From Thalassorhabdomicrobium marinisediminis (GTDB lineage: Bacteria; Pseudomonadota; Alphaproteobacteria; Rhodobacterales; Rhodobacteraceae): a stretch of DNA of 64,000 nt. Location of the stretch: positions 124,001 through 188,000 of the forward strand of contig NZ_QCYG01000003.1 in the NCBI RefSeq assembly GCF_003072065.1, given 5' to 3'. Positions 1 to 64,000 of the stretch are shown piece after piece; position 1 is the first letter of the stretch, and every line of letters starts with the position of its first letter. The position numbers and the translations under genes are program-made. The notes under the pieces are model-generated. The model was not told the origin of the DNA, ran no database searches, and was given only the letters and a program-made list of their open reading frames with translations.

Positions 1-1115
1 GGGATCAGCGCCAGCGGCGGCACCGGGCGCATGAATTCGACGATCGGATCGAACCAGCCGCGGAACCAGTTGCTTAGCCCCATGGCATAACCCAACGGAA
101 TGCCCACCGCCGCGCCCAGCAGGAAGCCCACGATCACGCGGAACAACGAAAACCCGAGGTGAACGGTGAGATAGACGTTCTGGTAGCCGTATTTCGCCAC
201 GTCGATGAACCGCGCCCAGACCACTTCGGGCGCGGGCAGATACAGCGGTTGCATCTGCCAGCCCTGATTGGGGGTGACGTTGATGGTGCCGCGGTCGGTG
301 ATCGCCACCCGCGCGAAGTCCAAGTTGAAGGACGGCGCGCGCTGCAGCAGATTGCCATCCTCATCCACCAGACTGGCGTCGAACTCGAATTCCTGCCCAT
401 TGATGGCCACGATCCGTGCACCATCGTCGCGGCGGTTCACGTCGTCGTTGCGGTCCCAGGACACGATTTCGCTGCGATAGACCGTGATCTCGGTCTGGTC
501 GTTCTTGGCAAAGCCGTCGCCGGGGTCGATCTCGGCCGGTTCGCCCACTTCGCCGGCGTCCAGCACGTTGACGAAGACCACTGCATCGTCGCGGTTTCCG
601 TCGGCGTCCTCAACGGTGTAGGTGAAACTCTCCTGTCCGGTGAAGGGCCCCGGCAAGTGCAGGAACGACGGGATCAGCGAGGATCCGGTGAACGTGCCCC
701 AGATGATGAAAATGAAGATGATCGACAGGATCGAGGCCGCCGTCTCGGAGCGCACGGCGCTTTCATCCCCGAAGGTCACCGTCTTGAGCGAGGTGAAATC
801 CCGCGTCGGCGTCAGGAACGACTTGATCGCCCGCCAGACGAACATGAACATCAGGATCAGCAGGATATAGCCGAGGATGTAGGGCAGCCCGTTGATCGCA
901 GCGAGAAAGACGTTTTGCGTCTCGGTCCAGAGCTCGGTGCCGAGCGTGCCGAACTGGTATGAGAACGTCTCCCACCCGGTGGCGATCTCACACCCTTCGG
1001 GCGGGGTGAACCCGTCGCCGACGCTTTGTCCATCGGGAACCGGTGTGGCGCGAAGCTCGGTGGTGGTGACACCCAAACGGTCGCGGGTGCACAGAAGGTT
1101 AACAAGTCCAGCCAT
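1..1115 (-). CDS. tauC: Taurine ABC transporter permease TauC, 3' end cut by window edge, with large inserted domain
   Basis: Inner-membrane permease of the taurine importer. I translated the minus strand by hand from the ATG at 1115; 371 codons are open to the window edge, so the gene is incomplete. The stretch around residues 289-345 (QPLYLPAPEVVWARF, then GFSLFRVIVGFLLGAAVGIP) matches the TauC/SsuC permease core. Predicted membrane helices lie at about 71-95, 127-144 and 318-340. Unusually, about residues 145-288 form a hydrophilic, acidic stretch placed between the first canonical helix and the PLYLPAP motif. It contains FTYTVEDADGN and later GTINVTPN, which look like cadherin/VCBS-type beta domains. 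An N-terminal extension of about 70 residues is also present. The ATG follows the tauB stop by 2 bp (TAA-CG-ATG) and uses a GAGGGGGG ribosome site inside tauB. Taurine specificity is inferred from tauA, tauB and the regulon; another sulfonate is possible. Confidence 0.88.
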   Translation of the reverse strand, partial: MAGLVNLLCTRDRLGVTTTELRATPVPDGQSVGDGFTPPEGCEIATGWETFSYQFGTLGTELWTETQNVFLAAINGLPYILGYILLILMFMFVWRAIKSFLTPTRDFTSLKTVTFGDESAVRSETAASILSIIFIFIIWGTFTGSSLIPSFLHLPGPFTGQESFTYTVEDADGNRDDAVVFVNVLDAGEVGEPAEIDPGDGFAKNDQTEITVYRSEIVSWDRNDDVNRRDDGARIVAINGQEFEFDASLVDEDGNLLQRAPSFNLDFARVAITDRGTINVTPNQGWQMQPLYLPAPEVVWARFIDVAKYGYQNVYLTVHLGFSLFRVIVGFLLGAAVGIPLGYAMGLSNWFRGWFDPIVEFMRPVPPLALI

Positions 1116-1117
1116 CG

Positions 1118-1924
1118 TTATGCGCCCCCCTCGGTGCGACCCATGATTTCTTCTTCCATGTCCCAGATCATCGTGAGGATTTCTTCACGTGTGGGGGCGT
1201 AGTCTGGGTGTTCCTTGACCTCGCGCAGGTCGGCGTTGACGCCCAACTCTGCAAACGGCAGGCGGTATTCCTTGTGGATGCGGCCGGGGCGCGGGGCCAT
1301 GACCAGTACCCGTTCGCCCAGAAGCAACGCCTCGTCGATCGAGTGGGTGATCAGGATGATCGTCTTGCCGGTCTCTTTCCACAGCTTGAGCACAAGACTT
1401 TGCATCTTCTCACGCGTGAGCGCGTCGAGCGCGCCCAGCGGCTCATCCATCAGGATCACGTCAGGGTCATTGGCCAGACATCGGGCCAGCGCCACACGTT
1501 GCTGCATGCCGCCCGACAGCTCATAGACCATCTTTTCCTTGAAGTCCTGCAGGCCGACGACGTCGAGCAGATGGTCGACGTTGCCCATGTAGTCGGATTT
1601 CTTCCGCCCGGCCATGCGGGGCCCAAAGCTCACGTTGTCGCGCACGGACATCCACTCGAAAAGCGCACCTTGCTGGAACACCATGCCGCGCTCGGCGTCG
1701 GGGCCTTCAACCACGTGGCCGTTGATCCGCGTCTCGCCGCCCGTGGGGGCCAGAAACCCCGCAACGATGTTCAAAAGCGTGGTCTTGCCGCACCCCGAAG
1801 GGCCCAGAACGCTCATGATTTCGCCCGGTTTGATGTCGAGCGTCACATCCTGAAGGGCTTGCACATAGGTGCCGTTCGGCAAATCGAACCGCATGGAGAT
1901 ATCGTCGATGACCAATCCGGACAT
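1118..1924 (-). CDS. tauB: Taurine ABC transporter ATP-binding protein TauB
   Basis: ATPase that powers the TauAC importer from the cytoplasmic face (268 aa). Walker A is GPSGCGKTT at residues 41-49, the signature LSGGMQQ is at about 136, Walker B VILMDEP is at about 156, and the switch histidine lies in ITHSID. Its length is typical of the SsuB/TauB/NtrD family. The ATG is preceded by a GGGGG ribosome site. It lies 100 bp after tauA with a strong stem-loop in the gap, and 2 bp before tauC, so the three genes form one unit with a likely drop in transcript level after tauA. Family assignment is firm; taurine as substrate rests on TauA and on the neighbouring tpa/xsc genes. Confidence 0.93.
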   Translation of the reverse strand: MSGLVIDDISMRFDLPNGTYVQALQDVTLDIKPGEIMSVLGPSGCGKTTLLNIVAGFLAPTGGETRINGHVVEGPDAERGMVFQQGALFEWMSVRDNVSFGPRMAGRKKSDYMGNVDHLLDVVGLQDFKEKMVYELSGGMQQRVALARCLANDPDVILMDEPLGALDALTREKMQSLVLKLWKETGKTIILITHSIDEALLLGERVLVMAPRPGRIHKEYRLPFAELGVNADLREVKEHPDYAPTREEILTMIWDMEEEIMGRTEGGA

Positions 1925-1979
1925 TGGGCCCCCGTTGTTTCAGTCGGAATGTTGGATGCAGGGTCGCATAGGTTGGTCG

Positions 1980-2014
1980 AAAAGGGCCGCGTAGCGGATG
2001 CGGGCGGCCCTTTT
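1980..2014 (-). terminator. Stem-loop between tauA and tauB (partial terminator or 3' stabiliser)
   Basis: An 11-bp perfect inverted repeat, AAAAGGGCCGC (1980-1990) and GCGGCCCTTTT (2004-2014), with a 13-nt loop. It begins 11 bp after the tauA stop. Read with the operon it ends in TTTT, so it could act as an intrinsic terminator with read-through or as a stabiliser of the tauA message. Such elements are common after binding-protein genes, which are needed in excess over the membrane parts. Confidence 0.7.
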
Positions 2015-2024
2015 CTGCGTGGTC

Positions 2025-3023
2025 TTACATGTCGAGGCTCGACAGCGGTCCGGTGTTGATGTTGCCCTCATAGCTGTCGAGGGCCGCGTCGATGGAGCCG
2101 GATTCCACGAAGACGTCCGCCACCCCTTTCAGGAAGGACGGTGCGGCGCTGCCCAGCCAGGCTTCGCCCAGTTGCTCTTCGACCGGGGGGAAGACGAAGG
2201 TGTCGAGCGTGGCGCGCGTGGCTTCAAGGTCCATGCCCGCGTCCTGCGCGATGACCGACAGCATCTCGTCGGTGTGCTCGCCCGAGTTCCACTTGGCGTT
2301 GGCTTCCGCGGTCACCGCAAGGAACTTCGCGACGGTGTCCTCATTCTCGGCCACCCAGGCAGTGGGGGCAGAGGTCACGTCGAAGACCAGAATGCCCAGT
2401 TCGGTTTTCTCGTCGCCCGTCAGCAGCACGTTGCCATGTTCAAGCGCGCGGCGCAGCGAGCCGCCCCAGCCGCACATCATGTCGACCGAGCCCTGTGCAA
2501 TCGCTGCCGCACCATCGGGGGGCGACATGTCGACGATTTCCAGCGAGGTCAGATCGACGCCGAAGTGGTCCATCTGGCGCAGGAAGCCGTAATGCGCCGC
2601 GGTGCCCAGCGGCACGGCCACCTTGGCCCCGGCAAGGTCTTCGGCCGAATTCTTGTCGATCTCGAGGTCGGAGCGCACGACGCAGTTGTCGTTGTCCGCA
2701 TAGGACACGGCCACGTCGAGGATCTGCAAATCCTGCCCGGCCGAGGTCGCGACCACGAAAGGCGGCACGCCCTGGCTGACGGACATGTTCACATCGCCTG
2801 AGGCCATGGCCGCCGACATCGCGGTGCCGGTGTCGAAGGAGACCCAGTTGACCTCCATGCCCAGCGCCTCTTCGTAGTCGCCGTTGACCTTGGCGTATTG
2901 GAACGGCATCGGCCATTCGAGGAAATAGCCGACGGTGATGGCGTGACCATCGGCCATGGCCGTTGAGCCGGTCATGGCGGCGACAGCACCCAGAACGACG
3001 GCACGTGTGGTTGATTTGATCAT
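2025..3023 (-). CDS. tauA: Taurine ABC transporter periplasmic binding protein TauA
   Basis: Periplasmic solute-binding protein of the taurine importer (332 aa). A Sec signal peptide covers about residues 1-24 (basic MIKSTTR, hydrophobic core, AMADG cleavage region). The mature part shows the NMT1/SsuA-like fold: ITVGYFLEWPMP at the start, an FDTGTAMSAAMASGDV loop, and the VGYF/ILVFDV strands. It is the first gene of tauABC. The ATG at 3023 has a CAGGGGAT ribosome site. Upstream there is a plausible promoter and a weak TauR-type direct repeat. The name rests on similarity to roseobacter TauA and on the full taurine pathway elsewhere in the window. Confidence 0.9.
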   Translation of the reverse strand: MIKSTTRAVVLGAVAAMTGSTAMADGHAITVGYFLEWPMPFQYAKVNGDYEEALGMEVNWVSFDTGTAMSAAMASGDVNMSVSQGVPPFVVATSAGQDLQILDVAVSYADNDNCVVRSDLEIDKNSAEDLAGAKVAVPLGTAAHYGFLRQMDHFGVDLTSLEIVDMSPPDGAAAIAQGSVDMMCGWGGSLRRALEHGNVLLTGDEKTELGILVFDVTSAPTAWVAENEDTVAKFLAVTAEANAKWNSGEHTDEMLSVIAQDAGMDLEATRATLDTFVFPPVEEQLGEAWLGSAAPSFLKGVADVFVESGSIDAALDSYEGNINTGPLSSLDM

Positions 3024-3101
3024 GGTGATCCCCTGTTGGTTATCGTTGATGCGTCACCTTGTTTTTTGTTCCGGTCTCGGAACCAGGCTTTAGCGCCGTC
3101 A

Positions 3102-3130
3102 ACCTAGTGAGCCAGCGGGCGTTGCGTCAA
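3102..3130 (-). promoter_or_regulatory. Candidate tauA promoter
   Basis: On the minus strand a -35 TTGACG (3125-3130) and a -10 CTAGGT (3102-3107) are separated by exactly 17 bp, about 80 bp upstream of the tauA ATG. The -35 is a good match and the -10 is poor, as often seen at activated promoters. No transcription start is known to me. Confidence 0.4.
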
Positions 3131-3144
3131 ATCTTTTGTAGAAA

Positions 3145-3177
3145 CTGGACTCATGCCAAGGCGGGGATTGGCAATAG
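3145..3177 (+). promoter_or_regulatory. Weak candidate TauR operator upstream of tauA
   Basis: Two imperfect 10-mers, CTGGACTCAT (3145-3154) and TTGGCAATAG (3168-3177), are separated by 13 bp, the spacing of the stronger sites before tpa and xsc. Against YTGGCCYTAW they match 8 and 7 of 10. The repeat points away from tauA and ends about 15 bp upstream of the candidate -35, where an activator could sit. The match is weak enough to be chance. Confidence 0.35.
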
Positions 3178-3280
3178 CTCGCCCCCCCCGGGGACGGGGG
3201 TGAACGGCGTCATGATGGGGGATTGGGATGCGATCCAGGCCCCGGCCCGCGACAGGTTGCGCGCGCCGGGGTTCGGGGGG

Positions 3281-5509
3281 TCAGCTCTGACCGCGGGGCG
3301 GTTTGCCGGGTTTCTTGTTCTTCACGGTGGGCCGCCCCAGACCACCCTTGGCGCCCGCGCCCTTTGGACCGGCACCCTTGGCCGCCGCCTGTCGCGCGCG
3401 GTTCTTCTTGCTGGATGCCTTGCCCTGGGGCGGTGTCGGCCCCTTTGCGCCGCCGTGTTTCGGCTTATCGCCCGGACGGCTCACCCGTTTTGAGGGATCA
3501 CCAGCCGCCGCCTTGCGCGGCTTGTAGGGTTCCACCGCGCCGTCACCTGCCGGAGCTTTCCCCCCATGGCGGGGCTTTTTCTTGAACGCAGGTGCGTCCG
3601 CACGCGCGGCGTCGGGTTTGGGCTTTTTGGGCTTCGGCGTCGGCGCGTCGTTCCAGTCCACGGGCGTCGTCGTGCCCTTGGTCTTGGGCTTGACGGATTT
3701 GGCGTCACGGGGGACGTTACGGGGGGCGTCGTCGCTGTTGCCGTTCCAGTCGGGCTTGTCCGATCCACGATGGGGCTTGGGACGATCGGATTTCCCCTTG
3801 TCGAACCGGGGCTTGTCGAACCGGGGCTTGTCCGGGCGCGGGCCGCGCGGCTCAAGCTTGGGCGGCTGGGCCAGTTGCGTGACGCTCATGCCCTTCTCAA
3901 GGGTCATGTCCGGCCCGATGGCCGACAGGAACCCCGGCACGGCGGATTCGCGGATTTCCACGTATGACGCATCTTTCTGGATGCGGATCGCGCCAATATC
4001 GTCGCGCGACAGATCGCCCGCCTTGCAGACCACCGGCAGGATGCGGCGCGGCTCTGCTTCGGCGTCACGTCCACCGGGAATGGCGAACCAGACCGAGGGG
4101 CCGAACGCCTCGCGCGGTTTCGCCGGAGCATCCGCGGGCGACAGCTCCTCCGGGGCCGAGTGGCGTTCGCGGTAGAGCCGCAGATAGGCGGTGGCGATCT
4201 GTTCGGCGGAATAGGTCTCGGTAAGCTTGCCGACGATGCCCGCGTCGCTTTCCTCAAGCGGGGCAGCGTCGCCCAATTGCTCGAGCATCCGCTCCTCATC
4301 CCGTGCGGTCACCTCTTCGGCCGAGGGCGCATCGCCCCAGTCGGCCGAGAGTTTCGCCCAGCCCAGCAGGCGGTCGGCCTTCTTGCGGGCGGCGGGCGGC
4401 ACGATCAGGGTCGAGATGCCCTTGCGCCCTGCCCGGCCCGTGCGGCCCGAGCGGTGCAGCAAGGTGTCCGATCCGGTGGGCAATTCGGCGTGGATCACAA
4501 GCTCGAGGTTCGGCAGGTCGATGCCGCGCGCGGCGACGTCGGTCGCCACGCAGACCCGCGCCCGGCCGTCGCGCATGGCTTGCAGCGCGTTGGTGCGCTC
4601 GGACTGCGTCAATTCGCCCGACAGCGCCACGACCGAGAAGCCGCGATTGGACAGCCGCGTCGTCATCCGGTTGACGGTCGCGCGGGTGTTGCAGAAGACG
4701 ATGGCGTTTGGCGCTTCGTAATAGCGCAGCACGTTGATGATGGCGTTTTCCACGTCGCGCGGGCCCACGCGCAGGGCGCGGTATTCGATGTCGGCGTGCT
4801 GGGTCGCGGCATTCGCGGTGGCGATGCGCAGCGCGTCGGTCTGGTAGCGTTCGGCCAGCTTGGCGATGGCCTTTGGAACCGTCGCCGAGAAGAGCAGCGT
4901 CTGGCGATCCTCGGGTGCGTTTTCAAGAATGAATTCAAGATCTTCGCGAAAGCCGAGGTCAAGCATCTCATCCGCTTCGTCCAGCACGACGGCCTTCAGT
5001 GCCGAGAGGTCGATCGAGCCGCGCATGATGTGATCGCGCAGGCGGCCCGGGGTGGCCACGACGATATGCGCCCCACGCTCGAGCGCGCGGCGTTCGTCGC
5101 GCATGTCCATGCCGCCCACGGTCGAGGCCATGACCACGCCGGCCTTTTCATACAGCCATGCCAGTTCGCGTTTCACCTGCATCGCCAGTTCGCGCGTGGG
5201 GGCGATGATCAGGGCCAGCGGGGCGCCGGCGCGGTCGAATGCGTCGCCCTCGCCCAGAATGGTCGGCGCAATGGCCAGACCGAAGCCCAACGTCTTGCCC
5301 GATCCGGTCTGCGCCGACACCAGCATGTCGCGGCCCGTGGTGTCAGGATCGCTCACCGCGTCCTGCACGGCGGTCAGCGTGTCATATCCACGCGCGGAAA
5401 GCGCGTCTGCCAATGTCTGTTTCAAGGGCCGTTCCAAATCTGTTGTGTGCTTTTGCAAAAATGAATCATCCCCCCGCGTGGGGTCCGGACGACTCGTCAA
5501 GCGCCGCAC
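3281..5509 (-). CDS. DEAD-box RNA helicase, DeaD/CsdA-like with DbpA-type RNA-binding domain
   Basis: ATP-dependent RNA helicase, probably for ribosome assembly or mRNA turnover. It shows the Q motif (TAVQDA), Walker [19 protein letters not shown] inside VVLDEADEM, SAT in LFSATVP, and the helicase C motifs [10 protein letters not shown] and HRSGRTGRAG. After the core comes a DbpA-like RNA-binding domain (about residues 465-545) and then a long Lys/Pro/Gly-rich disordered tail with FDKPRFDKGK-type repeats. The start is uncertain. The frame opens at GTG 5509, but the first 24 residues look unlike the family and have no ribosome site. TTG at 5437 (MERPLKQ) or TTG at 5425 (MKQTLAD, preceded by GGAACGG) would fit better. 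Divergent from imuA. Confidence 0.9.
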   Translation of the reverse strand: MRRLTSRPDPTRGDDSFLQKHTTDLERPLKQTLADALSARGYDTLTAVQDAVSDPDTTGRDMLVSAQTGSGKTLGFGLAIAPTILGEGDAFDRAGAPLALIIAPTRELAMQVKRELAWLYEKAGVVMASTVGGMDMRDERRALERGAHIVVATPGRLRDHIMRGSIDLSALKAVVLDEADEMLDLGFREDLEFILENAPEDRQTLLFSATVPKAIAKLAERYQTDALRIATANAATQHADIEYRALRVGPRDVENAIINVLRYYEAPNAIVFCNTRATVNRMTTRLSNRGFSVVALSGELTQSERTNALQAMRDGRARVCVATDVAARGIDLPNLELVIHAELPTGSDTLLHRSGRTGRAGRKGISTLIVPPAARKKADRLLGWAKLSADWGDAPSAEEVTARDEERMLEQLGDAAPLEESDAGIVGKLTETYSAEQIATAYLRLYRERHSAPEELSPADAPAKPREAFGPSVWFAIPGGRDAEAEPRRILPVVCKAGDLSRDDIGAIRIQKDASYVEIRESAVPGFLSAIGPDMTLEKGMSVTQLAQPPKLEPRGPRPDKPRFDKPRFDKGKSDRPKPHRGSDKPDWNGNSDDAPRNVPRDAKSVKPKTKGTTTPVDWNDAPTPKPKKPKPDAARADAPAFKKKPRHGGKAPAGDGAVEPYKPRKAAAGDPSKRVSRPGDKPKHGGAKGPTPPQGKASSKKNRARQAAAKGAGPKGAGAKGGLGRPTVKNKKPGKPPRGQS

Positions 5510-5591
5510 CTAACGCGGCGAAGCCCTTTTGTATAGGGTCTTTCGCGGACAACCCCGGCGAAGGAACGCGCAGGACCGCCCCTTGGCGGGT

Positions 5592-5620
5592 TTGACCTGT
5601 GGCGCGACTCAGGTTAGAAC
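5592..5620 (+). promoter_or_regulatory. imuA promoter
   Basis: TTGACC (5592-5597), 17 bp, TAGAAC (5615-5620). The -10 overlaps the SOS box, so bound LexA would block RNA polymerase directly. Confidence 0.65.
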
Positions 5621-5631
5621 AAAACAGGAAC
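5617..5631 (+). promoter_or_regulatory. SOS box (LexA operator) of the imuA-imuB-dnaE2 unit
   Basis: GAAC (5617-5620), seven bases, GAAC (5628-5631): a perfect GAAC-N7-GAAC direct repeat. This is the known alphaproteobacterial LexA target (GTTC-N7-GTTC on the other strand). It lies 21 bp before the imuA ATG and directly before a DNA-damage mutasome, which makes chance unlikely. Confidence 0.9.
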
Positions 5632-5652
5632 AAAGCGCAGGGTGAGTCGTGT

Positions 5653-6342
5653 ATGCGATCGGTACGTCTTCAGGAAAAACTCGCAGGTCAGGCGCAACAG
5701 CCCGATCCTGCCACGCCGACCCTGTCGGAAGTTTTTCCCGACACGGCCACCGATGCGGCGGCGGTGGGCTATCTGCTGGCGCGCCTGCCCCGCAAGGAGG
5801 CTCCGGTGCTCTGGGTGCAGGACCGCCTGTCGCGCAAGGAATCCGGGCGGCCCTACTTGGCGGGCATGGCCACGGGCGCCGCCGCGCCGCCTGCGATCAT
5901 TCTGGTCGATCTGTCGCGGGCGCAGGATGTGCTGTGGGCAATGGAAGAAGGCCTGCGCTGCCGGGCGCTCAGGGCCGTCGTGGGCGAAGTCTGGGGCGAT
6001 CCGCCGGCGCTGGATTTCACCGCCACGAAACGGCTGGCGCTGCGCTCCGAAGCGGCGCAGGTGCCGTGCTGGCTGGTGCGCCGGGCGGGGGCCGCGAACC
6101 TGAGCGCCGCGCGCGACCGCTGGCGCATCGCCTCGGCCCCCTCGGCCCCCAATCCGCACGATGCACAGGCGCCCGGCCTGCCGCGCTGGTCGCTGGATCT
6201 GTTCCGCTCGCGCCGGTTGAAGCCCGGGCAGTGGGTGGCGGAACATGACCGGACGGCGGATCGTCTCTATCGTGTTGCCGCATCTGGCGATGGAGCGTTG
6301 GCAGCGGGTGATGGAGCGCAACGGGAGCGCGCCACCGGATGA
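5653..6342 (+). CDS. imuA: ImuA, RecA-like mutasome accessory protein
   Basis: Accessory protein of the ImuA-ImuB-DnaE2 mutasome for translesion synthesis after DNA damage. It shows the RecA/SulA-like pattern of the family: LSEVFPDTATDAAAVGYLLA near the N-terminus, then strands APVLWVQDR and AIILVDLSRAQDVLWAMEEGLRC. I chose ATG 5653 (229 aa). The frame is open further upstream to a GTG at 5599, but that start would place the SOS box and promoter inside the gene, and ATG 5653 has an AGGGTGAG ribosome site. Its last 98 bp overlap imuB in another frame. Assignment is strong because of gene order. Confidence 0.9.
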   Translation: MRSVRLQEKLAGQAQQPDPATPTLSEVFPDTATDAAAVGYLLARLPRKEAPVLWVQDRLSRKESGRPYLAGMATGAAAPPAIILVDLSRAQDVLWAMEEGLRCRALRAVVGEVWGDPPALDFTATKRLALRSEAAQVPCWLVRRAGAANLSAARDRWRIASAPSAPNPHDAQAPGLPRWSLDLFRSRRLKPGQWVAEHDRTADRLYRVAASGDGALAAGDGAQRERATG

Positions 6343-7777
6343 GGTGCCGCTGGTGTTGGCCCGTGAGGGTCACCACGGGCCGGTGATCCATGCGGCCAAC
6401 CGCACCGCCCGGCTGGCCGGGATCCAGACGGGGGCACGGGTGGTCGACATGCGCGCGCTCTGCCCCGAGTTGAAGGTCGAATACGCCGACATCGCGGGGG
6501 ATCGTCACGCGTTGGACCGGCTGGTGCTCTGGGCGCGGCGCTGGTGCCCCTGGACGGTGCGCGACGGCGACGACGGGCTGATCCTTGACACCACGGGATC
6601 GGACCACCTCATGGGCGGAGAAGCCGCGATGCTGATCGAGATGGAGACGCAACTGTCGCGCCTGGGCTTGTCCGCCGGGCTGGCCGTGGCCCCCACCTGG
6701 GGCGCGGCCTGGGCCTTGGCACGGTTCGGGCCTGTCCGGTCGATCTGCGCCGCGGACGAGGTGTCATGGAAACTGGGCGCCCTGCCCGTGCCCGCCCTGC
6801 GGCTGGACGGTGAGACCGTGCTGCTGCTGCGCCGGCTGGGGCTGAAAACCGTGGGCGACGTGATCGACGTGCCGCGCCTGTCGCTGACCCGACGCTTCGT
6901 GAAAGCGCCCCTGCAGGCCAATCCGGTGCTGCGGCTGGACCAGATGCTGGGCAAGACCGCCGAACCCGTGGCCAGCGTCGACGCCAAGCCGCGCATCCAT
7001 GTGCAGACCCAATTGCCCGAGCCGATCTTCGATCCGACCGCCCATCTGCCCGACCTCTGCGCGGATCTTTGTGACCGGTTGACCCAGACCGGACAGGGGT
7101 GCCGCAGCCTGCTGCTGACCGTCTACAAGACCGATGGCGACGTGAGCACGGTCGAGGTCGCGACCTCGGCCCCCACCCGCGATGCGGACCACCTGCTGGG
7201 CCTGTTCCGCGACAAGGTCGAACGGATCAACCCCGGCTTCGGCTTCGACCTGATCACGCTCACCGCGGGCGGGGTGGAACCGCTGGAGCTGGTGCAGAAC
7301 GCCTTTGACGGCAACAGCGACGAGGCGCTGCACCTGAGCCGGCTGATCGACCGGCTGAGCGCGCGTTTCGGCCCGCGCGCCGTTACCCGCCCGCTGCTGC
7401 GCGAAAGTCATGTCCCCGAGCGGGCCGAGGCGCGGGGCACCGCCCTGACGACGCTGGAACGCCCCACGGTGGAGGTCCGCACGGACCGCCCGATCCGCCT
7501 GTTCGACCACCCCGAAGAGGTGCGCGTGCTCTATGCGGTGCCCGAAGGTCCGCCCGCGCAATTCGTCTGGCGCAAGCAGACCCTGCGCGTGGCCCGCTAT
7601 GCCGGGCCGGAGCGGATCGCGCCGGAATGGTGGACCGACCGTCCCGGCACGCGGCTGCGGGATTATTTCAAGGTTGAGGATCAGTTCGGGCGGCGCATCT
7701 GGCTCTACCGCGAAGGCCTGCACGAGGACGGGCGCGGCGGTGATCCGCGCTGGTTCGTGCATGGGTGTTTCGGGTGA
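6245..7777 (+). CDS. imuB: ImuB, catalytically inactive Y-family polymerase-like hub protein
   Basis: Scaffold of the mutasome (510 aa) that links DnaE2 to the replication clamp. The N-terminus (IVSIVLPHLAMERW) aligns with the first strand of Y-family polymerases, but the metal-binding acidic residues normally in a DMDAFF-type motif are absent, as known for ImuB. Later motifs include VVDMRALCP, DTTGSDHLMGG, GLSAGLAVAPTWGAAWALARF and LRRLGLKTVGDVIDVPR (helix-hairpin-helix). It starts within imuA (98-bp overlap), so translation is probably coupled. ATG 6245 is supported because the VLPHLAMERW strand must be included. Confidence 0.92.
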   Translation: MTGRRIVSIVLPHLAMERWQRVMERNGSAPPDEVPLVLAREGHHGPVIHAANRTARLAGIQTGARVVDMRALCPELKVEYADIAGDRHALDRLVLWARRWCPWTVRDGDDGLILDTTGSDHLMGGEAAMLIEMETQLSRLGLSAGLAVAPTWGAAWALARFGPVRSICAADEVSWKLGALPVPALRLDGETVLLLRRLGLKTVGDVIDVPRLSLTRRFVKAPLQANPVLRLDQMLGKTAEPVASVDAKPRIHVQTQLPEPIFDPTAHLPDLCADLCDRLTQTGQGCRSLLLTVYKTDGDVSTVEVATSAPTRDADHLLGLFRDKVERINPGFGFDLITLTAGGVEPLELVQNAFDGNSDEALHLSRLIDRLSARFGPRAVTRPLLRESHVPERAEARGTALTTLERPTVEVRTDRPIRLFDHPEEVRVLYAVPEGPPAQFVWRKQTLRVARYAGPERIAPEWWTDRPGTRLRDYFKVEDQFGRRIWLYREGLHEDGRGGDPRWFVHGCFG

Positions 7778-7798
7778 ATGAGCGGCGGTCATCAAGGA

Positions 7799-7855
7799 CA
7801 GCGCCCGACCCTGGGGGGGTGCGAAGCGCCCTCCCGGGGGGAGGGTCGGGCGCTG
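7799..7855. repeat. Large hairpin (14-bp inverted repeat) between imuB and dnaE2
   Basis: CAGCGCCCGACCCT (7799-7812) and AGGGTCGGGCGCTG (7842-7855) are perfect inverted repeats around a 29-nt, very GC-rich loop that can itself fold (CCCTCCCGGGGGG). No T-run follows on either side, so it is not a classic terminator. It may be a REP-like palindromic element or an mRNA structure that separates imuAB from dnaE2. The 7778-7966 spacer holds no gene that I can support. Confidence 0.6.
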
Positions 7856-7966
7856 CTCGGCCTGTTGGCCGAGCAAGAGGGGCCCGCCCTGTTTTCAGAC
7901 GTTGCCTTTGCTGGCTGCCGTCGGGCCTCCGGCGGGAGTTTAAGGGTCAGATGAAGGGCCGGTCCC

Positions 7967-10900
7967 ATGCCTGAGAGCGAGAACCATTATCCGCGTCACA
8001 CGCTGGATGAGGGGAGTTTCACCCCCAACGCCCGCGCGCCCTTCGTGGAGCTCGGGCTGGCGACCTGCTTTTCCTTCCTGCGCGGGGCCTCGGATGCGGC
8101 CGATCTGGCGGAGATGGCCTGGGCGCAGGGTTATGACGCCATCGGCTGCGCGGACCTCAACACCATGGCCGGCGTCGTGCGGCTGCACTCCGAAGCGCTG
8201 AAAGCCTGCATGCGGCCGGTGATCGGCTGCCGGTTGGCGCTGGTAAGCGGTGAGGAATTCCTCGCCTATCCGCGGGACCGGGACGCGTATGGTCGGCTCT
8301 GCCGGTTGCTGTCCAAGGGCAAGAGGCACGGGGTTGACGGCGCATGGCAGGCCAAGGGCGTCTGCGACATCACGCTGGACGATCTGGCGCAGCACAGCGC
8401 GGGCGTGCAGCTGATCGCCATCCCCGGCCCCCATGTCGCGCATTTCGAAGCCGGCTTTCCCCGTCTGCGCCGCGCTCTGCCGACGCTGAAACACATCGCC
8501 GCCAGCTATCTTTATCGCGGCGATGATGTGGCGCGGATCAACCGGCTTGATGCGCTGACCCGCGCGCACGGGCTGTCGATCCTGGCCACCAACGACGTGC
8601 ATTACCACGCGCCCGAGCGGCGACCCTTGCAGGACGTGATGACCTGCGTGCTGCACAAGACGACCATCGCCAAGGCGGGGTTTCTGCTGCACGCCAACGC
8701 CGAGCGGCACCTGAAATCTCCCGCCGAGATGCAGCGCCTGTTTGCCCCGTGGCCCCACGCGATCCGCGCCGCCCGCGAGGTGGCCGATGCCTGCCGCTTC
8801 GACCTGCGCGAGCTGTCCTATGAATACCCGAGCGAGACCGTGCCCGAGGGGCGCACGGCGCAGGAGTATCTGTGCGAACTCACGTGGAAAGGCGCGGAGT
8901 GGCGCTATCCCCACGGCGTGCCGGAGAAGGTGCGCGGGGCTTTGGAGAAAGAGCTGGGGATGATCGAAAAGCTCGATATCCCGCAGTATTTCCTGACCAT
9001 TCACCAGATCGTCAAGTTCGCCCGCACCGATTGCACCCCGCCGATCCTGTGTCAGGGGCGCGGCTCGGCGGCGAACTCCGCCGTCTGTTACGTGCTGGGC
9101 ATCACCGCCGTGGACCCCGACCAGAACGACCTGCTGTTCGAGCGGTTCATCAGCGAGGAGCGCAAGGAGCCGCCCGACATCGACGTGGATTTCGAGCATG
9201 AGCGGCGCGAGGAGGTGATCCAGCACATCTATGACAAATACGGACGCGACCGCGCGGCGCTTTGCGCCACGGTGATCCACTACCGCCCGCGCATGGCGAT
9301 CCGCGAGGTAGGCAAGGTCATGGGCCTGTCCGAGGATATCACATCGGCGCTGGCCAAGACGATCTGGGGCTCCTACGGGCGCGAGTTGGGCGAGCGCGAG
9401 GCCGCCGAAGCCGGGCTGGATCTGTCGGACCCCCTCATGGCGCGGACGATCAAGCTGGCCGACCAGCTTATCGGCATGCCGCGCCATCTGGGGCAACACG
9501 TGGGCGGCTTCATCCTGACCGAACGCGCGTTGACCGAAACCGTGCCCATCGGCAATGGCGCCATGCCCGACCGCAGTTTCATCGAATGGGACAAGGACGA
9601 CATCGACGAATTGCGCATCCTCAAGGTCGATATTCTGGCGTTGGGGATGCTGACCTGCATCCGCAAGGCGTTCGACCTGATCGAGGCGCATTACGGCAAG
9701 ACCTATACGCTCGCCAACATCGAGCAGGAGGACGCGAAGGTTTACGACATGCTGTGCCGCGGCGACAGTCTGGGCGTGTTCCAGATCGAAAGCCGGGCGC
9801 AGATGAACATGCTGCCACGGCTGAAACCCACGACCTTCTACGACCTTGTGATTCAGGTTGCCATCGTCCGCCCCGGCCCCATTCAGGGCGACATGGTGCA
9901 CCCCTATCTGCGACGGCGCAGCGGCATCGAGCCGGAGGAATACCCCTCCCCCGGGCCGCCCCATGACCCGGATGAGCTGCGCAAGGTGCTGGGCCGCACC
10001 AAGGGCGTGCCTATTTTTCAGGAACAGGCCATGAAAATCGCCATGGTCGCCGCCGAATTCACCCCGAACGAGGCGAACCAGCTGCGCAAGGCAATGGCGA
10101 CCTTCCGCTCCAAGGGACAGATCGAAAAGCTCGAGGATATGATGGTGGGCCGGATGATCGCGCGGGGCTATGACGCGGAGTTCGCGGCCCGCTGTTTCAA
10201 CCAGATCAAGGGGTTCGGCTACTATGGCTTCCCCGAAAGTCATGCCGCCAGCTTCGCGCACCTCGTCTATGTCTCGAGCTGGATCAAATATCACTATCCG
10301 GACGTGTTCTGCGTGGCCTTGCTGAACTCGCAGCCCATGGGCTTCTACGCGCCGGCGCAGATCGTGCGCGATGTGCGTGAACACGGGGTCGTCGTGCGGG
10401 CGGCGGACGTGAATTATTCCGACTGGGACAACACGCTGGAGCCGCTGGCCCCGGGGGTTTTCGCCGTGCGGCTGGGGTTGCGCCAAGTGGATGGCGTGCG
10501 CCAGGAAATGGCGCAGCGGATCATGGACGCGCGGACGCATCCGTTTGCCGATCTGGAGGATTTGAAAACCCGGGCCAATCTTGGTGTGGCGGTGATCCGC
10601 AGGCTGGCGGCGGCGGATGCGGTGCGCTCGATGACGCTGGACCGGCGGCAGGCGCTCTGGGACGCGCGGGCGCTGCGCGACGCGCCGGACCTGCCGTTGT
10701 TCACCGGCCAGAAGGACGAGGGCGAGGAGGTGCGGTTCGATCTGCCGCAGATGCCTATTTGTGAACATGTGGTATCGGACTACCAGACCACGCGGCTGTC
10801 GCTGAAGGCGCACCCGATGTCCTTCCTGCGCCGCAGCATGAACCGGCAGGGGTTCCTGCCCACCGCCACGCTAAAGCAAACGCGCAATGGGCAGCAGGTG

Positions 10901-11278
10901 AAGCTGGCGGGCATCGTGCTGATCCGGCAACGCCCGGGCAGTGCCAAGGGGGTCTGTTTCATCACCATCGAGGATGAGACGGGGGTCGCGAACCTTGTGG
11001 TCTGGCCGAAGATGATGGAGGCCTATCGCAAGGTCATCATGGGCGCGCGCATTCTGGATGTGCGCGGCGTGGTGCAACGCTCGGAAGAGGTTATTCACGT
11101 GGTGGCGGAGGACCTTATCGACCGCTCTGACGCGCTGGACCGGCTGACACCGGACCGGCTCGAGACGCAGTTGTCGCGGGCGGACCACGTCAACAGCCCC
11201 CTGCCCAGCGCCGCCAACCGCACCCGGGGGCATCCGCGCAACGCCCGCGTCATCCCGAAATCACGAGATTTCCACTAG
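7967..11278 (+). CDS. dnaE2: Error-prone DNA polymerase DnaE2
   Basis: C-family polymerase of the SOS mutasome (1103 aa), responsible for translesion synthesis together with ImuAB. The N-terminal PHP domain starts at FVELGLATCFSFLRGASDA. The palm region shows CQGRGSAANSAVCYVLGIT and PPDIDVDFEHERREEV (catalytic aspartates). FGYYGFPESHAASFAHLVY is typical of DnaE2. A C-terminal OB fold starts at about VKLAGIVLIRQRPGSAKG. The length fits DnaE2 and is shorter than replicative DnaE. ATG 7967 has a GAAGGG site. It lies 189 bp after imuB. Its TAG stop shares the palindrome CTAG with the stop of convergent pabB. Confidence 0.94.
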   Translation: MPESENHYPRHTLDEGSFTPNARAPFVELGLATCFSFLRGASDAADLAEMAWAQGYDAIGCADLNTMAGVVRLHSEALKACMRPVIGCRLALVSGEEFLAYPRDRDAYGRLCRLLSKGKRHGVDGAWQAKGVCDITLDDLAQHSAGVQLIAIPGPHVAHFEAGFPRLRRALPTLKHIAASYLYRGDDVARINRLDALTRAHGLSILATNDVHYHAPERRPLQDVMTCVLHKTTIAKAGFLLHANAERHLKSPAEMQRLFAPWPHAIRAAREVADACRFDLRELSYEYPSETVPEGRTAQEYLCELTWKGAEWRYPHGVPEKVRGALEKELGMIEKLDIPQYFLTIHQIVKFARTDCTPPILCQGRGSAANSAVCYVLGITAVDPDQNDLLFERFISEERKEPPDIDVDFEHERREEVIQHIYDKYGRDRAALCATVIHYRPRMAIREVGKVMGLSEDITSALAKTIWGSYGRELGEREAAEAGLDLSDPLMARTIKLADQLIGMPRHLGQHVGGFILTERALTETVPIGNGAMPDRSFIEWDKDDIDELRILKVDILALGMLTCIRKAFDLIEAHYGKTYTLANIEQEDAKVYDMLCRGDSLGVFQIESRAQMNMLPRLKPTTFYDLVIQVAIVRPGPIQGDMVHPYLRRRSGIEPEEYPSPGPPHDPDELRKVLGRTKGVPIFQEQAMKIAMVAAEFTPNEANQLRKAMATFRSKGQIEKLEDMMVGRMIARGYDAEFAARCFNQIKGFGYYGFPESHAASFAHLVYVSSWIKYHYPDVFCVALLNSQPMGFYAPAQIVRDVREHGVVVRAADVNYSDWDNTLEPLAPGVFAVRLGLRQVDGVRQEMAQRIMDARTHPFADLEDLKTRANLGVAVIRRLAAADAVRSMTLDRRQALWDARALRDAPDLPLFTGQKDEGEEVRFDLPQMPICEHVVSDYQTTRLSLKAHPMSFLRRSMNRQGFLPTATLKQTRNGQQVKLAGIVLIRQRPGSAKGVCFITIEDETGVANLVVWPKMMEAYRKVIMGARILDVRGVVQRSEEVIHVVAEDLIDRSDALDRLTPDRLETQLSRADHVNSPLPSAANRTRGHPRNARVIPKSRDFH

Positions 11279-12405
11279 CTCAGGTCCGCGAACCGCGCTT
11301 TCAGCAAAGCCTCATCATATTCATCTTCGGCGGTGCTGTCGTACACGATCCCGCCGCCCACGTTCAGCCGCACCGCCCCGTCGGGCTGCATCATCAACGT
11401 GCGGATCGCCACGTTGAACGCCATCGCGCCGTCCGGTGCGATCCAACCGACCGAGCCGCAATAGGCGTCGCGGGGGGTGTCCTCGACCTCGTGAATGATC
11501 TGCATGGCGCGGACCTTGGGCGCGCCGGTGACCGAGCCGCAGGGGAAGAGCGCCATGAACAGATCGCGCAGCGAGACGTCCCGGCGCAAGCGCGAGGTGA
11601 TGGTCGAGGTCATCTGGTGGACGGTGGCGAAGCGTTCCACCTCGAACAGCTTTGGCACCTTGACGCTGCCGATCTCGCTCACGCGGCTCATGTCATTGCG
11701 CAACAGGTCCACGATCATCAAGTTCTCGGCGCGGTTTTTGACCGAGGTCTGCAACCCGTCGCGCAGGGCGTCATCCTCCTGCGGGGTCGCGCCCCGTGGC
11801 GCGGTGCCCTTCATCGGGCGGGTCTGGAGAACACCGCCCGCCGTCAAGGAAAAGAACAATTCAGGCGAGCGCGAAAGCAACGTCACCTCATCAAGGCTGA
11901 CATATGCCCCGTGGGGCACAGGTTGCCGCTGACACAAAGCGGCATAAAGCGCCTCGGGCGGGGCATCGGACCGTGCCGCAAGCGGGAATGTCAGGTTCAC
12001 CTGATAGATGTCCCCCGCGCCGATATAGGTATGGACCTTGTCGAAGGCGCGCCCGTAGCGGTCCCGCCCCCAGGCCGGGGCAGCAGCGGACAGGCCACCC
12101 CCCTGCCCGGTGTCCATGGCCGATACGGCCTCGGGCCCGTCGAAGACCCCGAAATGCAGCAGCGGCACGGCGCGGTCCCCGGGCAACAGGTCGCGCAGTT
12201 TGGAGGACGTCAGATAGCCGAATTCATAGGACAGATAGCCCGCCAGCCATTTGCCCGCCGCCTGCGCGGCCTGCAGGGCGTCGAACGCCGCCTCTACATC
12301 GTCGGGGCGGTCGGCGCGGATGATCCTGTGCGGGGCGCGAAACTCCTCCGCCTGCCCGGACGGTCCCCGGTCAAACCGGACCCGCGCTGGCGCCCTGCCG
12401 CTCAA
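11275..12405 (-). CDS. pabB: Aminodeoxychorismate synthase component I (PabB)
   Basis: Makes 4-amino-4-deoxychorismate from chorismate and ammonia for p-aminobenzoate and folate synthesis. The chorismate-binding fold is complete: GDIYQVNLTFPL, SRSPELFF, TRPMKGTAPRG (catalytic lysine), LLRNDMSRV, ALFPCGSVTGAPK and VGGGIVYDSTAEDEYDE. At 376 aa it is a short stand-alone PabB without a fused PabC. The start is TTG 12405, overlapping the stop of the upstream Dabb gene (TTGA), so the two are probably translated together. The TRPMKGT motif favours PabB over anthranilate synthase TrpE. Confidence 0.9.
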   Translation of the reverse strand: MSGRAPARVRFDRGPSGQAEEFRAPHRIIRADRPDDVEAAFDALQAAQAAGKWLAGYLSYEFGYLTSSKLRDLLPGDRAVPLLHFGVFDGPEAVSAMDTGQGGGLSAAAPAWGRDRYGRAFDKVHTYIGAGDIYQVNLTFPLAARSDAPPEALYAALCQRQPVPHGAYVSLDEVTLLSRSPELFFSLTAGGVLQTRPMKGTAPRGATPQEDDALRDGLQTSVKNRAENLMIVDLLRNDMSRVSEIGSVKVPKLFEVERFATVHQMTSTITSRLRRDVSLRDLFMALFPCGSVTGAPKVRAMQIIHEVEDTPRDAYCGSVGWIAPDGAMAFNVAIRTLMMQPDGAVRLNVGGGIVYDSTAEDEYDEALLKARFADLS

Positions 12406-12695
12406 AAGTCCGCAGCGATCCGCTTGTCGCGCAAGGGCCGCACGAGGTCGATGGCCTGTTGATAGATCGGATCCGCCTTGTAGGCCTGTAGCGCCGCATC
12501 ATCCTTGAACTCGGCATAGACGACCACGTCGATCTCCCCCGAGAAGGCGTCAACGCGGGAGTTTTCGACCACCTCGAACAGCGAGGAATGGGGAATGTCG
12601 GCCAACATCGACAGACCCTCGCGGATGCGGCCAATGTCGGCCTTGTCCTTGGCGCTGAACAAGACGACGTGGCGAATGAAAGTTCTGTCTGACAC
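12402..12695 (-). CDS. Dabb (stress-responsive alpha/beta-barrel) domain protein
   Basis: Small protein of 97 aa with the Dabb ferredoxin-like fold: IRHVVLFSAKDKADIGRIREG at the start and EIDVVVYAEFKDDAALQAY, IYQQAIDLVRP later. Such proteins dimerise into a small barrel; their role is mostly unknown. I chose GTG 12695 (MSDRTFIRHVVLF) with a CAGGGG ribosome site; the frame is open upstream to 12764, but that part looks non-coding. It overlaps pabB by 4 bases. Confidence 0.75.
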   Translation of the reverse strand: MSDRTFIRHVVLFSAKDKADIGRIREGLSMLADIPHSSLFEVVENSRVDAFSGEIDVVVYAEFKDDAALQAYKADPIYQQAIDLVRPLRDKRIAADF

Positions 12696-12815
12696 CGGAC
12701 GGCCCCTGAAATGATATGGCAACAAGCGTGGCACACATCTGTCCCAGGTCCGGTCCGGTTTCAAGGGGCAGCGTGTGGCGCCGCCCCTGCCTGCGTGATC
12801 ACCGAACGCGCCCCG

Positions 12816-13142
12816 TCAGTGACGCAGGGCGGCAAAGCCCACGCGGTGGGACGGGCGCGCGCCGATGCCGGGCAGACCGCTACGCAGACGCTCAAGCTCG
12901 GCCTTGGGCAGGGCGCGATCGAAGGTCACGCCCGCGGCGGCGTTGCGCACCCAACGGACCTTGGCGGGCACCCGTTGGCCCGCATAATCCAGCGAAATGC
13001 CCTGCCCCACGGCCAGCGGCTGGTCCAGCGTGATGCGCGCGCCCATGGCGCTGATGCTGGTGATCGTCGACTTGAAGCCCACGGCGCCCACCCGAAGGGT
13101 GACCTGAAAGCGCGTGGGGTAGCGTTGTGCTCGATATTTCAT
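12816..13142 (-). CDS. PilZ domain protein
   Basis: Single-domain PilZ protein of about 108 aa, a possible cyclic-di-GMP receptor. The RxxxR motif is present (RYPTR). The second motif, usually (D/N)xSxxG, reads SISAMG, so its first position is serine. The fold continues with ARITLDQPLAVGQGISLDYAG and PAKVRWVRNAAAGVTF. I chose ATG 13142 (MKYRAQRYPTRF) over the frame-opening ATG 13181, because PilZ domains of this type start with a short basic segment. The upstream region is divergent from rplS. Confidence 0.75.
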   Translation of the reverse strand: MKYRAQRYPTRFQVTLRVGAVGFKSTITSISAMGARITLDQPLAVGQGISLDYAGQRVPAKVRWVRNAAAGVTFDRALPKAELERLRSGLPGIGARPSHRVGFAALRH

Positions 13143-13247
13143 GGTGATATCCGTTGGTTGTGCGCATGTGATAGCCGACAAACGTGAACGATCGGTTACC
13201 CGCGGCCGGACGCGCCCGGGCCCGTGTCAATCCGCGCCGGTTCCCCC

Positions 13248-13276
13248 TTGCCACACAGGGCCCGCGCGCCTATACC
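13248..13276 (+). promoter_or_regulatory. rplS promoter
   Basis: TTGCCA (13248-13253), 17 bp, TATACC (13271-13276). The predicted start near 13283 leaves a leader of about 205 nt before rplS. In the leader, CGGACCTGT (13309-13317) can pair with ACAGGTTCG (about 13400-13408), allowing one G-U pair, so a long-range helix is possible. The 13143-13488 gap holds nothing else I recognise. Confidence 0.6.
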
Positions 13277-13488
13277 TCGCCTGTCCGCGGCTGGAATGAG
13301 TCGTTCGGACCTGTCTGGTATTGGCCGCGACCTCTTCACCGCGAACCCGCCCGGCAGCATAGCAAGGCCGTGAAATTCTCCGGTGGGCGACCGTTCCGAA
13401 CAGGTTCGGGATCGACCCGTTGAAGACCGAAGCTCTGGCAGCCGATCACATCCGCGGGTCAACCGCGCGTCAAAATAGGAGACGGTCA

Positions 13489-13875
13489 ATGGACTTGATC
13501 GCACAACTCGAGGCGGAACAGATCGCCGAACTGGGCAAGGATATCCCAGACTTCAAAGCCGGTGACACCCTGCGCGTGGGCTTCCGCGTGACCGAGGGCA
13601 CCCGCACCCGTGTGCAGAACTACGAAGGTGTCTGCATTTCCCGCAAGAACGGCAAGGGCATCGCCGGCTCTTTCACCGTTCGCAAGATTTCCTTTGGTGA
13701 AGGTGTGGAACGTGTGTTCCCGCTGCACTCCACCAACATCGACAGCATCACCGTCGTACGCCGTGGCCGCGTCCGTCGTGCCAAGCTGTATTACCTGCGC
13801 TCGCGCCGGGGCAAGTCCGCGCGTATCGCCGAACAGACCAACTATCGTCCGCTGTCCAGCGGCGCAGACGCATAA
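13489..13875 (+). CDS. rplS: 50S ribosomal protein bL19
   Basis: Large-subunit ribosomal protein at the 30S-50S interface (128 aa). It shows the bL19 pattern: [66 protein letters not shown] 13489 has an AGGAG site (13477-13481). The frame extends upstream without a family match. Here it is followed by rpmE 11 bp later, not preceded by rpsP-rimM-trmD in this window. Confidence 0.96.
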
Positions 13876-13886
13876 GGATTGGGTTC

Positions 13887-14108
13887 ATGAAAAAAGACAT
13901 TCACCCCGACTACCACTTCATCGACGTCAAGATGACGAACGGCGATGTCGTGAAGATGCGCTCCACCTGGGGCTCCGAGGGCGACCAGCTTGCGCTCGAC
14001 ATCGATCCCTCCGTGCACCCCGCATGGACCGGCGGCAGCTCGCGTCTGATGGACACCGGCGGCCGCGTCTCCAAGTTCAAGAAGAAATACGAAGGTCTGG
14101 GCTTCTAA
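13887..14108 (+). CDS. rpmE: 50S ribosomal protein bL31, cysteine-free form
   Basis: Ribosomal protein bL31 (73 aa): starts [20 protein letters not shown] and ends [12 protein letters not shown]. No cysteine is present, so it is the zinc-independent (C-minus) form, as is usual in Rhodobacterales. Cotranscribed with rplS and followed by a strong terminator. Confidence 0.95.
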
Positions 14109-14130
14109 GCCACGCAGCTTTCGCAACAGC

Positions 14131-14160
14131 AAACGCCGCTCCCTCGGGGGCGGCGTTTTT
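14131..14160 (+). terminator. Intrinsic terminator of rplS-rpmE
   Basis: AAACGCCGC (14131-14139) pairs with GCGGCGTTT (14150-14158), with inner CCC-GGG pairs, followed by TT. It lies 22 bp after the rpmE stop. Confidence 0.9.
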
Positions 14161-14206
14161 CGTTGGCGAGTGGTGTGGCGCGGGCGTCTGGACGCTTGGC
14201 CAAAGA

Positions 14207-14234
14207 AAAGGCCGCGCCCGAAGGTGCGGCCTTT
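14207..14234 (-). terminator. Intrinsic terminator of the Pit permease gene
   Basis: AAAGGCCGC (14207-14215) and GCGGCCTTT (14226-14234) are perfect 9-bp arms. Read on the minus strand, the stem is followed by TCTTT. It lies 22 bp after the permease stop. Confidence 0.8.
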
Positions 14235-14256
14235 GTCATTGCAAATGCAGCGGGTG

Positions 14257-15744
14257 TCAGCCGAGCAGCGTGTTCAGGCCAAGGAAGATCACACCCGAGA
14301 GGATCGCCGCCGCCGGCACCGTGATCACCCAGGCCGCGAGGATCGTCAGCACGTGCGAGCGGCGCACCAGCTTGCGGCGCTGGCGTTCCTCGGCGGAATA
14401 GACCGGACGGTCGGGCATTGCGGCGCGCGCATTGCGCAACCGCCGCTCGGCGTCCCATTCGCGGTAGAAGCCGACCCCGAAGACGCCGCCCACGGCGATG
14501 TGGGTCGAGCTTACGGGCAGGCCCAGCCAGCTTGCGATGATGACCGTGATCGCCGCCGACAGCGCCACGCAATAGGCGCGCATCGGGTTCAGCTTGGTGA
14601 TCTGGCTGCCGACCATGCGGATCAGTTTCGGCCCGAACAGGAACAGCCCGAACGAGATGCCGAAAGCGCCGATCACCATGACCCAGATCGGGATCGAGAA
14701 CGCGCTGGTGAAATCGCCGGACTGCGACACCTGCACGATGGCGGCCAAGGGGCCCACGGCGTTGGCCACGTCATTGGCTCCGTGGGCGAAGGAGAGCAGC
14801 GCCGCAGAGACGACCAGCGGAATGCCGAACAGCACCTTGAGCGATTTGTTCCGATTCTCCAGCCCTTCGCTTTGCTTGCGGATCACCGGGATCATCACCG
14901 CCCAGACAACCACAGCGATGCCAAGGCCGATCAACAGGGCAACGGGCAGGTCGATCTTGATGATTTTCTTGAGGCCCTTGAGCGCGAGATAGGCGCCGAA
15001 AGCCCCGGCCATGACCCCCACCAGAATGGGCACCCAGACACGGGCGGCGGCGATCTTGTCGTCGCGGTAGATGATCCGGTTCTTGATGATGAACAGAAAG
15101 AAGGCCGCCACGATCCCGCCCAGCAGGGGCGAAATCACCCAAGAGGCCGCGATCGCCGACATGGTGCCCCATGTCACAGCACCGAAGCCCGCAGCGGCGA
15201 TGCCAGCGCCCATCACGCCGCCGACGACCGAATGGGTGGTCGACACGGGCGCGCCCACGAAAGTGGCAAGATTGACCCAGAGCGCCGCCGACAAAAGCGC
15301 GGCCATCATCGCCCAGATGAAGGTCTCGGCCGTGCCGATGGCTTCGGGCGCGATGATCCCCTTGGCGATGGTCGAGACCACGTCGCCCCCGGCCAGCAAG
15401 GCCCCGGCACTTTCAAAGATAACGGCAATTGCAATGGCACCGCCCATGGTCAAGGCATTGGCGCCCACGGCGGGCCCCATGTTGTTGGCCACGTCATTGG
15501 CGCCGATGTTCAGCGCCATATAGGCCCCGAAACAGGCGGCCACGACGACGATCATCGCGTTGTTGGTCTGTCCGAACATGATCGCCGACACCAGACCCGC
15601 GAGCACGATGAACACCAGCGCGATCCCCGGACCGACAATGGGCCGTGAGATATACTGCGTGGCGACTTCCAGGGTTGAATAGCGCGCCAGATCGCGATCC
15701 AGCGTTTCCAGATGGCGGGCATCGCCACTGTTATTTTCGGTCAT
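14257..15744 (-). CDS. Inorganic phosphate transporter, Pit family
   Basis: Membrane protein of 495 aa with about ten or more hydrophobic segments. The two PHO4 signature repeats are visible: ALNIGANDVANNMGPAVGA in the first half and LSFAHGANDVANAVGPLAA in the second, each with the GANDVAN core. GAPVSTTHSVVGGVMGAG and GLPVSSTHIAVGGVFGVGF are the paired motifs that follow. It imports phosphate with protons or sodium; metal-phosphate complexes are possible. I chose ATG 15744 (MTENNSGDARHLETL) with a GGGGAGGG ribosome site. Monocistronic, with its own terminator. Confidence 0.93.
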   Translation of the reverse strand: MTENNSGDARHLETLDRDLARYSTLEVATQYISRPIVGPGIALVFIVLAGLVSAIMFGQTNNAMIVVVAACFGAYMALNIGANDVANNMGPAVGANALTMGGAIAIAVIFESAGALLAGGDVVSTIAKGIIAPEAIGTAETFIWAMMAALLSAALWVNLATFVGAPVSTTHSVVGGVMGAGIAAAGFGAVTWGTMSAIAASWVISPLLGGIVAAFFLFIIKNRIIYRDDKIAAARVWVPILVGVMAGAFGAYLALKGLKKIIKIDLPVALLIGLGIAVVVWAVMIPVIRKQSEGLENRNKSLKVLFGIPLVVSAALLSFAHGANDVANAVGPLAAIVQVSQSGDFTSAFSIPIWVMVIGAFGISFGLFLFGPKLIRMVGSQITKLNPMRAYCVALSAAITVIIASWLGLPVSSTHIAVGGVFGVGFYREWDAERRLRNARAAMPDRPVYSAEERQRRKLVRRSHVLTILAAWVITVPAAAILSGVIFLGLNTLLG

Positions 15745-15824
15745 AGGACCCTCCCCTTTTGACAGGGGCACGCCATACACCATCAAGGCAACAGATCAAT
15801 CCCGAATGACGCAGCGCAACACCT

Positions 15825-16286
15825 TTAGCTGTCGATGTTCCTGAAAATAGACTTCAGCTCGGGCTCGTCCACCAACGTCGCCGCTTCGGCTGGCGTGGCC
15901 CAGCGGCGGCGGCGCTGGTGCGCCTCGGGGAAATCCTGCGCCAGACTGTCGACCTCGACCGAATAGACCAGCGCCTCAACCGGGACCGGAAGGCCGCTGT
16001 TGGACCATTTGTCGTAGCTGTAGGTGCCGATGGCCTGATCCTGCGGCGTATCGCCTTTGACCCCCGCCTCTTCCCAAGCCTCCTGCATTGCGGCCTCAGA
16101 GGAAGCGAGTCCGCGAATGGGCCAGCCTTTGGGGATGATCCAGCGTCCGGTGCCACGACTGGTGACCAGCAACACCTCTTTTCCGCGCTTGCCCGTGCGA
16201 TGGCAAAGCGCGGCCACCTGAAGCCGTTTCGGACGACGGAACATGGGCGCGACATAGTCGCGGAACAGGCGATCGAGTTTGAGCAT
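15825..16286 (-). CDS. Nudix hydrolase, diphosphoinositol-polyphosphate-phosphohydrolase-like
   Basis: Hydrolase of a nucleoside-diphosphate-linked compound; substrate unknown. It shows QVAALCHRTGKRGKEVLLVTSR, then RWIIPKGWPIRG. The Nudix box region reads GWPIRGLASSEAAMQEAWEEAGV: the first glutamate of the consensus is leucine and the arginine is glutamine, but the EExG metal site is kept. This pattern is common in alphaproteobacterial members. Start choice: MLKLDRLFRDYV at 16286 is conservative; the frame is open to ATG 16310 and ATG 16328. Confidence 0.8.
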   Translation of the reverse strand: MLKLDRLFRDYVAPMFRRPKRLQVAALCHRTGKRGKEVLLVTSRGTGRWIIPKGWPIRGLASSEAAMQEAWEEAGVKGDTPQDQAIGTYSYDKWSNSGLPVPVEALVYSVEVDSLAQDFPEAHQRRRRWATPAEAATLVDEPELKSIFRNIDS

Positions 16287-16356
16287 GCGGTCTGAACTGC
16301 CAGATTTCATATTATTATTGGTTAACAATCTAGCAGTTCAGTCGCGATTTTTCAAC

Positions 16357-17670
16357 TCAGGCCGCAGGTTTGCGTGGTTTGCGCCGGCGGTTGCCGCCGC
16401 CGGGCTTACCGCCACCGGCATGGCCCGCGCCGCCTCCGCCGCCCCCGCCGGGACGTCCGCCACCGTGCTTGCGTCCGCCGCCGGAGCGACGTCCACCGCC
16501 GCCCCCGCCGCCGCGCTTGGGCTTGGCTTCTTCCTCATCACGCGCCCAGGGACGGCCACCCGCCACGGGAATATCCGCCTTCATCGCCTTCTGGATGTCG
16601 CGCAATTCGCCCATCTCGTCCGGGGCGCAGAAGGCAATCGCCATCCCATCGGCCCCGGCGCGCGCGGTGCGGCCGATCCGGTGGACATAGTTTTCCGGCA
16701 CGTTGGGCAGGTCGTAGTTATAGACGTGCTTCACCTCGGGGATGTCGAGGCCACGGGCCGCCACATCGGTGGCCACCAGAACCTTGACCTTACCGGCCTT
16801 GAAATCGGTGATCGCGCGGTCGCGCTGCCCCTGTGATTTGTTGCCGTGGATCGACGCGCTGGCGAAGCCCTTCTTCTCAAGCAGCTTGTGCAACTTTTCC
16901 GAGCCGTGCTTGGTGCGGCCAAAGACGATGGCGCGTTCGTCGCGGTGCTTGTCCATCAGTTCAATCAGCAGGTCGGTCTTGGCGGCCTTGGCCACGAAAT
17001 GCACCGATTGCTCGATCCGGTCGACGGCCTTGCCCGGCGCGTTCACCTGCACCCGGATCGGATTGTCGAGGAAGGCCCCCGCCAGTTCCGCCATCAGCTT
17101 GGGCATGGTGGCCGAGAACAGCATGGTCTGGCGCGGGGTCGCCAGCAGCGGCGCGATCTGGCGCAGGGCGTGGATGAACCCCATGTCGAGCATCTGGTCG
17201 GCCTCATCCAGCACCAGAAACCGCGTCTCGCCCAGACGCACGGCCTTGCGGTCCAGCAGGTCGATCAGACGGCCCGGTGTCGCCACCAGAAGATCGACGC
17301 CACGTTCCAGCTTGCGCATCTGGCCAACGATGCCGGCCCCGCCCACGACCAACATGGTCTTGAGGTGCGTGCCAGCAGTATAGGCGGCGAGGTTTTCCTG
17401 AATCTGTTTCGCCAATTCGCGCGTGGGGGCCAGAATCAGCGCCCGCGCGGTCTTGGGGTCGGGTTTGCCCTGTTCTTTCAAGAGCATATCAATCATCGGC
17501 AAGCCGAAGGCCGCCGTCTTGCCGCTGCCGGTCTGGGCAAGGCCCATGACGTCGCGGCCGTTCATTGCGTGGGGGATCGCCTGCGCCTGAATGGGCGTGG
17601 GATCGGTGATCCCTTGACGTTCGAGTTCCTTGATCAGTCGGGGCGCGAGGCCCAGCATATCGAAATCCAT
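16357..17670 (-). CDS. rhlE: DEAD-box RNA helicase RhlE-like
   Basis: ATP-dependent RNA helicase of 437 aa. Motifs: [19 protein letters not shown] with TPIQAQAIP (Q motif), [14 protein letters not shown] (Walker A), [42 protein letters not shown] and [10 protein letters not shown]. The last 70 residues are rich in Gly, Arg and Lys, a disordered RNA-binding tail. I chose ATG 17670 (MDFDMLGL) with an AAGGAT ribosome site; the frame extends upstream without family similarity. Second DEAD-box gene of the window, without the DbpA-like domain of the first. Confidence 0.92.
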
Positions 17671-18058
17671 GTTTAATCCTTGGATCGGGGCGGACGCCGC
17701 AGGCACCCGCATAAAACGCGCCACGCGCCCGAATGGCCGCAGCATTGCAAAAGGGTTGCGCCAAAGGCTGACGGAGGGCCGAATGCCCATTAACCTGTTC
17801 AAAGGCCCGCCGATCTGGCGCGGCGCCCCTGCGTGATATTGGGAACCTGTCGGATTTGAATCCGTGGTCGATGCACCTTTGCCCCGTGTTGGGGCCTGCT
17901 CACGCGGCAGCCGGCATCAGACCGTCGGGTGGCACATGGCCCCCCGAACCGCTTATGTCAATCCCTGTTTGCCTTGCGCCCGTCCATCGGTATGGTTACG
18001 CCGACGCATCTACGGGGGCCGGACAACGATCCGGCGCATCACATAAGGGGCCGGGGCA
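17671..18058. other. Intergenic region between rhlE and mipZ
   Basis: Divergent spacer of 388 bp with promoters for rhlE and mipZ. I see no RNA gene, no repeat beyond a 5-bp CCGGA/TCCGG hairpin near 18019-18034, and no open frame with recognisable sequence. Confidence 0.5.
17969..17996 (+). promoter_or_regulatory. Candidate mipZ promoter
   Basis: TTGCCT (17969-17974), 16 bp, TATGGT (17991-17996), about 60 bp before the mipZ start. Confidence 0.4.
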
Positions 18059-18868
18059 GTGGCACATATTATCGTTGTGGGGAACGAAAAGGGCGGCGCG
18101 GGCAAGTCGACCGTCTCGATGCACGTGGCCACCGCGCTGGCGCGCATGGGGCACAAGGTCGGCACGCTGGATCTGGACCTGCGCCAGAAAACCCTTGGCC
18201 GCTATGTCGAGAACCGGCGCGCTTATATGGATGAACATGACCTCGACCTGCCGACGCCGACCTATCACGACCTGCCCGAGGTGGACCCCGACACCCTGCG
18301 CGAGGGGGAGAATATCTTCGATCACCGGCTGTCCATGGCCGTCGCCGGGCTGGAACCCGACAGCGATTTCATCCTGATCGACTGCCCCGGAAGCCACACC
18401 CGCCTGTCACAGGTGGCCCATTCGCTCGCCGATACGCTGATCACCCCACTGAACGACAGTTTCATCGATTTCGACCTGCTCGCCCATATCGACAGCGACG
18501 GTGAGACGATCAAGGGCCCCGCCGTCTATTCCCAGATGGTCTGGAACGCGCGGCAGTTGCGCGCGCAGGCGGGGTTCGAGCCCATCGACTGGATCGTGGT
18601 GCGCAACCGGCTGGGCGCGCAGAACATGGTCAACAAGCAAAAGATGGAAGCGGCCATTGCGAAACTGTCCAAACGCATCGGATTTCGCACCGCGCCGGGC
18701 TTTAACGAGCGGGTGATCTTCCGCGAGCTGTTCCCCCGCGGGCTGACCCTGCTGGACCTGCGCGACATCGGCGTGAAGGGGCTCAATATCTCGAACGTCG
18801 CCGCACGGCAGGAATTGCGCGGCCTGATCGAGGCTTTGAACCTGCCGGGCGTCACGGTCGACTTCTAA
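18059..18868 (+). CDS. mipZ: MipZ-like division-plane positioning ATPase (ParA/MinD family)
   Basis: ParA-type ATPase of 269 aa. In alphaproteobacteria MipZ forms gradients from the ParB-bound poles and keeps FtsZ at mid-cell. It shows the deviant Walker A NEKGGAGKST near the N-terminus, DLDLRQKTLGRYVENRR, a Walker B region FILIDCPG and a long C-terminal half with PGFNERVIFRELFPRGLTLLDL, which is typical of MipZ and absent from plasmid ParA. The start is GTG 18059 with an AAGGGG site. It stands alone, without parB. Confidence 0.9.
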   Translation: MAHIIVVGNEKGGAGKSTVSMHVATALARMGHKVGTLDLDLRQKTLGRYVENRRAYMDEHDLDLPTPTYHDLPEVDPDTLREGENIFDHRLSMAVAGLEPDSDFILIDCPGSHTRLSQVAHSLADTLITPLNDSFIDFDLLAHIDSDGETIKGPAVYSQMVWNARQLRAQAGFEPIDWIVVRNRLGAQNMVNKQKMEAAIAKLSKRIGFRTAPGFNERVIFRELFPRGLTLLDLRDIGVKGLNISNVAARQELRGLIEALNLPGVTVDF

Positions 18869-18955
18869 CGCGATGCCGCAGCGCCGCAGCGGTTATTGAG
18901 CCGCGCGGTATCACCCAGCGACACAGGTCGCGCGATTGCTGCGCCTGCATCGGTT

Positions 18956-18988
18956 TTGGCCTTATCTGACGGGGCACACTGGCCCTAT
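18956..18988 (+). promoter_or_regulatory. TauR operator upstream of tpa
   Basis: Direct repeats TTGGCCTTAT (18956-18965) and CTGGCCCTAT (18979-18988) are separated by 13 bp. A TAGTAT -10-like box follows 22 bp later (19011-19016), so the second half-site sits at the -35 position. The same layout occurs before xsc. Tandem direct repeats are the known target type of MocR/GabR regulators, and the motif is close to the published TauR consensus as I remember it. Confidence 0.8.
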
Positions 18989-19064
18989 TTGGAAGCGCCC
19001 GGAACGGGGATAGTATGCCATCGCGCCCGGATGGCGCCCAGTGATTCCAAGCGGAGGAAAACTC

Positions 19065-20453
19065 ATGGACGGCATGACAGCCAACGATCTGAGCCACGTG
19101 GTTGACGCAGATCGCGCCCACGTCTGGCACCATCTGGTGCAGCACAAACCCTTCGAGACCGGCGAGCCCAAGATCATCGTCGAGGGCAAGGGCATGCGCG
19201 TCTGGGACCAGAACGGCAAAGAGCATATCGACGCCGTCTCGGGCGGGGTCTGGACGGTCAACGTGGGCTATGGCCGCGAAAGCATCGCCAATGCGGTGCG
19301 CGACCAGATCCTCAAGATGAACTTCTTCGGTGGCACCACCGGCTCGATCCCCGGGGCTTTGTTCGCGGAAAAGCTGATGAGCAAGATGCCCGGAATGAAA
19401 CGGGTCTATTATGCCAATTCCGGCTCTGAAGCGAACGAGAAGGCGTTCAAGATGGTGCGCCAGATCGCCCACAAACGCTATGGCGGCAAGAAGCACAAGA
19501 TTCTGTATCGCGACCGCGACTATCACGGCTCGACCCTTGCCACCATGAGCGCGGGCGGACAGGACGAACGCAACGCGCAATACGGCCCCTTCGCGCCGGG
19601 CTTCGTGCGCGTGCCGCACTGCATGGAATACCGCAAGCATGAACAGGACGGCGCACCGGAGGAGAACTACGGCGTCTGGGCCGCCAACCAGATCGAAGAG
19701 GTGATCCTGCGCGAAGGCCCCGACACCGTGGGCGCGCTGTGCCTTGAGCCCGTGACCGCAGGCGGCGGCGTCATCACCCCGCCCGACGGCTATTGGGAGC
19801 GGGTGCAGGAAATTTGCGACAAATACGACATCCTGCTGCACATCGATGAAGTGGTCTGCGGTGTGGGCCGCACCGGCGTCTGGTTCGGCTATCAGAACTA
19901 CGGCATCAAGCCGGACTTCGTGACCATGGCCAAGGGTGTGGCCTCGGGCTATGCGGCGATTTCGTGTTGTGTGACCTCGGAAAAGGTGTTCGACCTGTTC
20001 AAGGACGACGCGAGCGATCCGATGAACTACTTCCGCGACATCTCGACCTTCGGCGGCTGCACGGCGGGGCCTGCGGCAGCGATGGAGAATATGCGGATTA
20101 TCGAAGACGAAGACCTGCTGGCCAATACGTTGGTCATGGGTGAGCGGATGCTGGCGAATTTGCAGGCGCTGGCCGAGAAACATCCGGTGATCGGCGACGT
20201 ACGCGGCAAGGGGCTGTTCTGCGGCGCTGAGCTGGTGACCGACCGCAAGACCAAGGAACCGATGGATGAAAAGCGCGTCGGTGCGGTCGTGGCGGACTGT
20301 ATGCAGCAGGGCGTCATCATCGGCGCGACCAACCGCTCGATCCCCAGCCGAAACAACACGTTGACCTTCTCGCCCGCGTTGATCGCCACGGCGGATGACA
20401 TTGACGAGATCACCGAGGCCGTCGATCGGGCCTTGGGCCGCGTCTTCGGCTAG
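19065..20453 (+). CDS. tpa: Taurine-pyruvate aminotransferase
   Basis: Class III PLP aminotransferase of 462 aa. It converts taurine and pyruvate to sulfoacetaldehyde and L-alanine in the cytoplasm, the first step of taurine dissimilation. Motifs: YYANSGSEANEKAFKM, ILYRDRDYHGSTLATM, LLHIDEVVCGVGRTG and TMAKGVASGYA, which carries the PLP lysine. I chose ATG 19065 with a perfect GGAGG (19053-19057); the frame also opens at GTG 19041. It has its own TauR-type operator and terminator. The substrate is inferred from the xsc, tauR and tauABC context and from close resemblance to Tpa. Confidence 0.92.
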   Translation: MDGMTANDLSHVVDADRAHVWHHLVQHKPFETGEPKIIVEGKGMRVWDQNGKEHIDAVSGGVWTVNVGYGRESIANAVRDQILKMNFFGGTTGSIPGALFAEKLMSKMPGMKRVYYANSGSEANEKAFKMVRQIAHKRYGGKKHKILYRDRDYHGSTLATMSAGGQDERNAQYGPFAPGFVRVPHCMEYRKHEQDGAPEENYGVWAANQIEEVILREGPDTVGALCLEPVTAGGGVITPPDGYWERVQEICDKYDILLHIDEVVCGVGRTGVWFGYQNYGIKPDFVTMAKGVASGYAAISCCVTSEKVFDLFKDDASDPMNYFRDISTFGGCTAGPAAAMENMRIIEDEDLLANTLVMGERMLANLQALAEKHPVIGDVRGKGLFCGAELVTDRKTKEPMDEKRVGAVVADCMQQGVIIGATNRSIPSRNNTLTFSPALIATADDIDEITEAVDRALGRVFG

Positions 20454-20473
20454 GTCGGATCCACATTCTTGCG

Positions 20474-20508
20474 AAGGGCCCGGTTCTTAGGTGGACCGGG
20501 CCCTTTGT
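20474..20508 (+). terminator. Intrinsic terminator of tpa
   Basis: AAGGGCCCGGT (20474-20484) and ACCGGGCCCTT (20495-20505) are perfect 11-bp arms, followed by TGTT. It lies 20 bp after the tpa stop. Confidence 0.8.
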
Positions 20509-20551
20509 TATGCGCCATGATGATCGTGATTTTGAGATTTGAGGGATTTCC

Positions 20552-22447
20552 ATGCTCCGTTCGGTTCTGACTGCGCTGGCGTTGTTGCTCGCCACCCCTG
20601 TGCTGGCACAAGATTCTTGCGAATACGCCAATGACAACGAATGCGATGAAGCGCGCTTCGGCGGTCAAGGCTATTGCGATGCGGGCACCGATACGGCTGA
20701 CTGCGCCTTGCTGAGCCGGAACATCACCGACGACAGTTGCACCTTTGCCAATGACGGCGAGTGCGACGAGTTCCGCTATGGCGGCACCGGCGCCTGTCAG
20801 GACGGCTCGGACACCGCCGATTGCAACCTGTGGCAGGTCACGCGAGAGACCGACTTTCTCAGCCGCGCCCGCAGTCTGGGCGTGCAGCAGGCGGACATCG
20901 AGGCGCTGGGCAACAACACCTGCCGCTGGTCCAACGATGGCGAGTGTGACGACCCGGCCCTGGGCGGCACCGGCGCCTGCGACAGCGGCACCGACGCCAC
21001 AGACTGTCTGGCGCGCGTCGATCAGGGGACCGCGCTGGTGCCCATGACCGATCCGATCCAGCTTACCCCCAGCGCGCCACAGGTCGGGCTTGTGCCGATG
21101 TCCGCGGACAGTTGCGAATACGCCCACGACAACGAATGTGATGAGGCCCGCTACGGCGGCGGGGGCTATTGCGAAACCGGCACCGACACCTCGGACTGTC
21201 GCCAGCTTGCGGCAGGGATTGACGATGACAGTTGCCGCTGGGCCAACGACGGCGCCTGCGACGAAGCGCGTTATGGCGGGGGCGGCCAATGTCGCGACGG
21301 CACCGATGCCACCGATTGCAGCCTTTATGGCAATTCGCCAGACGCCCGCGCCCGTCTGCTCGACCTTGTGCCCGGGGACTTGCGGGCGCGACTGGGCGAT
21401 GACAGTTGCGAATACGCCAATGACGGCGAATGCGACGACGCAGCCTTTGGCGGCACGGTTTACTGCGCAAGCGGCACCGACGCCTCGGACTGTCGGGCGT
21501 TGGCGCTGGGTGGAGAGGACAGCTGCCGCTGGGCCAATGACGGCGAATGTGACGAGCCGGGGATCGGCACCGACAATTGCGCCTCGGGCACGGATCGCAC
21601 CGATTGCGCCGCCGTCGCCTATCTGCGCAACCGCACCGACAGTTGCAGCACCGCCTTTGACGGGGTGTGCAACGAACCGGACGGCGGCGATGGCACCTGC
21701 CCGGTGCTGTCGGACACGGCCGACTGTCTGGGCCGGTCCCGTCCGGCGGGTCTGGAAAACCACTTCTTCGGCCGCGATGACCGCTTTCTTGTGGATGCCA
21801 CGCAACTGCCGTGGCGGGCGATCGGGTCGCTCGAATTGCACGACGGCACCTGCACCGGCACCCTTGTCGGCCCGTCGCTGGTGCTGACTGCTGCCCATTG
21901 CGTGACCGAAAGCGGCGAGGAAACCGTCACCCCGCTGCGGTTCTCGGCCGGTCTGTCACAGGGCAGAAACATGGGCGAAGCGAAGGTGACCGGCGCGGTG
22001 TTCGACCCCTCTTACCGGCCCGACGTGGCGCCCCCGGGGGGCGGCAATGGCCACGACTGGGCGCTTGTGATGCTGGACCGCCCCTTGGGGGATGAGGTGG
22101 GCTTTCTGCGGATTCACCAGCTGACCGACGGCAATCTGAGCCAGATCGCGGGCCGCGGGCTGCTGGTCAATCAGGCGGGCTATTCATGGGACACGGGCGA
22201 CAATCTGTCGGGCAATCAGGGATGCCGCGTCGTCGAAGCCTATGAGGACAATTCGATCCTGCACGAATGCGACACGGCGCAGGGGGACAGCGGCTCACCC
22301 TTCTTGCTAAATGTTGATGGAGAATGGAAAATTATCGCCATCGACAGCACGTTCTTCAACCCCGAGGATGACAAGACGCCCTTTGCGGTGGGCAATCTGG
22401 CGGTCGACAGTCGGGCCTTTGCGGCGATGGTGCTACAACAGCAATAG
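20552..22447 (+). CDS. Secreted trypsin-like serine protease with eight four-cysteine repeats
   Basis: Exported protein of 631 aa with a Sec signal peptide (residues 1-19, ending PVLA). Eight repeats of about 31 residues follow at 21-51, 61-91, 122-152, 186-216, 226-256, 284-314, 323-352 and 363-392. Each has four cysteines and the pattern DSC-x-(Y/W)-AND-x-ECDE...GTDxxDC, resembling LNR or LDL-receptor-class-A calcium modules. A trypsin-fold domain covers about 420-631, with the triad His449 (TAAHC), Asp502 (GHDWALV) and Ser580 (GDSGSP), so it should be active. The substrate is unknown. Ribosome site GAGGGA. It lies between tpa and tauR, but nothing links it to taurine. The repeats probably bind calcium or a surface ligand; that is inference. 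Confidence 0.85.
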   Translation: MLRSVLTALALLLATPVLAQDSCEYANDNECDEARFGGQGYCDAGTDTADCALLSRNITDDSCTFANDGECDEFRYGGTGACQDGSDTADCNLWQVTRETDFLSRARSLGVQQADIEALGNNTCRWSNDGECDDPALGGTGACDSGTDATDCLARVDQGTALVPMTDPIQLTPSAPQVGLVPMSADSCEYAHDNECDEARYGGGGYCETGTDTSDCRQLAAGIDDDSCRWANDGACDEARYGGGGQCRDGTDATDCSLYGNSPDARARLLDLVPGDLRARLGDDSCEYANDGECDDAAFGGTVYCASGTDASDCRALALGGEDSCRWANDGECDEPGIGTDNCASGTDRTDCAAVAYLRNRTDSCSTAFDGVCNEPDGGDGTCPVLSDTADCLGRSRPAGLENHFFGRDDRFLVDATQLPWRAIGSLELHDGTCTGTLVGPSLVLTAAHCVTESGEETVTPLRFSAGLSQGRNMGEAKVTGAVFDPSYRPDVAPPGGGNGHDWALVMLDRPLGDEVGFLRIHQLTDGNLSQIAGRGLLVNQAGYSWDTGDNLSGNQGCRVVEAYEDNSILHECDTAQGDSGSPFLLNVDGEWKIIAIDSTFFNPEDDKTPFAVGNLAVDSRAFAAMVLQQQ

Positions 22448-22456
22448 CGCCGTGAC

Positions 22457-22488
22457 ATAAGGCCAGTTTACCTTCCGAATGGGGCCAG
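22457..22488 (-). promoter_or_regulatory. Candidate TauR autoregulatory operator upstream of tauR
   Basis: On the minus strand, CTGGCCCCAT (22479-22488) and CTGGCCTTAT (22457-22466) form a direct repeat with a 12-bp spacer, one base shorter than at tpa and xsc. It points away from tauR and ends 13 bp before its ATG, so it covers the tauR promoter region, which suits autorepression, a common trait of MocR regulators. Confidence 0.6.
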
Positions 22489-22501
22489 ATAACCTGCCCC
22501 C

Positions 22502-23965
22502 ATGGCCCTTCCTGTTGAGACATTTTTCCTGCAGCCCGATGCCGAAGGCACCCTGCAAACCCAGATCCGGCAGCTCGTGGCCGAGGGGATCCTGTCGGGC
22601 CGCTTCCGCCCGGGTGAGAAGCTCCCCTCGACCCGCAAGCTGGCGGAACATCTGGGCGTCAGCCGGATCACTGTCACGCTGGCCTTCACCGAATTGCTGG
22701 CCGACGATTACATCGTCGCGCGCGGGCGGTCGGGCTATTTCGTGTCCGAGAATGCCCCCGAGCCGCCCGCCTTTCCCGCCAAGGGCAGCGACAAGAGCAC
22801 CGTTGATTGGTCCCGCGCCATCGGCCAGCGCTTCACCTCGGCGGATGCGATCCCGAAGCCTGCGGACTGGGCCAGCTATCGTTATCCGTTCATTTACGGG
22901 CAGGCCGATCCGGATCTGTTCGACAGCGCCAACTGGCGGCTTTGCGCGCTCGAAGCACTGGGGCGCAAGGATTTCGACGCGCTGACGGCGGATTATTTCG
23001 ACAGCGACGACCCGAAATTGATCGATTTCATCGCCCGCCAGACCCTGCCGCGGCGGGGCATTCTGGCCAAACCGGAAGAGATCCTGCTGACGCTGGGCGC
23101 GCAAAACGCCCTGTGGACCACGGCGCAGATCCTTCTCACCCAGCGGCGCAGCGCCGCGATCGAGGATCCGTGCTATCCGCAACTGCGCAGCATTCTTGAG
23201 CAATCGCGCTGTCACCTGAACGCGATTCCGGTGGATGAACTCGGGCTGCGCCCCGATGCGCTGCCCGATGACACCGACGTCGTCTTCACCACCCCCAGCC
23301 ATCAATGCCCCACCGCCGCGACCATGCCCATGGCCCGCCGCCGGGCGCTTCTGGACAAGGCCGAGGCGGATGATTTCCTGATCGTCGAGGATGACTACGA
23401 ATTCGAGATGTCCTTTCTCAAGCCGCCCTCGCCCGCGCTGAAATCGCTCGATCGGAACGGGCGGGTGATCTATGTGGGCAGCTTTTCGAAATCCATCTTT
23501 CCGGGGCTGCGGCTGGGCTATCTGGTGGGGCCCGCGCCCTTTATCCGCGAAGCCCGCGCCCTGCGGGCCAGCGTGCTGCGTCACCCGCCGGGTCACATCC
23601 AGCGCACGGTGACCTATTTCCTGTCGCGGGGGCATTACGACGCGCAGGTGCGGCGCATGTCCCGCGCGTTCCATGACCGCCGCATGACCATGGACGCCGC
23701 GGTTGAGGCCCATGGGCTGACCGTGGCCGGCGCGGGCAGCTTCGGCGGCTCGGCGCTGTGGATGCGCGCGCCCGATCCGGTGGACACCGCCGAGCTGGCC
23801 CGCGCGTTGCAGCCGAAGTCCGTTCTGATCGAGCCCGGGCACACGTTTTTCGCCGGACCGAACCCGCCTGCGAACTACTACCGGCTGGCCTATAGCTCGA
23901 TTCCCGCGCCGCGCATCGAAGAAGGGATCGCGCAGCTTGCGGCGACCCTGCAAGAGATGGGCTGA
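22502..23965 (+). CDS. tauR: Taurine-responsive MocR/GabR-type regulator TauR
   Basis: Transcription factor of 487 aa that activates taurine genes. The N-terminal GntR winged helix covers about 12-80 (FRPGEKLPSTRKLAEHLGVSRITV) and is joined to an aminotransferase-like domain from about 120. There, VEDDYEFEM and the lysine of VGSFSKSIFPGLRLGYLVG form the PLP site. In TauR, taurine is thought to react with PLP as a signal, not a substrate. Identity is supported by its place directly before xsc and by operator-like repeats at tpa, xsc and its own promoter. The leader is short, with a weak ribosome site. Confidence 0.9.
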   Translation: MALPVETFFLQPDAEGTLQTQIRQLVAEGILSGRFRPGEKLPSTRKLAEHLGVSRITVTLAFTELLADDYIVARGRSGYFVSENAPEPPAFPAKGSDKSTVDWSRAIGQRFTSADAIPKPADWASYRYPFIYGQADPDLFDSANWRLCALEALGRKDFDALTADYFDSDDPKLIDFIARQTLPRRGILAKPEEILLTLGAQNALWTTAQILLTQRRSAAIEDPCYPQLRSILEQSRCHLNAIPVDELGLRPDALPDDTDVVFTTPSHQCPTAATMPMARRRALLDKAEADDFLIVEDDYEFEMSFLKPPSPALKSLDRNGRVIYVGSFSKSIFPGLRLGYLVGPAPFIREARALRASVLRHPPGHIQRTVTYFLSRGHYDAQVRRMSRAFHDRRMTMDAAVEAHGLTVAGAGSFGGSALWMRAPDPVDTAELARALQPKSVLIEPGHTFFAGPNPPANYYRLAYSSIPAPRIEEGIAQLAATLQEMG

Positions 23966-24009
23966 GCGGCAAAACCGCCCCCGATCATACCCGCGCCGGC
24001 GGCGACCAC

Positions 24010-24042
24010 GTGGCCTTAAGACCCGCCAGCAACTGGCCCTAA
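24010..24042 (+). promoter_or_regulatory. TauR operator upstream of xsc
   Basis: Direct repeats GTGGCCTTAA (24010-24019) and CTGGCCCTAA (24033-24042) with a 13-bp spacer. A TAGTTT -10-like box follows 20 bp later (24063-24068). The spacing and sequence are nearly the same as at tpa, although the flanks differ. Confidence 0.8.
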
Positions 24043-24097
24043 CCCGCGTGGGGCGAAGTCCCTAGTTTGAGCGCAAATTTGCACAGGGGAAATCCGC

Positions 24098-25876
24098 ATG
24101 AAAATGACCACCGAAGAAGCCTTCGTGAAAACCCTCCAGATGCACGGCATCGACAACGCCTTCGGCATCATCGGCTCGGCCATGATGCCGATTTCGGACA
24201 TCTTTCCCGATGCGGGCATCACGTTCTGGGACTGCGCCCACGAAGGCAGCGCCGGGATGATGGCCGATGGCTACACCCGCGCCACGGGCGAGATGTCGAT
24301 GATGATCGCCCAGAACGGCCCCGGCATCACCAATTTCGTCACCGCCGTGAAAACCGCCTACTGGAACCACACGCCGCTGCTGCTTGTCACCCCGCAGGCT
24401 GCCAACAAGACCATCGGTCAGGGTGGCTTCCAGGAGGTCGAACAGATGAAACTGTTCGAGGACATGGTCGCCTATCAGGAAGAGGTGCGCGACCCGTCCC
24501 GCGTGGCCGAGGTGCTGACCCGCGTGATCTCTCAGGCCAAGCGGCTGTCGGGCCCCGCGCAGATCAACATCCCGCGCGATTTCTGGACGCAGGTGGTGGA
24601 TATCGATATCCCCGAACCGATTGAATTCGAAGTCTCCCCCGGGGGCGAAAACTCGGTGGCCGAAGCGGCCAAACTGATCTCGAATGCCAAGAACCCGGTG
24701 ATCCTCAACGGCGCGGGCGTGGTCCTCTCCAAAGGCGGGATCGAGGCCTCCAAGGCGCTGGCCGAACGGCTCGATGCGCCGGTCTGCGTGGGCTATCAGC
24801 ACAATGACGCCTTCCCGGGCTCGCACCCGCTGTTCGCCGGTCCCTTGGGCTACAACGGCTCGAAGGCAGCGATGGAGTTGATCAAGGAGGCCGACGTCGT
24901 GCTGGCCCTTGGCACCCGCCTGAACCCCTTCTCGACCCTGCCGGGCTATGGCATGGAATACTGGCCCGGGGACGCGAAGATCATTCAAGTCGACATCAAC
25001 CCCGACCGGATCGGCCTGACCAAGAAGGTTACTGTAGGCATCGTCGGGGACGCGGCGAAAGTCGCCAAGGGCATTCTTGCCAACCTGTCCGACGACGCGG
25101 GCGATGCGGGCCGCGATGCGCGCAAGGCGAAGATTTCCGAGACCAAGTCGAAGTGGAAGCAGCAACTGTCCTCCATGGACCATGAAGAGGATGATCCGGG
25201 CACCAACTGGAACGAACGCGCCCGCAACGACAAGCCTGACTGGATGAGCCCGCGCATGGCGTGGCGTGCGATCCAGTCCGCCCTGCCCCGCAATGCCATC
25301 ATCTCGTCCGACATCGGCAACAACTGCGCCATCGGCAACGCCTATCCGGACTTCGACGACGGGCGCAAATATCTGGCCCCCGGTCTGTTCGGCCCCTGCG
25401 GCTACGGTCTGCCCGCCATCGTCGGTGCCAAGATCGGCCAGCCGGACGTGCCTGTGGTGGGCTTTGCCGGCGACGGCGCATTCGGCATCGCGGTGAACGA
25501 ACTCACCGCCATCGGGCGCGGCGAATGGCCTGCGGTGACGCAGATCGTGTTCCGCAACTACCAGTGGGGGGCCGAAAAGCGCAACTCGACGCTCTGGTTC
25601 GACGACAATTTCGTCGGCACCGAACTGGATGAGGAGGTGTCCTATGCCGGGATCGCCATGGCTTGCGGCCTGAAAGGTGTCGTGGCCCGCACGCAGGAGG
25701 AACTGACCGCCGCGCTGGATCAGGCGATCAAGGACCAGATGGAAAACGGCGTGACCACCCTGATCGAAGCGATGATCAATCAGGAATTGGGTGAGCCGTT
25801 CCGACGCGACGCCATGAAAAAGCCGGTGCAGGTGGCGGGGATCTCCAAAGGCGACATGCGGCCACAAAAGGCCTGA
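24098..25876 (+). CDS. xsc: Sulfoacetaldehyde acetyltransferase Xsc
   Basis: TPP enzyme of 592 aa. It desulfonates sulfoacetaldehyde with phosphate to acetyl phosphate and sulfite, the key step of taurine breakdown in the cytoplasm. The N-terminal TPP domain shows WDCAHEGSAGMMADGYTRATG, with the glutamate that activates TPP. The C-terminal domain has GFAGDGAFGIAVNEL (GDG motif), then IVFRNYQWGAEKRN, typical of Xsc and distinct from acetolactate synthase. The ATG follows an AGGGG site. It heads a run of tightly spaced genes, pta-ackA-tauE-soeABC. TauR-type repeats lie 56 bp upstream. Confidence 0.95.
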   Translation: MKMTTEEAFVKTLQMHGIDNAFGIIGSAMMPISDIFPDAGITFWDCAHEGSAGMMADGYTRATGEMSMMIAQNGPGITNFVTAVKTAYWNHTPLLLVTPQAANKTIGQGGFQEVEQMKLFEDMVAYQEEVRDPSRVAEVLTRVISQAKRLSGPAQINIPRDFWTQVVDIDIPEPIEFEVSPGGENSVAEAAKLISNAKNPVILNGAGVVLSKGGIEASKALAERLDAPVCVGYQHNDAFPGSHPLFAGPLGYNGSKAAMELIKEADVVLALGTRLNPFSTLPGYGMEYWPGDAKIIQVDINPDRIGLTKKVTVGIVGDAAKVAKGILANLSDDAGDAGRDARKAKISETKSKWKQQLSSMDHEEDDPGTNWNERARNDKPDWMSPRMAWRAIQSALPRNAIISSDIGNNCAIGNAYPDFDDGRKYLAPGLFGPCGYGLPAIVGAKIGQPDVPVVGFAGDGAFGIAVNELTAIGRGEWPAVTQIVFRNYQWGAEKRNSTLWFDDNFVGTELDEEVSYAGIAMACGLKGVVARTQEELTAALDQAIKDQMENGVTTLIEAMINQELGEPFRRDAMKKPVQVAGISKGDMRPQKA

Positions 25877-25895
25877 TCCTCCTTGCACCTTCTGG

Positions 25896-25920
25896 CCGGG
25901 GCGAAGATGCTTTGCCCCGG
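25896..25920 (+). terminator. Stem-loop between xsc and pta
   Basis: CCGGGGC (25896-25902) and GCCCCGG (25914-25920) are perfect 7-bp arms with an 11-nt loop, followed by TTCC. It is too weak for full termination, and probably sets the xsc to pta ratio or protects the xsc 3' end. Confidence 0.45.
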
Positions 25921-25949
25921 TTCCAAGATTCAGAAAGGTCCCGGCCCGT

Positions 25950-26879
25950 ATGTCCCCCTTCCTCTCCGACGCTGACGCGCAGCCCCCGGCCCATATCATC
26001 GCACAGGCGCAAAAGGCGCCCTCTCCGCGCGTGGCCATCGCCCGCGCCGGTGCGGACCTGCCGATGCTGGCCGCGAAAGAAGCGACCGAGGCGAACATGA
26101 TGGTGCCGCTGTTCACCGGCGAACGCGACCGGATCGAAGCGGCGGCAGAAGCGCTCGACTGGGACATCTCGGGCTATGAAATCATCGAGGCCGAGGGTGA
26201 GTTGGACAGCGGTCTGGCGGCCGCCCGCGCCTGTGGCGAGGGGCGGGCCGATGTGCTGATGAAGGGGCATTTGCACACCGATACCTTCATGCGGGCGGCC
26301 GTTGCGCGCGACTCGGGCCTGCGCACGGGCAAACGGTTCGTGCATATCTTCCACATCACCGGCGCGGAAGGGACGGGGGCGATCACCATCAGCGATGCGG
26401 CGGTGAACGTGGCCCCCAACCTTGACACGCGCAAGGATGCAACCACGGCGGTCGTGGGCTTGCTGCACAGGCTGGGCACGCCGCGCCCCAAGGTGGCGTT
26501 CCTCTCTGCCACCGAAAGCCCGATCGCCTCGGTCCCCTCTTCCGTGGCGGGGCGCGAGCTGCGCGACTGGGCGCGAGAGAGCATCGAAAGTGCGGATTTC
26601 TCCGGCCCGCTGGCGTTTGACCTGATTGTGTCGCCGCGTGCGGTTGAGGCGAAGGGGCTGGGCGATGATCCGGTCGCGGGGCGCGCCGATGCGATCATCG
26701 TGCCCGACATCGTGGCGGGCAACGCGCTGTTCAAATCCTTCGTCTATCTCGGGGGCGGCTGCGCCGGTGGCATCGTCATGGGCGCCAAGGTGCCGATCCT
26801 TCTGACCTCCCGCGCGGACCCGGCGGCGGCGCGTCTGTCGTCAATCGCCTTGGGGGCCATCATGGCGGCATCCGCGTGA
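25950..26879 (+). CDS. pta: Phosphate acetyltransferase
   Basis: Short Pta of 309 aa (PTA_PTB family, no DRTGG domain). It transfers the acetyl group of acetyl phosphate, made by Xsc, to CoA, giving acetyl-CoA for growth. Motifs: MKGHLHTDTFMRA, NVAPNLDTRKDATTAVVGLLHRLG, VAFLSATE and DAIIVPDIVAGNALFKSFVYLGGG. The last codons overlap ackA by four bases (GTGA). It follows xsc by 73 bp. Confidence 0.92.
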   Translation: MSPFLSDADAQPPAHIIAQAQKAPSPRVAIARAGADLPMLAAKEATEANMMVPLFTGERDRIEAAAEALDWDISGYEIIEAEGELDSGLAAARACGEGRADVLMKGHLHTDTFMRAAVARDSGLRTGKRFVHIFHITGAEGTGAITISDAAVNVAPNLDTRKDATTAVVGLLHRLGTPRPKVAFLSATESPIASVPSSVAGRELRDWARESIESADFSGPLAFDLIVSPRAVEAKGLGDDPVAGRADAIIVPDIVAGNALFKSFVYLGGGCAGGIVMGAKVPILLTSRADPAAARLSSIALGAIMAASA

Positions 26880-27940
26880 TTTTGGTCGTCAACGCAGGGT
26901 CGAGTTCGATCAAGGTGGCGCTGTTCCAACCGGACCTGACGCAAGTCATGGCCGGTCAGGTGAGCGGGATCGGCGGCGCGCTGGCGCGCCTTACGCTGGG
27001 CGCACACGACAAGGACGTCGCCGCCCCTGACCACGACGCGGCCCTGACCGCGATTTTCGACAGTCTTGCGGCGCAGGACGTCACTTCAGACAGGCTGACC
27101 GCGGCGGCGCATCGCGTGGTGCATGGCGGCACCTCTCTGGTTGAGCCGCAACGCATCACCGAGGATGTGATCGCCGGGATCGAGGCCGCGACGCCGCTGG
27201 CCCCGCTTCACAATCCGCACAATCTGGCAGGCATCCGCGCGGTGCATGCGCTGGCCACTGATCTACCGCAATACGCCAGTTTCGGCACCGCCTTCCACGC
27301 GACCAATCCGCCGGTGGCCACGACTTACGCCATCCCCGAGCGGGATCGCGCCATGGGCATCCGGCGCTACGGCTTCCACGGGCTCAGCTACGCCTGGATC
27401 GTTACCCAGTTCGAGGACCGCTTGCCCGAACGGTTGCTGGCCTTCCACCTTGGTTCCGGCGCCTCGCTCTGTGCGATCCGGAACGGCAAATCGATGGCCA
27501 CCTCGATGGGCTATTCGCCGCTGGACGGGCTGACCATGGGCACGCGATCGGGCGCGCTTGACGGGATGGCGGTGCTGCGCATGGCCGAAGTTCACGGGCC
27601 TGAAGAGACCGCGCGCAGTCTCAACAAGGACAGCGGGTTGAAGGCTTTGGGCGGGTCCAATGACATGCGTCTGCTGCTGGGGGCCGACTCCGAGGAGGCC
27701 GCCTTTGCCGTCGAGCATTTCTGCTACTGGGCGGCGCGACATGCGGGATCGGCTGTGGTGGCCATGGGCGGGGTGGATGCGGTCGCCTTCACCGGCGGGA
27801 TCGGTGAGAACGCCGCCGAAATCCGCGACCGGATCATGGCGCATCTGTCGTTCCTCGGGGAGCTGCCCGTGCACGTAATCGAGGCCGATGAGGAGCGCCA
27901 GATCGCGCTGGATGCGGTCACGCTTGGCGCGGGTACATGA
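26876..27940 (+). CDS. ackA: Acetate kinase
   Basis: Converts acetyl phosphate and ADP to acetate and ATP (354 aa). The acetate/propionate kinase fold starts ILVVNAGSSSIKVALFQ and includes AHRVVHGG, SFGTAFHATNPPVA, YGFHGLSYAWIV, LLAFHLGSGASLCAI, MGTRSGALDGMAVL and VAFTGGIGENAAEIRD. It is about 40 residues shorter than the well-known ~400-aa enzymes. GTG start inside the pta stop; its own stop overlaps the next ATG (ATGA). Together with Pta it gives two outlets for acetyl phosphate. Confidence 0.92.
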   Translation: MILVVNAGSSSIKVALFQPDLTQVMAGQVSGIGGALARLTLGAHDKDVAAPDHDAALTAIFDSLAAQDVTSDRLTAAAHRVVHGGTSLVEPQRITEDVIAGIEAATPLAPLHNPHNLAGIRAVHALATDLPQYASFGTAFHATNPPVATTYAIPERDRAMGIRRYGFHGLSYAWIVTQFEDRLPERLLAFHLGSGASLCAIRNGKSMATSMGYSPLDGLTMGTRSGALDGMAVLRMAEVHGPEETARSLNKDSGLKALGGSNDMRLLLGADSEEAAFAVEHFCYWAARHAGSAVVAMGGVDAVAFTGGIGENAAEIRDRIMAHLSFLGELPVHVIEADEERQIALDAVTLGAGT

Positions 27941-28710
27941 CTGGCGCCGCCACACCCCTGCTCGAGCTGACCGCCCTGACGGGGGGCGAGTTCGCAGCCC
28001 TTGCGGGGCTGACGCTTCTGGCGGGGATCGTGCGCGGCTTCTCGGGCTTTGCCCTCTCGGCGATGGTGATGGCGACGGCGGTGGTGATCCTGCCGCCGGT
28101 CGAATTGATCCCGATGCTGTGGTGGCTCGAGATGGCTGCCTCGCTCATCATGGTGCGGGGCGGCTGGGCGGCCGCCGACCGCCCTATGGCTTACGGGTTG
28201 GCGCTCGGCGCGCTGGTCGGCTGGCCGCTGGGGCTGAGCCTGACGCTGGCGCTGCCGGTCGAGACCTCGAAGGCGTTGGCGCTGGGCGTGATCGTGCTGC
28301 TGGCGGCCGCGCAACTGGCGCGCCTGCGCATCCCGGGGCTGGCGACGAAGGCGGGGCTTTATGGTACCGGCGTGGCAGCGGGGTTTGCCAGCGGCGTGGC
28401 CCATGTGGGCGGCATGGTGGTCGCGTTCTACATCCTTGCCGCTGACAGGTCCGCCCGCGTGATGCGTGCGACATTGGTGCTTTACCTGTTTCTGGGTGCG
28501 ACAACCTCAATGGTGGTCCTGACGCTGTTCGGCGTGATGGATTTCTCCGGCATCACCCGCGGGCTCGTCTTTGCTGTGCCGACGATCCTCGGCGTGGTGC
28601 TGGGCCAGATGCTGTTCACCGAACGGCTCTCTGGCTACTACCGCCCCTTGTGTCTTATCCTCCTGATCGGGCTGGCCTCTGTGGGTCTGGTCCGCAGCCA
28701 ACTCGTCTGA
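27937..28710 (+). CDS. TauE/SafE-family sulfite exporter
   Basis: Membrane protein of 257 aa with about eight hydrophobic segments and the family pattern AGIVRGFSGFALSAMVM near the start and AAGFASGVAHVGGMVVAFYIL in the middle (paired glycine-rich motifs). By context it exports the sulfite made by Xsc; TauE proteins have been proposed for this, but specificity cannot be read from sequence. ATG overlaps the ackA stop (ATGA), and soeA starts 16 bp after its stop. Confidence 0.82.
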   Translation: MTGAATPLLELTALTGGEFAALAGLTLLAGIVRGFSGFALSAMVMATAVVILPPVELIPMLWWLEMAASLIMVRGGWAAADRPMAYGLALGALVGWPLGLSLTLALPVETSKALALGVIVLLAAAQLARLRIPGLATKAGLYGTGVAAGFASGVAHVGGMVVAFYILAADRSARVMRATLVLYLFLGATTSMVVLTLFGVMDFSGITRGLVFAVPTILGVVLGQMLFTERLSGYYRPLCLILLIGLASVGLVRSQLV

Positions 28711-28726
28711 CGTGAAAGGTTCCGAT

Positions 28727-31561
28727 ATGCCCAAAGATCAACCGATCCTCGACACATCGCCCAAGGTCTCGGACGAGGTGCGCAAAACCACCTGCTACAT
28801 GTGCGCCTGCCGCTGCGGCATCAACGTACATATGAAGGACGGCAAGGTGGCCTATATCGAAGGCAACCGCGACCATCCGGTCAATCAGGGGGTGCTCTGC
28901 GCCAAGGGCTCGGCGGGGATCATGCAAGTCAACGCACCCTCGCGCCTCAAGGCGCCATTGAAACGGGTCGGGCCGCGCGGCTCGGGCGAGTTTGAGGAGA
29001 TTTCCTGGGATGAGGCCCTGCAGATCGCCACCGACTGGCTGGCCCCCTTGCGCGAAAAACACCCCGAAAAGCTGGCGTTCTTCACCGGGCGCGACCAGTC
29101 GCAAAGCTTCACCTCGCTCTGGGCCCAAGGGTTCGGCACGCCGAACTACGCAGCCCACGGCGGGTTCTGTTCGGTCAACATGGCGGCGGCGGGCATCTAC
29201 ACCATGGGCGGCGCGTTCTGGGAATTCGGCCAGCCGGATTGGGACCACACCAAGCTGTTCTTGCTGTTCGGCGTGGCCGAGGATCACGACAGCAACCCGA
29301 TCAAGATGGGCATCGGCAAGATCAAGGAACGCGGCGCGCGGATGATCGGCGTGAACCCTGTGCGCTCGGGCTACAACGCCGTGGCCGACGACTGGTTCGG
29401 GATCACACCAGGCACCGACGGGTTGCTGATCATGGCGCTGATCCATGAGCTCTTCCGCGCCGGCAAGCTCGACCTCGATTACCTCGCGCGGTTCACCAAT
29501 GCGTCTTGCATCGTCAACGAGGACCCCAAGTCGGACCAGAACGGGCTGCTGCTGCGCGACGATGACGGCCAGCCGCTGGTGATCGACAAGCGGACCGGTC
29601 AGCTCGCGCCTTGGAACGGCGAAGGGGTAGAGCCGGACCTGCGCGCCACCCACCGCGCCGCGGGCATCACCCACCGCCCGGTCTTCCACCTCATGGCGGA
29701 CCGGTTCCTCGATCCGCAATACGCCCCCGACGCCGTGGCCGACCGCACCGGCATCCCGGCCACCCGCATCAAACGTCTGGCCGCCGATCTGGCCCGCGTG
29801 GCGTTTGACGAAGAGATTGTGATCGACCGCCCCTGGACGGATTTCCGTGGCAAGCGGCACGACAAGATGATCGGGCGTCCCGTTTCGATGCATGCCATGC
29901 GCGGCATCTCGGCCCATTCCAACGGCTTCCAGACCTGTCGTGCGCTGCACACCTTGCAAATCATCCTTGGCGCGGTGGAAACCCCCGGCGGCATGCGCTT
30001 CAAGCCGCCCTATCCGAAACCCGCCCACGCGCACCCCAAGCCCCACGGCGGCGTCACCCCCGGCGGCCCGCTGAACGGCCCGCATCTGGGGTTTGCCCAG
30101 GGCCCCGAGGATCTTCTGCTGCACGAGGACGGCTCGGCCATCCGCATCGACAAGGCCTTCACGTGGGACAACCCGTTCAGCGCCCACGGCATGATGCACA
30201 TGGTGATCTCCAACGCCCACGCGGGCGATCCCTACAAGATCGACACGCTGTTCATGTATATGGCCAACATGGCCTGGAACTCGTCCATGAACACCAAGGC
30301 CGTGATGGACATGCTCACCGACACGGACGAAGCGGGCGACTACAAGATCCCGCGCATCATCTACTCCGACGCCTACAGCTCCGAAATGGTGGCCTTTGCC
30401 GATCTGATCCTGCCCGACACGACCTATCTGGAACGCTACGACTGTATTTCGCTACTCGACCGGCCGATCTGCGAAGCCGACGCCGTGGCCGATGCGATCC
30501 GCTGGCCGGTGGTCGAGCCGGACCGCGATGTGCGCGGCTTCCAGTCGGTGCTGTGCGATCTGGGGGCGCGGCTGGGCCTGCCCGGCTTCGTGAACGAGGA
30601 TGGCAGCCAGAAGTTCGAAGACTACGCCGACTACATAACCAACCACATCCGCCGCCCCGGCATCGGCCCGCTGGCTGGCTGGCGCATGGGCGAAGATGGA
30701 ATCCAGCACGGACGCGGCGCCCCCAACGAAGGCCAGCTCGACAATTACATCGCCAATGGCGGCTTCTGGATGAGCCACGTCCCGGACGAGGCCGCCTATT
30801 ACAAACCCTTCAACCGGGCCTATCAGGACTGGGCCGTCGAAATGGGCTTCTATGACAGCCCGCAACCCTATCTGTTCACGCCCTACGTCGAACCCTTGCG
30901 CCGCCTGCAACTGGCGGCCGAGGGGCATGGCCGCGTCCAGCCGCCCGAACATCTGCGCCAGCAGGTGCAGGACACCATGGACCCGCTGCCGATCTGGTAT
31001 GCCCCCCTGTCGGACAGCCTGACGGACACCGAGACATACGACGTCCACGCGCTCAGCCAGCGGCCCATGGCGATGTATCACTCCTGGGGCACGCAGAACG
31101 CGTGGCTGCGGCAAATCCACGGGCGCAATCCGCTCTACGTGCCGACGAAGATCTGGGAAAAACACGGCTTTCGCGAAGGCGACTGGGCGCGCGTGACCTC
31201 TCCGGCGGGCGAGATCACCGTGCCGGTCGCCCTTATGGCCGCGCTCAACGATCACACCGTCTGGACGTGGAACGCCATCGGCAAACGCAAGGGCGCCTGG
31301 GCGCTGGACAATGACGCGGCCGAGGCCAAACCCGGCTTCCTGCTCAACCACCTGATCCACGAGCTGCTGCCCGAGAAGGGCGACGGCATGCGCTGGTCGA
31401 ACTCCGACCCGATCACCGGACAGGCCGCATGGTTCGACCTGCGCGTCAAAATCGAGAAGACCGATCCCCCCGCCGACAAACAATCGAAACCAGATTTCGC
31501 CCCGCAAGCCTCCCCCGTGGGCAAGGGGCCGGACGTACTGGCCTGGAAGGTCGGCACATGA
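28727..31561 (+). CDS. soeA: Sulfite dehydrogenase (quinone) molybdopterin subunit SoeA
   Basis: Molybdenum oxidoreductase of the DMSO-reductase family, 944 aa. With SoeBC it oxidises cytoplasmic sulfite to sulfate and passes electrons to quinone. An N-terminal [4Fe-4S] site is visible: CYMCACRC followed by LCAKG. Molybdopterin-binding segments include FFTGRDQSQSFTSLWAQGFG, GFCSVNMAAAG, GVAEDHDSNPIKM and GVNPVRSGYNAVAD. There is no Tat signal, which agrees with a cytoplasmic location. I chose ATG 28727 (MPKDQPILD, AAAGG site) over GTG 28712. Assignment as SoeA, not polysulfide or DMSO reductase, rests on the xsc operon context and on the same arrangement in other sulfonate degraders. Confidence 0.88.
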   Translation: MPKDQPILDTSPKVSDEVRKTTCYMCACRCGINVHMKDGKVAYIEGNRDHPVNQGVLCAKGSAGIMQVNAPSRLKAPLKRVGPRGSGEFEEISWDEALQIATDWLAPLREKHPEKLAFFTGRDQSQSFTSLWAQGFGTPNYAAHGGFCSVNMAAAGIYTMGGAFWEFGQPDWDHTKLFLLFGVAEDHDSNPIKMGIGKIKERGARMIGVNPVRSGYNAVADDWFGITPGTDGLLIMALIHELFRAGKLDLDYLARFTNASCIVNEDPKSDQNGLLLRDDDGQPLVIDKRTGQLAPWNGEGVEPDLRATHRAAGITHRPVFHLMADRFLDPQYAPDAVADRTGIPATRIKRLAADLARVAFDEEIVIDRPWTDFRGKRHDKMIGRPVSMHAMRGISAHSNGFQTCRALHTLQIILGAVETPGGMRFKPPYPKPAHAHPKPHGGVTPGGPLNGPHLGFAQGPEDLLLHEDGSAIRIDKAFTWDNPFSAHGMMHMVISNAHAGDPYKIDTLFMYMANMAWNSSMNTKAVMDMLTDTDEAGDYKIPRIIYSDAYSSEMVAFADLILPDTTYLERYDCISLLDRPICEADAVADAIRWPVVEPDRDVRGFQSVLCDLGARLGLPGFVNEDGSQKFEDYADYITNHIRRPGIGPLAGWRMGEDGIQHGRGAPNEGQLDNYIANGGFWMSHVPDEAAYYKPFNRAYQDWAVEMGFYDSPQPYLFTPYVEPLRRLQLAAEGHGRVQPPEHLRQQVQDTMDPLPIWYAPLSDSLTDTETYDVHALSQRPMAMYHSWGTQNAWLRQIHGRNPLYVPTKIWEKHGFREGDWARVTSPAGEITVPVALMAALNDHTVWTWNAIGKRKGAWALDNDAAEAKPGFLLNHLIHELLPEKGDGMRWSNSDPITGQAAWFDLRVKIEKTDPPADKQSKPDFAPQASPVGKGPDVLAWKVGT

Positions 31562-31647
31562 CGCGCATCGTGCCCACTTCATCTGACCCGATAAACTCCC
31601 CCGGAGGGCCGGTTTGCCACAGGCGCGCCCCTTCCATGAGGTGCTGA
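31558..31647 (+). other. Possible 29-codon ORF filling the soeA-soeB gap
   Basis: An ATG overlapping the soeA stop (ATGA, 31558-31561) opens 29 codons (MTRIVPTSSDPINSP...) and stops at 31645-31647, one base before the soeB ATG. It could carry translation from soeA to soeB by coupling. No similarity is recognised, and it may be chance. Confidence 0.2.
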
Positions 31648-31648
31648 C

Positions 31649-32434
31649 ATGACCCAACTTCCCACCGCCACCCAACGCAAGCTCGGCCTTGTGATCGACC
31701 TTGACACCTGCGTCGGCTGCCATGCCTGCGTGATTTCCTGCAAGGGTTGGAACACAGAGAACTACGGCGCACCGCTGTCGGACCTTGACCCCTACGGGCC
31801 GAACCCGCACGGCACCTTCCTCAACCGGGTCCACTCCTACGAGGTGCAGCCCCCTGACCTGGGCACGGGCACACCTGCCCCCGCGCAGCTGATCCATTTC
31901 CCGAAGTCCTGTCTGCACTGCGACGATGCGCCCTGCGTCACCGTCTGCCCCACGGGGGCCAGCTACAAACGGGTCGAGGACGGCATCGTGCTGGTCAACG
32001 AGAGCGATTGCATCGGCTGCGGCCTATGTGCCTGGGCCTGCCCCTATGGCGCCCGTGAAAAGGACGAGGTCGAGGGCGTGATGAAGAAATGCACCCTCTG
32101 CGTCGACCGCATCTACAACGAAAACCTGCCCGAGGTGGACCGCACCCCCGCCTGTGTGCGCACCTGCCCTGCGGGCGCGCGGCACTTCGGCGACCTCGCC
32201 GACCCCGACAGCCACGTCAGCCAACTGGTTGCGGAGCGCGGCGGCATGGACCTGATGCCCGAGATGGGCACCAAGCCGGTGAACAAATACCTGCCGCCGC
32301 GCCCGCGCGACGCATCCCAGCGCGAAGAGATCGACATCCTCGCGCCGTTTCTTGAGCCCGTCGCAGAGGAGCCCAAGGGCTTTCTTGGCTGGCTCGACCG
32401 CGCCCTTGACGCCCTGCCCGGAGGCAAAAGCTGA
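31649..32434 (+). CDS. soeB: Sulfite dehydrogenase iron-sulfur subunit SoeB
   Basis: Electron-transfer subunit of 261 aa with four cysteine clusters of DmsB/NrfC type: CVGCHACVISCKGW, CLHCDDAPCVTVCPTGA, CIGCGLCAWACPYGA, and CTLCVDRI paired with ACVRTCPAGA. This suits four [4Fe-4S] centres between SoeA and SoeC. Ribosome site GAGGTGC. The stop overlaps the soeC ATG by one base (TGATG). Confidence 0.92.
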   Translation: MTQLPTATQRKLGLVIDLDTCVGCHACVISCKGWNTENYGAPLSDLDPYGPNPHGTFLNRVHSYEVQPPDLGTGTPAPAQLIHFPKSCLHCDDAPCVTVCPTGASYKRVEDGIVLVNESDCIGCGLCAWACPYGAREKDEVEGVMKKCTLCVDRIYNENLPEVDRTPACVRTCPAGARHFGDLADPDSHVSQLVAERGGMDLMPEMGTKPVNKYLPPRPRDASQREEIDILAPFLEPVAEEPKGFLGWLDRALDALPGGKS

Positions 32435-33342
32435 TGCATCCCGCTCCTTCAGTCATCATCTTCTCGACTCTGTCCGGCCTGGGCTTCGGCCTTCTGGTGT
32501 TTCTCGGCCTCGGGTGGCCCGCCCCCACGGGCTGGGTTGCCTTCGTCTTCTTCGCGCTCGCCTACATCCTCGCCGTCGGCGGGCTCATCGCCTCGACCTT
32601 CCATCTGGGCCGTCCGGAACGGGCGCTGAAGGCCTTCACCCAATGGCGCACAAGCTGGCTCAGCCGCGAAGGTGTCTGTTCCGTGGCTGCCCTTCTGGTC
32701 ATGGCGATTTATGGGGCGGGGCTGGTGTTCTTCTCCGACCGTTGGGCGGTGCTGGGCTGGATCGGCGCGGCGCTGTCGCTGGGCACCGTCTATACCACCT
32801 CGATGATCTACACCTCGATCCGTGCCGTGCCCCGTTGGAACAATATCACGACGCCAGTGATGTTTCTGACGCTCAGTCTGGCCGGTGGGGCGCTTCTGGC
32901 CGGACAGGTCACCGCCGCGATCGTGCTGCTCGTGCTTGGCGGTCTGGCGCAGGGGGCGCATTGGCTGGTGGGGGATCAGGCGTTCACCAAGGCAGGCACG
33001 ACGCTGGGCACGGCCACCGGTCTGGGGGCGCGCGGCGCGGTCCGCTCGTTCGAGCCGCCGCATACGGGCACCAATTACCTGCTGAAAGAATTCGTCTACG
33101 TGCTGGGGCGCAAACATGCGCTCAAGCTGCGGGTGATCGCCATGATCCTGATGATCGTCCTGCCGGTTCTGATCCTGCTGCTGGCCCCGTCCCACCTGTT
33201 CGCGGCCGTGGCCGTGCTCAGCCATCTGGCGGGGGTCGCCACCGCGCGCTGGCTGTTCTTTGCCGAAGCCGAACACGTGGTCGGGCTGTATTACGGCCAC
33301 CGCCGCGACGTCGAAGCCCGCCAACCGGTGCAGCAGCCCTAG
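32434..33342 (+). CDS. soeC: Sulfite dehydrogenase membrane anchor SoeC (DmsC-like)
   Basis: Integral membrane subunit of 302 aa with about eight hydrophobic helices. It shows the DmsC motif GLIASTFHLGRPERALKAFTQWRTSWLSREG and is expected to bind quinone and anchor SoeAB. Translationally coupled to soeB. The last gene of the xsc-to-soe run; 108 bp follow before dgoK. Confidence 0.9.
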   Translation: MHPAPSVIIFSTLSGLGFGLLVFLGLGWPAPTGWVAFVFFALAYILAVGGLIASTFHLGRPERALKAFTQWRTSWLSREGVCSVAALLVMAIYGAGLVFFSDRWAVLGWIGAALSLGTVYTTSMIYTSIRAVPRWNNITTPVMFLTLSLAGGALLAGQVTAAIVLLVLGGLAQGAHWLVGDQAFTKAGTTLGTATGLGARGAVRSFEPPHTGTNYLLKEFVYVLGRKHALKLRVIAMILMIVLPVLILLLAPSHLFAAVAVLSHLAGVATARWLFFAEAEHVVGLYYGHRRDVEARQPVQQP

Positions 33343-33450
33343 CGCCGTAAGGGTTCCGATCCGCGTCTTGTGGCGCGGCGGCTTGGCCCGTAGGAAGGGG
33401 ACCGTATCACGGGCGGGCCTTGCCCCGCCACGCTGCCGAAAAGGAACCGG

Positions 33451-34365
33451 ATGATGAGCCACGACCTCGACTGGATCGCCGCCGACTGGGGCAGCACGCG
33501 CCTGCGGCTTTGGGCGATGGCCGCCGATGGCACGCGGCTGGCCGAGCGCAGTTCGCAGCCCGAAAGAGCACCCCGCACGCCCGCCGAGTTCGAAACCATC
33601 CTGCGCGCGCTTGCGGGGGACTGGCTGGAGCGCACCGGCACAATCGTCGCCTGCGGCATGCTTGGCGCGCGCGAAGGCTGGGTTGAGGTGCCCTATCGCC
33701 CGGTGCCCTGCGCGGTCACCCCTGCCGCGCTGACCCGCGCGCCCGTGGCTGCCGCCGATACGCGCCCTACGCTTTCGCTGCATGTCGTCTCGGGCCTCAG
33801 CCAAGCCACCCCGCCCGACGTCATGCGCGGGGAAGAGACGCAGATCGCGGGGTTTCTTGCGAAGAACGACGGTTGGGACGGGGTGATCTGCCTGCCCGGC
33901 ACACACACCAAATGGGCCCATGTCAGCGCGGGCGAGGTCGTGAGCTTCCAGACCTTCATGACCGGAGAGCTGTTCGCCCTGCTGTCGGAGCAGTCGGTCC
34001 TGCGCCATGGCGTGGCAGAGGCGGGCTGGGACGCAGATGCTTTCGCCGATGCGCTGTCCGACACCATCTCGCGCCCCGAGAAGCTTGCCGGGAAACTCTT
34101 CGCCCTGCGCGGCGGCCATCTGCTCGACGATCTGGACCCCGCCACCGCCCGCGCGCGGCTGTCGGGGCTGTTGATCGGGGCGGAACTTGCCGCGGCAAAG
34201 CCCTATTGGCTGGGGCAGAACATGGCGCTGATCGGTTCGGACACTGTGGCGCACCCCTATGCCGAGGGGCTTGCGGCGCAGGGGGTGACGGTGCTGCGGG
34301 CGGACGCCGATGACATGACACTGGCCGGATTGCGCGCCGCCCATGCCCAGCTTGCAGGCGCGTGA
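33451..34365 (+). CDS. dgoK: 2-dehydro-3-deoxygalactonokinase
   Basis: Kinase of 304 aa that phosphorylates 2-keto-3-deoxygalactonate. It starts with DLDWIAADWGSTRLRLWAM, and later shows CGMLGAREGWVEVPYRPVPC, MRGEETQIAGFLAK, ICLPGTHTKWAHV and FMTGELFALLSEQSVL, all typical of DgoK. Two ATGs are adjacent (33451 and 33454), with AAGGAACC before them. The next gene starts one base after the stop, so it forms an operon with dgoA and the lactonase gene. Confidence 0.9.
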   Translation: MMSHDLDWIAADWGSTRLRLWAMAADGTRLAERSSQPERAPRTPAEFETILRALAGDWLERTGTIVACGMLGAREGWVEVPYRPVPCAVTPAALTRAPVAAADTRPTLSLHVVSGLSQATPPDVMRGEETQIAGFLAKNDGWDGVICLPGTHTKWAHVSAGEVVSFQTFMTGELFALLSEQSVLRHGVAEAGWDADAFADALSDTISRPEKLAGKLFALRGGHLLDDLDPATARARLSGLLIGAELAAAKPYWLGQNMALIGSDTVAHPYAEGLAAQGVTVLRADADDMTLAGLRAAHAQLAGA

Positions 34366-34366
34366 C

Positions 34367-34969
34367 ATGACCCGCAACATCATCGCCATCCTGCGCGGCA
34401 TCATCCCGACTGAGGCTGAAGCCGTCAGCGCCGCGCTGATCGAGGCCGGAATCACCCGCATCGAAGTGCCGCTGAACTCGCCCGATGCGCTGGACAGCAT
34501 CCGGATCATGGCACAGGCCCACGGCGCGCAGGCGCAGATCGGCGCGGGCACGGTCCTTTCGGTGCAAGAGGTGACCCATGTGGCGCAGGCGGGGGGCCGG
34601 TTCATCGTCTCGCCCAACACCGACCCGCGCGTGATCGTCGCCACCAAAAGCGCCGGTCTGCAAAGCTGGCCGGGCGTGATGACGCCCACCGAATGCCTTG
34701 CCGCATTGAAGAACGGCGCGGACGGTTTGAAACTGTTTCCCGCCGCATTGGTCGGACCTGAAGGTCTGAAAGCCCTGCGTCCGATCCTGCCCCCGGGCAC
34801 GCAGGTCTATCCCACCGGCGGGGCGGGGCCCGACAACTTCGCACGCTGGGTTGCGGCTTCGGCGGACGGGTTCGGCCTTTGCTCAGCCCTTTACGTGCCG
34901 GGCCGGTCCAACGCTGACATCGCCACCCGTGCCAAAGAGGTCGTTTCTGCCTATGATGCTGCCCTATGA
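34367..34969 (+). CDS. dgoA: 2-dehydro-3-deoxy-6-phosphogalactonate aldolase
   Basis: KDPG/KDPGal-type aldolase of 200 aa that cleaves the DgoK product to pyruvate and glyceraldehyde 3-phosphate. Motifs: IIAILRGI, ITRIEVPLNSP (catalytic glutamate), GAGTV, FIVSPNTDP and GADGLKLFPAA (Schiff-base lysine). I chose ATG 34367 (MTRNIIAIL), one base after the dgoK stop. Its own stop overlaps the next ATG (ATGA). Confidence 0.92.
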   Translation: MTRNIIAILRGIIPTEAEAVSAALIEAGITRIEVPLNSPDALDSIRIMAQAHGAQAQIGAGTVLSVQEVTHVAQAGGRFIVSPNTDPRVIVATKSAGLQSWPGVMTPTECLAALKNGADGLKLFPAALVGPEGLKALRPILPPGTQVYPTGGAGPDNFARWVAASADGFGLCSALYVPGRSNADIATRAKEVVSAYDAAL

Positions 34970-35790
34970 TTTTTGACGATAGCACATGCACCCTTGGTGA
35001 AGGCCCGCTCTGGCATCCGGAACGGGACGAGCTGTTCTGGTTCGACGTTCTGTCCAAACGCCTGCACACCAAGGGCACCCATTGGCAATTCTCGCGCTAT
35101 GTGTCGGCGGCGGGCTGGATCGACCGGGACCGACTGCTTATGGCCGACAGCATCGGCCTGCACGTCTTCGACATCGCCAGCGGCACGGCGGATCAGGTGG
35201 CCGAGCTCGAGATCGACAACCCGGTCACGCGCTCCAACGACGGGCGCGCCGATCCCTGGGGCGGCTTCTGGATCGGCACCATGGGGCTGAACGCGGAACC
35301 GCGCGCCGGGGCGATCTACCGCTATTATCGCGGTGAGTTGCGCCAGCTTTACCCCGATATCACCATCAACAACGCGATCTGTTTTGCCCCTGACGGGGGG
35401 CATGCCTATTTCACCGACACCCCGACCAAGAAGATCATGCGTCAGCGTCTGACGCCCCGCGACGGATGGCCCGAGGGCGACCCCGAGGTCTGGCTGGATT
35501 TCGGGACCACGGACTGGGGCCCGGACGGTGCGGTGGTCGATGCAGCCGGCAACTTCTGGAACGCCCAATGGAACGCCAACCGCGTGGCCTGTTACGCGCC
35601 CGATGGCACTCTGACCCAAACGGTCGCCTTTCCCGCCGCCCAGACCACCTGCCCCGCGTTCGGCGGGACGGGTCTGCGCACGTTGTTCTGCACCTCGGCC
35701 GCGGATGGCCTAAACGGGCCGGACGACGGCAAGACCTTCGCCACCGCCGTCGACACGGTGGGTCAGGCCGAACATCAGGTCATCCTCTAG
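34966..35790 (+). CDS. SMP-30/gluconolactonase family sugar lactonase
   Basis: Six-bladed propeller lactonase of 274 aa. Metal-binding residues are visible in LGEGPLWHPERDELFW (glutamate), SNDGRADPWGGFWIGTMG, TINNAICFAPDG and WGPDGAVVDAAGNFW (aspartate). By operon context it opens an aldonolactone, perhaps galactonolactone, upstream of DgoK and DgoA, but no sugar dehydrogenase or galactonate dehydratase is in the window. Convergent with the hydantoinase gene, 30 bp apart. Confidence 0.88.
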   Translation: MIFDDSTCTLGEGPLWHPERDELFWFDVLSKRLHTKGTHWQFSRYVSAAGWIDRDRLLMADSIGLHVFDIASGTADQVAELEIDNPVTRSNDGRADPWGGFWIGTMGLNAEPRAGAIYRYYRGELRQLYPDITINNAICFAPDGGHAYFTDTPTKKIMRQRLTPRDGWPEGDPEVWLDFGTTDWGPDGAVVDAAGNFWNAQWNANRVACYAPDGTLTQTVAFPAAQTTCPAFGGTGLRTLFCTSAADGLNGPDDGKTFATAVDTVGQAEHQVIL

Positions 35791-35820
35791 CGAGGCGCGC
35801 CCGCGACCGGGTGGCCCCGA

Positions 35821-38800
35821 TCAACCGCCCCAGCCGCCCCCGCCCGGCGTCTCCATGCCGAAACGCCCGCCTGCGGGCAGGTCGATCTCGTCGTTGCCGC
35901 GCAGGTCCTTGCGGGTGCCGTCGGGCAGCTCGGCCCAGTTGCGGCCCACCGCGCCATCCGCCCCGCCGTCCACGCCGAAGGGCGCGACCACGCGGTGCGA
36001 ACACAGGGTCGTCACGGTCACGGGCTCCAGAAAGGTCATCACCCGCCGCGCGCCGTGGCCGCCCCGGTGCCGCCCCGCGCCGCCCGATCCGTCGCGCACC
36101 TCGAACCGGTCAAGCCGCACGGGGAAGCGTTTCTCCAGCACCTCCGGGTCGGTCATCCGCGTGTTGGTCATATGGCTTTGCACCGCGTCGCAGCCGTCGA
36201 ACTCCGGCCCCGCGCCGGTGCCGCCGGCAATCGTCTCGTAATTCTGGAACCGTGCGTTGCCCCAAACGAAATTGTTCATCGTCGCCTGTGAGCCTGCGAT
36301 CACTCCCAGCGCGCCATAAAGCGCGTTGCAGGTGGCCTGACTGACCTCGGTGTTGCCCGCGATCACCGCCGCCGGATACCGCGGGTTCAGCATCGACCCT
36401 TCGGGGGCGATGATCTTCAGCGGCTTCAAACACCCCTCATTGAGCGGAATGGCGGTGCCCACCAACGTACGGAAAACATAAAGCACCACCGCGCGGCAGA
36501 CCGCAAAGGGCGCGTTGTAATTGCCCGCGTGCTGGGCGCTGGTGCCGGTGAAGTCCACGGTGGCGCTGCGTGCGTCGCGGTCCACGCGCACCGCAACCTC
36601 GATCACCTGCCCCTCGTCCATGGGATAGGTGAACCGCCCGTCCGAGAGGCTGTCGATCACGCGGCGCACGCTGGCTTCGGCGTTGTCCTGCACGTGGGCC
36701 ATATAGGCGCTCACCACTTCCACCCCGTAGCCGTCGCAGATGCGTTTCAGCTCGGCCATGCCGGTCGCATTCGCGGCCACCTGCGCCTTGAGATCGGCGA
36801 TGTTCTGATCCGGGTTGCGGCAGGGATAACGCCCCGACGCGAGCACGGCGCGGGCCTCGGCCTCAAGAAACCGGCCCGCGCGAACAAGCTGCACGTTGTC
36901 GATCAGCACGCCTTCTTCGTCGATGTGGCGGCTGTCAGGCGGGGCCGAGCCGGGGGTGCGCCCGCCAACGTCCGCGTGATGTCCGCGCGAACCAAGCCAG
37001 AAGCGCGGCCTGCCCCCCACGAAGACTGGCGTCACCACCGTCACATCGGGCAGGTGGGTGCCACCGTTGTAGGGCGAATTGAGCATGAAAGCGTCGCCGT
37101 CCTGCACCTCGGGCCAGCCCGCCATCACCGTCTTGATGCTGTCGGACATAGACCCCAGATGTACCGGCACATGGGGCGCGTTCGCCACCAGATCGCCGTT
37201 CCCGTCGAAAATGGCGCAGGAAAAGTCGAAGCGTTCCTTGATGTTGACCGATTGGCTGGTGTTGGCCAGCGTCGCCCCCATCTGGTCGGCCACGGACATG
37301 AACAGGTTCGACATGACCTCAAGCACCACGGGGTCCGCCTCGGCGCTGGCCGACAGGGTGCGCGCCTGCGCGTCGGAGCTCAGGATCAGGTTGCCCAGCC
37401 GGTCCACCTCGGCCGTCCAGCCCGGTTCGATGACATTGGTGCCGGTGGCCTCCAGAATGATCGCCGGGCCGGTGATGCGGTCGCCGATGCCCATGCCGTC
37501 GCGGTCATAAAAGGGGCACTGCCGCGTCTTGCCCGCCATATGCACCGACGCGTGGGCGATGGGCGCGGGCGAGCGGGCGGGGCCGATGCCAAGCTCGGGC
37601 AGCTCTGCGCCTTTGCCTATGGCCTCGACGCTCAGCATCTCGAACAACAGGGGGACGTCCGGCGAGGTGAAGCCGAAGCGCGCCGCATGTGCGGCCTCGA
37701 ACGCCGCCGCCATGTCGGACGCAGCGCCGAAGGGCACCTTGAGCGCCTGTTGGGTGCCGGAATAGCGCAAATAGGCCCAACGCTCGATCACCGGTGCCTC
37801 GGACGCACCCTGCGCCCGCAGCGCGTCGACCGCCTCGGCTTCCAGCGCGGCGATCCGCGCTTGCGCTGCGCCCGCATCGCCGTCGCCCCCCTCAAGCGGC
37901 GCGTCGAATTGCGCTTCGCGCATCTCGCGCAATTCAGCCAGCCCCATGCCGAAGGCCGACAGGACCCCGGCGAACGGATGGATAAGCACCCGCGACATGC
38001 CCAGCGCCTCGGCCACCAGGCAGGCGTGCTGCCCGCCCGCGCCACCAAAACACTGCAAGGTGTAATCGCTCACGTCATGGCCGCGCTGGACGCTGATCTT
38101 CTTGATCGCATTGGCCATGTTGTCGACGGCGATGGCCAGAAACCCTTCGGCGATGCTCTCAAGGCTGCGCGGCGCTTCTCCGGTGGCGCTTGCCACCTCC
38201 TCGGCCAGCGCGGCGAACCTGTCCCGCACGGTATCCACGTCCAGCGGCTGGTCTCCGCCAGCGCCGAATACCTGCGGGAAATGCTCAGGGTTCAGCTTGC
38301 CCAACAGCACGTTGCAATCGGTGACCGTGAGCGGCCCGCCCCGCCGGTAGCAAGCCGGGCCGGGGTTGGCGCCCGCGCTGTCCGGTCCGACCTGAAAGCG
38401 GCCGTCGGCAAAGCGGCAGATCGACCCGCCGCCCGCCGCGACCGTGTGAATGTCCATCATCGGCGCGCGCATCCGCACGCCCGCCACCTCGGTCTCGAAG
38501 CTGCGTTCGTAGTCGCCCGCGTAGTGGCTCACATCTGTTGACGTGCCGCCCATGTCAAAGCCGATCAGCCGGTCGTGCCCCACGGCTTCCGCGGTCTTGA
38601 CCATGCCGACGATGCCGCCCGCGGGGCCCGAGAGGATCGCATCGCGCCCCTGAAAGCGGGCCGCATCGGTCAGTCCGCCGCTGGACTGCATGAAAAACAA
38701 CCGTTCGCAAACGCGGCCCACGTCCAGAGCGCCCGCCACCTGATCCACATAGCGGCGCAAGATCGGCGAGAGGTAGGCATCGACCACAGTGGTGTCGCCG

Positions 38801-39408
38801 CGCCCCACCAGCTTGGCGAGGCGCGAAACCTCGTGACTGGTCGAAATCTGCGTGAAGCCGATTTCACCCGCGATTTCGGCCAGGCGCACTTCATGGGCGG
38901 GGTTGAGGTAGCCATGCAGCAGCGCCACCGCAACCGCACGCAGCCCCGCGTCATATCCCGCCTGCAACGCCGCGCGCGCGGCCTGCTCATCCAGCGGCAC
39001 CAGAACCTCGCCCGCCGCGTCGAGCCGCTCGCGCACTTCCGCCACCTCGGCATAGAGCAATTCGGGCCGCTGGATGTGCAGGGCAAACAGATCCGGCCGC
39101 GTCTGGTAGCCGATCCTGAGAAGGTCGCGGAAGCCCTCGGTGATCAGCAGCAACACGGCTTCGCCCTTGCGTTCCAGCAGCGCATTGGTCGCCACGGTCG
39201 TGCCCATCTTCACGGCGGCAATCGAACCGGCCGCGGGCGTGTCGGTGCCGATCAGGTCATGCACCCCCTGCACCGCCGCATCGGGGTAGTGTTCGGGATT
39301 CTCGGACAACAGCTTATGCGTGCGCACGCGGCCATCGGGTGCGCGTCCGACGATATCGGTGAAGGTGCCACCCCGATCGACCCAGAATTCCCACTGTTTC
39401 GCTGTCAT
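35821..39408 (-). CDS. Fused hydantoinase/5-oxoprolinase (HyuA-HyuB type)
   Basis: Large enzyme of 1195 aa. The N-terminal HyuA part begins with EFWVDRGGTFTDIVGRAPDGRV and holds GFDMGGTSTDVSHY and FGGAGGQHACLVAEALGM (ASKHA ATP-binding fold). The C-terminal HyuB part begins near residue 670 (SADPVVLEVMSNLFMSVADQMG) and ends with GGAGRHRGGHGARRVM and GGRFGMETPGGGGWG. The layout fits ATP-dependent 5-oxoprolinase, but hydantoinases look alike, so the substrate is open. I chose ATG 39408 with AGGGGGTGCGAG before it. The frame continues upstream toward the tRNA without meaning. Confidence 0.88.
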   Translation of the reverse strand: MTAKQWEFWVDRGGTFTDIVGRAPDGRVRTHKLLSENPEHYPDAAVQGVHDLIGTDTPAAGSIAAVKMGTTVATNALLERKGEAVLLLITEGFRDLLRIGYQTRPDLFALHIQRPELLYAEVAEVRERLDAAGEVLVPLDEQAARAALQAGYDAGLRAVAVALLHGYLNPAHEVRLAEIAGEIGFTQISTSHEVSRLAKLVGRGDTTVVDAYLSPILRRYVDQVAGALDVGRVCERLFFMQSSGGLTDAARFQGRDAILSGPAGGIVGMVKTAEAVGHDRLIGFDMGGTSTDVSHYAGDYERSFETEVAGVRMRAPMMDIHTVAAGGGSICRFADGRFQVGPDSAGANPGPACYRRGGPLTVTDCNVLLGKLNPEHFPQVFGAGGDQPLDVDTVRDRFAALAEEVASATGEAPRSLESIAEGFLAIAVDNMANAIKKISVQRGHDVSDYTLQCFGGAGGQHACLVAEALGMSRVLIHPFAGVLSAFGMGLAELREMREAQFDAPLEGGDGDAGAAQARIAALEAEAVDALRAQGASEAPVIERWAYLRYSGTQQALKVPFGAASDMAAAFEAAHAARFGFTSPDVPLLFEMLSVEAIGKGAELPELGIGPARSPAPIAHASVHMAGKTRQCPFYDRDGMGIGDRITGPAIILEATGTNVIEPGWTAEVDRLGNLILSSDAQARTLSASAEADPVVLEVMSNLFMSVADQMGATLANTSQSVNIKERFDFSCAIFDGNGDLVANAPHVPVHLGSMSDSIKTVMAGWPEVQDGDAFMLNSPYNGGTHLPDVTVVTPVFVGGRPRFWLGSRGHHADVGGRTPGSAPPDSRHIDEEGVLIDNVQLVRAGRFLEAEARAVLASGRYPCRNPDQNIADLKAQVAANATGMAELKRICDGYGVEVVSAYMAHVQDNAEASVRRVIDSLSDGRFTYPMDEGQVIEVAVRVDRDARSATVDFTGTSAQHAGNYNAPFAVCRAVVLYVFRTLVGTAIPLNEGCLKPLKIIAPEGSMLNPRYPAAVIAGNTEVSQATCNALYGALGVIAGSQATMNNFVWGNARFQNYETIAGGTGAGPEFDGCDAVQSHMTNTRMTDPEVLEKRFPVRLDRFEVRDGSGGAGRHRGGHGARRVMTFLEPVTVTTLCSHRVVAPFGVDGGADGAVGRNWAELPDGTRKDLRGNDEIDLPAGGRFGMETPGGGGWGG

Positions 39409-39486
39409 CTCGCACCCCCTGCCCTGTGTCCGGCGACTTGAACAAGGCGGCGGGGAAGAAACAACCCTCAAACTGCGAGAAACGGT

Positions 39487-39515
39487 TTGACAGGACGCGC
39501 TGCTGCGACTATCCC
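39487..39515 (+). promoter_or_regulatory. tRNA promoter
   Basis: A consensus TTGACA (39487-39492), 17 bp, then TATCCC (39510-39515), 14 bp before the first tRNA base. Confidence 0.65.
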
Positions 39516-39528
39516 GCGCGCTGTGCAC

Positions 39529-39605
<77 letters not shown>

Positions 39606-39683
39606 CCCCCCCCTTCATCTTCGATCCGGCTTTGACACCAGACGGCAAATCCGTAATCTCGCGTTTTTTGCGGGGGGCTGGAC

Positions 39684-41063
39684 ATGGCTTTGGTGACCGA
39701 TTTTGCCGAGATTGTGGGCGCGAAACACGTGCTGACGGGCGCGGACGTGGCCCGCTGGTCGCAGGACTGGACGGGCAAATATTCCGCCGCGCCGGGCCTT
39801 GTGCTGCGCCCTGCCTCAACACAGGAAGTGTCGCGCATCCTGACGCTGGCCAACGCGCGGGGGCTCTCGATCACGCCGGTGTCCGGCCATACCGGGCTGG
39901 TGGGCGGCACCTATGCGCCCGACGGGATCCTTCTGTCGCTCGACCGGATGAACACCATTCACGAGGTCAGCGCCACCGCCCGCACCGCGACCGTGGATGC
40001 CGGAGTGATCCTGTCCAACCTGCATGACGCAGCCGAGGCCGAGGGGCTGATTTTCCCGCTGACCTTCGGCGCCAAGGGGTCGGCGATGATCGGCGGGGTC
40101 ATGTCCACCAACGCGGGCGGCTCCAACGTGCTGCGCTATGGCAACACCCGTGATCTGGTGCTGGGGCTTGAAGCGGTGCTGGCGGACGGGCGGGTCGTCA
40201 ACCTCATGTCCGCGCTGCACAAGGACAATTCCGGCCTGAACCTGCGGCACCTTCTGATCGGGGCCGAGGGCACCCTTGGCATCATCACCCGCGCCGTTTT
40301 GAAGCTACACCCCAAGCCCCGCGCCTATGCCACGGCCATGGTCGCCGTGCCCTCGCTTCAGGATGCGCTCGATCTGCTCAACGTCTTGCAGGATGCCTCG
40401 GGGGGTGAGGTCGAGGCCTTTGAATACATGCCGCGCCATTACATCGACATGCATCTGTCGCGGATCAACGGCGCGCGCGAACCCTTCGACGCCCCCCATG
40501 AGATCAACATCATGGTTGAAGTCGCCACCACCACCGAGCGCGACATTACCGAACTGTTGGAGAATGTTCTAGCCCGGCGGCTTGAGGAGGGAACCCTGCG
40601 CGATGCCGTGATCGCCCAGAACGAAGCACAGCGGCGCGAGATGTGGGAACGGCGCGAGGCGGCGGCGGAAATCTCGTTCTGGCGCACGCCGCTGGTGGAC
40701 ACCGACGTGGCGCTGCCGCTGGACCGGATGCCCGACTTCTTCACCCGCGCCAATGCCGCCGTCACCACGCTCGACCCGCAGGCCGAGCCGTTCTACATCG
40801 CGCATCTGGGCGACGGGAACGCGCATTACAGCGTCTATCCGTCCCGCGACGATGCGGATCTGCACGACCGGATCATCGAAGCGGTCGAGGATATCGTCGC
40901 CGATCTGGGGGGCAGCTTTTCGGCGGAACACGGCGTCGGGCTGTCGAAGCTCAACACCATGCGCCGCCGCAAGGACCCCGTCGCCCTTGATATGATGCGC
41001 AAGATCAAAGCCGTGCTGGACCCCGCCGGCATCCTGAACCCCGGCAAGACGATCCCGGATTAA
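39684..41063 (+). CDS. FAD-linked oxidase (GlcD / D-2-hydroxyacid dehydrogenase family)
   Basis: Flavoprotein of 459 aa of the vanillyl-alcohol-oxidase fold. The FAD domain shows GLVLRPASTQEVSRIL, ITPVSGHTGLVGGTYAPDG, GVILSNLHDAAEAEGL and GGVMSTNAGGSNVLRYG. The C-terminal cap has FYIAHLGDGNAHYSVYP and FSAEHGVGLSKL, which carry the histidines that bind metal and substrate. It probably oxidises a D-2-hydroxyacid such as D-lactate, glycolate or D-2-hydroxyglutarate; which one is not visible. Its TAA stop overlaps the stop of the convergent LysR gene (TTAA). Confidence 0.88.
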   Translation: MALVTDFAEIVGAKHVLTGADVARWSQDWTGKYSAAPGLVLRPASTQEVSRILTLANARGLSITPVSGHTGLVGGTYAPDGILLSLDRMNTIHEVSATARTATVDAGVILSNLHDAAEAEGLIFPLTFGAKGSAMIGGVMSTNAGGSNVLRYGNTRDLVLGLEAVLADGRVVNLMSALHKDNSGLNLRHLLIGAEGTLGIITRAVLKLHPKPRAYATAMVAVPSLQDALDLLNVLQDASGGEVEAFEYMPRHYIDMHLSRINGAREPFDAPHEINIMVEVATTTERDITELLENVLARRLEEGTLRDAVIAQNEAQRREMWERREAAAEISFWRTPLVDTDVALPLDRMPDFFTRANAAVTTLDPQAEPFYIAHLGDGNAHYSVYPSRDDADLHDRIIEAVEDIVADLGGSFSAEHGVGLSKLNTMRRRKDPVALDMMRKIKAVLDPAGILNPGKTIPD

Positions 41064-41938
41064 GGCGCGTCGGCGAGCGCATCGAGGATCGCGCGGAACC
41101 GGGCGTCAAGCGGGCGCAGGCCGGACCACACAAGCGCTATGTCCGCCGTCGCATGGCGCGTGGCGATGGGCACGCTCACCAGCGGCGTGCCATCGTAAGC
41201 GGTCTCGGTCGGCGGGCGCGAATAGCTGATGCCGACGCCTACCCCATGGGCCGCCATGGAGCGCATCATCTCGAGCGAGGTCGCCCGATGCGCGATTTCG
41301 GGGGCAAGTCGGACGCGGTCGAACAGCGCCCGCACGAACCCCTCTGACAGGTCCTCGCTCGACACGATCAACGGATCGTCCAGCAAGTCCGACAACTCGA
41401 CGGAATCGCGCCCTGCCAGAGGGTGATCCTGCGCCACGAAGACGACAGGCTTCACCTGCGTCAGGGTCCGGCGCTCGAACGAGGCATCAAACCCCACGTC
41501 ATAAGAAATCACCAGATCGGCGCGCCCCTGCGCCAAATCTTCGGCCAACGAGGAAAATCGGCCCTGTCGCGCGGCGAAGGTCAGCGCGGGAAAATACGCC
41601 CGCAAGCGTTCCAGCGCCGAGACCAGATACCACGGCGCGATATCCTCAAAACAGCCCAGCACGAAGGGCGGCGCTTGGTCCGGCCCGCGCTCGATCTCTT
41701 GTGCGCGGTGGAGCAGGTCGCGCGCCTTGGCGATCACCCCGTGCCCGAAGGGCGTGATCCGCAGGGCCGCCCCCTTGCGGCGGACAAACAGTGGCTGATC
41801 CAACTGCGCTTCAACCCTTGTGATCGCCACGGAGAGCGACGGCTGCGACACGTGCAAACGCGCCGCCGCTTCGGTCAAGCTGCCCGCGTCGGCCACAGCG
41901 ACGATGTATTCGTATTGGCGCAGGGTGTTATATAGCAT
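41060..41938 (-). CDS. LysR-family transcriptional regulator
   Basis: Regulator of 292 aa. The N-terminal winged helix covers about residues 1-60 (LRQYEYIVAVADAGSLTEAAARLHVSQPSLSVAITRVE), followed by the type-2 periplasmic-binding-protein-like effector domain. I chose ATG 41938 (MLYNTLRQYEY) with AGGGCC before it, not the upstream ATG 41965. It is divergent from the PhyH gene, with an AT-rich palindrome between them, so it likely controls that gene. Effector unknown. Confidence 0.88.
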   Translation of the reverse strand: MLYNTLRQYEYIVAVADAGSLTEAAARLHVSQPSLSVAITRVEAQLDQPLFVRRKGAALRITPFGHGVIAKARDLLHRAQEIERGPDQAPPFVLGCFEDIAPWYLVSALERLRAYFPALTFAARQGRFSSLAEDLAQGRADLVISYDVGFDASFERRTLTQVKPVVFVAQDHPLAGRDSVELSDLLDDPLIVSSEDLSEGFVRALFDRVRLAPEIAHRATSLEMMRSMAAHGVGVGISYSRPPTETAYDGTPLVSVPIATRHATADIALVWSGLRPLDARFRAILDALADAP

Positions 41939-41947
41939 GGCCCTATG

Positions 41948-41969
41948 AATAATATGCCCAGACATTATT
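41948..41969. promoter_or_regulatory. Candidate LysR-type operator
   Basis: AATAAT (41948-41953) and ATTATT (41964-41969) form a 6-bp inverted repeat around 10 bases, between divergent lysR and phyH genes. LysR sites often have T-N11-A dyads of this size. It is conspicuous as AT-rich DNA in a GC-rich region. Confidence 0.4.
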
Positions 41970-42021
41970 GGAAGCTAAAAAATACCGCCGCTAAGGTCCC
42001 TTGAAATCTGGAGGATCACCC

Positions 42022-42816
42022 ATGCACCCACTTCTGACCCAAGACCAAATCGACGCCTATCAGCGGGACGGCGCCGTGCTTATCAAAGGTTTGTTCAAGG
42101 ACCACGTTGACACCCTGCGCGCGGGTATCGAGCGCAACATGGACGCGCCCGGCCCCTATGCTGCGGAAAACCTGAAAGCGGGCGAAGGCGGGCGCTTTTT
42201 CGACGATTACTGCAACTGGACCCGCATCCCCGAATTCGAAGAGGTGATCCGCACCTCGCCCGCGGCCGAAGTCGCCGCCGATCTGATGGGATCGGACCGC
42301 GTGCAGGTGTTCCACGATCACGTGCTGGTCAAGGAGCCGGGCACGTCGAAGCCGACACCGTGGCATCAGGACGGCCCCTATTACTTCGTTGAGGGCGCGC
42401 AGACCGTCAGCTTCTGGTCGCCCATGGACCCGGTCACCGATGCCAGCCTGCGCTGCGTGGCGGGCAGCCACAAATGGGACAAGCCGGTGCTGCCGACCCG
42501 GTGGCTCGCTGAATCGAGCTTCTATCCGAACGAAGAGGACTACATGCCCGTGCCGGACCCGGACGCCGAAGGCATGGAGGTCAAGGAGTGGACGATGGAG
42601 CCGGGCGACGCGGTGGCCTTCCACTTCGCGACCCTGCACGGCGCGCGCGGGAATGAGGCGGGCACCCGCCGCCGGGCGTTTTCGCTGCGGCTGGTGGGCG
42701 ACGATGCGCGCTATGTGGAGCGGCCCGGACCAACCTCGCCGCCCTTCCCCGGTCACGACATGACTCCGGGGCAGACCCTGCGCGAAGATTGGTTTCCGGT
42801 GATCTACCGGCGTTGA
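42022..42816 (+). CDS. Phytanoyl-CoA dioxygenase (PhyH) family oxygenase
   Basis: Fe(II)/2-oxoglutarate-dependent oxygenase of 264 aa. The metal site is visible as HQD in TPWHQDGPYYF and the distal histidine in ATLHGARGNEAGTRRRAFSLR, whose arginine would bind 2-oxoglutarate. ATG 42022 has a GGAGG site. Family members act on varied small molecules; the substrate is unknown. Divergent from the LysR gene that probably regulates it. Confidence 0.85.
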   Translation: MHPLLTQDQIDAYQRDGAVLIKGLFKDHVDTLRAGIERNMDAPGPYAAENLKAGEGGRFFDDYCNWTRIPEFEEVIRTSPAAEVAADLMGSDRVQVFHDHVLVKEPGTSKPTPWHQDGPYYFVEGAQTVSFWSPMDPVTDASLRCVAGSHKWDKPVLPTRWLAESSFYPNEEDYMPVPDPDAEGMEVKEWTMEPGDAVAFHFATLHGARGNEAGTRRRAFSLRLVGDDARYVERPGPTSPPFPGHDMTPGQTLREDWFPVIYRR

Positions 42817-42825
42817 TCCATGGCG

Positions 42826-42846
42826 GGCAGCCATGTGGGTGGCTGC
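42826..42846. terminator. Stem-loop between convergent phyH and hemC
   Basis: GGCAGCCA (42826-42833) and TGGCTGCC (42839-42846 region) form an 8-bp stem around a short loop, 10 bp after the PhyH stop. No T-run follows, so termination is uncertain. Confidence 0.4.
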
Positions 42847-42871
42847 CTGCCCGTGCCCCGGGCGAGCCGCG

Positions 42872-43828
42872 TCAGTGCTGCGAGAAGAACCCCGGGCCGG
42901 CCTGTCCCAAAAGCTCTTGTGCGAGCTCATGGCCCATCGCCGCGCCTTCAGAGACCGCCCCGCGCCGCTCGCCCTTGTAGACTTCGCGCCCGTCGTAGCT
43001 GAGGATTTCGCCGCGCAGCCAAAGCTGGTCACCCTCGATCAGCGCCAGCCCGCCGATGGGCGTCTCGCATGAGCCGTCGAGCGCCGCAAGAAAGCTGCGT
43101 TCCGCCGCCATCTGCTGGCCCGCGGCGGTGTCATGGATCGCGGCCAGCATGTCGCGGGTGCGCAGATCGTCGGTGCGCCGTTCGATGCTGATCGTGCCTT
43201 GGGCAATCGCGGGCAGCATGTCGTCGACCGCGATGGGGGTCGCGGGCACGTCGTCGAGCTGCATCCGGTTCAGCCCCGCCATCGCCAGAAACGTCGCATC
43301 GGCGACCCCGTCGGCCAGCTTGCCCAACCGCGTCTGCACGTTGCCGCGGAATTCCACCACGTTCAGATCGGGCCGTCGCGCCAGCACCTGCGCCCGGCGC
43401 CGCAGGCTTGAGGTGCCCACCGTCGCCCCTTCGGGGAGATCGGCAATGCCGCCGTAACGGATCGACACGAACGTATCGCGCGGATCCTCCCGCGGGAGGA
43501 AGACGTCAAGCGTCAGGCCGTCGGGCTGGACCACGGGCATGTCCTTGGTCGAATGCACGGCAATGTCGATCCGCCCGGCCAGCATCGCCTCTTCCAGCTC
43601 TTTGGTGAACAGACCCTTGTTACCGATGGTCTTGAGCGCAATGTCCGCCGCGATCATCGCGCGGTCGTCGCCGGTCGTGGTGATCGGGCAGATCTCGAAC
43701 GCCGCTTCCGGCAGATCATGCGCCTGCATCAGCCGCGCGCGTGTCTCATGGGCCTGGGCCATAGCCAGAACCGAGGCGCGGGTGCCGATCCTGAGCGGTT
43801 TGTCGGGGGTGGGCAGTGCAATATCCAT
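42872..43828 (-). CDS. hemC: Hydroxymethylbilane synthase (porphobilinogen deaminase)
   Basis: Joins four porphobilinogen units into hydroxymethylbilane in heme and bacteriochlorophyll synthesis (318 aa). Motifs: RIGTRASVLAMAQAHE, GNKGLFTKELEEAM, DIAVHSTKDMP, GTSSLRRRAQ, EFRGNVQTRL, and the cofactor cysteine in LDGSCETPIGG. Divergent from hemE; the 91-bp spacer between them must hold both promoters. Confidence 0.96.
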   Translation of the reverse strand: MDIALPTPDKPLRIGTRASVLAMAQAHETRARLMQAHDLPEAAFEICPITTTGDDRAMIAADIALKTIGNKGLFTKELEEAMLAGRIDIAVHSTKDMPVVQPDGLTLDVFLPREDPRDTFVSIRYGGIADLPEGATVGTSSLRRRAQVLARRPDLNVVEFRGNVQTRLGKLADGVADATFLAMAGLNRMQLDDVPATPIAVDDMLPAIAQGTISIERRTDDLRTRDMLAAIHDTAAGQQMAAERSFLAALDGSCETPIGGLALIEGDQLWLRGEILSYDGREVYKGERRGAVSEGAAMGHELAQELLGQAGPGFFSQH

Positions 43829-43919
43829 AAGCGCCTATTAGCCGCGCCCCCCTGTCGTGACAACTGCCTTGACTTAGTTGACCCCGATAGACAGACCATC
43901 CGCAACTCAGGAGGCCCTT

Positions 43920-44954
43920 ATGTCGCAGCAAAAAACCGTTCTTCGTGCCCTCGCCGGGGAAACCCTGCCAACCCCGCCGATCTGGATGATGCGGCAGGCG
44001 GGCCGCTACCTGTCGGAATACAAGGCAACGCGGGCGCAGGCCGGCGACTTCCTGTCGCTGTGCTACAACCCCGAGCTGGCCGCCGAAGTCACGTTGCAGC
44101 CGATCCGCCGCTTCGGCTTTGACGCGGCGATCCTGTTTGCGGACATCCTGCTGGTGCCGCAGGCGCTGGGGTCGGATCTGTGGTTCGTCACCGGCGAAGG
44201 CCCGCGGCTGTCCACCATCACCACGGCGGACGAGGTCAAGGCCCTGAAACCGGTCACGGCGATCCACGACACGCTGTCGCCGATCTACGAGACGGTCAAG
44301 ATCCTTGCGCGTGAACTGCCATCCGAAACCACGCTGATCGGCTTTGCCGGTGCGCCCTGGACCGTGGCGACCTATATGATTGCCGGGCAAGGCACCCCCG
44401 ATCAGGGCCCCGCCCATGCGTTCAAAGACGCCAACCGTGAGGCCTTCGAGGCGTTGCTCGACCGGATCACCGAGGCGACGATCGAATACCTTTCCGAACA
44501 GATCAAGGCGGGGGCCGAGGTTGTGAAGCTGTTCGACAGCTGGGCCGGCTCGCTGCAGGGCGCGGATTTCGAGGCCTATGCCGTCAAGCCCGCCGCGCGC
44601 ATCGTCGCCGCGTTGAAAGAGCGTCACCCCGAGACGCCGATCATCGCCTTCCCCCGTGGCGCGGGCGAGCGGTACACCGGTCTGCACAAGGCCATCGGCG
44701 CCGATTGCATCGCGCTGGACGACGGGGTGAGCGCCGAATGGGCCGCCAAACACGTGCAGCCCGACGGCTGCGTGCAGGGCAACCTGAAATCCTCGCACAT
44801 GGTCACCGGCGGAGATGCGCTCATCTCCGAGACGCGCCGCATCGTCGAGGCCTTCAAAAACGGGCCGCACATCTTTAACCTTGGCCACGGGATCACGCCG
44901 GACGCCGATCCCGAGAATGTGCAATTGATGATCGACACAGTCAGGACCGCATGA
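43920..44954 (+). CDS. hemE: Uroporphyrinogen decarboxylase
   Basis: Decarboxylates uroporphyrinogen III to coproporphyrinogen III (344 aa). It shows [20 protein letters not shown] (signature), [34 protein letters not shown] and [18 protein letters not shown] 43920 has an AGGAGG site; the frame opens earlier at 43878. Its stop overlaps the ATG of the transglycosylase gene (ATGA). Confidence 0.96.
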
Positions 44955-46183
44955 AACAGCTTTTACTCGCCCTCCTTTTCCTGACCGCCCTGCCCGTCTC
45001 GGCGCAGGATCGGGGGGCGGTAGAACGGCAGTTCCGGACTTGGCTCGAACAGGTCGTCTGGCCCCGTGCGCAGGGGGGCGGCGTCTCGCGCGCGACGTTC
45101 GATGCGGCCTTCGCCGGTGTCACGCTGAACTGGGACCTGCCCGATCTTGTGCCGCCGGGGACCGCGCCGCCCGAGCGGCGCGCGCAGACCCAGTCCGAGT
45201 TCCGCAGCCCGGCCCGGTATTTCCGCCCCAACACGGTGCAATCCACGGCCCGCATCGGCCGCGACATGGCTGCGCGTCACGCTACCGCGCTGGCCGAGAC
45301 GACCCGCGCGACCGGCGTGCCGGGGCATATCATCCTTGCGATCTGGGGCCGTGAGAGCGGTTTCGGGCGGGTGGCGATCCCGCACAACACCTTCCGCGTG
45401 CTGGGCACCAAGGGCTTCATGTCCACCCGCGCGGAGTATTTCACCAATGAGCTTCTGGCCGCGCTGCGCATCGTGCAGGCGGGCCATATCGCACCGGGGG
45501 CCATGCGGTCGTCTTGGGCGGGGGCGATGGGCCAGCCGCAATTCATGCCCAGCAGCTTCGAGACCTACGCCCGCGATGGCAATGGCGACGGGCGCGCCGA
45601 CATCTGGACCTCCGAGGCGGACACGATCCGGTCCATCGGGAACTACCTTGCCCGCAACGGATGGCAGGCGGGCCGTGATTGGGGGTTCGAGGTCTCGGTG
45701 CCCGCAACCGTCTCCTGCGCCATCGGCGGGCGCGATCAGGGCCGGACGATCAGCCAGTGGGAGGCCTTGGGCATCACCCGCGTCTCGGGGCGCCCCTTCC
45801 CCGCCGCCGAGCGCAACGGCGAGGCGTTCTTGCTTATGCCTGCGGGCCGCTTTGGCCCCGCGTTTCTTGTCACGCCGAATTTCTACACGATCAAGACCTA
45901 CAACAACTCGGATCTCTACGCGCTTTTCGTGGGGCACGTGGGCGACCGGATCGCCTATAACGTCGGCGATTTTACCGCCCCCTGGCGTCCGGTGGACGAT
46001 CTTCTGCGCTCGGATGTGGCGGCAATGCAGCGCGGGCTGGTTGCGCAGGGCTATGACGTGGGCGGTGCTGATGGGCTCGCCGGGTTCAAGACCCGCCGCG
46101 CCATCGGTCAATGGCAGGTCGCGACCGGGCAAGCCCCGACGTGCTTCCCCAGCCGTGCGCTGGTCAACGCGCTGTCAGACTAG
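44951..46183 (+). CDS. Lytic murein transglycosylase (MltB-like) with peptidoglycan-binding domain
   Basis: Periplasmic murein lyase of 410 aa. A signal peptide covers about 1-18 ([15 protein letters not shown]). The SLT_2 domain carries the catalytic glutamate in IWGRESGFG, then [38 protein letters not shown] and [14 protein letters not shown]_binding_1 domain ends the protein ([34 protein letters not shown]). There is no lipobox, so it is soluble, unlike E. coli MltB. Coupled to hemE by ATGA. Its stop shares CTAG with the convergent hemF stop. Confidence 0.92.
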
Positions 46184-47076
46184 ACCCATTTCGCCATCGG
46201 CGGCAGGCTCATCAACACCGCGTTGGCGTCGTGTCCCGTCTCAAGCCCGAACTTGGTGCCCCGGTCATAAACAAGGTTGTATTCGGCATAGAGGCCGCGG
46301 TGCACCAGTTGCGCGTCCTTGTCCGCCTCCGTCCAGTCAGTGCCGCGCCGTTTCTCGACCAGCGGCAGATAGGACGGCAGGAAGGCCCGGCCAAGGTCCT
46401 GCGTCAGGGCAAAATCCGCCGCCCAGTCGCCGGTGCAGTGATCGTCCATGAAGACGCCGCCCACCCCGCGCGCGCGGTGCCGGTGCGGGATATAGAAATA
46501 TTCGTCCGCCCAAGCCTTCAGCTTTGGGTAATGGGCTTCTCCATGGGGGTCGAGCCATGCTTGCTGCGTGGCATGGAAATGGGCGGTATCCTCGTCATAT
46601 TCGATGCAGGGGTTAAGGTCTGATCCGCCGCCGAACCACCACGCATGGGGCGTCCAGAACATGCGCGTGTTCATATGCACCGCCGGCGCGTGTGGGTTCT
46701 GCATATGCGCCACAAGGCTGATGCCCGAGGCCCAGAAGCGCGGATCGTCGGCCATGCCGTGCAGCCCCTTGCGGGCCATCATCGCCGCTTGCGCGCGCTC
46801 GCCCAGGGTGCCGTAAACGGTCGAGATGTTCACCCCGACCTTCTCGAACACACGGCCCCCGCGCATCACCGACATCAGCCCGCCGCCCGCATCCTCGCCG
46901 TTTTGCGCGGCGCGTTTGGTTTCGGTCACCTCGAACCGGCCTGCGGGCTGGTCCGACAAAGGCCCGTCGGTCTGGCTGTCCTCAAGCGCCTCGAAGGCCT
47001 GCACGATCTCGTCCCGCAGGGTCTTGAACCACGCCGCAGCTTCGGCCTTTTGGGAAATCATATCGTCCATCGTCAT
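46180..47076 (-). CDS. hemF: Oxygen-dependent coproporphyrinogen III oxidase
   Basis: Aerobic oxidative decarboxylation of coproporphyrinogen III (298 aa). Motifs: FEKVGVNISTVYG, GISLVAHMQNPHAPAVHMNTRMFW, WWFGGGSDLNPCIEYDEDTAHFH, RGVGGVFMDDH, and the end YAEYNLVYDRGTKFGLETG. ATG 47076 lies after an AGGGG site (a GTG at 47079 also fits). The third heme gene in 4.2 kb, but separated from hemE by the transglycosylase gene. Confidence 0.96.
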   Translation of the reverse strand: MTMDDMISQKAEAAAWFKTLRDEIVQAFEALEDSQTDGPLSDQPAGRFEVTETKRAAQNGEDAGGGLMSVMRGGRVFEKVGVNISTVYGTLGERAQAAMMARKGLHGMADDPRFWASGISLVAHMQNPHAPAVHMNTRMFWTPHAWWFGGGSDLNPCIEYDEDTAHFHATQQAWLDPHGEAHYPKLKAWADEYFYIPHRHRARGVGGVFMDDHCTGDWAADFALTQDLGRAFLPSYLPLVEKRRGTDWTEADKDAQLVHRGLYAEYNLVYDRGTKFGLETGHDANAVLMSLPPMAKWV

Positions 47077-47182
47077 CACCGGACCCCTTGTTATTGCCTA
47101 TCAATGCCACCTAGCATTGCGTGATCGCACAGGAAACCGCCTGCCCCAGACCCGCGACCATTTGGCTGCCAAAGGAAGACCC

Positions 47183-47572
47183 ATGTTCAAACCCGCCCTG
47201 CTTCTGATCCCCCTTGTTGCCCTCACCGCCTGCGCCACGCCGCGCGAACGCTGCGTCTCAAGCGCCAATCGCCAGGTCTCGACCTTGGATCAGCTTATTT
47301 CGGAAACGCGGGTCAATATCTCGCGCGGGTATGGGCTGGTCGAGGTGCAGGACGTGCGCGTGGTCCGCAGCTTCTGCGAAGGCACCAATTCCGACGGGAC
47401 CGAGTTCCACTTCCCCTGCGACGAGACCCGGACCTACACCCGGCAGGAGCCTGTGACGATCAACGTGGCAGATGAGCAGACCAAGCTTGCGCAACTGCTT
47501 GAGCGGCGCGATGCCGCCGCCCGCGCTGCGCAGGCGCAGGTGCAGCAATGCATCGCTGTGCATCCCGAATAA
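47183..47572 (+). CDS. Small putative lipoprotein
   Basis: A protein of 129 aa whose first 20 residues form a lipoprotein signal (LLLIPLVALTAC, lipobox with Cys17). The rest is polar with three further cysteines (C24, one in RSFCEGTN, one in FPCDETRT) and one near the C-terminus (QQCIAVHPE). No family recognised. ATG 47183 has an AAAGGAAG site. Convergent with the SDR gene; their stops are adjacent. Confidence 0.7.
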   Translation: MFKPALLLIPLVALTACATPRERCVSSANRQVSTLDQLISETRVNISRGYGLVEVQDVRVVRSFCEGTNSDGTEFHFPCDETRTYTRQEPVTINVADEQTKLAQLLERRDAAARAAQAQVQQCIAVHPE

Positions 47573-48376
47573 TCAGTGCGCGGGGGCCGAGGCCGGATCG
47601 ATCAGCGTCCGGCCGCCGTCCACGGTGATGATCTGACCGGTCACGAAGTTCGACGCGTCCGAGGCGAGGTATTGCACCGCGTCCGAAACCTCGCCCGGGC
47701 CCGCGATTCGGCCCAGCGGCGTGTTCTCGATGATGTTGTCGCGGTATTCCTCATGCTCGCGGATCCGGTTGCGCAGGCTTGACGACATGACCGAGCCGAA
47801 GGCCACCGCGTTGACGCGGATGCGGTGCGGGGCAAGCGCGACTGCCATGGAGCGGGTCATCTGGTCGAGCGCCGCCGTCGCGATGGAATAGCCCAGAAGG
47901 TCCGGGTTGGCGCGGCGGGCGGCGATCGACGACAGGTTGATGATCGAGCCGACCGGCCCCTCGTCCTCGCCCTCGGCCTGTTTCATCATCCGCTTCGAGA
48001 TTGCCTGCGTCAGCCGCAGCGCGGTCATCAGGTTCTGGTTGAGCATCTCTTCGACGTTGTCCTCTTTCGGGTTCAACGGATCGGAAGACGCGATCTGGCG
48101 CGAGGCGTTCACAAGGATGTCCACCCGCTCAAAGCTGTCGATGGTCATCGACATCAGGTTATTGACCGAAAGTTTCTGCCGCAGGTCGCAGGCGAAGGTG
48201 CGGTATTGTTCCGGCTCGGCCTTGCCATCGCCCAGCTCGGCCTCAAGCCGCTCTTCGTCCATATCGGCAAAGACGACATTGGCCCCTTGCGCCAGAAACC
48301 GCCGTCCGATGGCCAGCCCGACGCCGTTCGCGGCGCCGGTGACGATGGCGGTCTTTCCTTCAATCGAAAACGACAT
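47573..48376 (-). CDS. SDR-family protein lacking the catalytic lysine
   Basis: Rossmann protein of 267 aa of the classical short-chain dehydrogenase type. The cofactor loop TGAANGVG (13-20), CDLR near 64, and the serine in NLSSIAARR are present. The active-site motif YxxxK reads YSIAT (163-167), with ACG (Thr) in place of lysine. The C-terminus DGGRTLIDPA is normal. Loss of the lysine normally abolishes SDR catalysis, so it may bind NAD(P) or a partner without turnover. Substrate unknown. The gene is otherwise intact, with SD AGGAGCC. Confidence 0.85.
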   Translation of the reverse strand: MSFSIEGKTAIVTGAANGVGLAIGRRFLAQGANVVFADMDEERLEAELGDGKAEPEQYRTFACDLRQKLSVNNLMSMTIDSFERVDILVNASRQIASSDPLNPKEDNVEEMLNQNLMTALRLTQAISKRMMKQAEGEDEGPVGSIINLSSIAARRANPDLLGYSIATAALDQMTRSMAVALAPHRIRVNAVAFGSVMSSSLRNRIREHEEYRDNIIENTPLGRIAGPGEVSDAVQYLASDASNFVTGQIITVDGGRTLIDPASAPAH

Positions 48377-48397
48377 GGGTGGCTCCTGTGGGTTGGA

Positions 48398-49333
48398 TTA
48401 CCGTTTGGGTCGTGTCGCCCGGAACAGCTTGAACGCGCCGCTGCCGCTCAGCTCTTCGATGCGCGCAAACCGCGCATCAAGGTCTGCTTCATAGGGCAGG
48501 TGCCGGTTCGCGACCATGAAAAACACCCCCCGCGGTTTCAGGATACGGGCGGCGGTGGCAATGAAGCCACGCCCCAGATCGGGATCGCCGCTGCGCGACG
48601 TGTGGAACGGCGGGTTCGAGACGACCGCATCATAGGCACCCTGATGGGTCAGCGCATCGCCCCAGATTCCGTGGGCGCGGGGGTCGTCTACGTTTTGCAC
48701 CGCACAGTCCAGCGCGGTCTTCTCAGCCTCGACCATGTCGAGCCGCGTGACGGCGTCGTTCTGCAGAATGGCGCGAGACAGATAGCCCCAGCCCGCGCCG
48801 AGGTCCGCAACCTCACCCTCAAGCCCGTCAAGGAAGGGGGCCAGCAGAGCCGAGCCCGCATCAACCTTGGCTTCAGAGAAGATGCCGGGGACGGTCGTGA
48901 ACCCCTGTGGCGAGGTGACCGACACCTCCCACGCGGGCTGGCGGTCGGCGCGGAACCAGAACAGGCGCCCGTGGCCCTTGGTTACAACACCTTCGATGGT
49001 GGCGACCTTGCGGATATCCTTGTAGAGCGATTCGACCCCGTCGGTCTTTTGCCCGTCCACGATCACCGTCCCGCCCTGTGCAATGGCCCCGGATATCATG
49101 GCCCGCGCCAGCGTCTTGGACCGCGGCACCACGACCAATGTCGCGGCGCGGCCAGCACCGTCCCCGATCAAGCCGGCGGCGGCCCAATACTGGTGATCGG
49201 GGTAAAACGTGGCCTCGACGCTCACGTCGCGCAGACCGGCCAGATCGTAGCCCGCAGGGGGGCGTATCACGTGCAGCGGGCCGTCAAGGGACAGACCTTC
49301 GTCCAAAGCGGTGAAGAGGCGGGACTGTTTCAT
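48398..49333 (-). CDS. rsmC: RsmC-like rRNA (guanine-N2)-methyltransferase
   Basis: SAM-dependent methylase of 311 aa with two half-domains. The C-terminal half carries VADLGAGWGYLSRAIL (SAM binding) and VVSNPPFHTSRSGD (NPPF motif for base methylation), then ARILKPRGVFFMVANRHLPYE. This matches RsmC/RlmG proteins, which methylate 16S G1207 or 23S G1835. Which target is hit is not visible. Followed downstream by the SDR gene (22 bp). Confidence 0.82.
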   Translation of the reverse strand: MKQSRLFTALDEGLSLDGPLHVIRPPAGYDLAGLRDVSVEATFYPDHQYWAAAGLIGDGAGRAATLVVVPRSKTLARAMISGAIAQGGTVIVDGQKTDGVESLYKDIRKVATIEGVVTKGHGRLFWFRADRQPAWEVSVTSPQGFTTVPGIFSEAKVDAGSALLAPFLDGLEGEVADLGAGWGYLSRAILQNDAVTRLDMVEAEKTALDCAVQNVDDPRAHGIWGDALTHQGAYDAVVSNPPFHTSRSGDPDLGRGFIATAARILKPRGVFFMVANRHLPYEADLDARFARIEELSGSGAFKLFRATRPKR

Positions 49334-49354
49334 GACGGCGAGCGGGGCGGGCCC

Positions 49355-49696
49355 CTACTCTCTCTCCATCGTGCATTGCAGCGGGTGCTGGTGGCGGGCG
49401 GCGAAATCCATTACCAGTGCGACCTTGGTTTCCGCAATCTCGTGGCTGAACACGCCCACCACGGCGAGCCCTTTTTCGTGCACGGTCAACATCAGTTCCA
49501 CCGCCTGCGCGTGGGTCATGCCGAAGAAGCGTTCCAGCACGTGAACGACAAATTCCATCGGCGTGTAATCGTCGTTCAGGATCATGACCTTGTACAGCGG
49601 CGGCCGCTTGGTCTTGGGGCGCGCCTCAAGCTTGACGCCGACATCCGTGTCGTCGTCTTCGCGTTTGTCGGCCATCATTACAAGATCGTGTCGCAT
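49355..49696 (-). CDS. clpS: ClpS adaptor of the ClpAP protease
   Basis: N-end-rule adaptor of 113 aa that delivers substrates to ClpA. The core is [26 protein letters not shown], with NDDYTPM contacting the N-degron, followed by [33 protein letters not shown] keep ATG 49696 because AAGGAT lies before it; ATG 49678 is an alternative. No clpA in the window. Confidence 0.93.
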
Positions 49697-50081
49697 GCGT
49701 ATCCTTCTGCCCCGACCGATGGATCGAGTCTCGTATCAGCCGCTTAATATAACCTTCGTGGCGGCTATGAAAAGGGGGGAGCATGCGGCGGTGCGGAAGG
49801 GTCGCAGGCTGGTCCCATGGACACGTCGCGGCACAGCGGATTGTGGGCGATATCGCGGGTCGAGACGCCTGCCTTATTCTCGCCACATTCCGCCATCTTG
49901 GGGTGCTGCGATCCCCACCCCCCACATGTGGCGCGCAAAACCGTCGTCGTGCAGCGAAGCCACACTCAAACCCGTTGAAAATAGGGTATTTTCCGAAGCC
50001 GATCCCTGTGCTACCGTCTAAGGATAATAAGAGACCCCGACCAAAAACAGGGGCTCATGAGGCAGTAAATGAGGCAGTGGT
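49697..50081. other. Intergenic region between clpS and the carboxypeptidase gene
   Basis: A 385-bp divergent spacer. A TATATT -10-like box for clpS lies near 49745-49751 (minus). A TTTTCC (49989-49994), 17 bp, TACCGT (50012-50017) pair could serve the carboxypeptidase gene. A 10-bp palindrome CCACATGTGG lies at 49922-49931. No open frame with recognisable sequence. Confidence 0.35.
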
Positions 50082-51494
50082 GTGAACCGTCGTATCCAGC
50101 ACCCCGCTTGGGCGGGATTATTACTAGTATTGACACTTCTGATGGCAGGTCTGGCCCCGGCAACGGGGAAGGCGGCCCCTTATGCGGCGATGGTGATGGA
50201 TGCCCGCACCGGTGAGGTGCTGCATTCGCGCAATGCGGACACGCAATTGCATCCCGCGTCGCTCACCAAAATGATGACGCTCTATATCGCGTTTCAGGCT
50301 GTGGAACGGGGTGAGATCAGCCTTGACGACATGGTGACGATCACCCCCCTTGCGGCGAACGAGCCTCCGTCGAAGCTGGGTCTGGTGAGCGGTCAGCGCA
50401 TCCAGTTCCGCTATCTCATCCGCGCGGCGGGCGTGAAATCGGCCAACGATGCCGCGACCGCTATCGGGATCGCGCTGGAAGGCAACGAAGCGGCCTTTGC
50501 CCGCCGGATGACCGCCACCGCGCGGGCCATGGGCATGACCCGCACAACATTCCGCAACGCCCACGGCCTGACCGAGGCGGGGCACCTGTCCACCGCGCGC
50601 GACATGACCACGCTGGGCCGTCACATGATCTATGACTACCCGCAGTATTATAACATTTTCAGCCGCATCACGACCGACGCCGGCGTGCGCGAGGTGGCCA
50701 ACACCAACCGCCGTTTCTTGCGGGCCTATCGCGGGGCGGACGGGATCAAGACGGGCTACACCCGCGCGGCGGGCTTCAACCTTGTGGCCTCGGCCGAACG
50801 CGGGCAAGAGCGGATCATCGCCACCATGTTCGGCGGATCCTCCACTGCGCAGCGCAACGCGCGGGTGGCGGAGCTTCTCGACATGGGCTTTGCCCGCGCA
50901 CCGGCCACCGCGCGTCTGGACCGCCCCCGCCCCGTTGGGCCGCAAGGCTCTGGCGGTGCAGACGCCCCGGCCCCCGGCACGACCGCCCGCACGGTGCGCG
51001 TGAACGGCCTTGTGGCGCGGTCCCTGCGCCCCCACGCCCGCGCGGTGCCCGAGCCCGAGGCCCCCGAAGAGCTGCTGATGGTCAGCGCCGATGTGGTCCA
51101 GAACGTCATCGCCGATGTGGTCGAGGTGGCCGCCGCCCCCGATCAGACAATAGCACCCCCGGCCCGCCCGTCCGAAGATGTGGTGCTGGCTGCGGTGCAA
51201 CAATCGACCACCGCACCCAGCGCCCCCGAAGTCGTGACCCGCATCTCAACCTCGGGCAGCCGCCTGTGGGGCATCAACGTGGGGCGCTACAATTCGCAGT
51301 ATCAGGCGGAACGGGTGCTGCTCCGCGTGGCGCTGAACGAAATGTCGACGCTCGATGGCTCCCTGCGGCGGGTGAACCGGTCGCCGCGCGGGTTCGACGC
51401 CAATTTCATGGGCCTGACCCGCGACGGGGCCGAGCGCGCCTGCGCCCGCTTGCAAGCCCGTGGCACGACGTGTTTCATGATCGGACCCGATTGA
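50082..51494 (+). CDS. D-alanyl-D-alanine carboxypeptidase with C-terminal SPOR-like domain
   Basis: Low-molecular-weight penicillin-binding protein of 470 aa, which trims peptidoglycan pentapeptides in the periplasm. A signal peptide covers about 1-31. The catalytic triad is visible: SLTK (SxxK), SAN (SxN) and KTG in GIKTGYTRAAGFNLVAS. A Pro/Ala-rich linker follows (about 280-390). The last 75 residues (LWGINVGRYNSQYQAERVLL ... CARLQARGTTCFMIGP) resemble a SPOR domain, which would send it to denuded glycan at the septum. GTG start at 50082. Confidence 0.9.
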   Translation: MNRRIQHPAWAGLLLVLTLLMAGLAPATGKAAPYAAMVMDARTGEVLHSRNADTQLHPASLTKMMTLYIAFQAVERGEISLDDMVTITPLAANEPPSKLGLVSGQRIQFRYLIRAAGVKSANDAATAIGIALEGNEAAFARRMTATARAMGMTRTTFRNAHGLTEAGHLSTARDMTTLGRHMIYDYPQYYNIFSRITTDAGVREVANTNRRFLRAYRGADGIKTGYTRAAGFNLVASAERGQERIIATMFGGSSTAQRNARVAELLDMGFARAPATARLDRPRPVGPQGSGGADAPAPGTTARTVRVNGLVARSLRPHARAVPEPEAPEELLMVSADVVQNVIADVVEVAAAPDQTIAPPARPSEDVVLAAVQQSTTAPSAPEVVTRISTSGSRLWGINVGRYNSQYQAERVLLRVALNEMSTLDGSLRRVNRSPRGFDANFMGLTRDGAERACARLQARGTTCFMIGPD

Positions 51495-51512
51495 TTTCAT
51501 AAGGACCGATCC

Positions 51513-52202
51513 ATGCCCGAGCTTGCCGTCACCCCACCCGCCCCGAAGACCTTGCAGGGGGCGGACGGCGCCACGATCGGCGTGCATCGCATCTTCTGCG
51601 TCGGCCAGAACTACGCCGACCACGTGGCCGAGATGGGCGGGGATGCGAAGGCGGATCCGCCGATCTTTTTCAGCAAGCCCGCCAGCGCCATTGTTGCGTC
51701 AGGCGAAACCCTCCCCTTCCCTGCCGCGACCGAAAACCTGCATCACGAGGTGGAGCTTGTCGTCGTGCTGAAGTCCGGCGGCGCGGACATCGCGGCCGAC
51801 GACGCGTTGGGGCACGTCTATGGCTATGCGGTGGGCAACGACCTGACGCGCCGCGACATGCAGGCGGCAGCCAAGGCCAAAGGCGGACCTTGGGATATGG
51901 CGAAGGGCTTCGACAATTCCGCCGTGATCGGCACGGTCCATGCCGTCGCGCAGATCGGCCACCCGACGACCGGCGCGGTGCGCTGCTCGGTGGACGGCGA
52001 AGCGCGTCAGGACGGAGACCTGAGCCAGATGATCTGGTCGGTGCCCGAGATCATCGCCACGCTGTCCGGACTGGTCACACTTCAGGCGGGCGACGTCATC
52101 ATGACCGGCACGCCCGCTGGCGTCGGCCCTATCAAACCGGGTCAGACCTGCCGGTGCGAGATTGCGGGGCTGGGTGACGCCACGGTGACCTATCAGGGCT
52201 GA
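51513..52202 (+). CDS. Fumarylacetoacetate hydrolase (FAH) family protein
   Basis: Hydrolase or decarboxylase of 229 aa. Metal-binding residues lie in ENLHHEVELVVVL (ExE pattern), preceded by GQNYADHVAEMG and FFSKPASAIV, and followed by YAVGNDLTRRDMQ and VIMTGTPAGVGPI. Members cleave acylpyruvates or decarboxylate oxaloacetate; the substrate is open. AAGGA site before the ATG. No aromatic-degradation genes nearby. Confidence 0.88.
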   Translation: MPELAVTPPAPKTLQGADGATIGVHRIFCVGQNYADHVAEMGGDAKADPPIFFSKPASAIVASGETLPFPAATENLHHEVELVVVLKSGGADIAADDALGHVYGYAVGNDLTRRDMQAAAKAKGGPWDMAKGFDNSAVIGTVHAVAQIGHPTTGAVRCSVDGEARQDGDLSQMIWSVPEIIATLSGLVTLQAGDVIMTGTPAGVGPIKPGQTCRCEIAGLGDATVTYQG

Positions 52203-52208
52203 GCGCCC

Positions 52209-53789
52209 CTACCCCAGCGCGGCGGCCATCAACTGGCGGGTGTAGTCGGTCTGCGGATTGTCGAAAATCTCCGCCGCCTCGCCTGCCTCGACAACGTCGC
52301 CGCGCTTCATCACCATCACCTTATGCGACAGCGCGCGCACGACCTTCAGATCGTGGCTGATGAACAGATAGGCAAGCTGGTATTTCTTCTGCAAGGCGCG
52401 GAGCAGTTCCACGATCTGCACCTGCACCGTCATATCAAGCGCCGACGTCGGCTCATCCAGCACCAGCAGTTTGGGCCGCAGGATCATGGCGCGGGCGATG
52501 GCGATACGCTGACGCTGGCCGCCGGAAAACTCGTGCGGGTAGCGGTCCATCATCGCGGGGTCCAACCCCACCTCGCCCATGATTTCCGCCACCATCTGGC
52601 GCGCGTTCTTGCCTTTGGTGGTGCCGTGGATCGTCAGCCCCTCGGCGATGATCTGCTCGACCGTCATGCGCGGGCTGAGCGAGCCGTAGGGGTCCTGAAA
52701 CACGATCTGCATGTCCGAGCGCAGGGGCCGCATCTGGCTTTCGCGCAGCCCCTGAATGTCACGCCCCAGAAACACGATGCGCCCCTCGGACGGGATCAGC
52801 CGCATCATCGCCAGCGCCAGTGTTGTCTTGCCCGAGCCGCTTTCGCCGACGATGCCCAGCGTTTCCCCGGCGCGGACGGTGAAGCTCGCGTCGTTCACGG
52901 CTTTGACGTAGCCGGTCGTGCGCCGCAGCAGGCCGGAGGTGAGCGGAAACCAGATTTTCAGATGTTCCGCTTCCGCCACCACCGCCGCGCCCTCGGGCAC
53001 GGGATCGGGCGTGCCGGTGCTTTCAGCGGCCAGCAGCGTCTGGGTGTAGGGGTGCTGCGGCGCGTCGAAAATCTGCGCCGTGGGGCCGTGCTCGACGATT
53101 TCCCCGTCCTTCATCACATAGACCCGGTCGGCGATGCGCCGCACGATGGTCAGGTCGTGGGTGATGAACAGCAGCGACATGCCAAGGTCGCGCTTCAGAT
53201 CGGCCAAAAGGTCGAGGATCTGCGCCTGAATGGTCACGTCCAGCGCGGTCGTCGGCTCATCCGCGATCAACATCTCGGGGCCGTTCGCCAGCGCCATGGC
53301 GATCATCACCCGCTGGCGCTGCCCGCCGGAGAGCTGGTGCGGATAGGCGCCGAGCCGGCTTTCGGGGTCGTGGATGCCGACCTGTTGTAGCAGCTCGAGA
53401 ATCCGCGCCCGCACCGCGTCGCCGCGCAACCCCTGATGAAGCTCAATCGACTCGGCCAACTGCTTTTCAATGGTGTGCAGCGGGTTGAGTGAGGTCATCG
53501 GCTCTTGGAAGATAAAGCTGATGTCGTTGCCCCGGACCCGCCGCAGGTCCCGCTCGGGCGCGCCGACCATCTGCGTGCCGTCATAGGTGATCGAGCCGCC
53601 CACGGTCGCGCTGTCGCCCAGAAGCTGCACGGTGGACAGCGCCGAGACCGACTTGCCGGACCCGCTTTCGCCGACGATGGCGACGGTTTCGCCGCGGTCC
53701 ACATGGAAGGACACGCCGCGCACAGCATGGGTCGTCTCTCCGTCCTGCCGGAAATCGACGGTGAGGTCTTGAACGTCCAATACGCGCAT
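52209..53789 (-). CDS. yejF: Peptide ABC transporter ATPase with two ATP-binding domains (YejF-like)
   Basis: Fused double ATPase of 526 aa. The first domain has [25 protein letters not shown] and [12 protein letters not shown]. The second has [24 protein letters not shown] and [12 protein letters not shown]. Both end with the oligopeptide-type tail ([17 protein letters not shown]). It energises the YejB-YejE channel. The ATG overlaps the yejE stop (TGATG). Confidence 0.92.
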
Positions 53790-54949
53790 CAGGAGAAGGT
53801 CTTTCGCGGATCGAAGGCATCGCGGACGCCTTCAAAGATGAACACCAGCAGCGACAGCATGATCGCGAAGGTGAAGAAAGCGGTGAAGCCCAACCACGGG
53901 GCCTGCAGGTTCTGCTTGGCCTGCAACGTCATCTCCCCCAGTGACGGGGCCGAAGACGGCAACCCGAAGCCCAGAAAATCAAGCGAGGCGAGCGTCGCGA
54001 TTGTGCCGGTGATGATGAAGGGCAGCATGGTCACGGTGGCAACCATGGCGTTGGGCAGCATGTGGCGGAACATGATGGTGCGGTCCTTCACGCCCAGCGC
54101 CTTGGCCGCGCGGACGTATTCAAAGTTCCGCGCGCGCAGGAATTCCGCCCGCACCACGCCCACCAGCGCGGGCCAGCCGAACAGGATCGTCAGGAACACC
54201 AACAACCAGAAACTTCGGCCCAGAATGGCGAACAGGATGATGATGACGTAGAGCGAGGGCGTCGAGCTCCAGATTTCCAACAGGCGCTGGAACACAAGAT
54301 CGACCCAGCCGCCGAAATAGCCCTGCACCGCGCCGGCGATGATGCCGATGATCGACGCGCAGGTGGTGACGATGATGGTGAACAGGATCGACAAGCGGAA
54401 GCCGTGGATCACCCGCGCCACCACGTCGCGTTTGGTATCGTCGGTGCCCAGCCAATTGTTGCTGTCCGGCGGCGAGGGGGCCACGCCGGGAATATCGACG
54501 ATGGTGTTGTAGCTATAGGGGATCGGCGGCCAGACCAGCCAGCCCTTTGCGAAGTCCGGATCGTCGATGGTGCCCGCTTCGGCGGCGATGATCAGCCCTT
54601 CGGGGTCGTCAAAACAGCTCTCCAGCCCGCCGGTCGCGATCAGGCATTGCACCTCGACATCCTTGTATTCCGCCTGCGTCGGAAAATCCCCGCCGTAGTC
54701 CTGTTCGGAATAGAACTTGAAAATCGGCATCCGCAGCTCGCCGCGATAACTCACCACGATGGGTTTGTCGTTGGCCAGAAACTCCGCGAACAGCGACAGC
54801 CCGAACAGGATCATGAAGATCCACAGCGACCAATAGGCGCGCTGGTTGCGTTTGAAGTTCGTCCAGCGGCGGCGGTTGAGCGGCGACAGGGCGAAGCGGC
54901 GCTTGACGGCGGGCAGCTCCTGCATCCGGGCTTCGGTGGTGTTGGCCAT
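53789..54949 (-). CDS. yejE: Peptide ABC transporter permease YejE-like
   Basis: Inner-membrane permease of 386 aa. It has an N-terminal basic segment (LSPLNRRRWTNFKRNQRAYWS), one helix, a periplasmic loop of about 100 residues with two cysteines, and then the DppC-type core: GTDDTKRDVVARVIHGFRLSILF and RAAKALGVKDRTIMFRHMLPNAM. The stop overlaps yejF; 3 bp separate it from yejB. Confidence 0.92.
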   Translation of the reverse strand: MANTTEARMQELPAVKRRFALSPLNRRRWTNFKRNQRAYWSLWIFMILFGLSLFAEFLANDKPIVVSYRGELRMPIFKFYSEQDYGGDFPTQAEYKDVEVQCLIATGGLESCFDDPEGLIIAAEAGTIDDPDFAKGWLVWPPIPYSYNTIVDIPGVAPSPPDSNNWLGTDDTKRDVVARVIHGFRLSILFTIIVTTCASIIGIIAGAVQGYFGGWVDLVFQRLLEIWSSTPSLYVIIILFAILGRSFWLLVFLTILFGWPALVGVVRAEFLRARNFEYVRAAKALGVKDRTIMFRHMLPNAMVATVTMLPFIITGTIATLASLDFLGFGLPSSAPSLGEMTLQAKQNLQAPWLGFTAFFTFAIMLSLLVFIFEGVRDAFDPRKTFS

Positions 54950-54952
54950 GGG

Positions 54953-56173
54953 CTACCCTCTCCTCTCGAAGTCGATGCGCGGGTCGATCAGCACATAGGT
55001 GATGTCGGTGATGATGCCCACGACCAACCCCATGAGAGAGAAGGCGAAGAGCGTGCCGAACATCACCGGATAGTCCCGCTGCAACGTCGCCTCGAACCCC
55101 AGACGGCCCAACCCGTCGAGCGAGAACAACGTCTCGATAATCAGCGAGCCACCGAAGAACACCCCGATGAACAGCGCAGGAAAGCCGGAGATCACGATCA
55201 GCATGGCGTTGCGGAAAACATGACCGTAAAGAACGCGGCGCTCGGACAGGCCCTTGGCCTTGGCGGTGATGACGTATTGCTTCTTGATCTCGTCGAGGAA
55301 CGAGTTCTTGGTCAGCAAAGTCAGCGTCGCAAAGGCCGAGATGGTCGACGCCAGCACCGGCAGCGCGATGTGGTGGAAATAGTCGAGGATCTTGCCCCCC
55401 GTGCTGAGCTCATCGAAGTTGGACGAGGTCAAGCCCCGCAGCGGGAACAGCCGGTTGCAGGTCGGGTTCCAGTCATAGAGCCACCAGAACACCGGATGCC
55501 CGTTGAGCCAGTCGGAGAGCACCGGAATGCGGAAACAGTTGTTCGACGCGAACAGCACGATCAGCAGGATCGCGAACAGGAAACCGGGGATCGCGTAGCC
55601 CACGATGATCGCGGCCGAAGTCCAGGTGTCGAAAGAGGAACCATCCCGCACCGCCTTGCGGATGCCCAGCGGGATGGACACGATATAGGCGATCAGCGTG
55701 GACCACAGGCCCAGCGTGATCGACACCGGCATCTTTTCCAGCACCAGATCGACAACCGTCACCGAGCGGAAATAGCTCTCTCCGAAATCGAAGCGCAGAT
55801 AGTCCCACATCATCAGGAAAAAGCGTTCAATCGTCGGGATCGGCACCGGCTCGCACTCGGGCACGCGCACGCTCGGCTCTCCGGTGTAGCCCTCTTCGCA
55901 GACGACGCGGGCGAAATTGAACTCCACCTGCAGCTCGTCCAGAAACTCCTGCGGCAACCCGCGAGAGGCGACGCTGTCGCCACTGTCGGTCTCGACCAGT
56001 TCCGAGCCGCCGCCCGAGAACCCCTCGAACACGTCGCCGCCGCCCTCAAGCTGGGCGATGATCTGGTCGATCGGCCCGCCGGGGACGAACTGGATCAGCG
56101 CGAAGTTGATGATCATGATCCCGAGCAACGTCGGAATCACGAGCAGCAATCGCTTGAGGATGTAAGCGCCCAT
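54953..56173 (-). CDS. yejB: Peptide ABC transporter permease YejB-like
   Basis: Permease of 406 aa. It begins [34 protein letters not shown] and carries a periplasmic insert (about 45-130, acidic, Gly/Ser-rich) that is typical of YejB. The DppB-type core includes [28 protein letters not shown] and [24 protein letters not shown]. With YejE it forms the channel for peptides. Confidence 0.92.
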
Positions 56174-56217
56174 ATGGTGCGTGCCCTTTGCTTAGGCTTC
56201 TTGTTGGATGGCAGGGC

Positions 56218-58149
56218 CTAGAGGGCGCCCGCCGCTTTCAGTTCTTCGGCCCGTTCGGCGTCATACCACCAGAAAGACAGGTTCCCCAGCGAGAAGGGCG
56301 GCAACGGGTCGGGATAGTCGTACATGTCGTAATAGGCGACCGTATGGACCGACTTGTACCATTGCGGCACCCAGAACCCCATGGCCCGCAGCACCCGGTC
56401 CAGCGCATGGGTCGCGGCGGTCATCTCTTCCAGCGTGGTGGCGTCGATGATGGCGGTGATCAGGCGATCCACAGCCCCATCCTCGATCCCCATCAGGTTG
56501 CGGGAACTGTCTGCGGCGGTCTCGGAGCCGAACCACTGGCGCAGGCCGATGCCCGGCTCGTACCCTTGGGTCATCGTGTGGTTGATGAAGTCGAAATCCA
56601 CCGGCGCCTGCAGACGGTCCACGTATTGCGCGAAATCCACCCGGTCGAGCTTGGCCTGCACCCCCAGCCGCCGCAGGTTCTCGATATAGGGGTTCACGAT
56701 GCGGTCGAACGAGGGAGAGGTTTGCAGGAACTCGATGGACAGCACCTCTCCGTCCTTGCGGCGGATACCGTCGCTGCCCGCGATCCAGCCCGCTTCATCG
56801 AGCAGTGCCGACGCGCGGCGCAGGTTGCCGCGATCCGTGGGACGGGCGGGGTCGGACGTGGGCGGCAGGACCGCCTCATCGGTCAGGATCGACGCATCCA
56901 GCAGCCCTTCGTCCACCAGCGGTTGCAACAGCGCCAGCTCATCCTCGCTCGGGGTGCCGCGCGCTTGCAAGTCCGAGTTCTGCCAGAAGGATTCGACGCG
57001 GTCATACAGCCCGTAGAACAGCGTCTCGTTTGACCATTCGAAGTTGAACATCAGGCGGATCGCCTCTCGCACCAGTGGGTCCTGAAACTTCGGGTCGCGC
57101 ATGTTGAAGATGAAGGCCTGCGCGGACGCGATGCTGCCATCGGGCAGTTCTTCCACTTTGACCCAACCTTTCTCCACGGCCGGAAAGGTATAGCCGGTCG
57201 CCCACTGGAGGGAGGAATTTTCCTGCCGGAAGGTGTATTCACCGGCCTTGAACGCCTCGAACGCCGCCGCGCCATCGGCGAAGTATTCATAGCGGATGGT
57301 ATCGAAGTTCGCCTGTCCGATGTTCATCGGGTGATCCGCGCCCCACCAGTCGGGATCGCGCTGGTAGATCACGTTGCGGTTGGTGTCGAAACTGCCCAGC
57401 ACATAGGCCCCCGACCCCAAAAAAGGCTCATCGGTGCTTTTGTCCAGCCGCGCGCCGGTCTCTTCGAACCAAGCCTTGGAGAACACCGTCTGGCCACCGG
57501 CAATGCCGATCACGTCGCGGCGCGGGGCATCCTCGGTGAACAGGTATTTGACGCGGTAGGGCCCGAGCACTTCGGTCCCGTCGAGGTATTCCGACACGAC
57601 GTTCACATATTCCGGCAGACCCTGCGTCATGAACAGGTTGTGCGTGAATGCTATGTCCTCGGCGGTGATCGGCGTCCCGTCGGCAAAGGTCATATCCTCG
57701 CGCAGGTTGAAAATCACCCAGTCCTTGCTTTCGGGGTATTCGATCGTCGTGCACATGTAGCAATACAGCCCGTACGGATCGTCGGCGGTGCTGGTCATGA
57801 TGCTTTCATACATCAGCCCCGTGCCTGCCGCTGCCGCACCTTCGCGGGTGTAGTTGTTGAACGTGTCAAAGGTGCCCCGCGCCCAGACGCTGATCTCGCC
57901 CCCCTTGGGGGCGTCGGGGTTCACATAGTCCAGATGCGCCATGTCGGGGCCGTATTTCAGCTCTCCGAAATTGGTATACCCGTGCGAGGTGATGACGGTC
58001 TCCGCCTCTTGCGCGCCCGCCCATGTCGCCATGCCCAGCGCCAGCGCCACGCCGGTCACCAACACCGCGAGCTGGGACCCCGTGTCGGGGACGGGCCGGG
58101 CGGCGGCCTGTGCCATTGCGGGGGCGGCGGGACGGTGGGTCTGGGACAT
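56218..58149 (-). CDS. yejA: Peptide ABC transporter periplasmic binding protein YejA-like
   Basis: SBP_bac_5 protein of 643 aa. A signal peptide is visible (AVLVTGVALALGMATWAGAQE) after a basic, Pro/Ala-rich N-region of about 25 residues. The mature start HGYTNFGELKYGPDMAHLDYVNPDAPKGGE is the YejA signature, followed by DWVIFNLREDMTFADGTPITAED. I chose ATG 58149 (MSQTHRPAAP) with CAGGAGTG before it. It probably binds oligopeptides, as YejA does for microcin C-type peptides; the ligand here is unknown. First gene of yejA-B-E-F. Confidence 0.9.
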   Translation of the reverse strand: MSQTHRPAAPAMAQAAARPVPDTGSQLAVLVTGVALALGMATWAGAQEAETVITSHGYTNFGELKYGPDMAHLDYVNPDAPKGGEISVWARGTFDTFNNYTREGAAAAGTGLMYESIMTSTADDPYGLYCYMCTTIEYPESKDWVIFNLREDMTFADGTPITAEDIAFTHNLFMTQGLPEYVNVVSEYLDGTEVLGPYRVKYLFTEDAPRRDVIGIAGGQTVFSKAWFEETGARLDKSTDEPFLGSGAYVLGSFDTNRNVIYQRDPDWWGADHPMNIGQANFDTIRYEYFADGAAAFEAFKAGEYTFRQENSSLQWATGYTFPAVEKGWVKVEELPDGSIASAQAFIFNMRDPKFQDPLVREAIRLMFNFEWSNETLFYGLYDRVESFWQNSDLQARGTPSEDELALLQPLVDEGLLDASILTDEAVLPPTSDPARPTDRGNLRRASALLDEAGWIAGSDGIRRKDGEVLSIEFLQTSPSFDRIVNPYIENLRRLGVQAKLDRVDFAQYVDRLQAPVDFDFINHTMTQGYEPGIGLRQWFGSETAADSSRNLMGIEDGAVDRLITAIIDATTLEEMTAATHALDRVLRAMGFWVPQWYKSVHTVAYYDMYDYPDPLPPFSLGNLSFWWYDAERAEELKAAGAL

Positions 58150-58266
58150 CGAAGCACTCCTGCGGGGATCGTTACCGTTGCATGAGGCTAAATCGCCAAA
58201 GGCCAGAGTTTCAAGGCGAGATTGCGTGATCGCGCCGTGACGGGCATCCCCCCGCCCGCCCAAACA

Positions 58267-58295
58267 AAAAGGCCGCCCCCGGGGGGCGGCCTTTT
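58267..58295 (-). terminator. Intrinsic terminator of cycM
   Basis: AAAAGGCCGCCCCC (58267-58280) and GGGGGCGGCCTTTT (58282-58295) are 14-bp arms. Read on the minus strand it ends in TTTTTGTTT. It lies 21 bp after the cytochrome stop and protects yejA from read-through. Confidence 0.88.
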
Positions 58296-58315
58296 GGGTG
58301 CCGTGAAAGGCGAAT

Positions 58316-58843
58316 TTAGTCGTCGAGGCTGTCGAGATAGGCGATCAGGTTCGCGCGATCCTCGATCTTGCGCATGCCGTTGTAGGTCATGGCGGTGCCG
58401 GGCGCATAGCCGCGTGGGTTCTCAAGGAAGTGGTTCAGCTCTTCCGGGGTCCAGACGTCGTTCACGGCGATCAGGCTGCCGGAATAGTTGAACCCGTCAA
58501 CCGAGGCCACGTCGCGGCCAACCACGCCGTAAAGATGCGGGCCGACGCCATTCGCGCCGTCTTCAAGCTGGTGACAGGCCGAACAGGCGCGCCACAGGCT
58601 TTCGCCATCGGCGGCCGAGGCTTCGGCATAGAATTCTTCGAAGGCGGGGCCTTCCTCTGCGGGCTCCTCGCCCTCATCCCCGCCGGCCACGGGAATGACA
58701 TAGGCCTGTTCGTGCTCGCCGTGACCGCCACCGTGATAGATCGTCTCGGCTGCCCAACCGCCCAGCAAGAACACCAACAGGGTGCCGCAAAGGGCGCCAA
58801 TCACTTTGGTCAAGGTCATTGTGTCGAACATGTCGCGATCCAT
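58316..58843 (-). CDS. cycM: Membrane-anchored cytochrome c (CycM type)
   Basis: Electron carrier of 175 aa. One N-terminal anchor helix (about 13-32) is kept as an uncleaved signal. Then comes an acidic linker ([18 protein letters not shown]) and a class I cytochrome domain with the heme motif CSACH and a distal methionine in GTAMTYNGM. It should shuttle electrons between the bc1 complex and cytochrome oxidase, like cytochromes cy and c552. CAGGAAG site before the ATG. Divergent from pheA. Confidence 0.93.
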
Positions 58844-58952
58844 TTGCTTCCTGATTCAGACGCCATGTATCCGCTTCCCTCGGGAATTATCAAGGTGTAG
58901 CACCGCGACCAATTGGCTAATTTGCGTGATTTTGGGGTATCGGGGGGGATTG

Positions 58953-59801
58953 ATGACAAAACGCATCGCTTTTCAGGGGGAACCGGGGGCCTATGGGCAC
59001 CAGGCCTGTGTCGAAGCGCGGCCCGATCATGAGCCGCTCCCCTGCCCGTCGTTCGAAGCCGCGATCGAAGCGGTGCGCAAGGGCGACGCCGATCTTGGCA
59101 TGATCGCGGTCGAGAATTCGACCTATGGCCGCGTGGGCGACGTGCACACGCTTCTGCCCGAAAGCGGGCTGCATATCATCGACGAAGCCTTCGTGCGCGT
59201 GCACATCAACCTTCTGGGCAAACCCGGCGCGCAGTTGCACCAGATCAAGACGGCGGCCGGGCACCTTGTGATCCTGCCCCAATGCAGCATGTTCCTGCGC
59301 GAAAACGGCATCCAGACCGAGGTGAGCCCCGACAACGCCCGCGCCGCCATGGATGTGGCCGAGGGCGACGACATGACCAAGGGCGCGCTGGCCTCCGAGA
59401 TGGCGGCGGATATCTACGGGCTCAACATCCTCGCCCGCCATATCGAGGATCACGACCGCAACACCACCCGTTTCCTGATCATGTCCCGCGATCCCGATCT
59501 CACGCGGCGCGGCAAATACGGCATGGTCACCAGCTTTGTCTTCCGCGTGCGCAACATTCCGGCGGCGCTGTATAAGGCGATGGGCGGTTTTGCCACCAAT
59601 GGCGTCAACATGACCAAGCTGGAAAGCTACATGGTCGGCGGGCACTTCACTGCAACGCAGTTCTATGCCGAGGTCGAGGGCCACCCCGACGACCGCAACC
59701 TGCAACTGGCGATGGAAGAGCTCGACTACTTCACCGACCACATCAAGCTGATGGGTGTGTTCCCGGCCGCCGCGCGGCGGCACGAAAAGGCGTCCAAGTA
59801 G
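58953..59801 (+). CDS. pheA: Prephenate dehydratase
   Basis: Converts prephenate to phenylpyruvate for phenylalanine synthesis (282 aa). The catalytic domain shows IAFQGEPGAYGHQACVE, IAVENSTYGRVGDVHTLL and NTTRFLIMSRD (TRF motif). The ACT regulatory domain starts SFVFRVRNIPAALYKAMGGF and contains KLESYMVGG, the ESY motif for phenylalanine feedback. No chorismate mutase is fused. I chose ATG 58953 (MTKRIAFQGE), preceded by GGGGGGAT. Confidence 0.95.
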   Translation: MTKRIAFQGEPGAYGHQACVEARPDHEPLPCPSFEAAIEAVRKGDADLGMIAVENSTYGRVGDVHTLLPESGLHIIDEAFVRVHINLLGKPGAQLHQIKTAAGHLVILPQCSMFLRENGIQTEVSPDNARAAMDVAEGDDMTKGALASEMAADIYGLNILARHIEDHDRNTTRFLIMSRDPDLTRRGKYGMVTSFVFRVRNIPAALYKAMGGFATNGVNMTKLESYMVGGHFTATQFYAEVEGHPDDRNLQLAMEELDYFTDHIKLMGVFPAAARRHEKASK

Positions 59802-59803
59802 GT

Positions 59804-60265
59804 CTAGCCGCGATAGCGGGATTCGACGTCCTTGGCGAAGGTGGCGACCACATCCTTGAAGCGTTGCTCGGTCTTGCCCTTGGCGAACCGGATCGACTGC
59901 ATCATCAACTTGGCCGGAATCGACTTCGCGCCCGCATCCGCCGAGACGATCAGCCGCGTGCGCGCGCGCGACAGGGCCACAAGCTCGACCCGTGTCGTTC
60001 CGTCAACGCTGGGCGAGGTCACGTCGACGGTCAGGCCATGGGGCGCGTCGACCTTGACGATCTCGGCCATGACCACGCGATCCTTGCCGCGCATCCGGAA
60101 CTTCACCCGCCATTTCGTGCCCACGGCGGGCGCGTCGCCCCCCTGAATCCGTTCAACATCGCCCCCACGCCGCATGATCGACCGCTCGAAGGCGGGGAAA
60201 TCTGTGACCTGCGCGAAGACGTGGTCGATCGGGGCCTCAATATCTGAGCGGGCGGTGAAATCCAT
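59804..60265 (-). CDS. SRPBCC-fold (START-like) protein
   Basis: A protein of 153 aa with a helix-grip fold: MDFTARSDIEAPIDHVFAQVTDFPAFERSIMRRG at the start and a long C-terminal helix (AKLMMQSIRFAKGKTEQRFKDVVATFA). Such proteins bind hydrophobic ligands. Ligand unknown. Its stop lies 2 bp from the pheA stop (convergent). Confidence 0.78.
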   Translation of the reverse strand: MDFTARSDIEAPIDHVFAQVTDFPAFERSIMRRGGDVERIQGGDAPAVGTKWRVKFRMRGKDRVVMAEIVKVDAPHGLTVDVTSPSVDGTTRVELVALSRARTRLIVSADAGAKSIPAKLMMQSIRFAKGKTEQRFKDVVATFAKDVESRYRG

Positions 60266-60316
60266 GCTGTCCTGTCATTCTGCGCGGCCTTGCTGGCCGA
60301 TTGTCGTTTGCTGCGG

Positions 60317-61273
60317 TCAATCTAGACTATCCGCCAGCCAGTTCTCTAGCAAAAAGTGCGCAATGGCACCGGCGCGCGCGGGCTTGATCGTCGGGTGCGT
60401 GCCGTGGGCAACCCGCGCCATATCCGTGCGCGAGACCCAGACCGCATCTTCCAGCTCAACCGGGTCCAGCGTGATCTCGGTCGAGGTCGCCAGCCCCAGA
60501 CAGCCGATCATCAGCGATGACGGAAAGGCCCAGGGCTGGCTGGCCAGATAGCGGACGGGGCCGACGGCGATCCCCGCCTCCTCAAACACTTCGCGGCGGA
60601 CGGCGGCCTCAATGGTCTCACCGGGTTCGACAAATCCGGCCAACAGGGAATACATCCCCTCGGGCCAGCCGGGCGAGCGCCCCAAGAGCACGTTGTCGCC
60701 GGACAGAATCAGCATGATCACCACCGGATCGGTGCGCGGAAAATGGAAGGTGCCGCAGGCAGGGCAGACGCGCCTCCAGCCTGCGTCGTCGGGCGCACTC
60801 TCGGCCCCGCAGGTCGAACAGAACCGGTGGCTGCCGTGCCAGCCGATCACCGCCCGCGCCGTCGCCGCAAGCTCGGCGTCGCGGGCGCTCAGTGTCGTCA
60901 TCACCGCGCGAAGTTCCGCGAAATGCGCGGCAGCCGGCATGGCCGGGTGGTGTTGCTGCGACGGGTCGAGGAACGCGCCGAAATCGGCGGCTTCGCTCAC
61001 GTCCGGGTCCCAGCGGGTCAACTCGGCGGCGAAGACGGGGCCACCTTCGTCTAGCCCCAGAAACAGACGCATGTCGCTCGCGTCGCCCAGCACCGGATGG
61101 TCAAGCGGCACACGGGACAGGCCCGCGCCCGCCCCGTCCAGCAGGGGTTTGCCGCGCCACAGCACGATGCACCGCGCGGCGGGATCGGCCAGCGTTTCCG
61201 CAATCGCGCCCCGTAAATGCGCCGCCCGGTTCAGGCCCGAGCCGCCAAAAGTCACTGTTTCCGCATGTTCCAT
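60317..61273 (-). CDS. nudC: NADH/NAD+ pyrophosphatase NudC (also RNA deNADding)
   Basis: Nudix hydrolase of 318 aa. It has a zinc ribbon (FCSTCGAES, then VCPACGTFHFPRTDPVVIM), a Nudix box GFVEPGETIEAAVRREVFEEAGI with all consensus residues, and the NADH-specific SQPWAFPSSLM motif. It cleaves NAD(H) to NMN and AMP, and in other bacteria removes NAD caps from RNA. Divergent from the SRP RNA gene. Confidence 0.94.
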   Translation of the reverse strand: MEHAETVTFGGSGLNRAAHLRGAIAETLADPAARCIVLWRGKPLLDGAGAGLSRVPLDHPVLGDASDMRLFLGLDEGGPVFAAELTRWDPDVSEAADFGAFLDPSQQHHPAMPAAAHFAELRAVMTTLSARDAELAATARAVIGWHGSHRFCSTCGAESAPDDAGWRRVCPACGTFHFPRTDPVVIMLILSGDNVLLGRSPGWPEGMYSLLAGFVEPGETIEAAVRREVFEEAGIAVGPVRYLASQPWAFPSSLMIGCLGLATSTEITLDPVELEDAVWVSRTDMARVAHGTHPTIKPARAGAIAHFLLENWLADSLD

Positions 61274-61321
61274 CCCGCAGGGGTGCCACGGCGCAATGGC
61301 AGGCGCAATGCATCACCCCCC

Positions 61322-61350
61322 TTGCGCGGGCCGGTTCGCGTTCGTATATG
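61322..61350 (+). promoter_or_regulatory. SRP RNA promoter
   Basis: TTGCGC (61322-61327), 17 bp, TATATG (61345-61350). The SRP RNA 5' end at about 61354 is just downstream. Confidence 0.6.
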
Positions 61351-61353
61351 GGG

Positions 61354-61455
61354 GGGTGAGAGGTTGGCGCGGGCAAGTGCCTCGCCAACCTGGTCAGGTC
61401 CGGAAGGAAGCAGCCACAACGAGCCCCACTTGGGTCGATGTCCAACCTCTCACCC
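61354..61455 (+). ncRNA. ffs: Signal recognition particle RNA, small bacterial (4.5S) type
   Basis: RNA of about 102 nt. The ends GGGTGAGAGGTTGG (61354-61367) and CCAACCTCTCACCC (61442-61455) pair over 14 bp. The conserved Ffh-binding domain is present as GGTCAGGTCCGGAAGGAAGC (61392-61411), with the GGAA tetraloop and the asymmetric AGCAGCC loop. It forms SRP with Ffh for co-translational targeting. Confidence 0.95.
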
Positions 61456-61542
61456 ACCGCGACGAGGCCTTGCGTCTTCGCGGATTTGGACAAAGCGAAA
61501 GCGCAGCTTTTGCGACGTCAAAAAATAATATACTCCACCTGC

Positions 61543-62565
61543 ATGAATCAGACCCTCGCCGCCCTCGGCTGGACCGACCATTTCGCCCGTCAGGTGCAGC
61601 TTGACGCCGACCAGCGCCCGACCCGCATCACCGCCGTGCACCGGTCGCGGCTGGACGGGTTGCAGGCAGGGGGCGCGGTCTCGCTCTCGCCTACGGAAAG
61701 CGCGGGCAGCTACGCGGTGGGCGATTGGGTGGTAGCGAGTGGCGCGGCAGCCTCGGCCCCGTTGGAGCGGACCACCGCGATCACGCGTCGTGCAGCGGGC
61801 GAGGAATCCAAACCGCAACTTATCGCCGCCAACGTGGACACGCTGGGCATCGTCACCAGTTGCAACGCGGATTTCAACGTCGCCCGGCTGGAACGCTATC
61901 TGACCATGTGCGCGGCGTCCGGCTGTTTGCCGCTGGTGATCCTGACCAAGGCCGACCAATGCGACGATCCGCAAGACTTCGTGAAACAGGCGGAACGGCT
62001 CTCACCGCTGCTCAGTACTATCGCGATCAACGCGAAAGACGCCGAAGACGTCGAACGTCTGAACCCGTGGTGCGGGGCGGGCCAGACGCTGGCGCTTGTG
62101 GGATCCTCCGGCGTCGGCAAGACCACGATCCAGAACCGCCTGACGGGCATCGAAGATACCACGCAGGACATCCGCGCCGATGACGCCAAGGGCCGCCACA
62201 CCACGACCAACCGCAACCTGCGGGCGACGCGGGCGGGGGGCTGGCTGATCGACACGCCGGGCATGCGCGAGTTGCGGCTGGTGGACGCGGAAGACGGAGT
62301 TGAGGAGGTGTTCTCGGACATCACCGAGCTGGCGGCGCTGTGCAAGTTCAACGACTGCGCCCACCAGACCGAGCCCGGCTGCGCCGTGCGCGCCGCCATC
62401 GACAACGGGACGCTGGACGCGGACCGGCTGGACCGCTGGCGCAAGTTGGACCGGGAGAACCGCTTCAACACGGCGACCGTGGGCGAGAACCGCGCCCATC
62501 AACGCCGCCTGCAAAAGCTCTATGATGCAGGGCAAGAACGCGGCCGCAGCAAGCGCGGCAAATAG
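61543..62565 (+). CDS. rsgA: Ribosome small-subunit-dependent GTPase A
   Basis: Circularly permuted GTPase of 340 aa that checks late 30S maturation. Order: OB fold, G4 TKAD, G1 VGSSGVGKTT, G2 around GRHTTT, G3 DTPGMRE, then a zinc motif CKFNDCAHQTEPGC. I chose ATG 61543 (MNQTLAALGW). No Shine-Dalgarno sequence precedes it, and a TATACT box sits 8 bp upstream (61529-61534), so the mRNA may be leaderless. The frame is open further upstream into the SRP RNA gene, which is not coding. Confidence 0.93.
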   Translation: MNQTLAALGWTDHFARQVQLDADQRPTRITAVHRSRLDGLQAGGAVSLSPTESAGSYAVGDWVVASGAAASAPLERTTAITRRAAGEESKPQLIAANVDTLGIVTSCNADFNVARLERYLTMCAASGCLPLVILTKADQCDDPQDFVKQAERLSPLLSTIAINAKDAEDVERLNPWCGAGQTLALVGSSGVGKTTIQNRLTGIEDTTQDIRADDAKGRHTTTNRNLRATRAGGWLIDTPGMRELRLVDAEDGVEEVFSDITELAALCKFNDCAHQTEPGCAVRAAIDNGTLDADRLDRWRKLDRENRFNTATVGENRAHQRRLQKLYDAGQERGRSKRGK

Positions 62566-62611
62566 CTTCGTCCTATCTTGCAGGCGATCTGCGCCGCGCT
62601 AGATCCTGCCC

Positions 62612-62995
62612 ATGACAGACAAGACCGACCTTGCAGAAGACCGCACCGAATGGGCCGAGGTCCGCACCGATTGGGCCGAAGACCGCACGATCATGGCCAA
62701 TGAGCGGACCTTCGTCAGCTGGATCGGCGGTGGCATGGGGGCCATTGGCGTCGCCCTGGCCTTTCAGGCGATTTTTGGCAAATTCGAACCGACCTGGGTG
62801 GCGAAAACCGTCGCAACCCTCCCCCTGATCACCGCCGTCGTCCTGTTCGTCACCGCCGAGCGCAAGGCCAGCCAGACCCTGACCCGGCTGAACGATCACA
62901 AGGTCGAAGCCTCGGGGGGTAAGACGCTTAAACTCGTCGCCGGCCTGCTGTCGCTCACCGCGTTGGGCACGGGCGGCATCCTCTGGTCACTCTAG
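62612..62995 (+). CDS. DUF202 membrane protein with N-terminal heptad repeat
   Basis: A protein of 127 aa. Residues about 7-33 hold four near-identical heptads of the form (W/M)AExRT (AEDRTEW, AEVRTDW, AEDRTIM, ANERTFV), merging into the DUF202 motif NERTFVSWI. Two or three helices follow (about 40-57, 65-80, 107-125). DUF202 proteins have no settled function. No ribosome site is obvious before ATG 62612. Confidence 0.8.
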   Translation: MTDKTDLAEDRTEWAEVRTDWAEDRTIMANERTFVSWIGGGMGAIGVALAFQAIFGKFEPTWVAKTVATLPLITAVVLFVTAERKASQTLTRLNDHKVEASGGKTLKLVAGLLSLTALGTGGILWSL

Positions 62996-63031
62996 CTAGA
63001 CGTTGCCGGACCCCCGGCGTAGTTTAAGCGG

Positions 63032-64000
63032 ATGAGCGAATCCGACACCCCCAAATACCAAGTCCTCGCGCGGAAATACCGCCCCGAAACCTTTGCCGAT
63101 CTGGTCGGGCAGGATGCCATGGTGCGCACCCTGAAAAACGCCTTTGCGGCGGACCGGATCGCGCAGGCCTTCATCATGACGGGCATCCGCGGCACCGGTA
63201 AAACCACCACCGCGCGGATCATCGCCAAGGGCATGAACTGCATCGGCCCCGATGGTACCGGCGGCCCCACGACCGACCCTTGCGGCGTCTGCGAGCATTG
63301 CGTCGCGATCATGGAAGGCCGCCACGTTGACGTGATGGAGATGGACGCCGCGTCGCGCACCGGCGTCGGCGACATTCGCGAGATCATCGAAAGCGTGCAT
63401 TACCGCGCCGCCAGCGCGCGCTACAAGATCTACATCATCGACGAAGTCCACATGCTCTCGACCAGCGCCTTCAACGCCTTGCTGAAAACGCTGGAAGAGC
63501 CGCCCGAGCACGTCAAATTCATCTTCGCCACCACGGAAATCCGCAAGGTGCCGGTCACGGTGCTGTCGCGTTGCCAGCGTTTCGACCTGCGCCGGATCGA
63601 GCCCGAGGACCAGATCGGCCTGCTGCGCCGCATCGCCACCGCCGAAGGGGCCGAAATCACCGACGACGCGCTGGCTTTGATCACCCGCGCCGCCGAAGGC
63701 TCGGCCCGGGATGCCCAGTCGCTGCTGGATCAGGCGATTTCCCACGGCGCGGGCGAGACCACCGCCGATCAGGTGCGCGCGATGCTGGGCCTCGCCGATC
63801 GTGGCCGCGTGCTGGACCTGTTCGACATGATCCTGCGCGGTCAGGCGGGCGACGCGCTTTATGAATTGTCGAGCCAATATGCCGATGGTGCCGACCCCAT
63901 GGCGATCCTGCGCGATCTGGCTGAAATTGCCCATTGGGTCAGCGTCATCAAGATCACGCCCGACGCCGCCGACGATCCAACCATCGGGCCGGACGAGCGC
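63032..64000 (+). CDS. dnaX: DNA polymerase III gamma/tau subunit, 3' end cut by window edge
   Basis: Clamp-loader ATPase. I translated 323 codons from ATG 63032 to the window end; they are open, so the gene is incomplete. Motifs: QVLARKYRPETFADLVGQ, GIRGTGKTTTARIIAK (Walker A), the zinc motif MNC...CGVCEHC, IIDEVHMLSTSAFNALLKTLEEPP (DEVH Walker B), FATTEIRKVPVTVLSRCQRFDL and GSARDAQSLLDQ (sensor 2). It loads the beta clamp and organises the replicase. The tau C-terminal part lies outside the window. Confidence 0.96.
   Translation, partial: MSESDTPKYQVLARKYRPETFADLVGQDAMVRTLKNAFAADRIAQAFIMTGIRGTGKTTTARIIAKGMNCIGPDGTGGPTTDPCGVCEHCVAIMEGRHVDVMEMDAASRTGVGDIREIIESVHYRAASARYKIYIIDEVHMLSTSAFNALLKTLEEPPEHVKFIFATTEIRKVPVTVLSRCQRFDLRRIEPEDQIGLLRRIATAEGAEITDDALALITRAAEGSARDAQSLLDQAISHGAGETTADQVRAMLGLADRGRVLDLFDMILRGQAGDALYELSSQYADGADPMAILRDLAEIAHWVSVIKITPDAADDPTIGPDER

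Follow-up and report, generated by a model that had tools for sequence, protein, structure and literature searches.

The window, the whole stretch of 64,000 nucleotides analysed here (Thalassorhabdomicrobium marinisediminis, contig NZ_QCYG01000003.1, positions 124,001 to 188,000), begins inside a gene for a TauC-type permease, which is accompanied by genes for a TauB-type ATPase and a TauA-type binding protein, all on the minus strand. The permease frame starts with an ATG at window position 1115 and is open as far as the window edge over 371 codons, in agreement with the preliminary description. The complete gene (L002:7571-9115 on G000:C19) encodes 514 amino acids without an internal stop. 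The features are listed below.

1..1115, minus strand: tauC-type permease, codons 1-371 (open reading frame; BPD_transp_1 at 99.5 bits for the whole protein)
G000:C19:123571-124002: tauC codons 372-514 and the stop codon, all but two bases beyond the window
888..1115, minus strand: N-terminal extension, residues 1-76 (residues 1-45 of the Octadecabacter type)
813..887, minus strand: extra transmembrane helix, residues 77-101 (from the L004 model and the hydrophobic segment in relatives)
744..812, minus strand: connecting loop, residues 102-124, with LKTVTFGDES at 110-119 (near invariant in 221 relatives)
687..743, minus strand: helix of residues 125-143, TM1 of canonical TauC
252..668, minus strand: inserted domain, residues 150-288
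558..656, minus strand: F-G unit, residues 154-186 (FTYTV...VVFVNV), first in order (Big_9 positions 64-88 of 89; strands 160-169 and 175-185)
255..557, minus strand: linker and A-E unit, residues 187-287, second in order
228..239, minus strand: LPxP motif (LPAP, residues 293-296), at which the protein returns to the canonical permease (P294 and P296 in 221/221)
1118..1924, minus strand: tauB-type ATPase (ABC_tran, 117 bits; the best NCBIfam model, the taurine ATP-binding subunit, scored under its cut-off)
2025..3023, minus strand: tauA-type binding protein (best model TIGR01729, 142.1 bits)

The BPD_transp_1 score of the permease was well over the gathering cut-off of 26.4 and covered residues 338-504, which identifies the protein as an ABC importer permease. 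The TauC equivalog model NF007545 was the best-scoring model, yet its 229.4 bits lay under the cut-off of 342, and the protein was thus assigned to a TauC-like subfamily rather than to the equivalog; E. coli TauC scored 563.1 bits, and an insert-less Gemmobacter TauC was likewise under the cut-off (321). Residues 1-45 are an Octadecabacter-type addition outside the general architecture, and Cys9 and Cys42 within this extension were present in 15/15 rows. Beta strands were predicted in the Octadecabacter-type extension (window 981-1115). An N-terminal extension with an extra helix at residues 71-95 had been proposed; the extra helix stood, but its position shifted, as the model of the relative L004 has helices at 47-75 and 77-101. 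The extra-helix region was a hydrophobic segment in the relatives inspected (uncounted), with a low identity of 0.43. The full-length L004 model was weak in the core (mean pLDDT 68, pTM 0.45), and its core part was not used. In the LKTVTFGDES loop, V113-D117 were identical in 221/221 insert-bearing sequences, and the conservation of the region 108-128 was 0.85, as compared to 0.88 in the core and 0.66 in the insert. This loop is probably cytoplasmic; the segment between the extra helix and TM1 was neutral (mean charge -0.5), and charge left the topology unsettled.

Approximately 135 extra residues, absent from canonical TauC, separate core helix 1 from the LPxP motif. The motifs FTYTVEDADGN, VVFVNV, GTINVTPN and QPLYLPAP were all found where they had been reported, as were the extra residues themselves. 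In nine insert-less genes (those of E. coli, Sinorhizobium meliloti, Gemmobacter, Caballeronia, Variovorax, Rhizobium and Paracoccus alcaliphilus, and those at L147 and L148), only a few residues separated the helix from a PLF(L/V)P-type motif, the nearly direct passage described for canonical TauC. The insert was present in all of the best 80 of 305 relatives, picked by similarity, with a length of 136-153 residues including flanks. An open reading frame with the same insert was found at 232 loci, and the 221 distinct sequences among them were aligned. The number of residues between positions 150 and 290 was 126 in 132 of the 221 and 141 in the window protein and 8 others. P149, G160, F164, N223, D224, G276, G285 and M288 were invariant in the 221 sequences, while H153, P155, Y166, D206, R214, P282 and Q287 were near-invariant (214-220/221); among 81 sequences, 18 columns were invariant, two of them within the LPxP flank. 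The net charge of the insert averaged -9.5 (range -20 to +10) and was positive in 4/221. The median dN/dS of the insert was 0.14 in 46 usable of 105 pairs from 15 Octadecabacter-type genes, with dS near saturation (1.9), and the value for the core was 0.034 (100 pairs of Octadecabacter-type genes). The insert is under purifying selection. A sequencing frameshift or gene fusion joining two genes, the first way in which the observation might have failed, was ruled out by the 221 distinct homologues that carry the insert in one open frame.

A resemblance to the cadherin- or VCBS-like beta repeats of secreted adhesins had been suggested for the insert, and the profile searches bore this out. At E ≤ 0.1, Pfam Big_9 matched 81/81 inserts, that of the window included, NCBIfam tand_rpt_95 matched 78/81 and Cadherin_5 matched 33/81. 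In the window protein, the Big_9 match comprised only the last 25 of 89 positions and lay at the front of the insert; against a gathering score of 23.6 bits, the insert alone scored 30.3, the rotated insert (A-E placed before F-G) 35.8, the whole protein 21.3 and the first 371 residues 22.9. A single stretch was matched, rather than a tandem-95 array. When the profile was compared with PDB sequences, only the F-G strands were hit, and weakly: E ranged from 0.0045 to 0.017 for KIAA0319L, an RTX protein and a protein with a cadherin domain, and was 0.87 for one more match. The insert belongs to the Big_9 / tandem-95 cadherin-like family and is a conserved globular domain. It resembles the Big_9, Cadherin_5 and tandem-95 adhesin repeats in sequence family, strand motifs and a length of approximately one repeat, and differs from the repeats of secreted adhesins in being a single copy, in having F-G ahead of A-E and in lying within a membrane transporter. 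The same genome also encodes a protein of 529 amino acids (L083:895-2484) with a Big_9 domain in the canonical order, followed by a segment that looks Hint-like by eye.

AlphaFold2 modelled the insert alone, from 81 rows, as a compact beta domain (pLDDT 88.0, pTM 0.78) whose strands span TauC residues 160-169, 175-185, 206-211, 216-218, 234-238, 262-264, 268-272 and 278-282, and the same strands appeared in the full-length L004 model. Ordinary membrane loops, the other way in which the described domain might have proved illusory, were ruled out by this confident beta model and the mostly negative charge of the insert. Mean-field covariation was calculated from the 221 sequences, which are related (effective number 153). 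The best 60 pairs contained F-G (165-177, 166-178, 161-183), F-C (169-236, 167-237, 169-234), B-E (217-277, 218-280), D-E (272-278, 269-281) and A-B (208-218) pairs as well as one joining the insert ends (153-287). The F-C, F-G, B-E and parallel A'-G pairings are those of the Ig Greek key. Among 5,253 antiparallel five-pair ladders, F-G ranked second and third, and those in which the beginning of C meets the end of F and the turn between F and G (168-233, 169-234, 168-237) ranked 4th, 10th and 14th; the top parallel ladder paired G with A (184-208). The strongest antiparallel ladder, at 152-215, joined pre-F residues with the A-B region and is not a canonical Ig pairing, and neither are 162-267, 162-280 and 159-212, which were also among the best 60 pairs. 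We infer from these pairings an Ig Greek key with F-G moved to the front. Foldseek found no neighbour of the insert in PDB and BFVD at E ≤ 0.001, an RTX adhesin chain ranking 5th with E 0.76 and TM 0.19, which is no match; the best Z in VIA-align 2 was only 2.4, no good match either. The absence of a sequential structure match fits a permutant and is not proof of one. The insert would be one circularly permuted Ig-like sandwich whose ends meet, as insertion into a loop demands.

Because the Big_9 match of the window protein lay at the front end of the insert, the absent initial portion of the domain was suspected to come after it and not before. The insert departs from the canonical Big_9 strand order of A to G: F-strand residues stand at its front (F164 in 221/221, Y166 in 218/221), and the best natural-order match started at model positions 64-66 from the lower quartile upward (minimum 5). 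A canonical model was built from thirty Big_9 repeats, in the Pfam phase, taken from ten genomes. Mean scores of the 221 inserts against this model were 16.7 bits in natural order, 26.8 when rotated, 17.8 when rotated with shuffled A-E and 20.8 for F-G alone; since F-G alone exceeded the natural whole insert, the gain of rotation over F-G alone was only ca. 6 bits. The rotated order outscored the natural order in 221/221 and the highest-scoring of its five A-E shuffles in 203/221 (18 failed), and the top score of a shuffle with F-G was 31.7. The A-E unit alone averaged 7.3 bits as compared to -0.7 for shuffles (99th percentile 4.5) and exceeded its own five shuffles in 207/221 (14 failed). As the sequences are related, counts over the 221 are not independent trials. 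In a small Pfam test, rotated sequences scored 26.7-35.8 bits and all shuffles 16.6-21.7 bits; three of five shuffles also aligned beyond the F-G part, at lower bits.

The profile-profile comparison pointed the same way. The A-E unit alone scored 34.4 over 63 columns, whereas 200 column shuffles, confined to occupied columns, averaged 9.8 with a maximum of 17.0, and none of the 200 reached the real score; when gap columns were shuffled as well, one shuffle scored 132, above the real score, which was taken as an artefact. In natural order, the insert aligned over 92 columns spanning the boundary between two successive canonical repeats. The A-E profile matched the canonical repeats at L281 (34.2 bits) and L289 (32.0 bits), which are a biased pick because the ten genomes had been chosen for weak insert-profile matches, and that at L083, which had not been so chosen, with 21.9 bits; the maximum of the shuffled controls was 8.3, a value exceeded by 8/31. 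Rotated-sequence scores, the profile alignment of A-E alone and covariation together make it very probable that the insert is one repeat period begun at the E/F turn, with F-G before A-E, both in its family identity and in its permutation. The F-G-first strand order of this cadherin-like insert is new. If real, such a natural circular permutant would be equivalent to a single tandem-repeat period taken out of phase and offer a clean example of repeats seeding new topologies.

The carriers of the insert were tabulated with an insert profile, which matched 181/394 Rhodobacteraceae genomes (180/393 genera) with one match per genome. Beyond what the preliminary description had noted, the strands are permuted, and the architecture is common in Rhodobacteraceae rather than peculiar to this genome. 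In a class-level sample, 16/385 genomes matched at E ≤ 1e-5, five of them strongly (E ≤ 2.4e-49) and eleven weakly; ten of the eleven weak ones were scanned, and Big_9 repeats were found in 10/10. In a phylum-level sample, 13/398 genomes matched at E ≤ 1e-10, twelve from Rhodobacteraceae. Among 54 genomes of the genus to which the Ruegeria locus L079 belongs, 18 had the insert, and one more had the gene cut by a contig end. Many carriers are marine, judging by name. The insert was also found in Gammaproteobacterial MAGs and Candidatus Achromatium palustre. In 34 insert-less Rhodobacteraceae genomes, the nearest core was 52% identical and was insert-less or otherwise built; with no close insert-less relative in these 34 genomes, no recent loss was seen. 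A core tree of 42 rows was constructed from 17/221 inserts (mutual identity under 80%, except for a starting set), 3 plasmid inserts, 21 insert-less sequences and 1 sequence carrying a different insert. All 20 rows with the Big_9 insert formed one group (SH-aLRT 93, one change), so that the insert apparently had a single origin, although the tree is limited by the long branches of its distant rows. The Gammaproteobacterial rows L058, L064 and L068, two of which are MAGs by title, sat among Rhodobacterales rows, reflecting either transfer or misbinned contigs. Among the 30 listed of 109 plasmid records, 6 extended into the insert; 5 of the insert-bearing records were annotated, solely as ABC transporter permease. 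None of the titles and abstracts found in searches of open-licence papers concerned a TauC with a cadherin- or Ig-like domain, which is weak evidence of absence.

A TauB-type gene accompanied the insert-bearing gene at all 80 loci retrieved, including some on short contigs, and a TauA-type gene at 75. The tauA-type product of the window scored under the cut-off of the TauA equivalog TIGR01729 (304.25), and its nearest solved protein was the taurine-binding 6ssy (E 1.1e-19). Cys114 and Cys184 were present in 76/76 TauA proteins encoded beside insert-bearing TauC, that of the window included, and absent in 5/5 canonical TauA proteins. As judged from their sequences, the partner TauA proteins are a type of their own, and the two cysteines possibly form a subfamily disulfide. 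A Tpa-like aminotransferase gene was found near the insert-bearing gene at 45/80 loci (one more candidate, at L020, was left out at 28% identity) and a MocR-type regulator gene at 39/80; neither was found beside tauABC in the present genome. The Tpa-like aminotransferase was 67% identical to a record annotated as tpa, hypotaurine--pyruvate aminotransferase. The substrate is likely to be taurine or hypotaurine, as suggested by these similarities. In Ruegeria pomeroyi, tpa (SPO0673) is described as adjoining tauABC (PMC4334477). For the R. pomeroyi tauABC mutants SPO0674 and SPO0676, PMC10130141 reports a growth loss of ca. 92% on taurine, and a taurine drawdown significantly reduced in just one of the two; this phenotype is reported for tauABC in general and bears on the insert only if that TauC carries it. 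Convergent with tauC and next to it lies another ABC system (by eye an ATPase, two permeases and a binding protein; L002:3628-7219), and homologues of its genes were present at 11-12 of the 81 loci that were clustered.

Based on these results, the best explanation is as described below. A TauC-type permease has acquired, in the loop that joins core helix 1 to LPxP, a single cadherin-like domain of the Big_9 / tandem-95 kind; the domain would stand in the periplasm near the channel mouth and offer a docking surface for substrate-loaded TauA, as MalF P2 does for MalE. If the core is N-in like canonical TauC, the insert, coming after TM1, would be periplasmic, on the side where TauA docks, and it is probably extracytoplasmic. 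The constraint on the insert, the want of a close insert-less relative in the 34 genomes and the TauA and TauB genes alongside count for a function. Because MalF P2, which contacts MalE, is the best precedent, docking or orienting of TauA appears most likely to be that function, whereas the fact that canonical TauABC works without such a domain counts against it. For the whole statement, which joins the permuted domain in the loop to the TauA-docking role, we hold the balance to be even. The suggestion that the insert holds taurine near the channel gained no support.

A structural or anchoring module, which would bind Ca2+ or the cell wall or stabilise the extra helix without contacting TauA, seems unlikely. 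Related domains of this fold function in surface adhesins, many carriers have marine names, and D206 (220/221) and N223 with D224 (221/221) are at the sites of the canonical AxDD and ND motifs; however, of the canonical motif the DxDGD half is missing, and the insert is single, whereas adhesins are long arrays. Regulation of the permease by the insert, as an extracytoplasmic sensor or gate signalling via the LKTVTFGDES loop to the ATPase, is quite improbable in our estimate: while the nearly core-level conservation of this loop and the identity of V113-D117 speak for it, the loop seems to be equivalent to the N-terminal YGVPGxG stretch of insert-less canonical TauC, and its conservation may reflect contact with TauB alone. 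A neutral decoration, which an ancestor fixed a single time and which has persisted because it was never lost, would suit the one origin on the core tree and an insert evolving faster than the core. Such a decoration is already disfavoured by constraint, given the median dN/dS (with dS near saturation), the 18 invariant columns in 81 sequences and the lack of an insert-less descendant among the 34 genomes examined, and we consider it highly improbable.

As for the docking reading, MalF P2 has an Ig-like fold and occupies the loop between TM3 and TM4. We know of few grafted periplasmic domains on ABC importer permeases, with MalF as the model, and to our knowledge MalF P2 is recognised neither as a derivative of an adhesin repeat nor as permuted. 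The insert described here lies in a permease of a different family and in a different loop. MalF P2 of the E. coli MalFGK2 complex is described as a beta-containing periplasmic loop domain of a type I ABC permease (PMC3150292), and this domain (residues 91-271) is reported to contact the binding protein MalE (PMC3150292, PMC8134467). TauC of E. coli and rhizobia is 46-50% identical in the core and, like that of the window, has TauA and TauB genes as neighbours (seen for E. coli and Rhizobium); it is without the insert and, as read from the alignment, without the extra helix before TM1. The nearest solved relatives by sequence, the CmpB (9u9z) and NrtB (8w9m) permeases, matched the core only (query residues 321-511), and their chains of 279-280 residues are too short for such an insert.

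A wider scenario, in which the TM1-LPxP loop took up one period of an adhesin repeat array out of phase, this period became a permuted TauA-docking domain and spread through marine bacteria, and in which the loop is a general slot filled independently elsewhere, is put forward tentatively and with some doubt. If true, it would provide a second grafted case of other descent, in 180/393 genera and tied to taurine-type uptake, and would let one ask whether domains holding binding proteins evolve repeatedly. The TauA type of these systems and a second insert lineage fit a loop able to take a docking domain; neither proves it. The second lineage consists of TauC-like permeases (L149:169-2097 of G417 and L314-L320) with open frames of 644-653 codons and a segment of ca. 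300 residues at the TM1-LPxP site. This segment is helical by eye, lies outside any Pfam match in L149 and is unrelated to the Big_9 insert; its lineage was found in 7/345 Rhodobacteraceae genomes and is rarer than the Big_9 insert.
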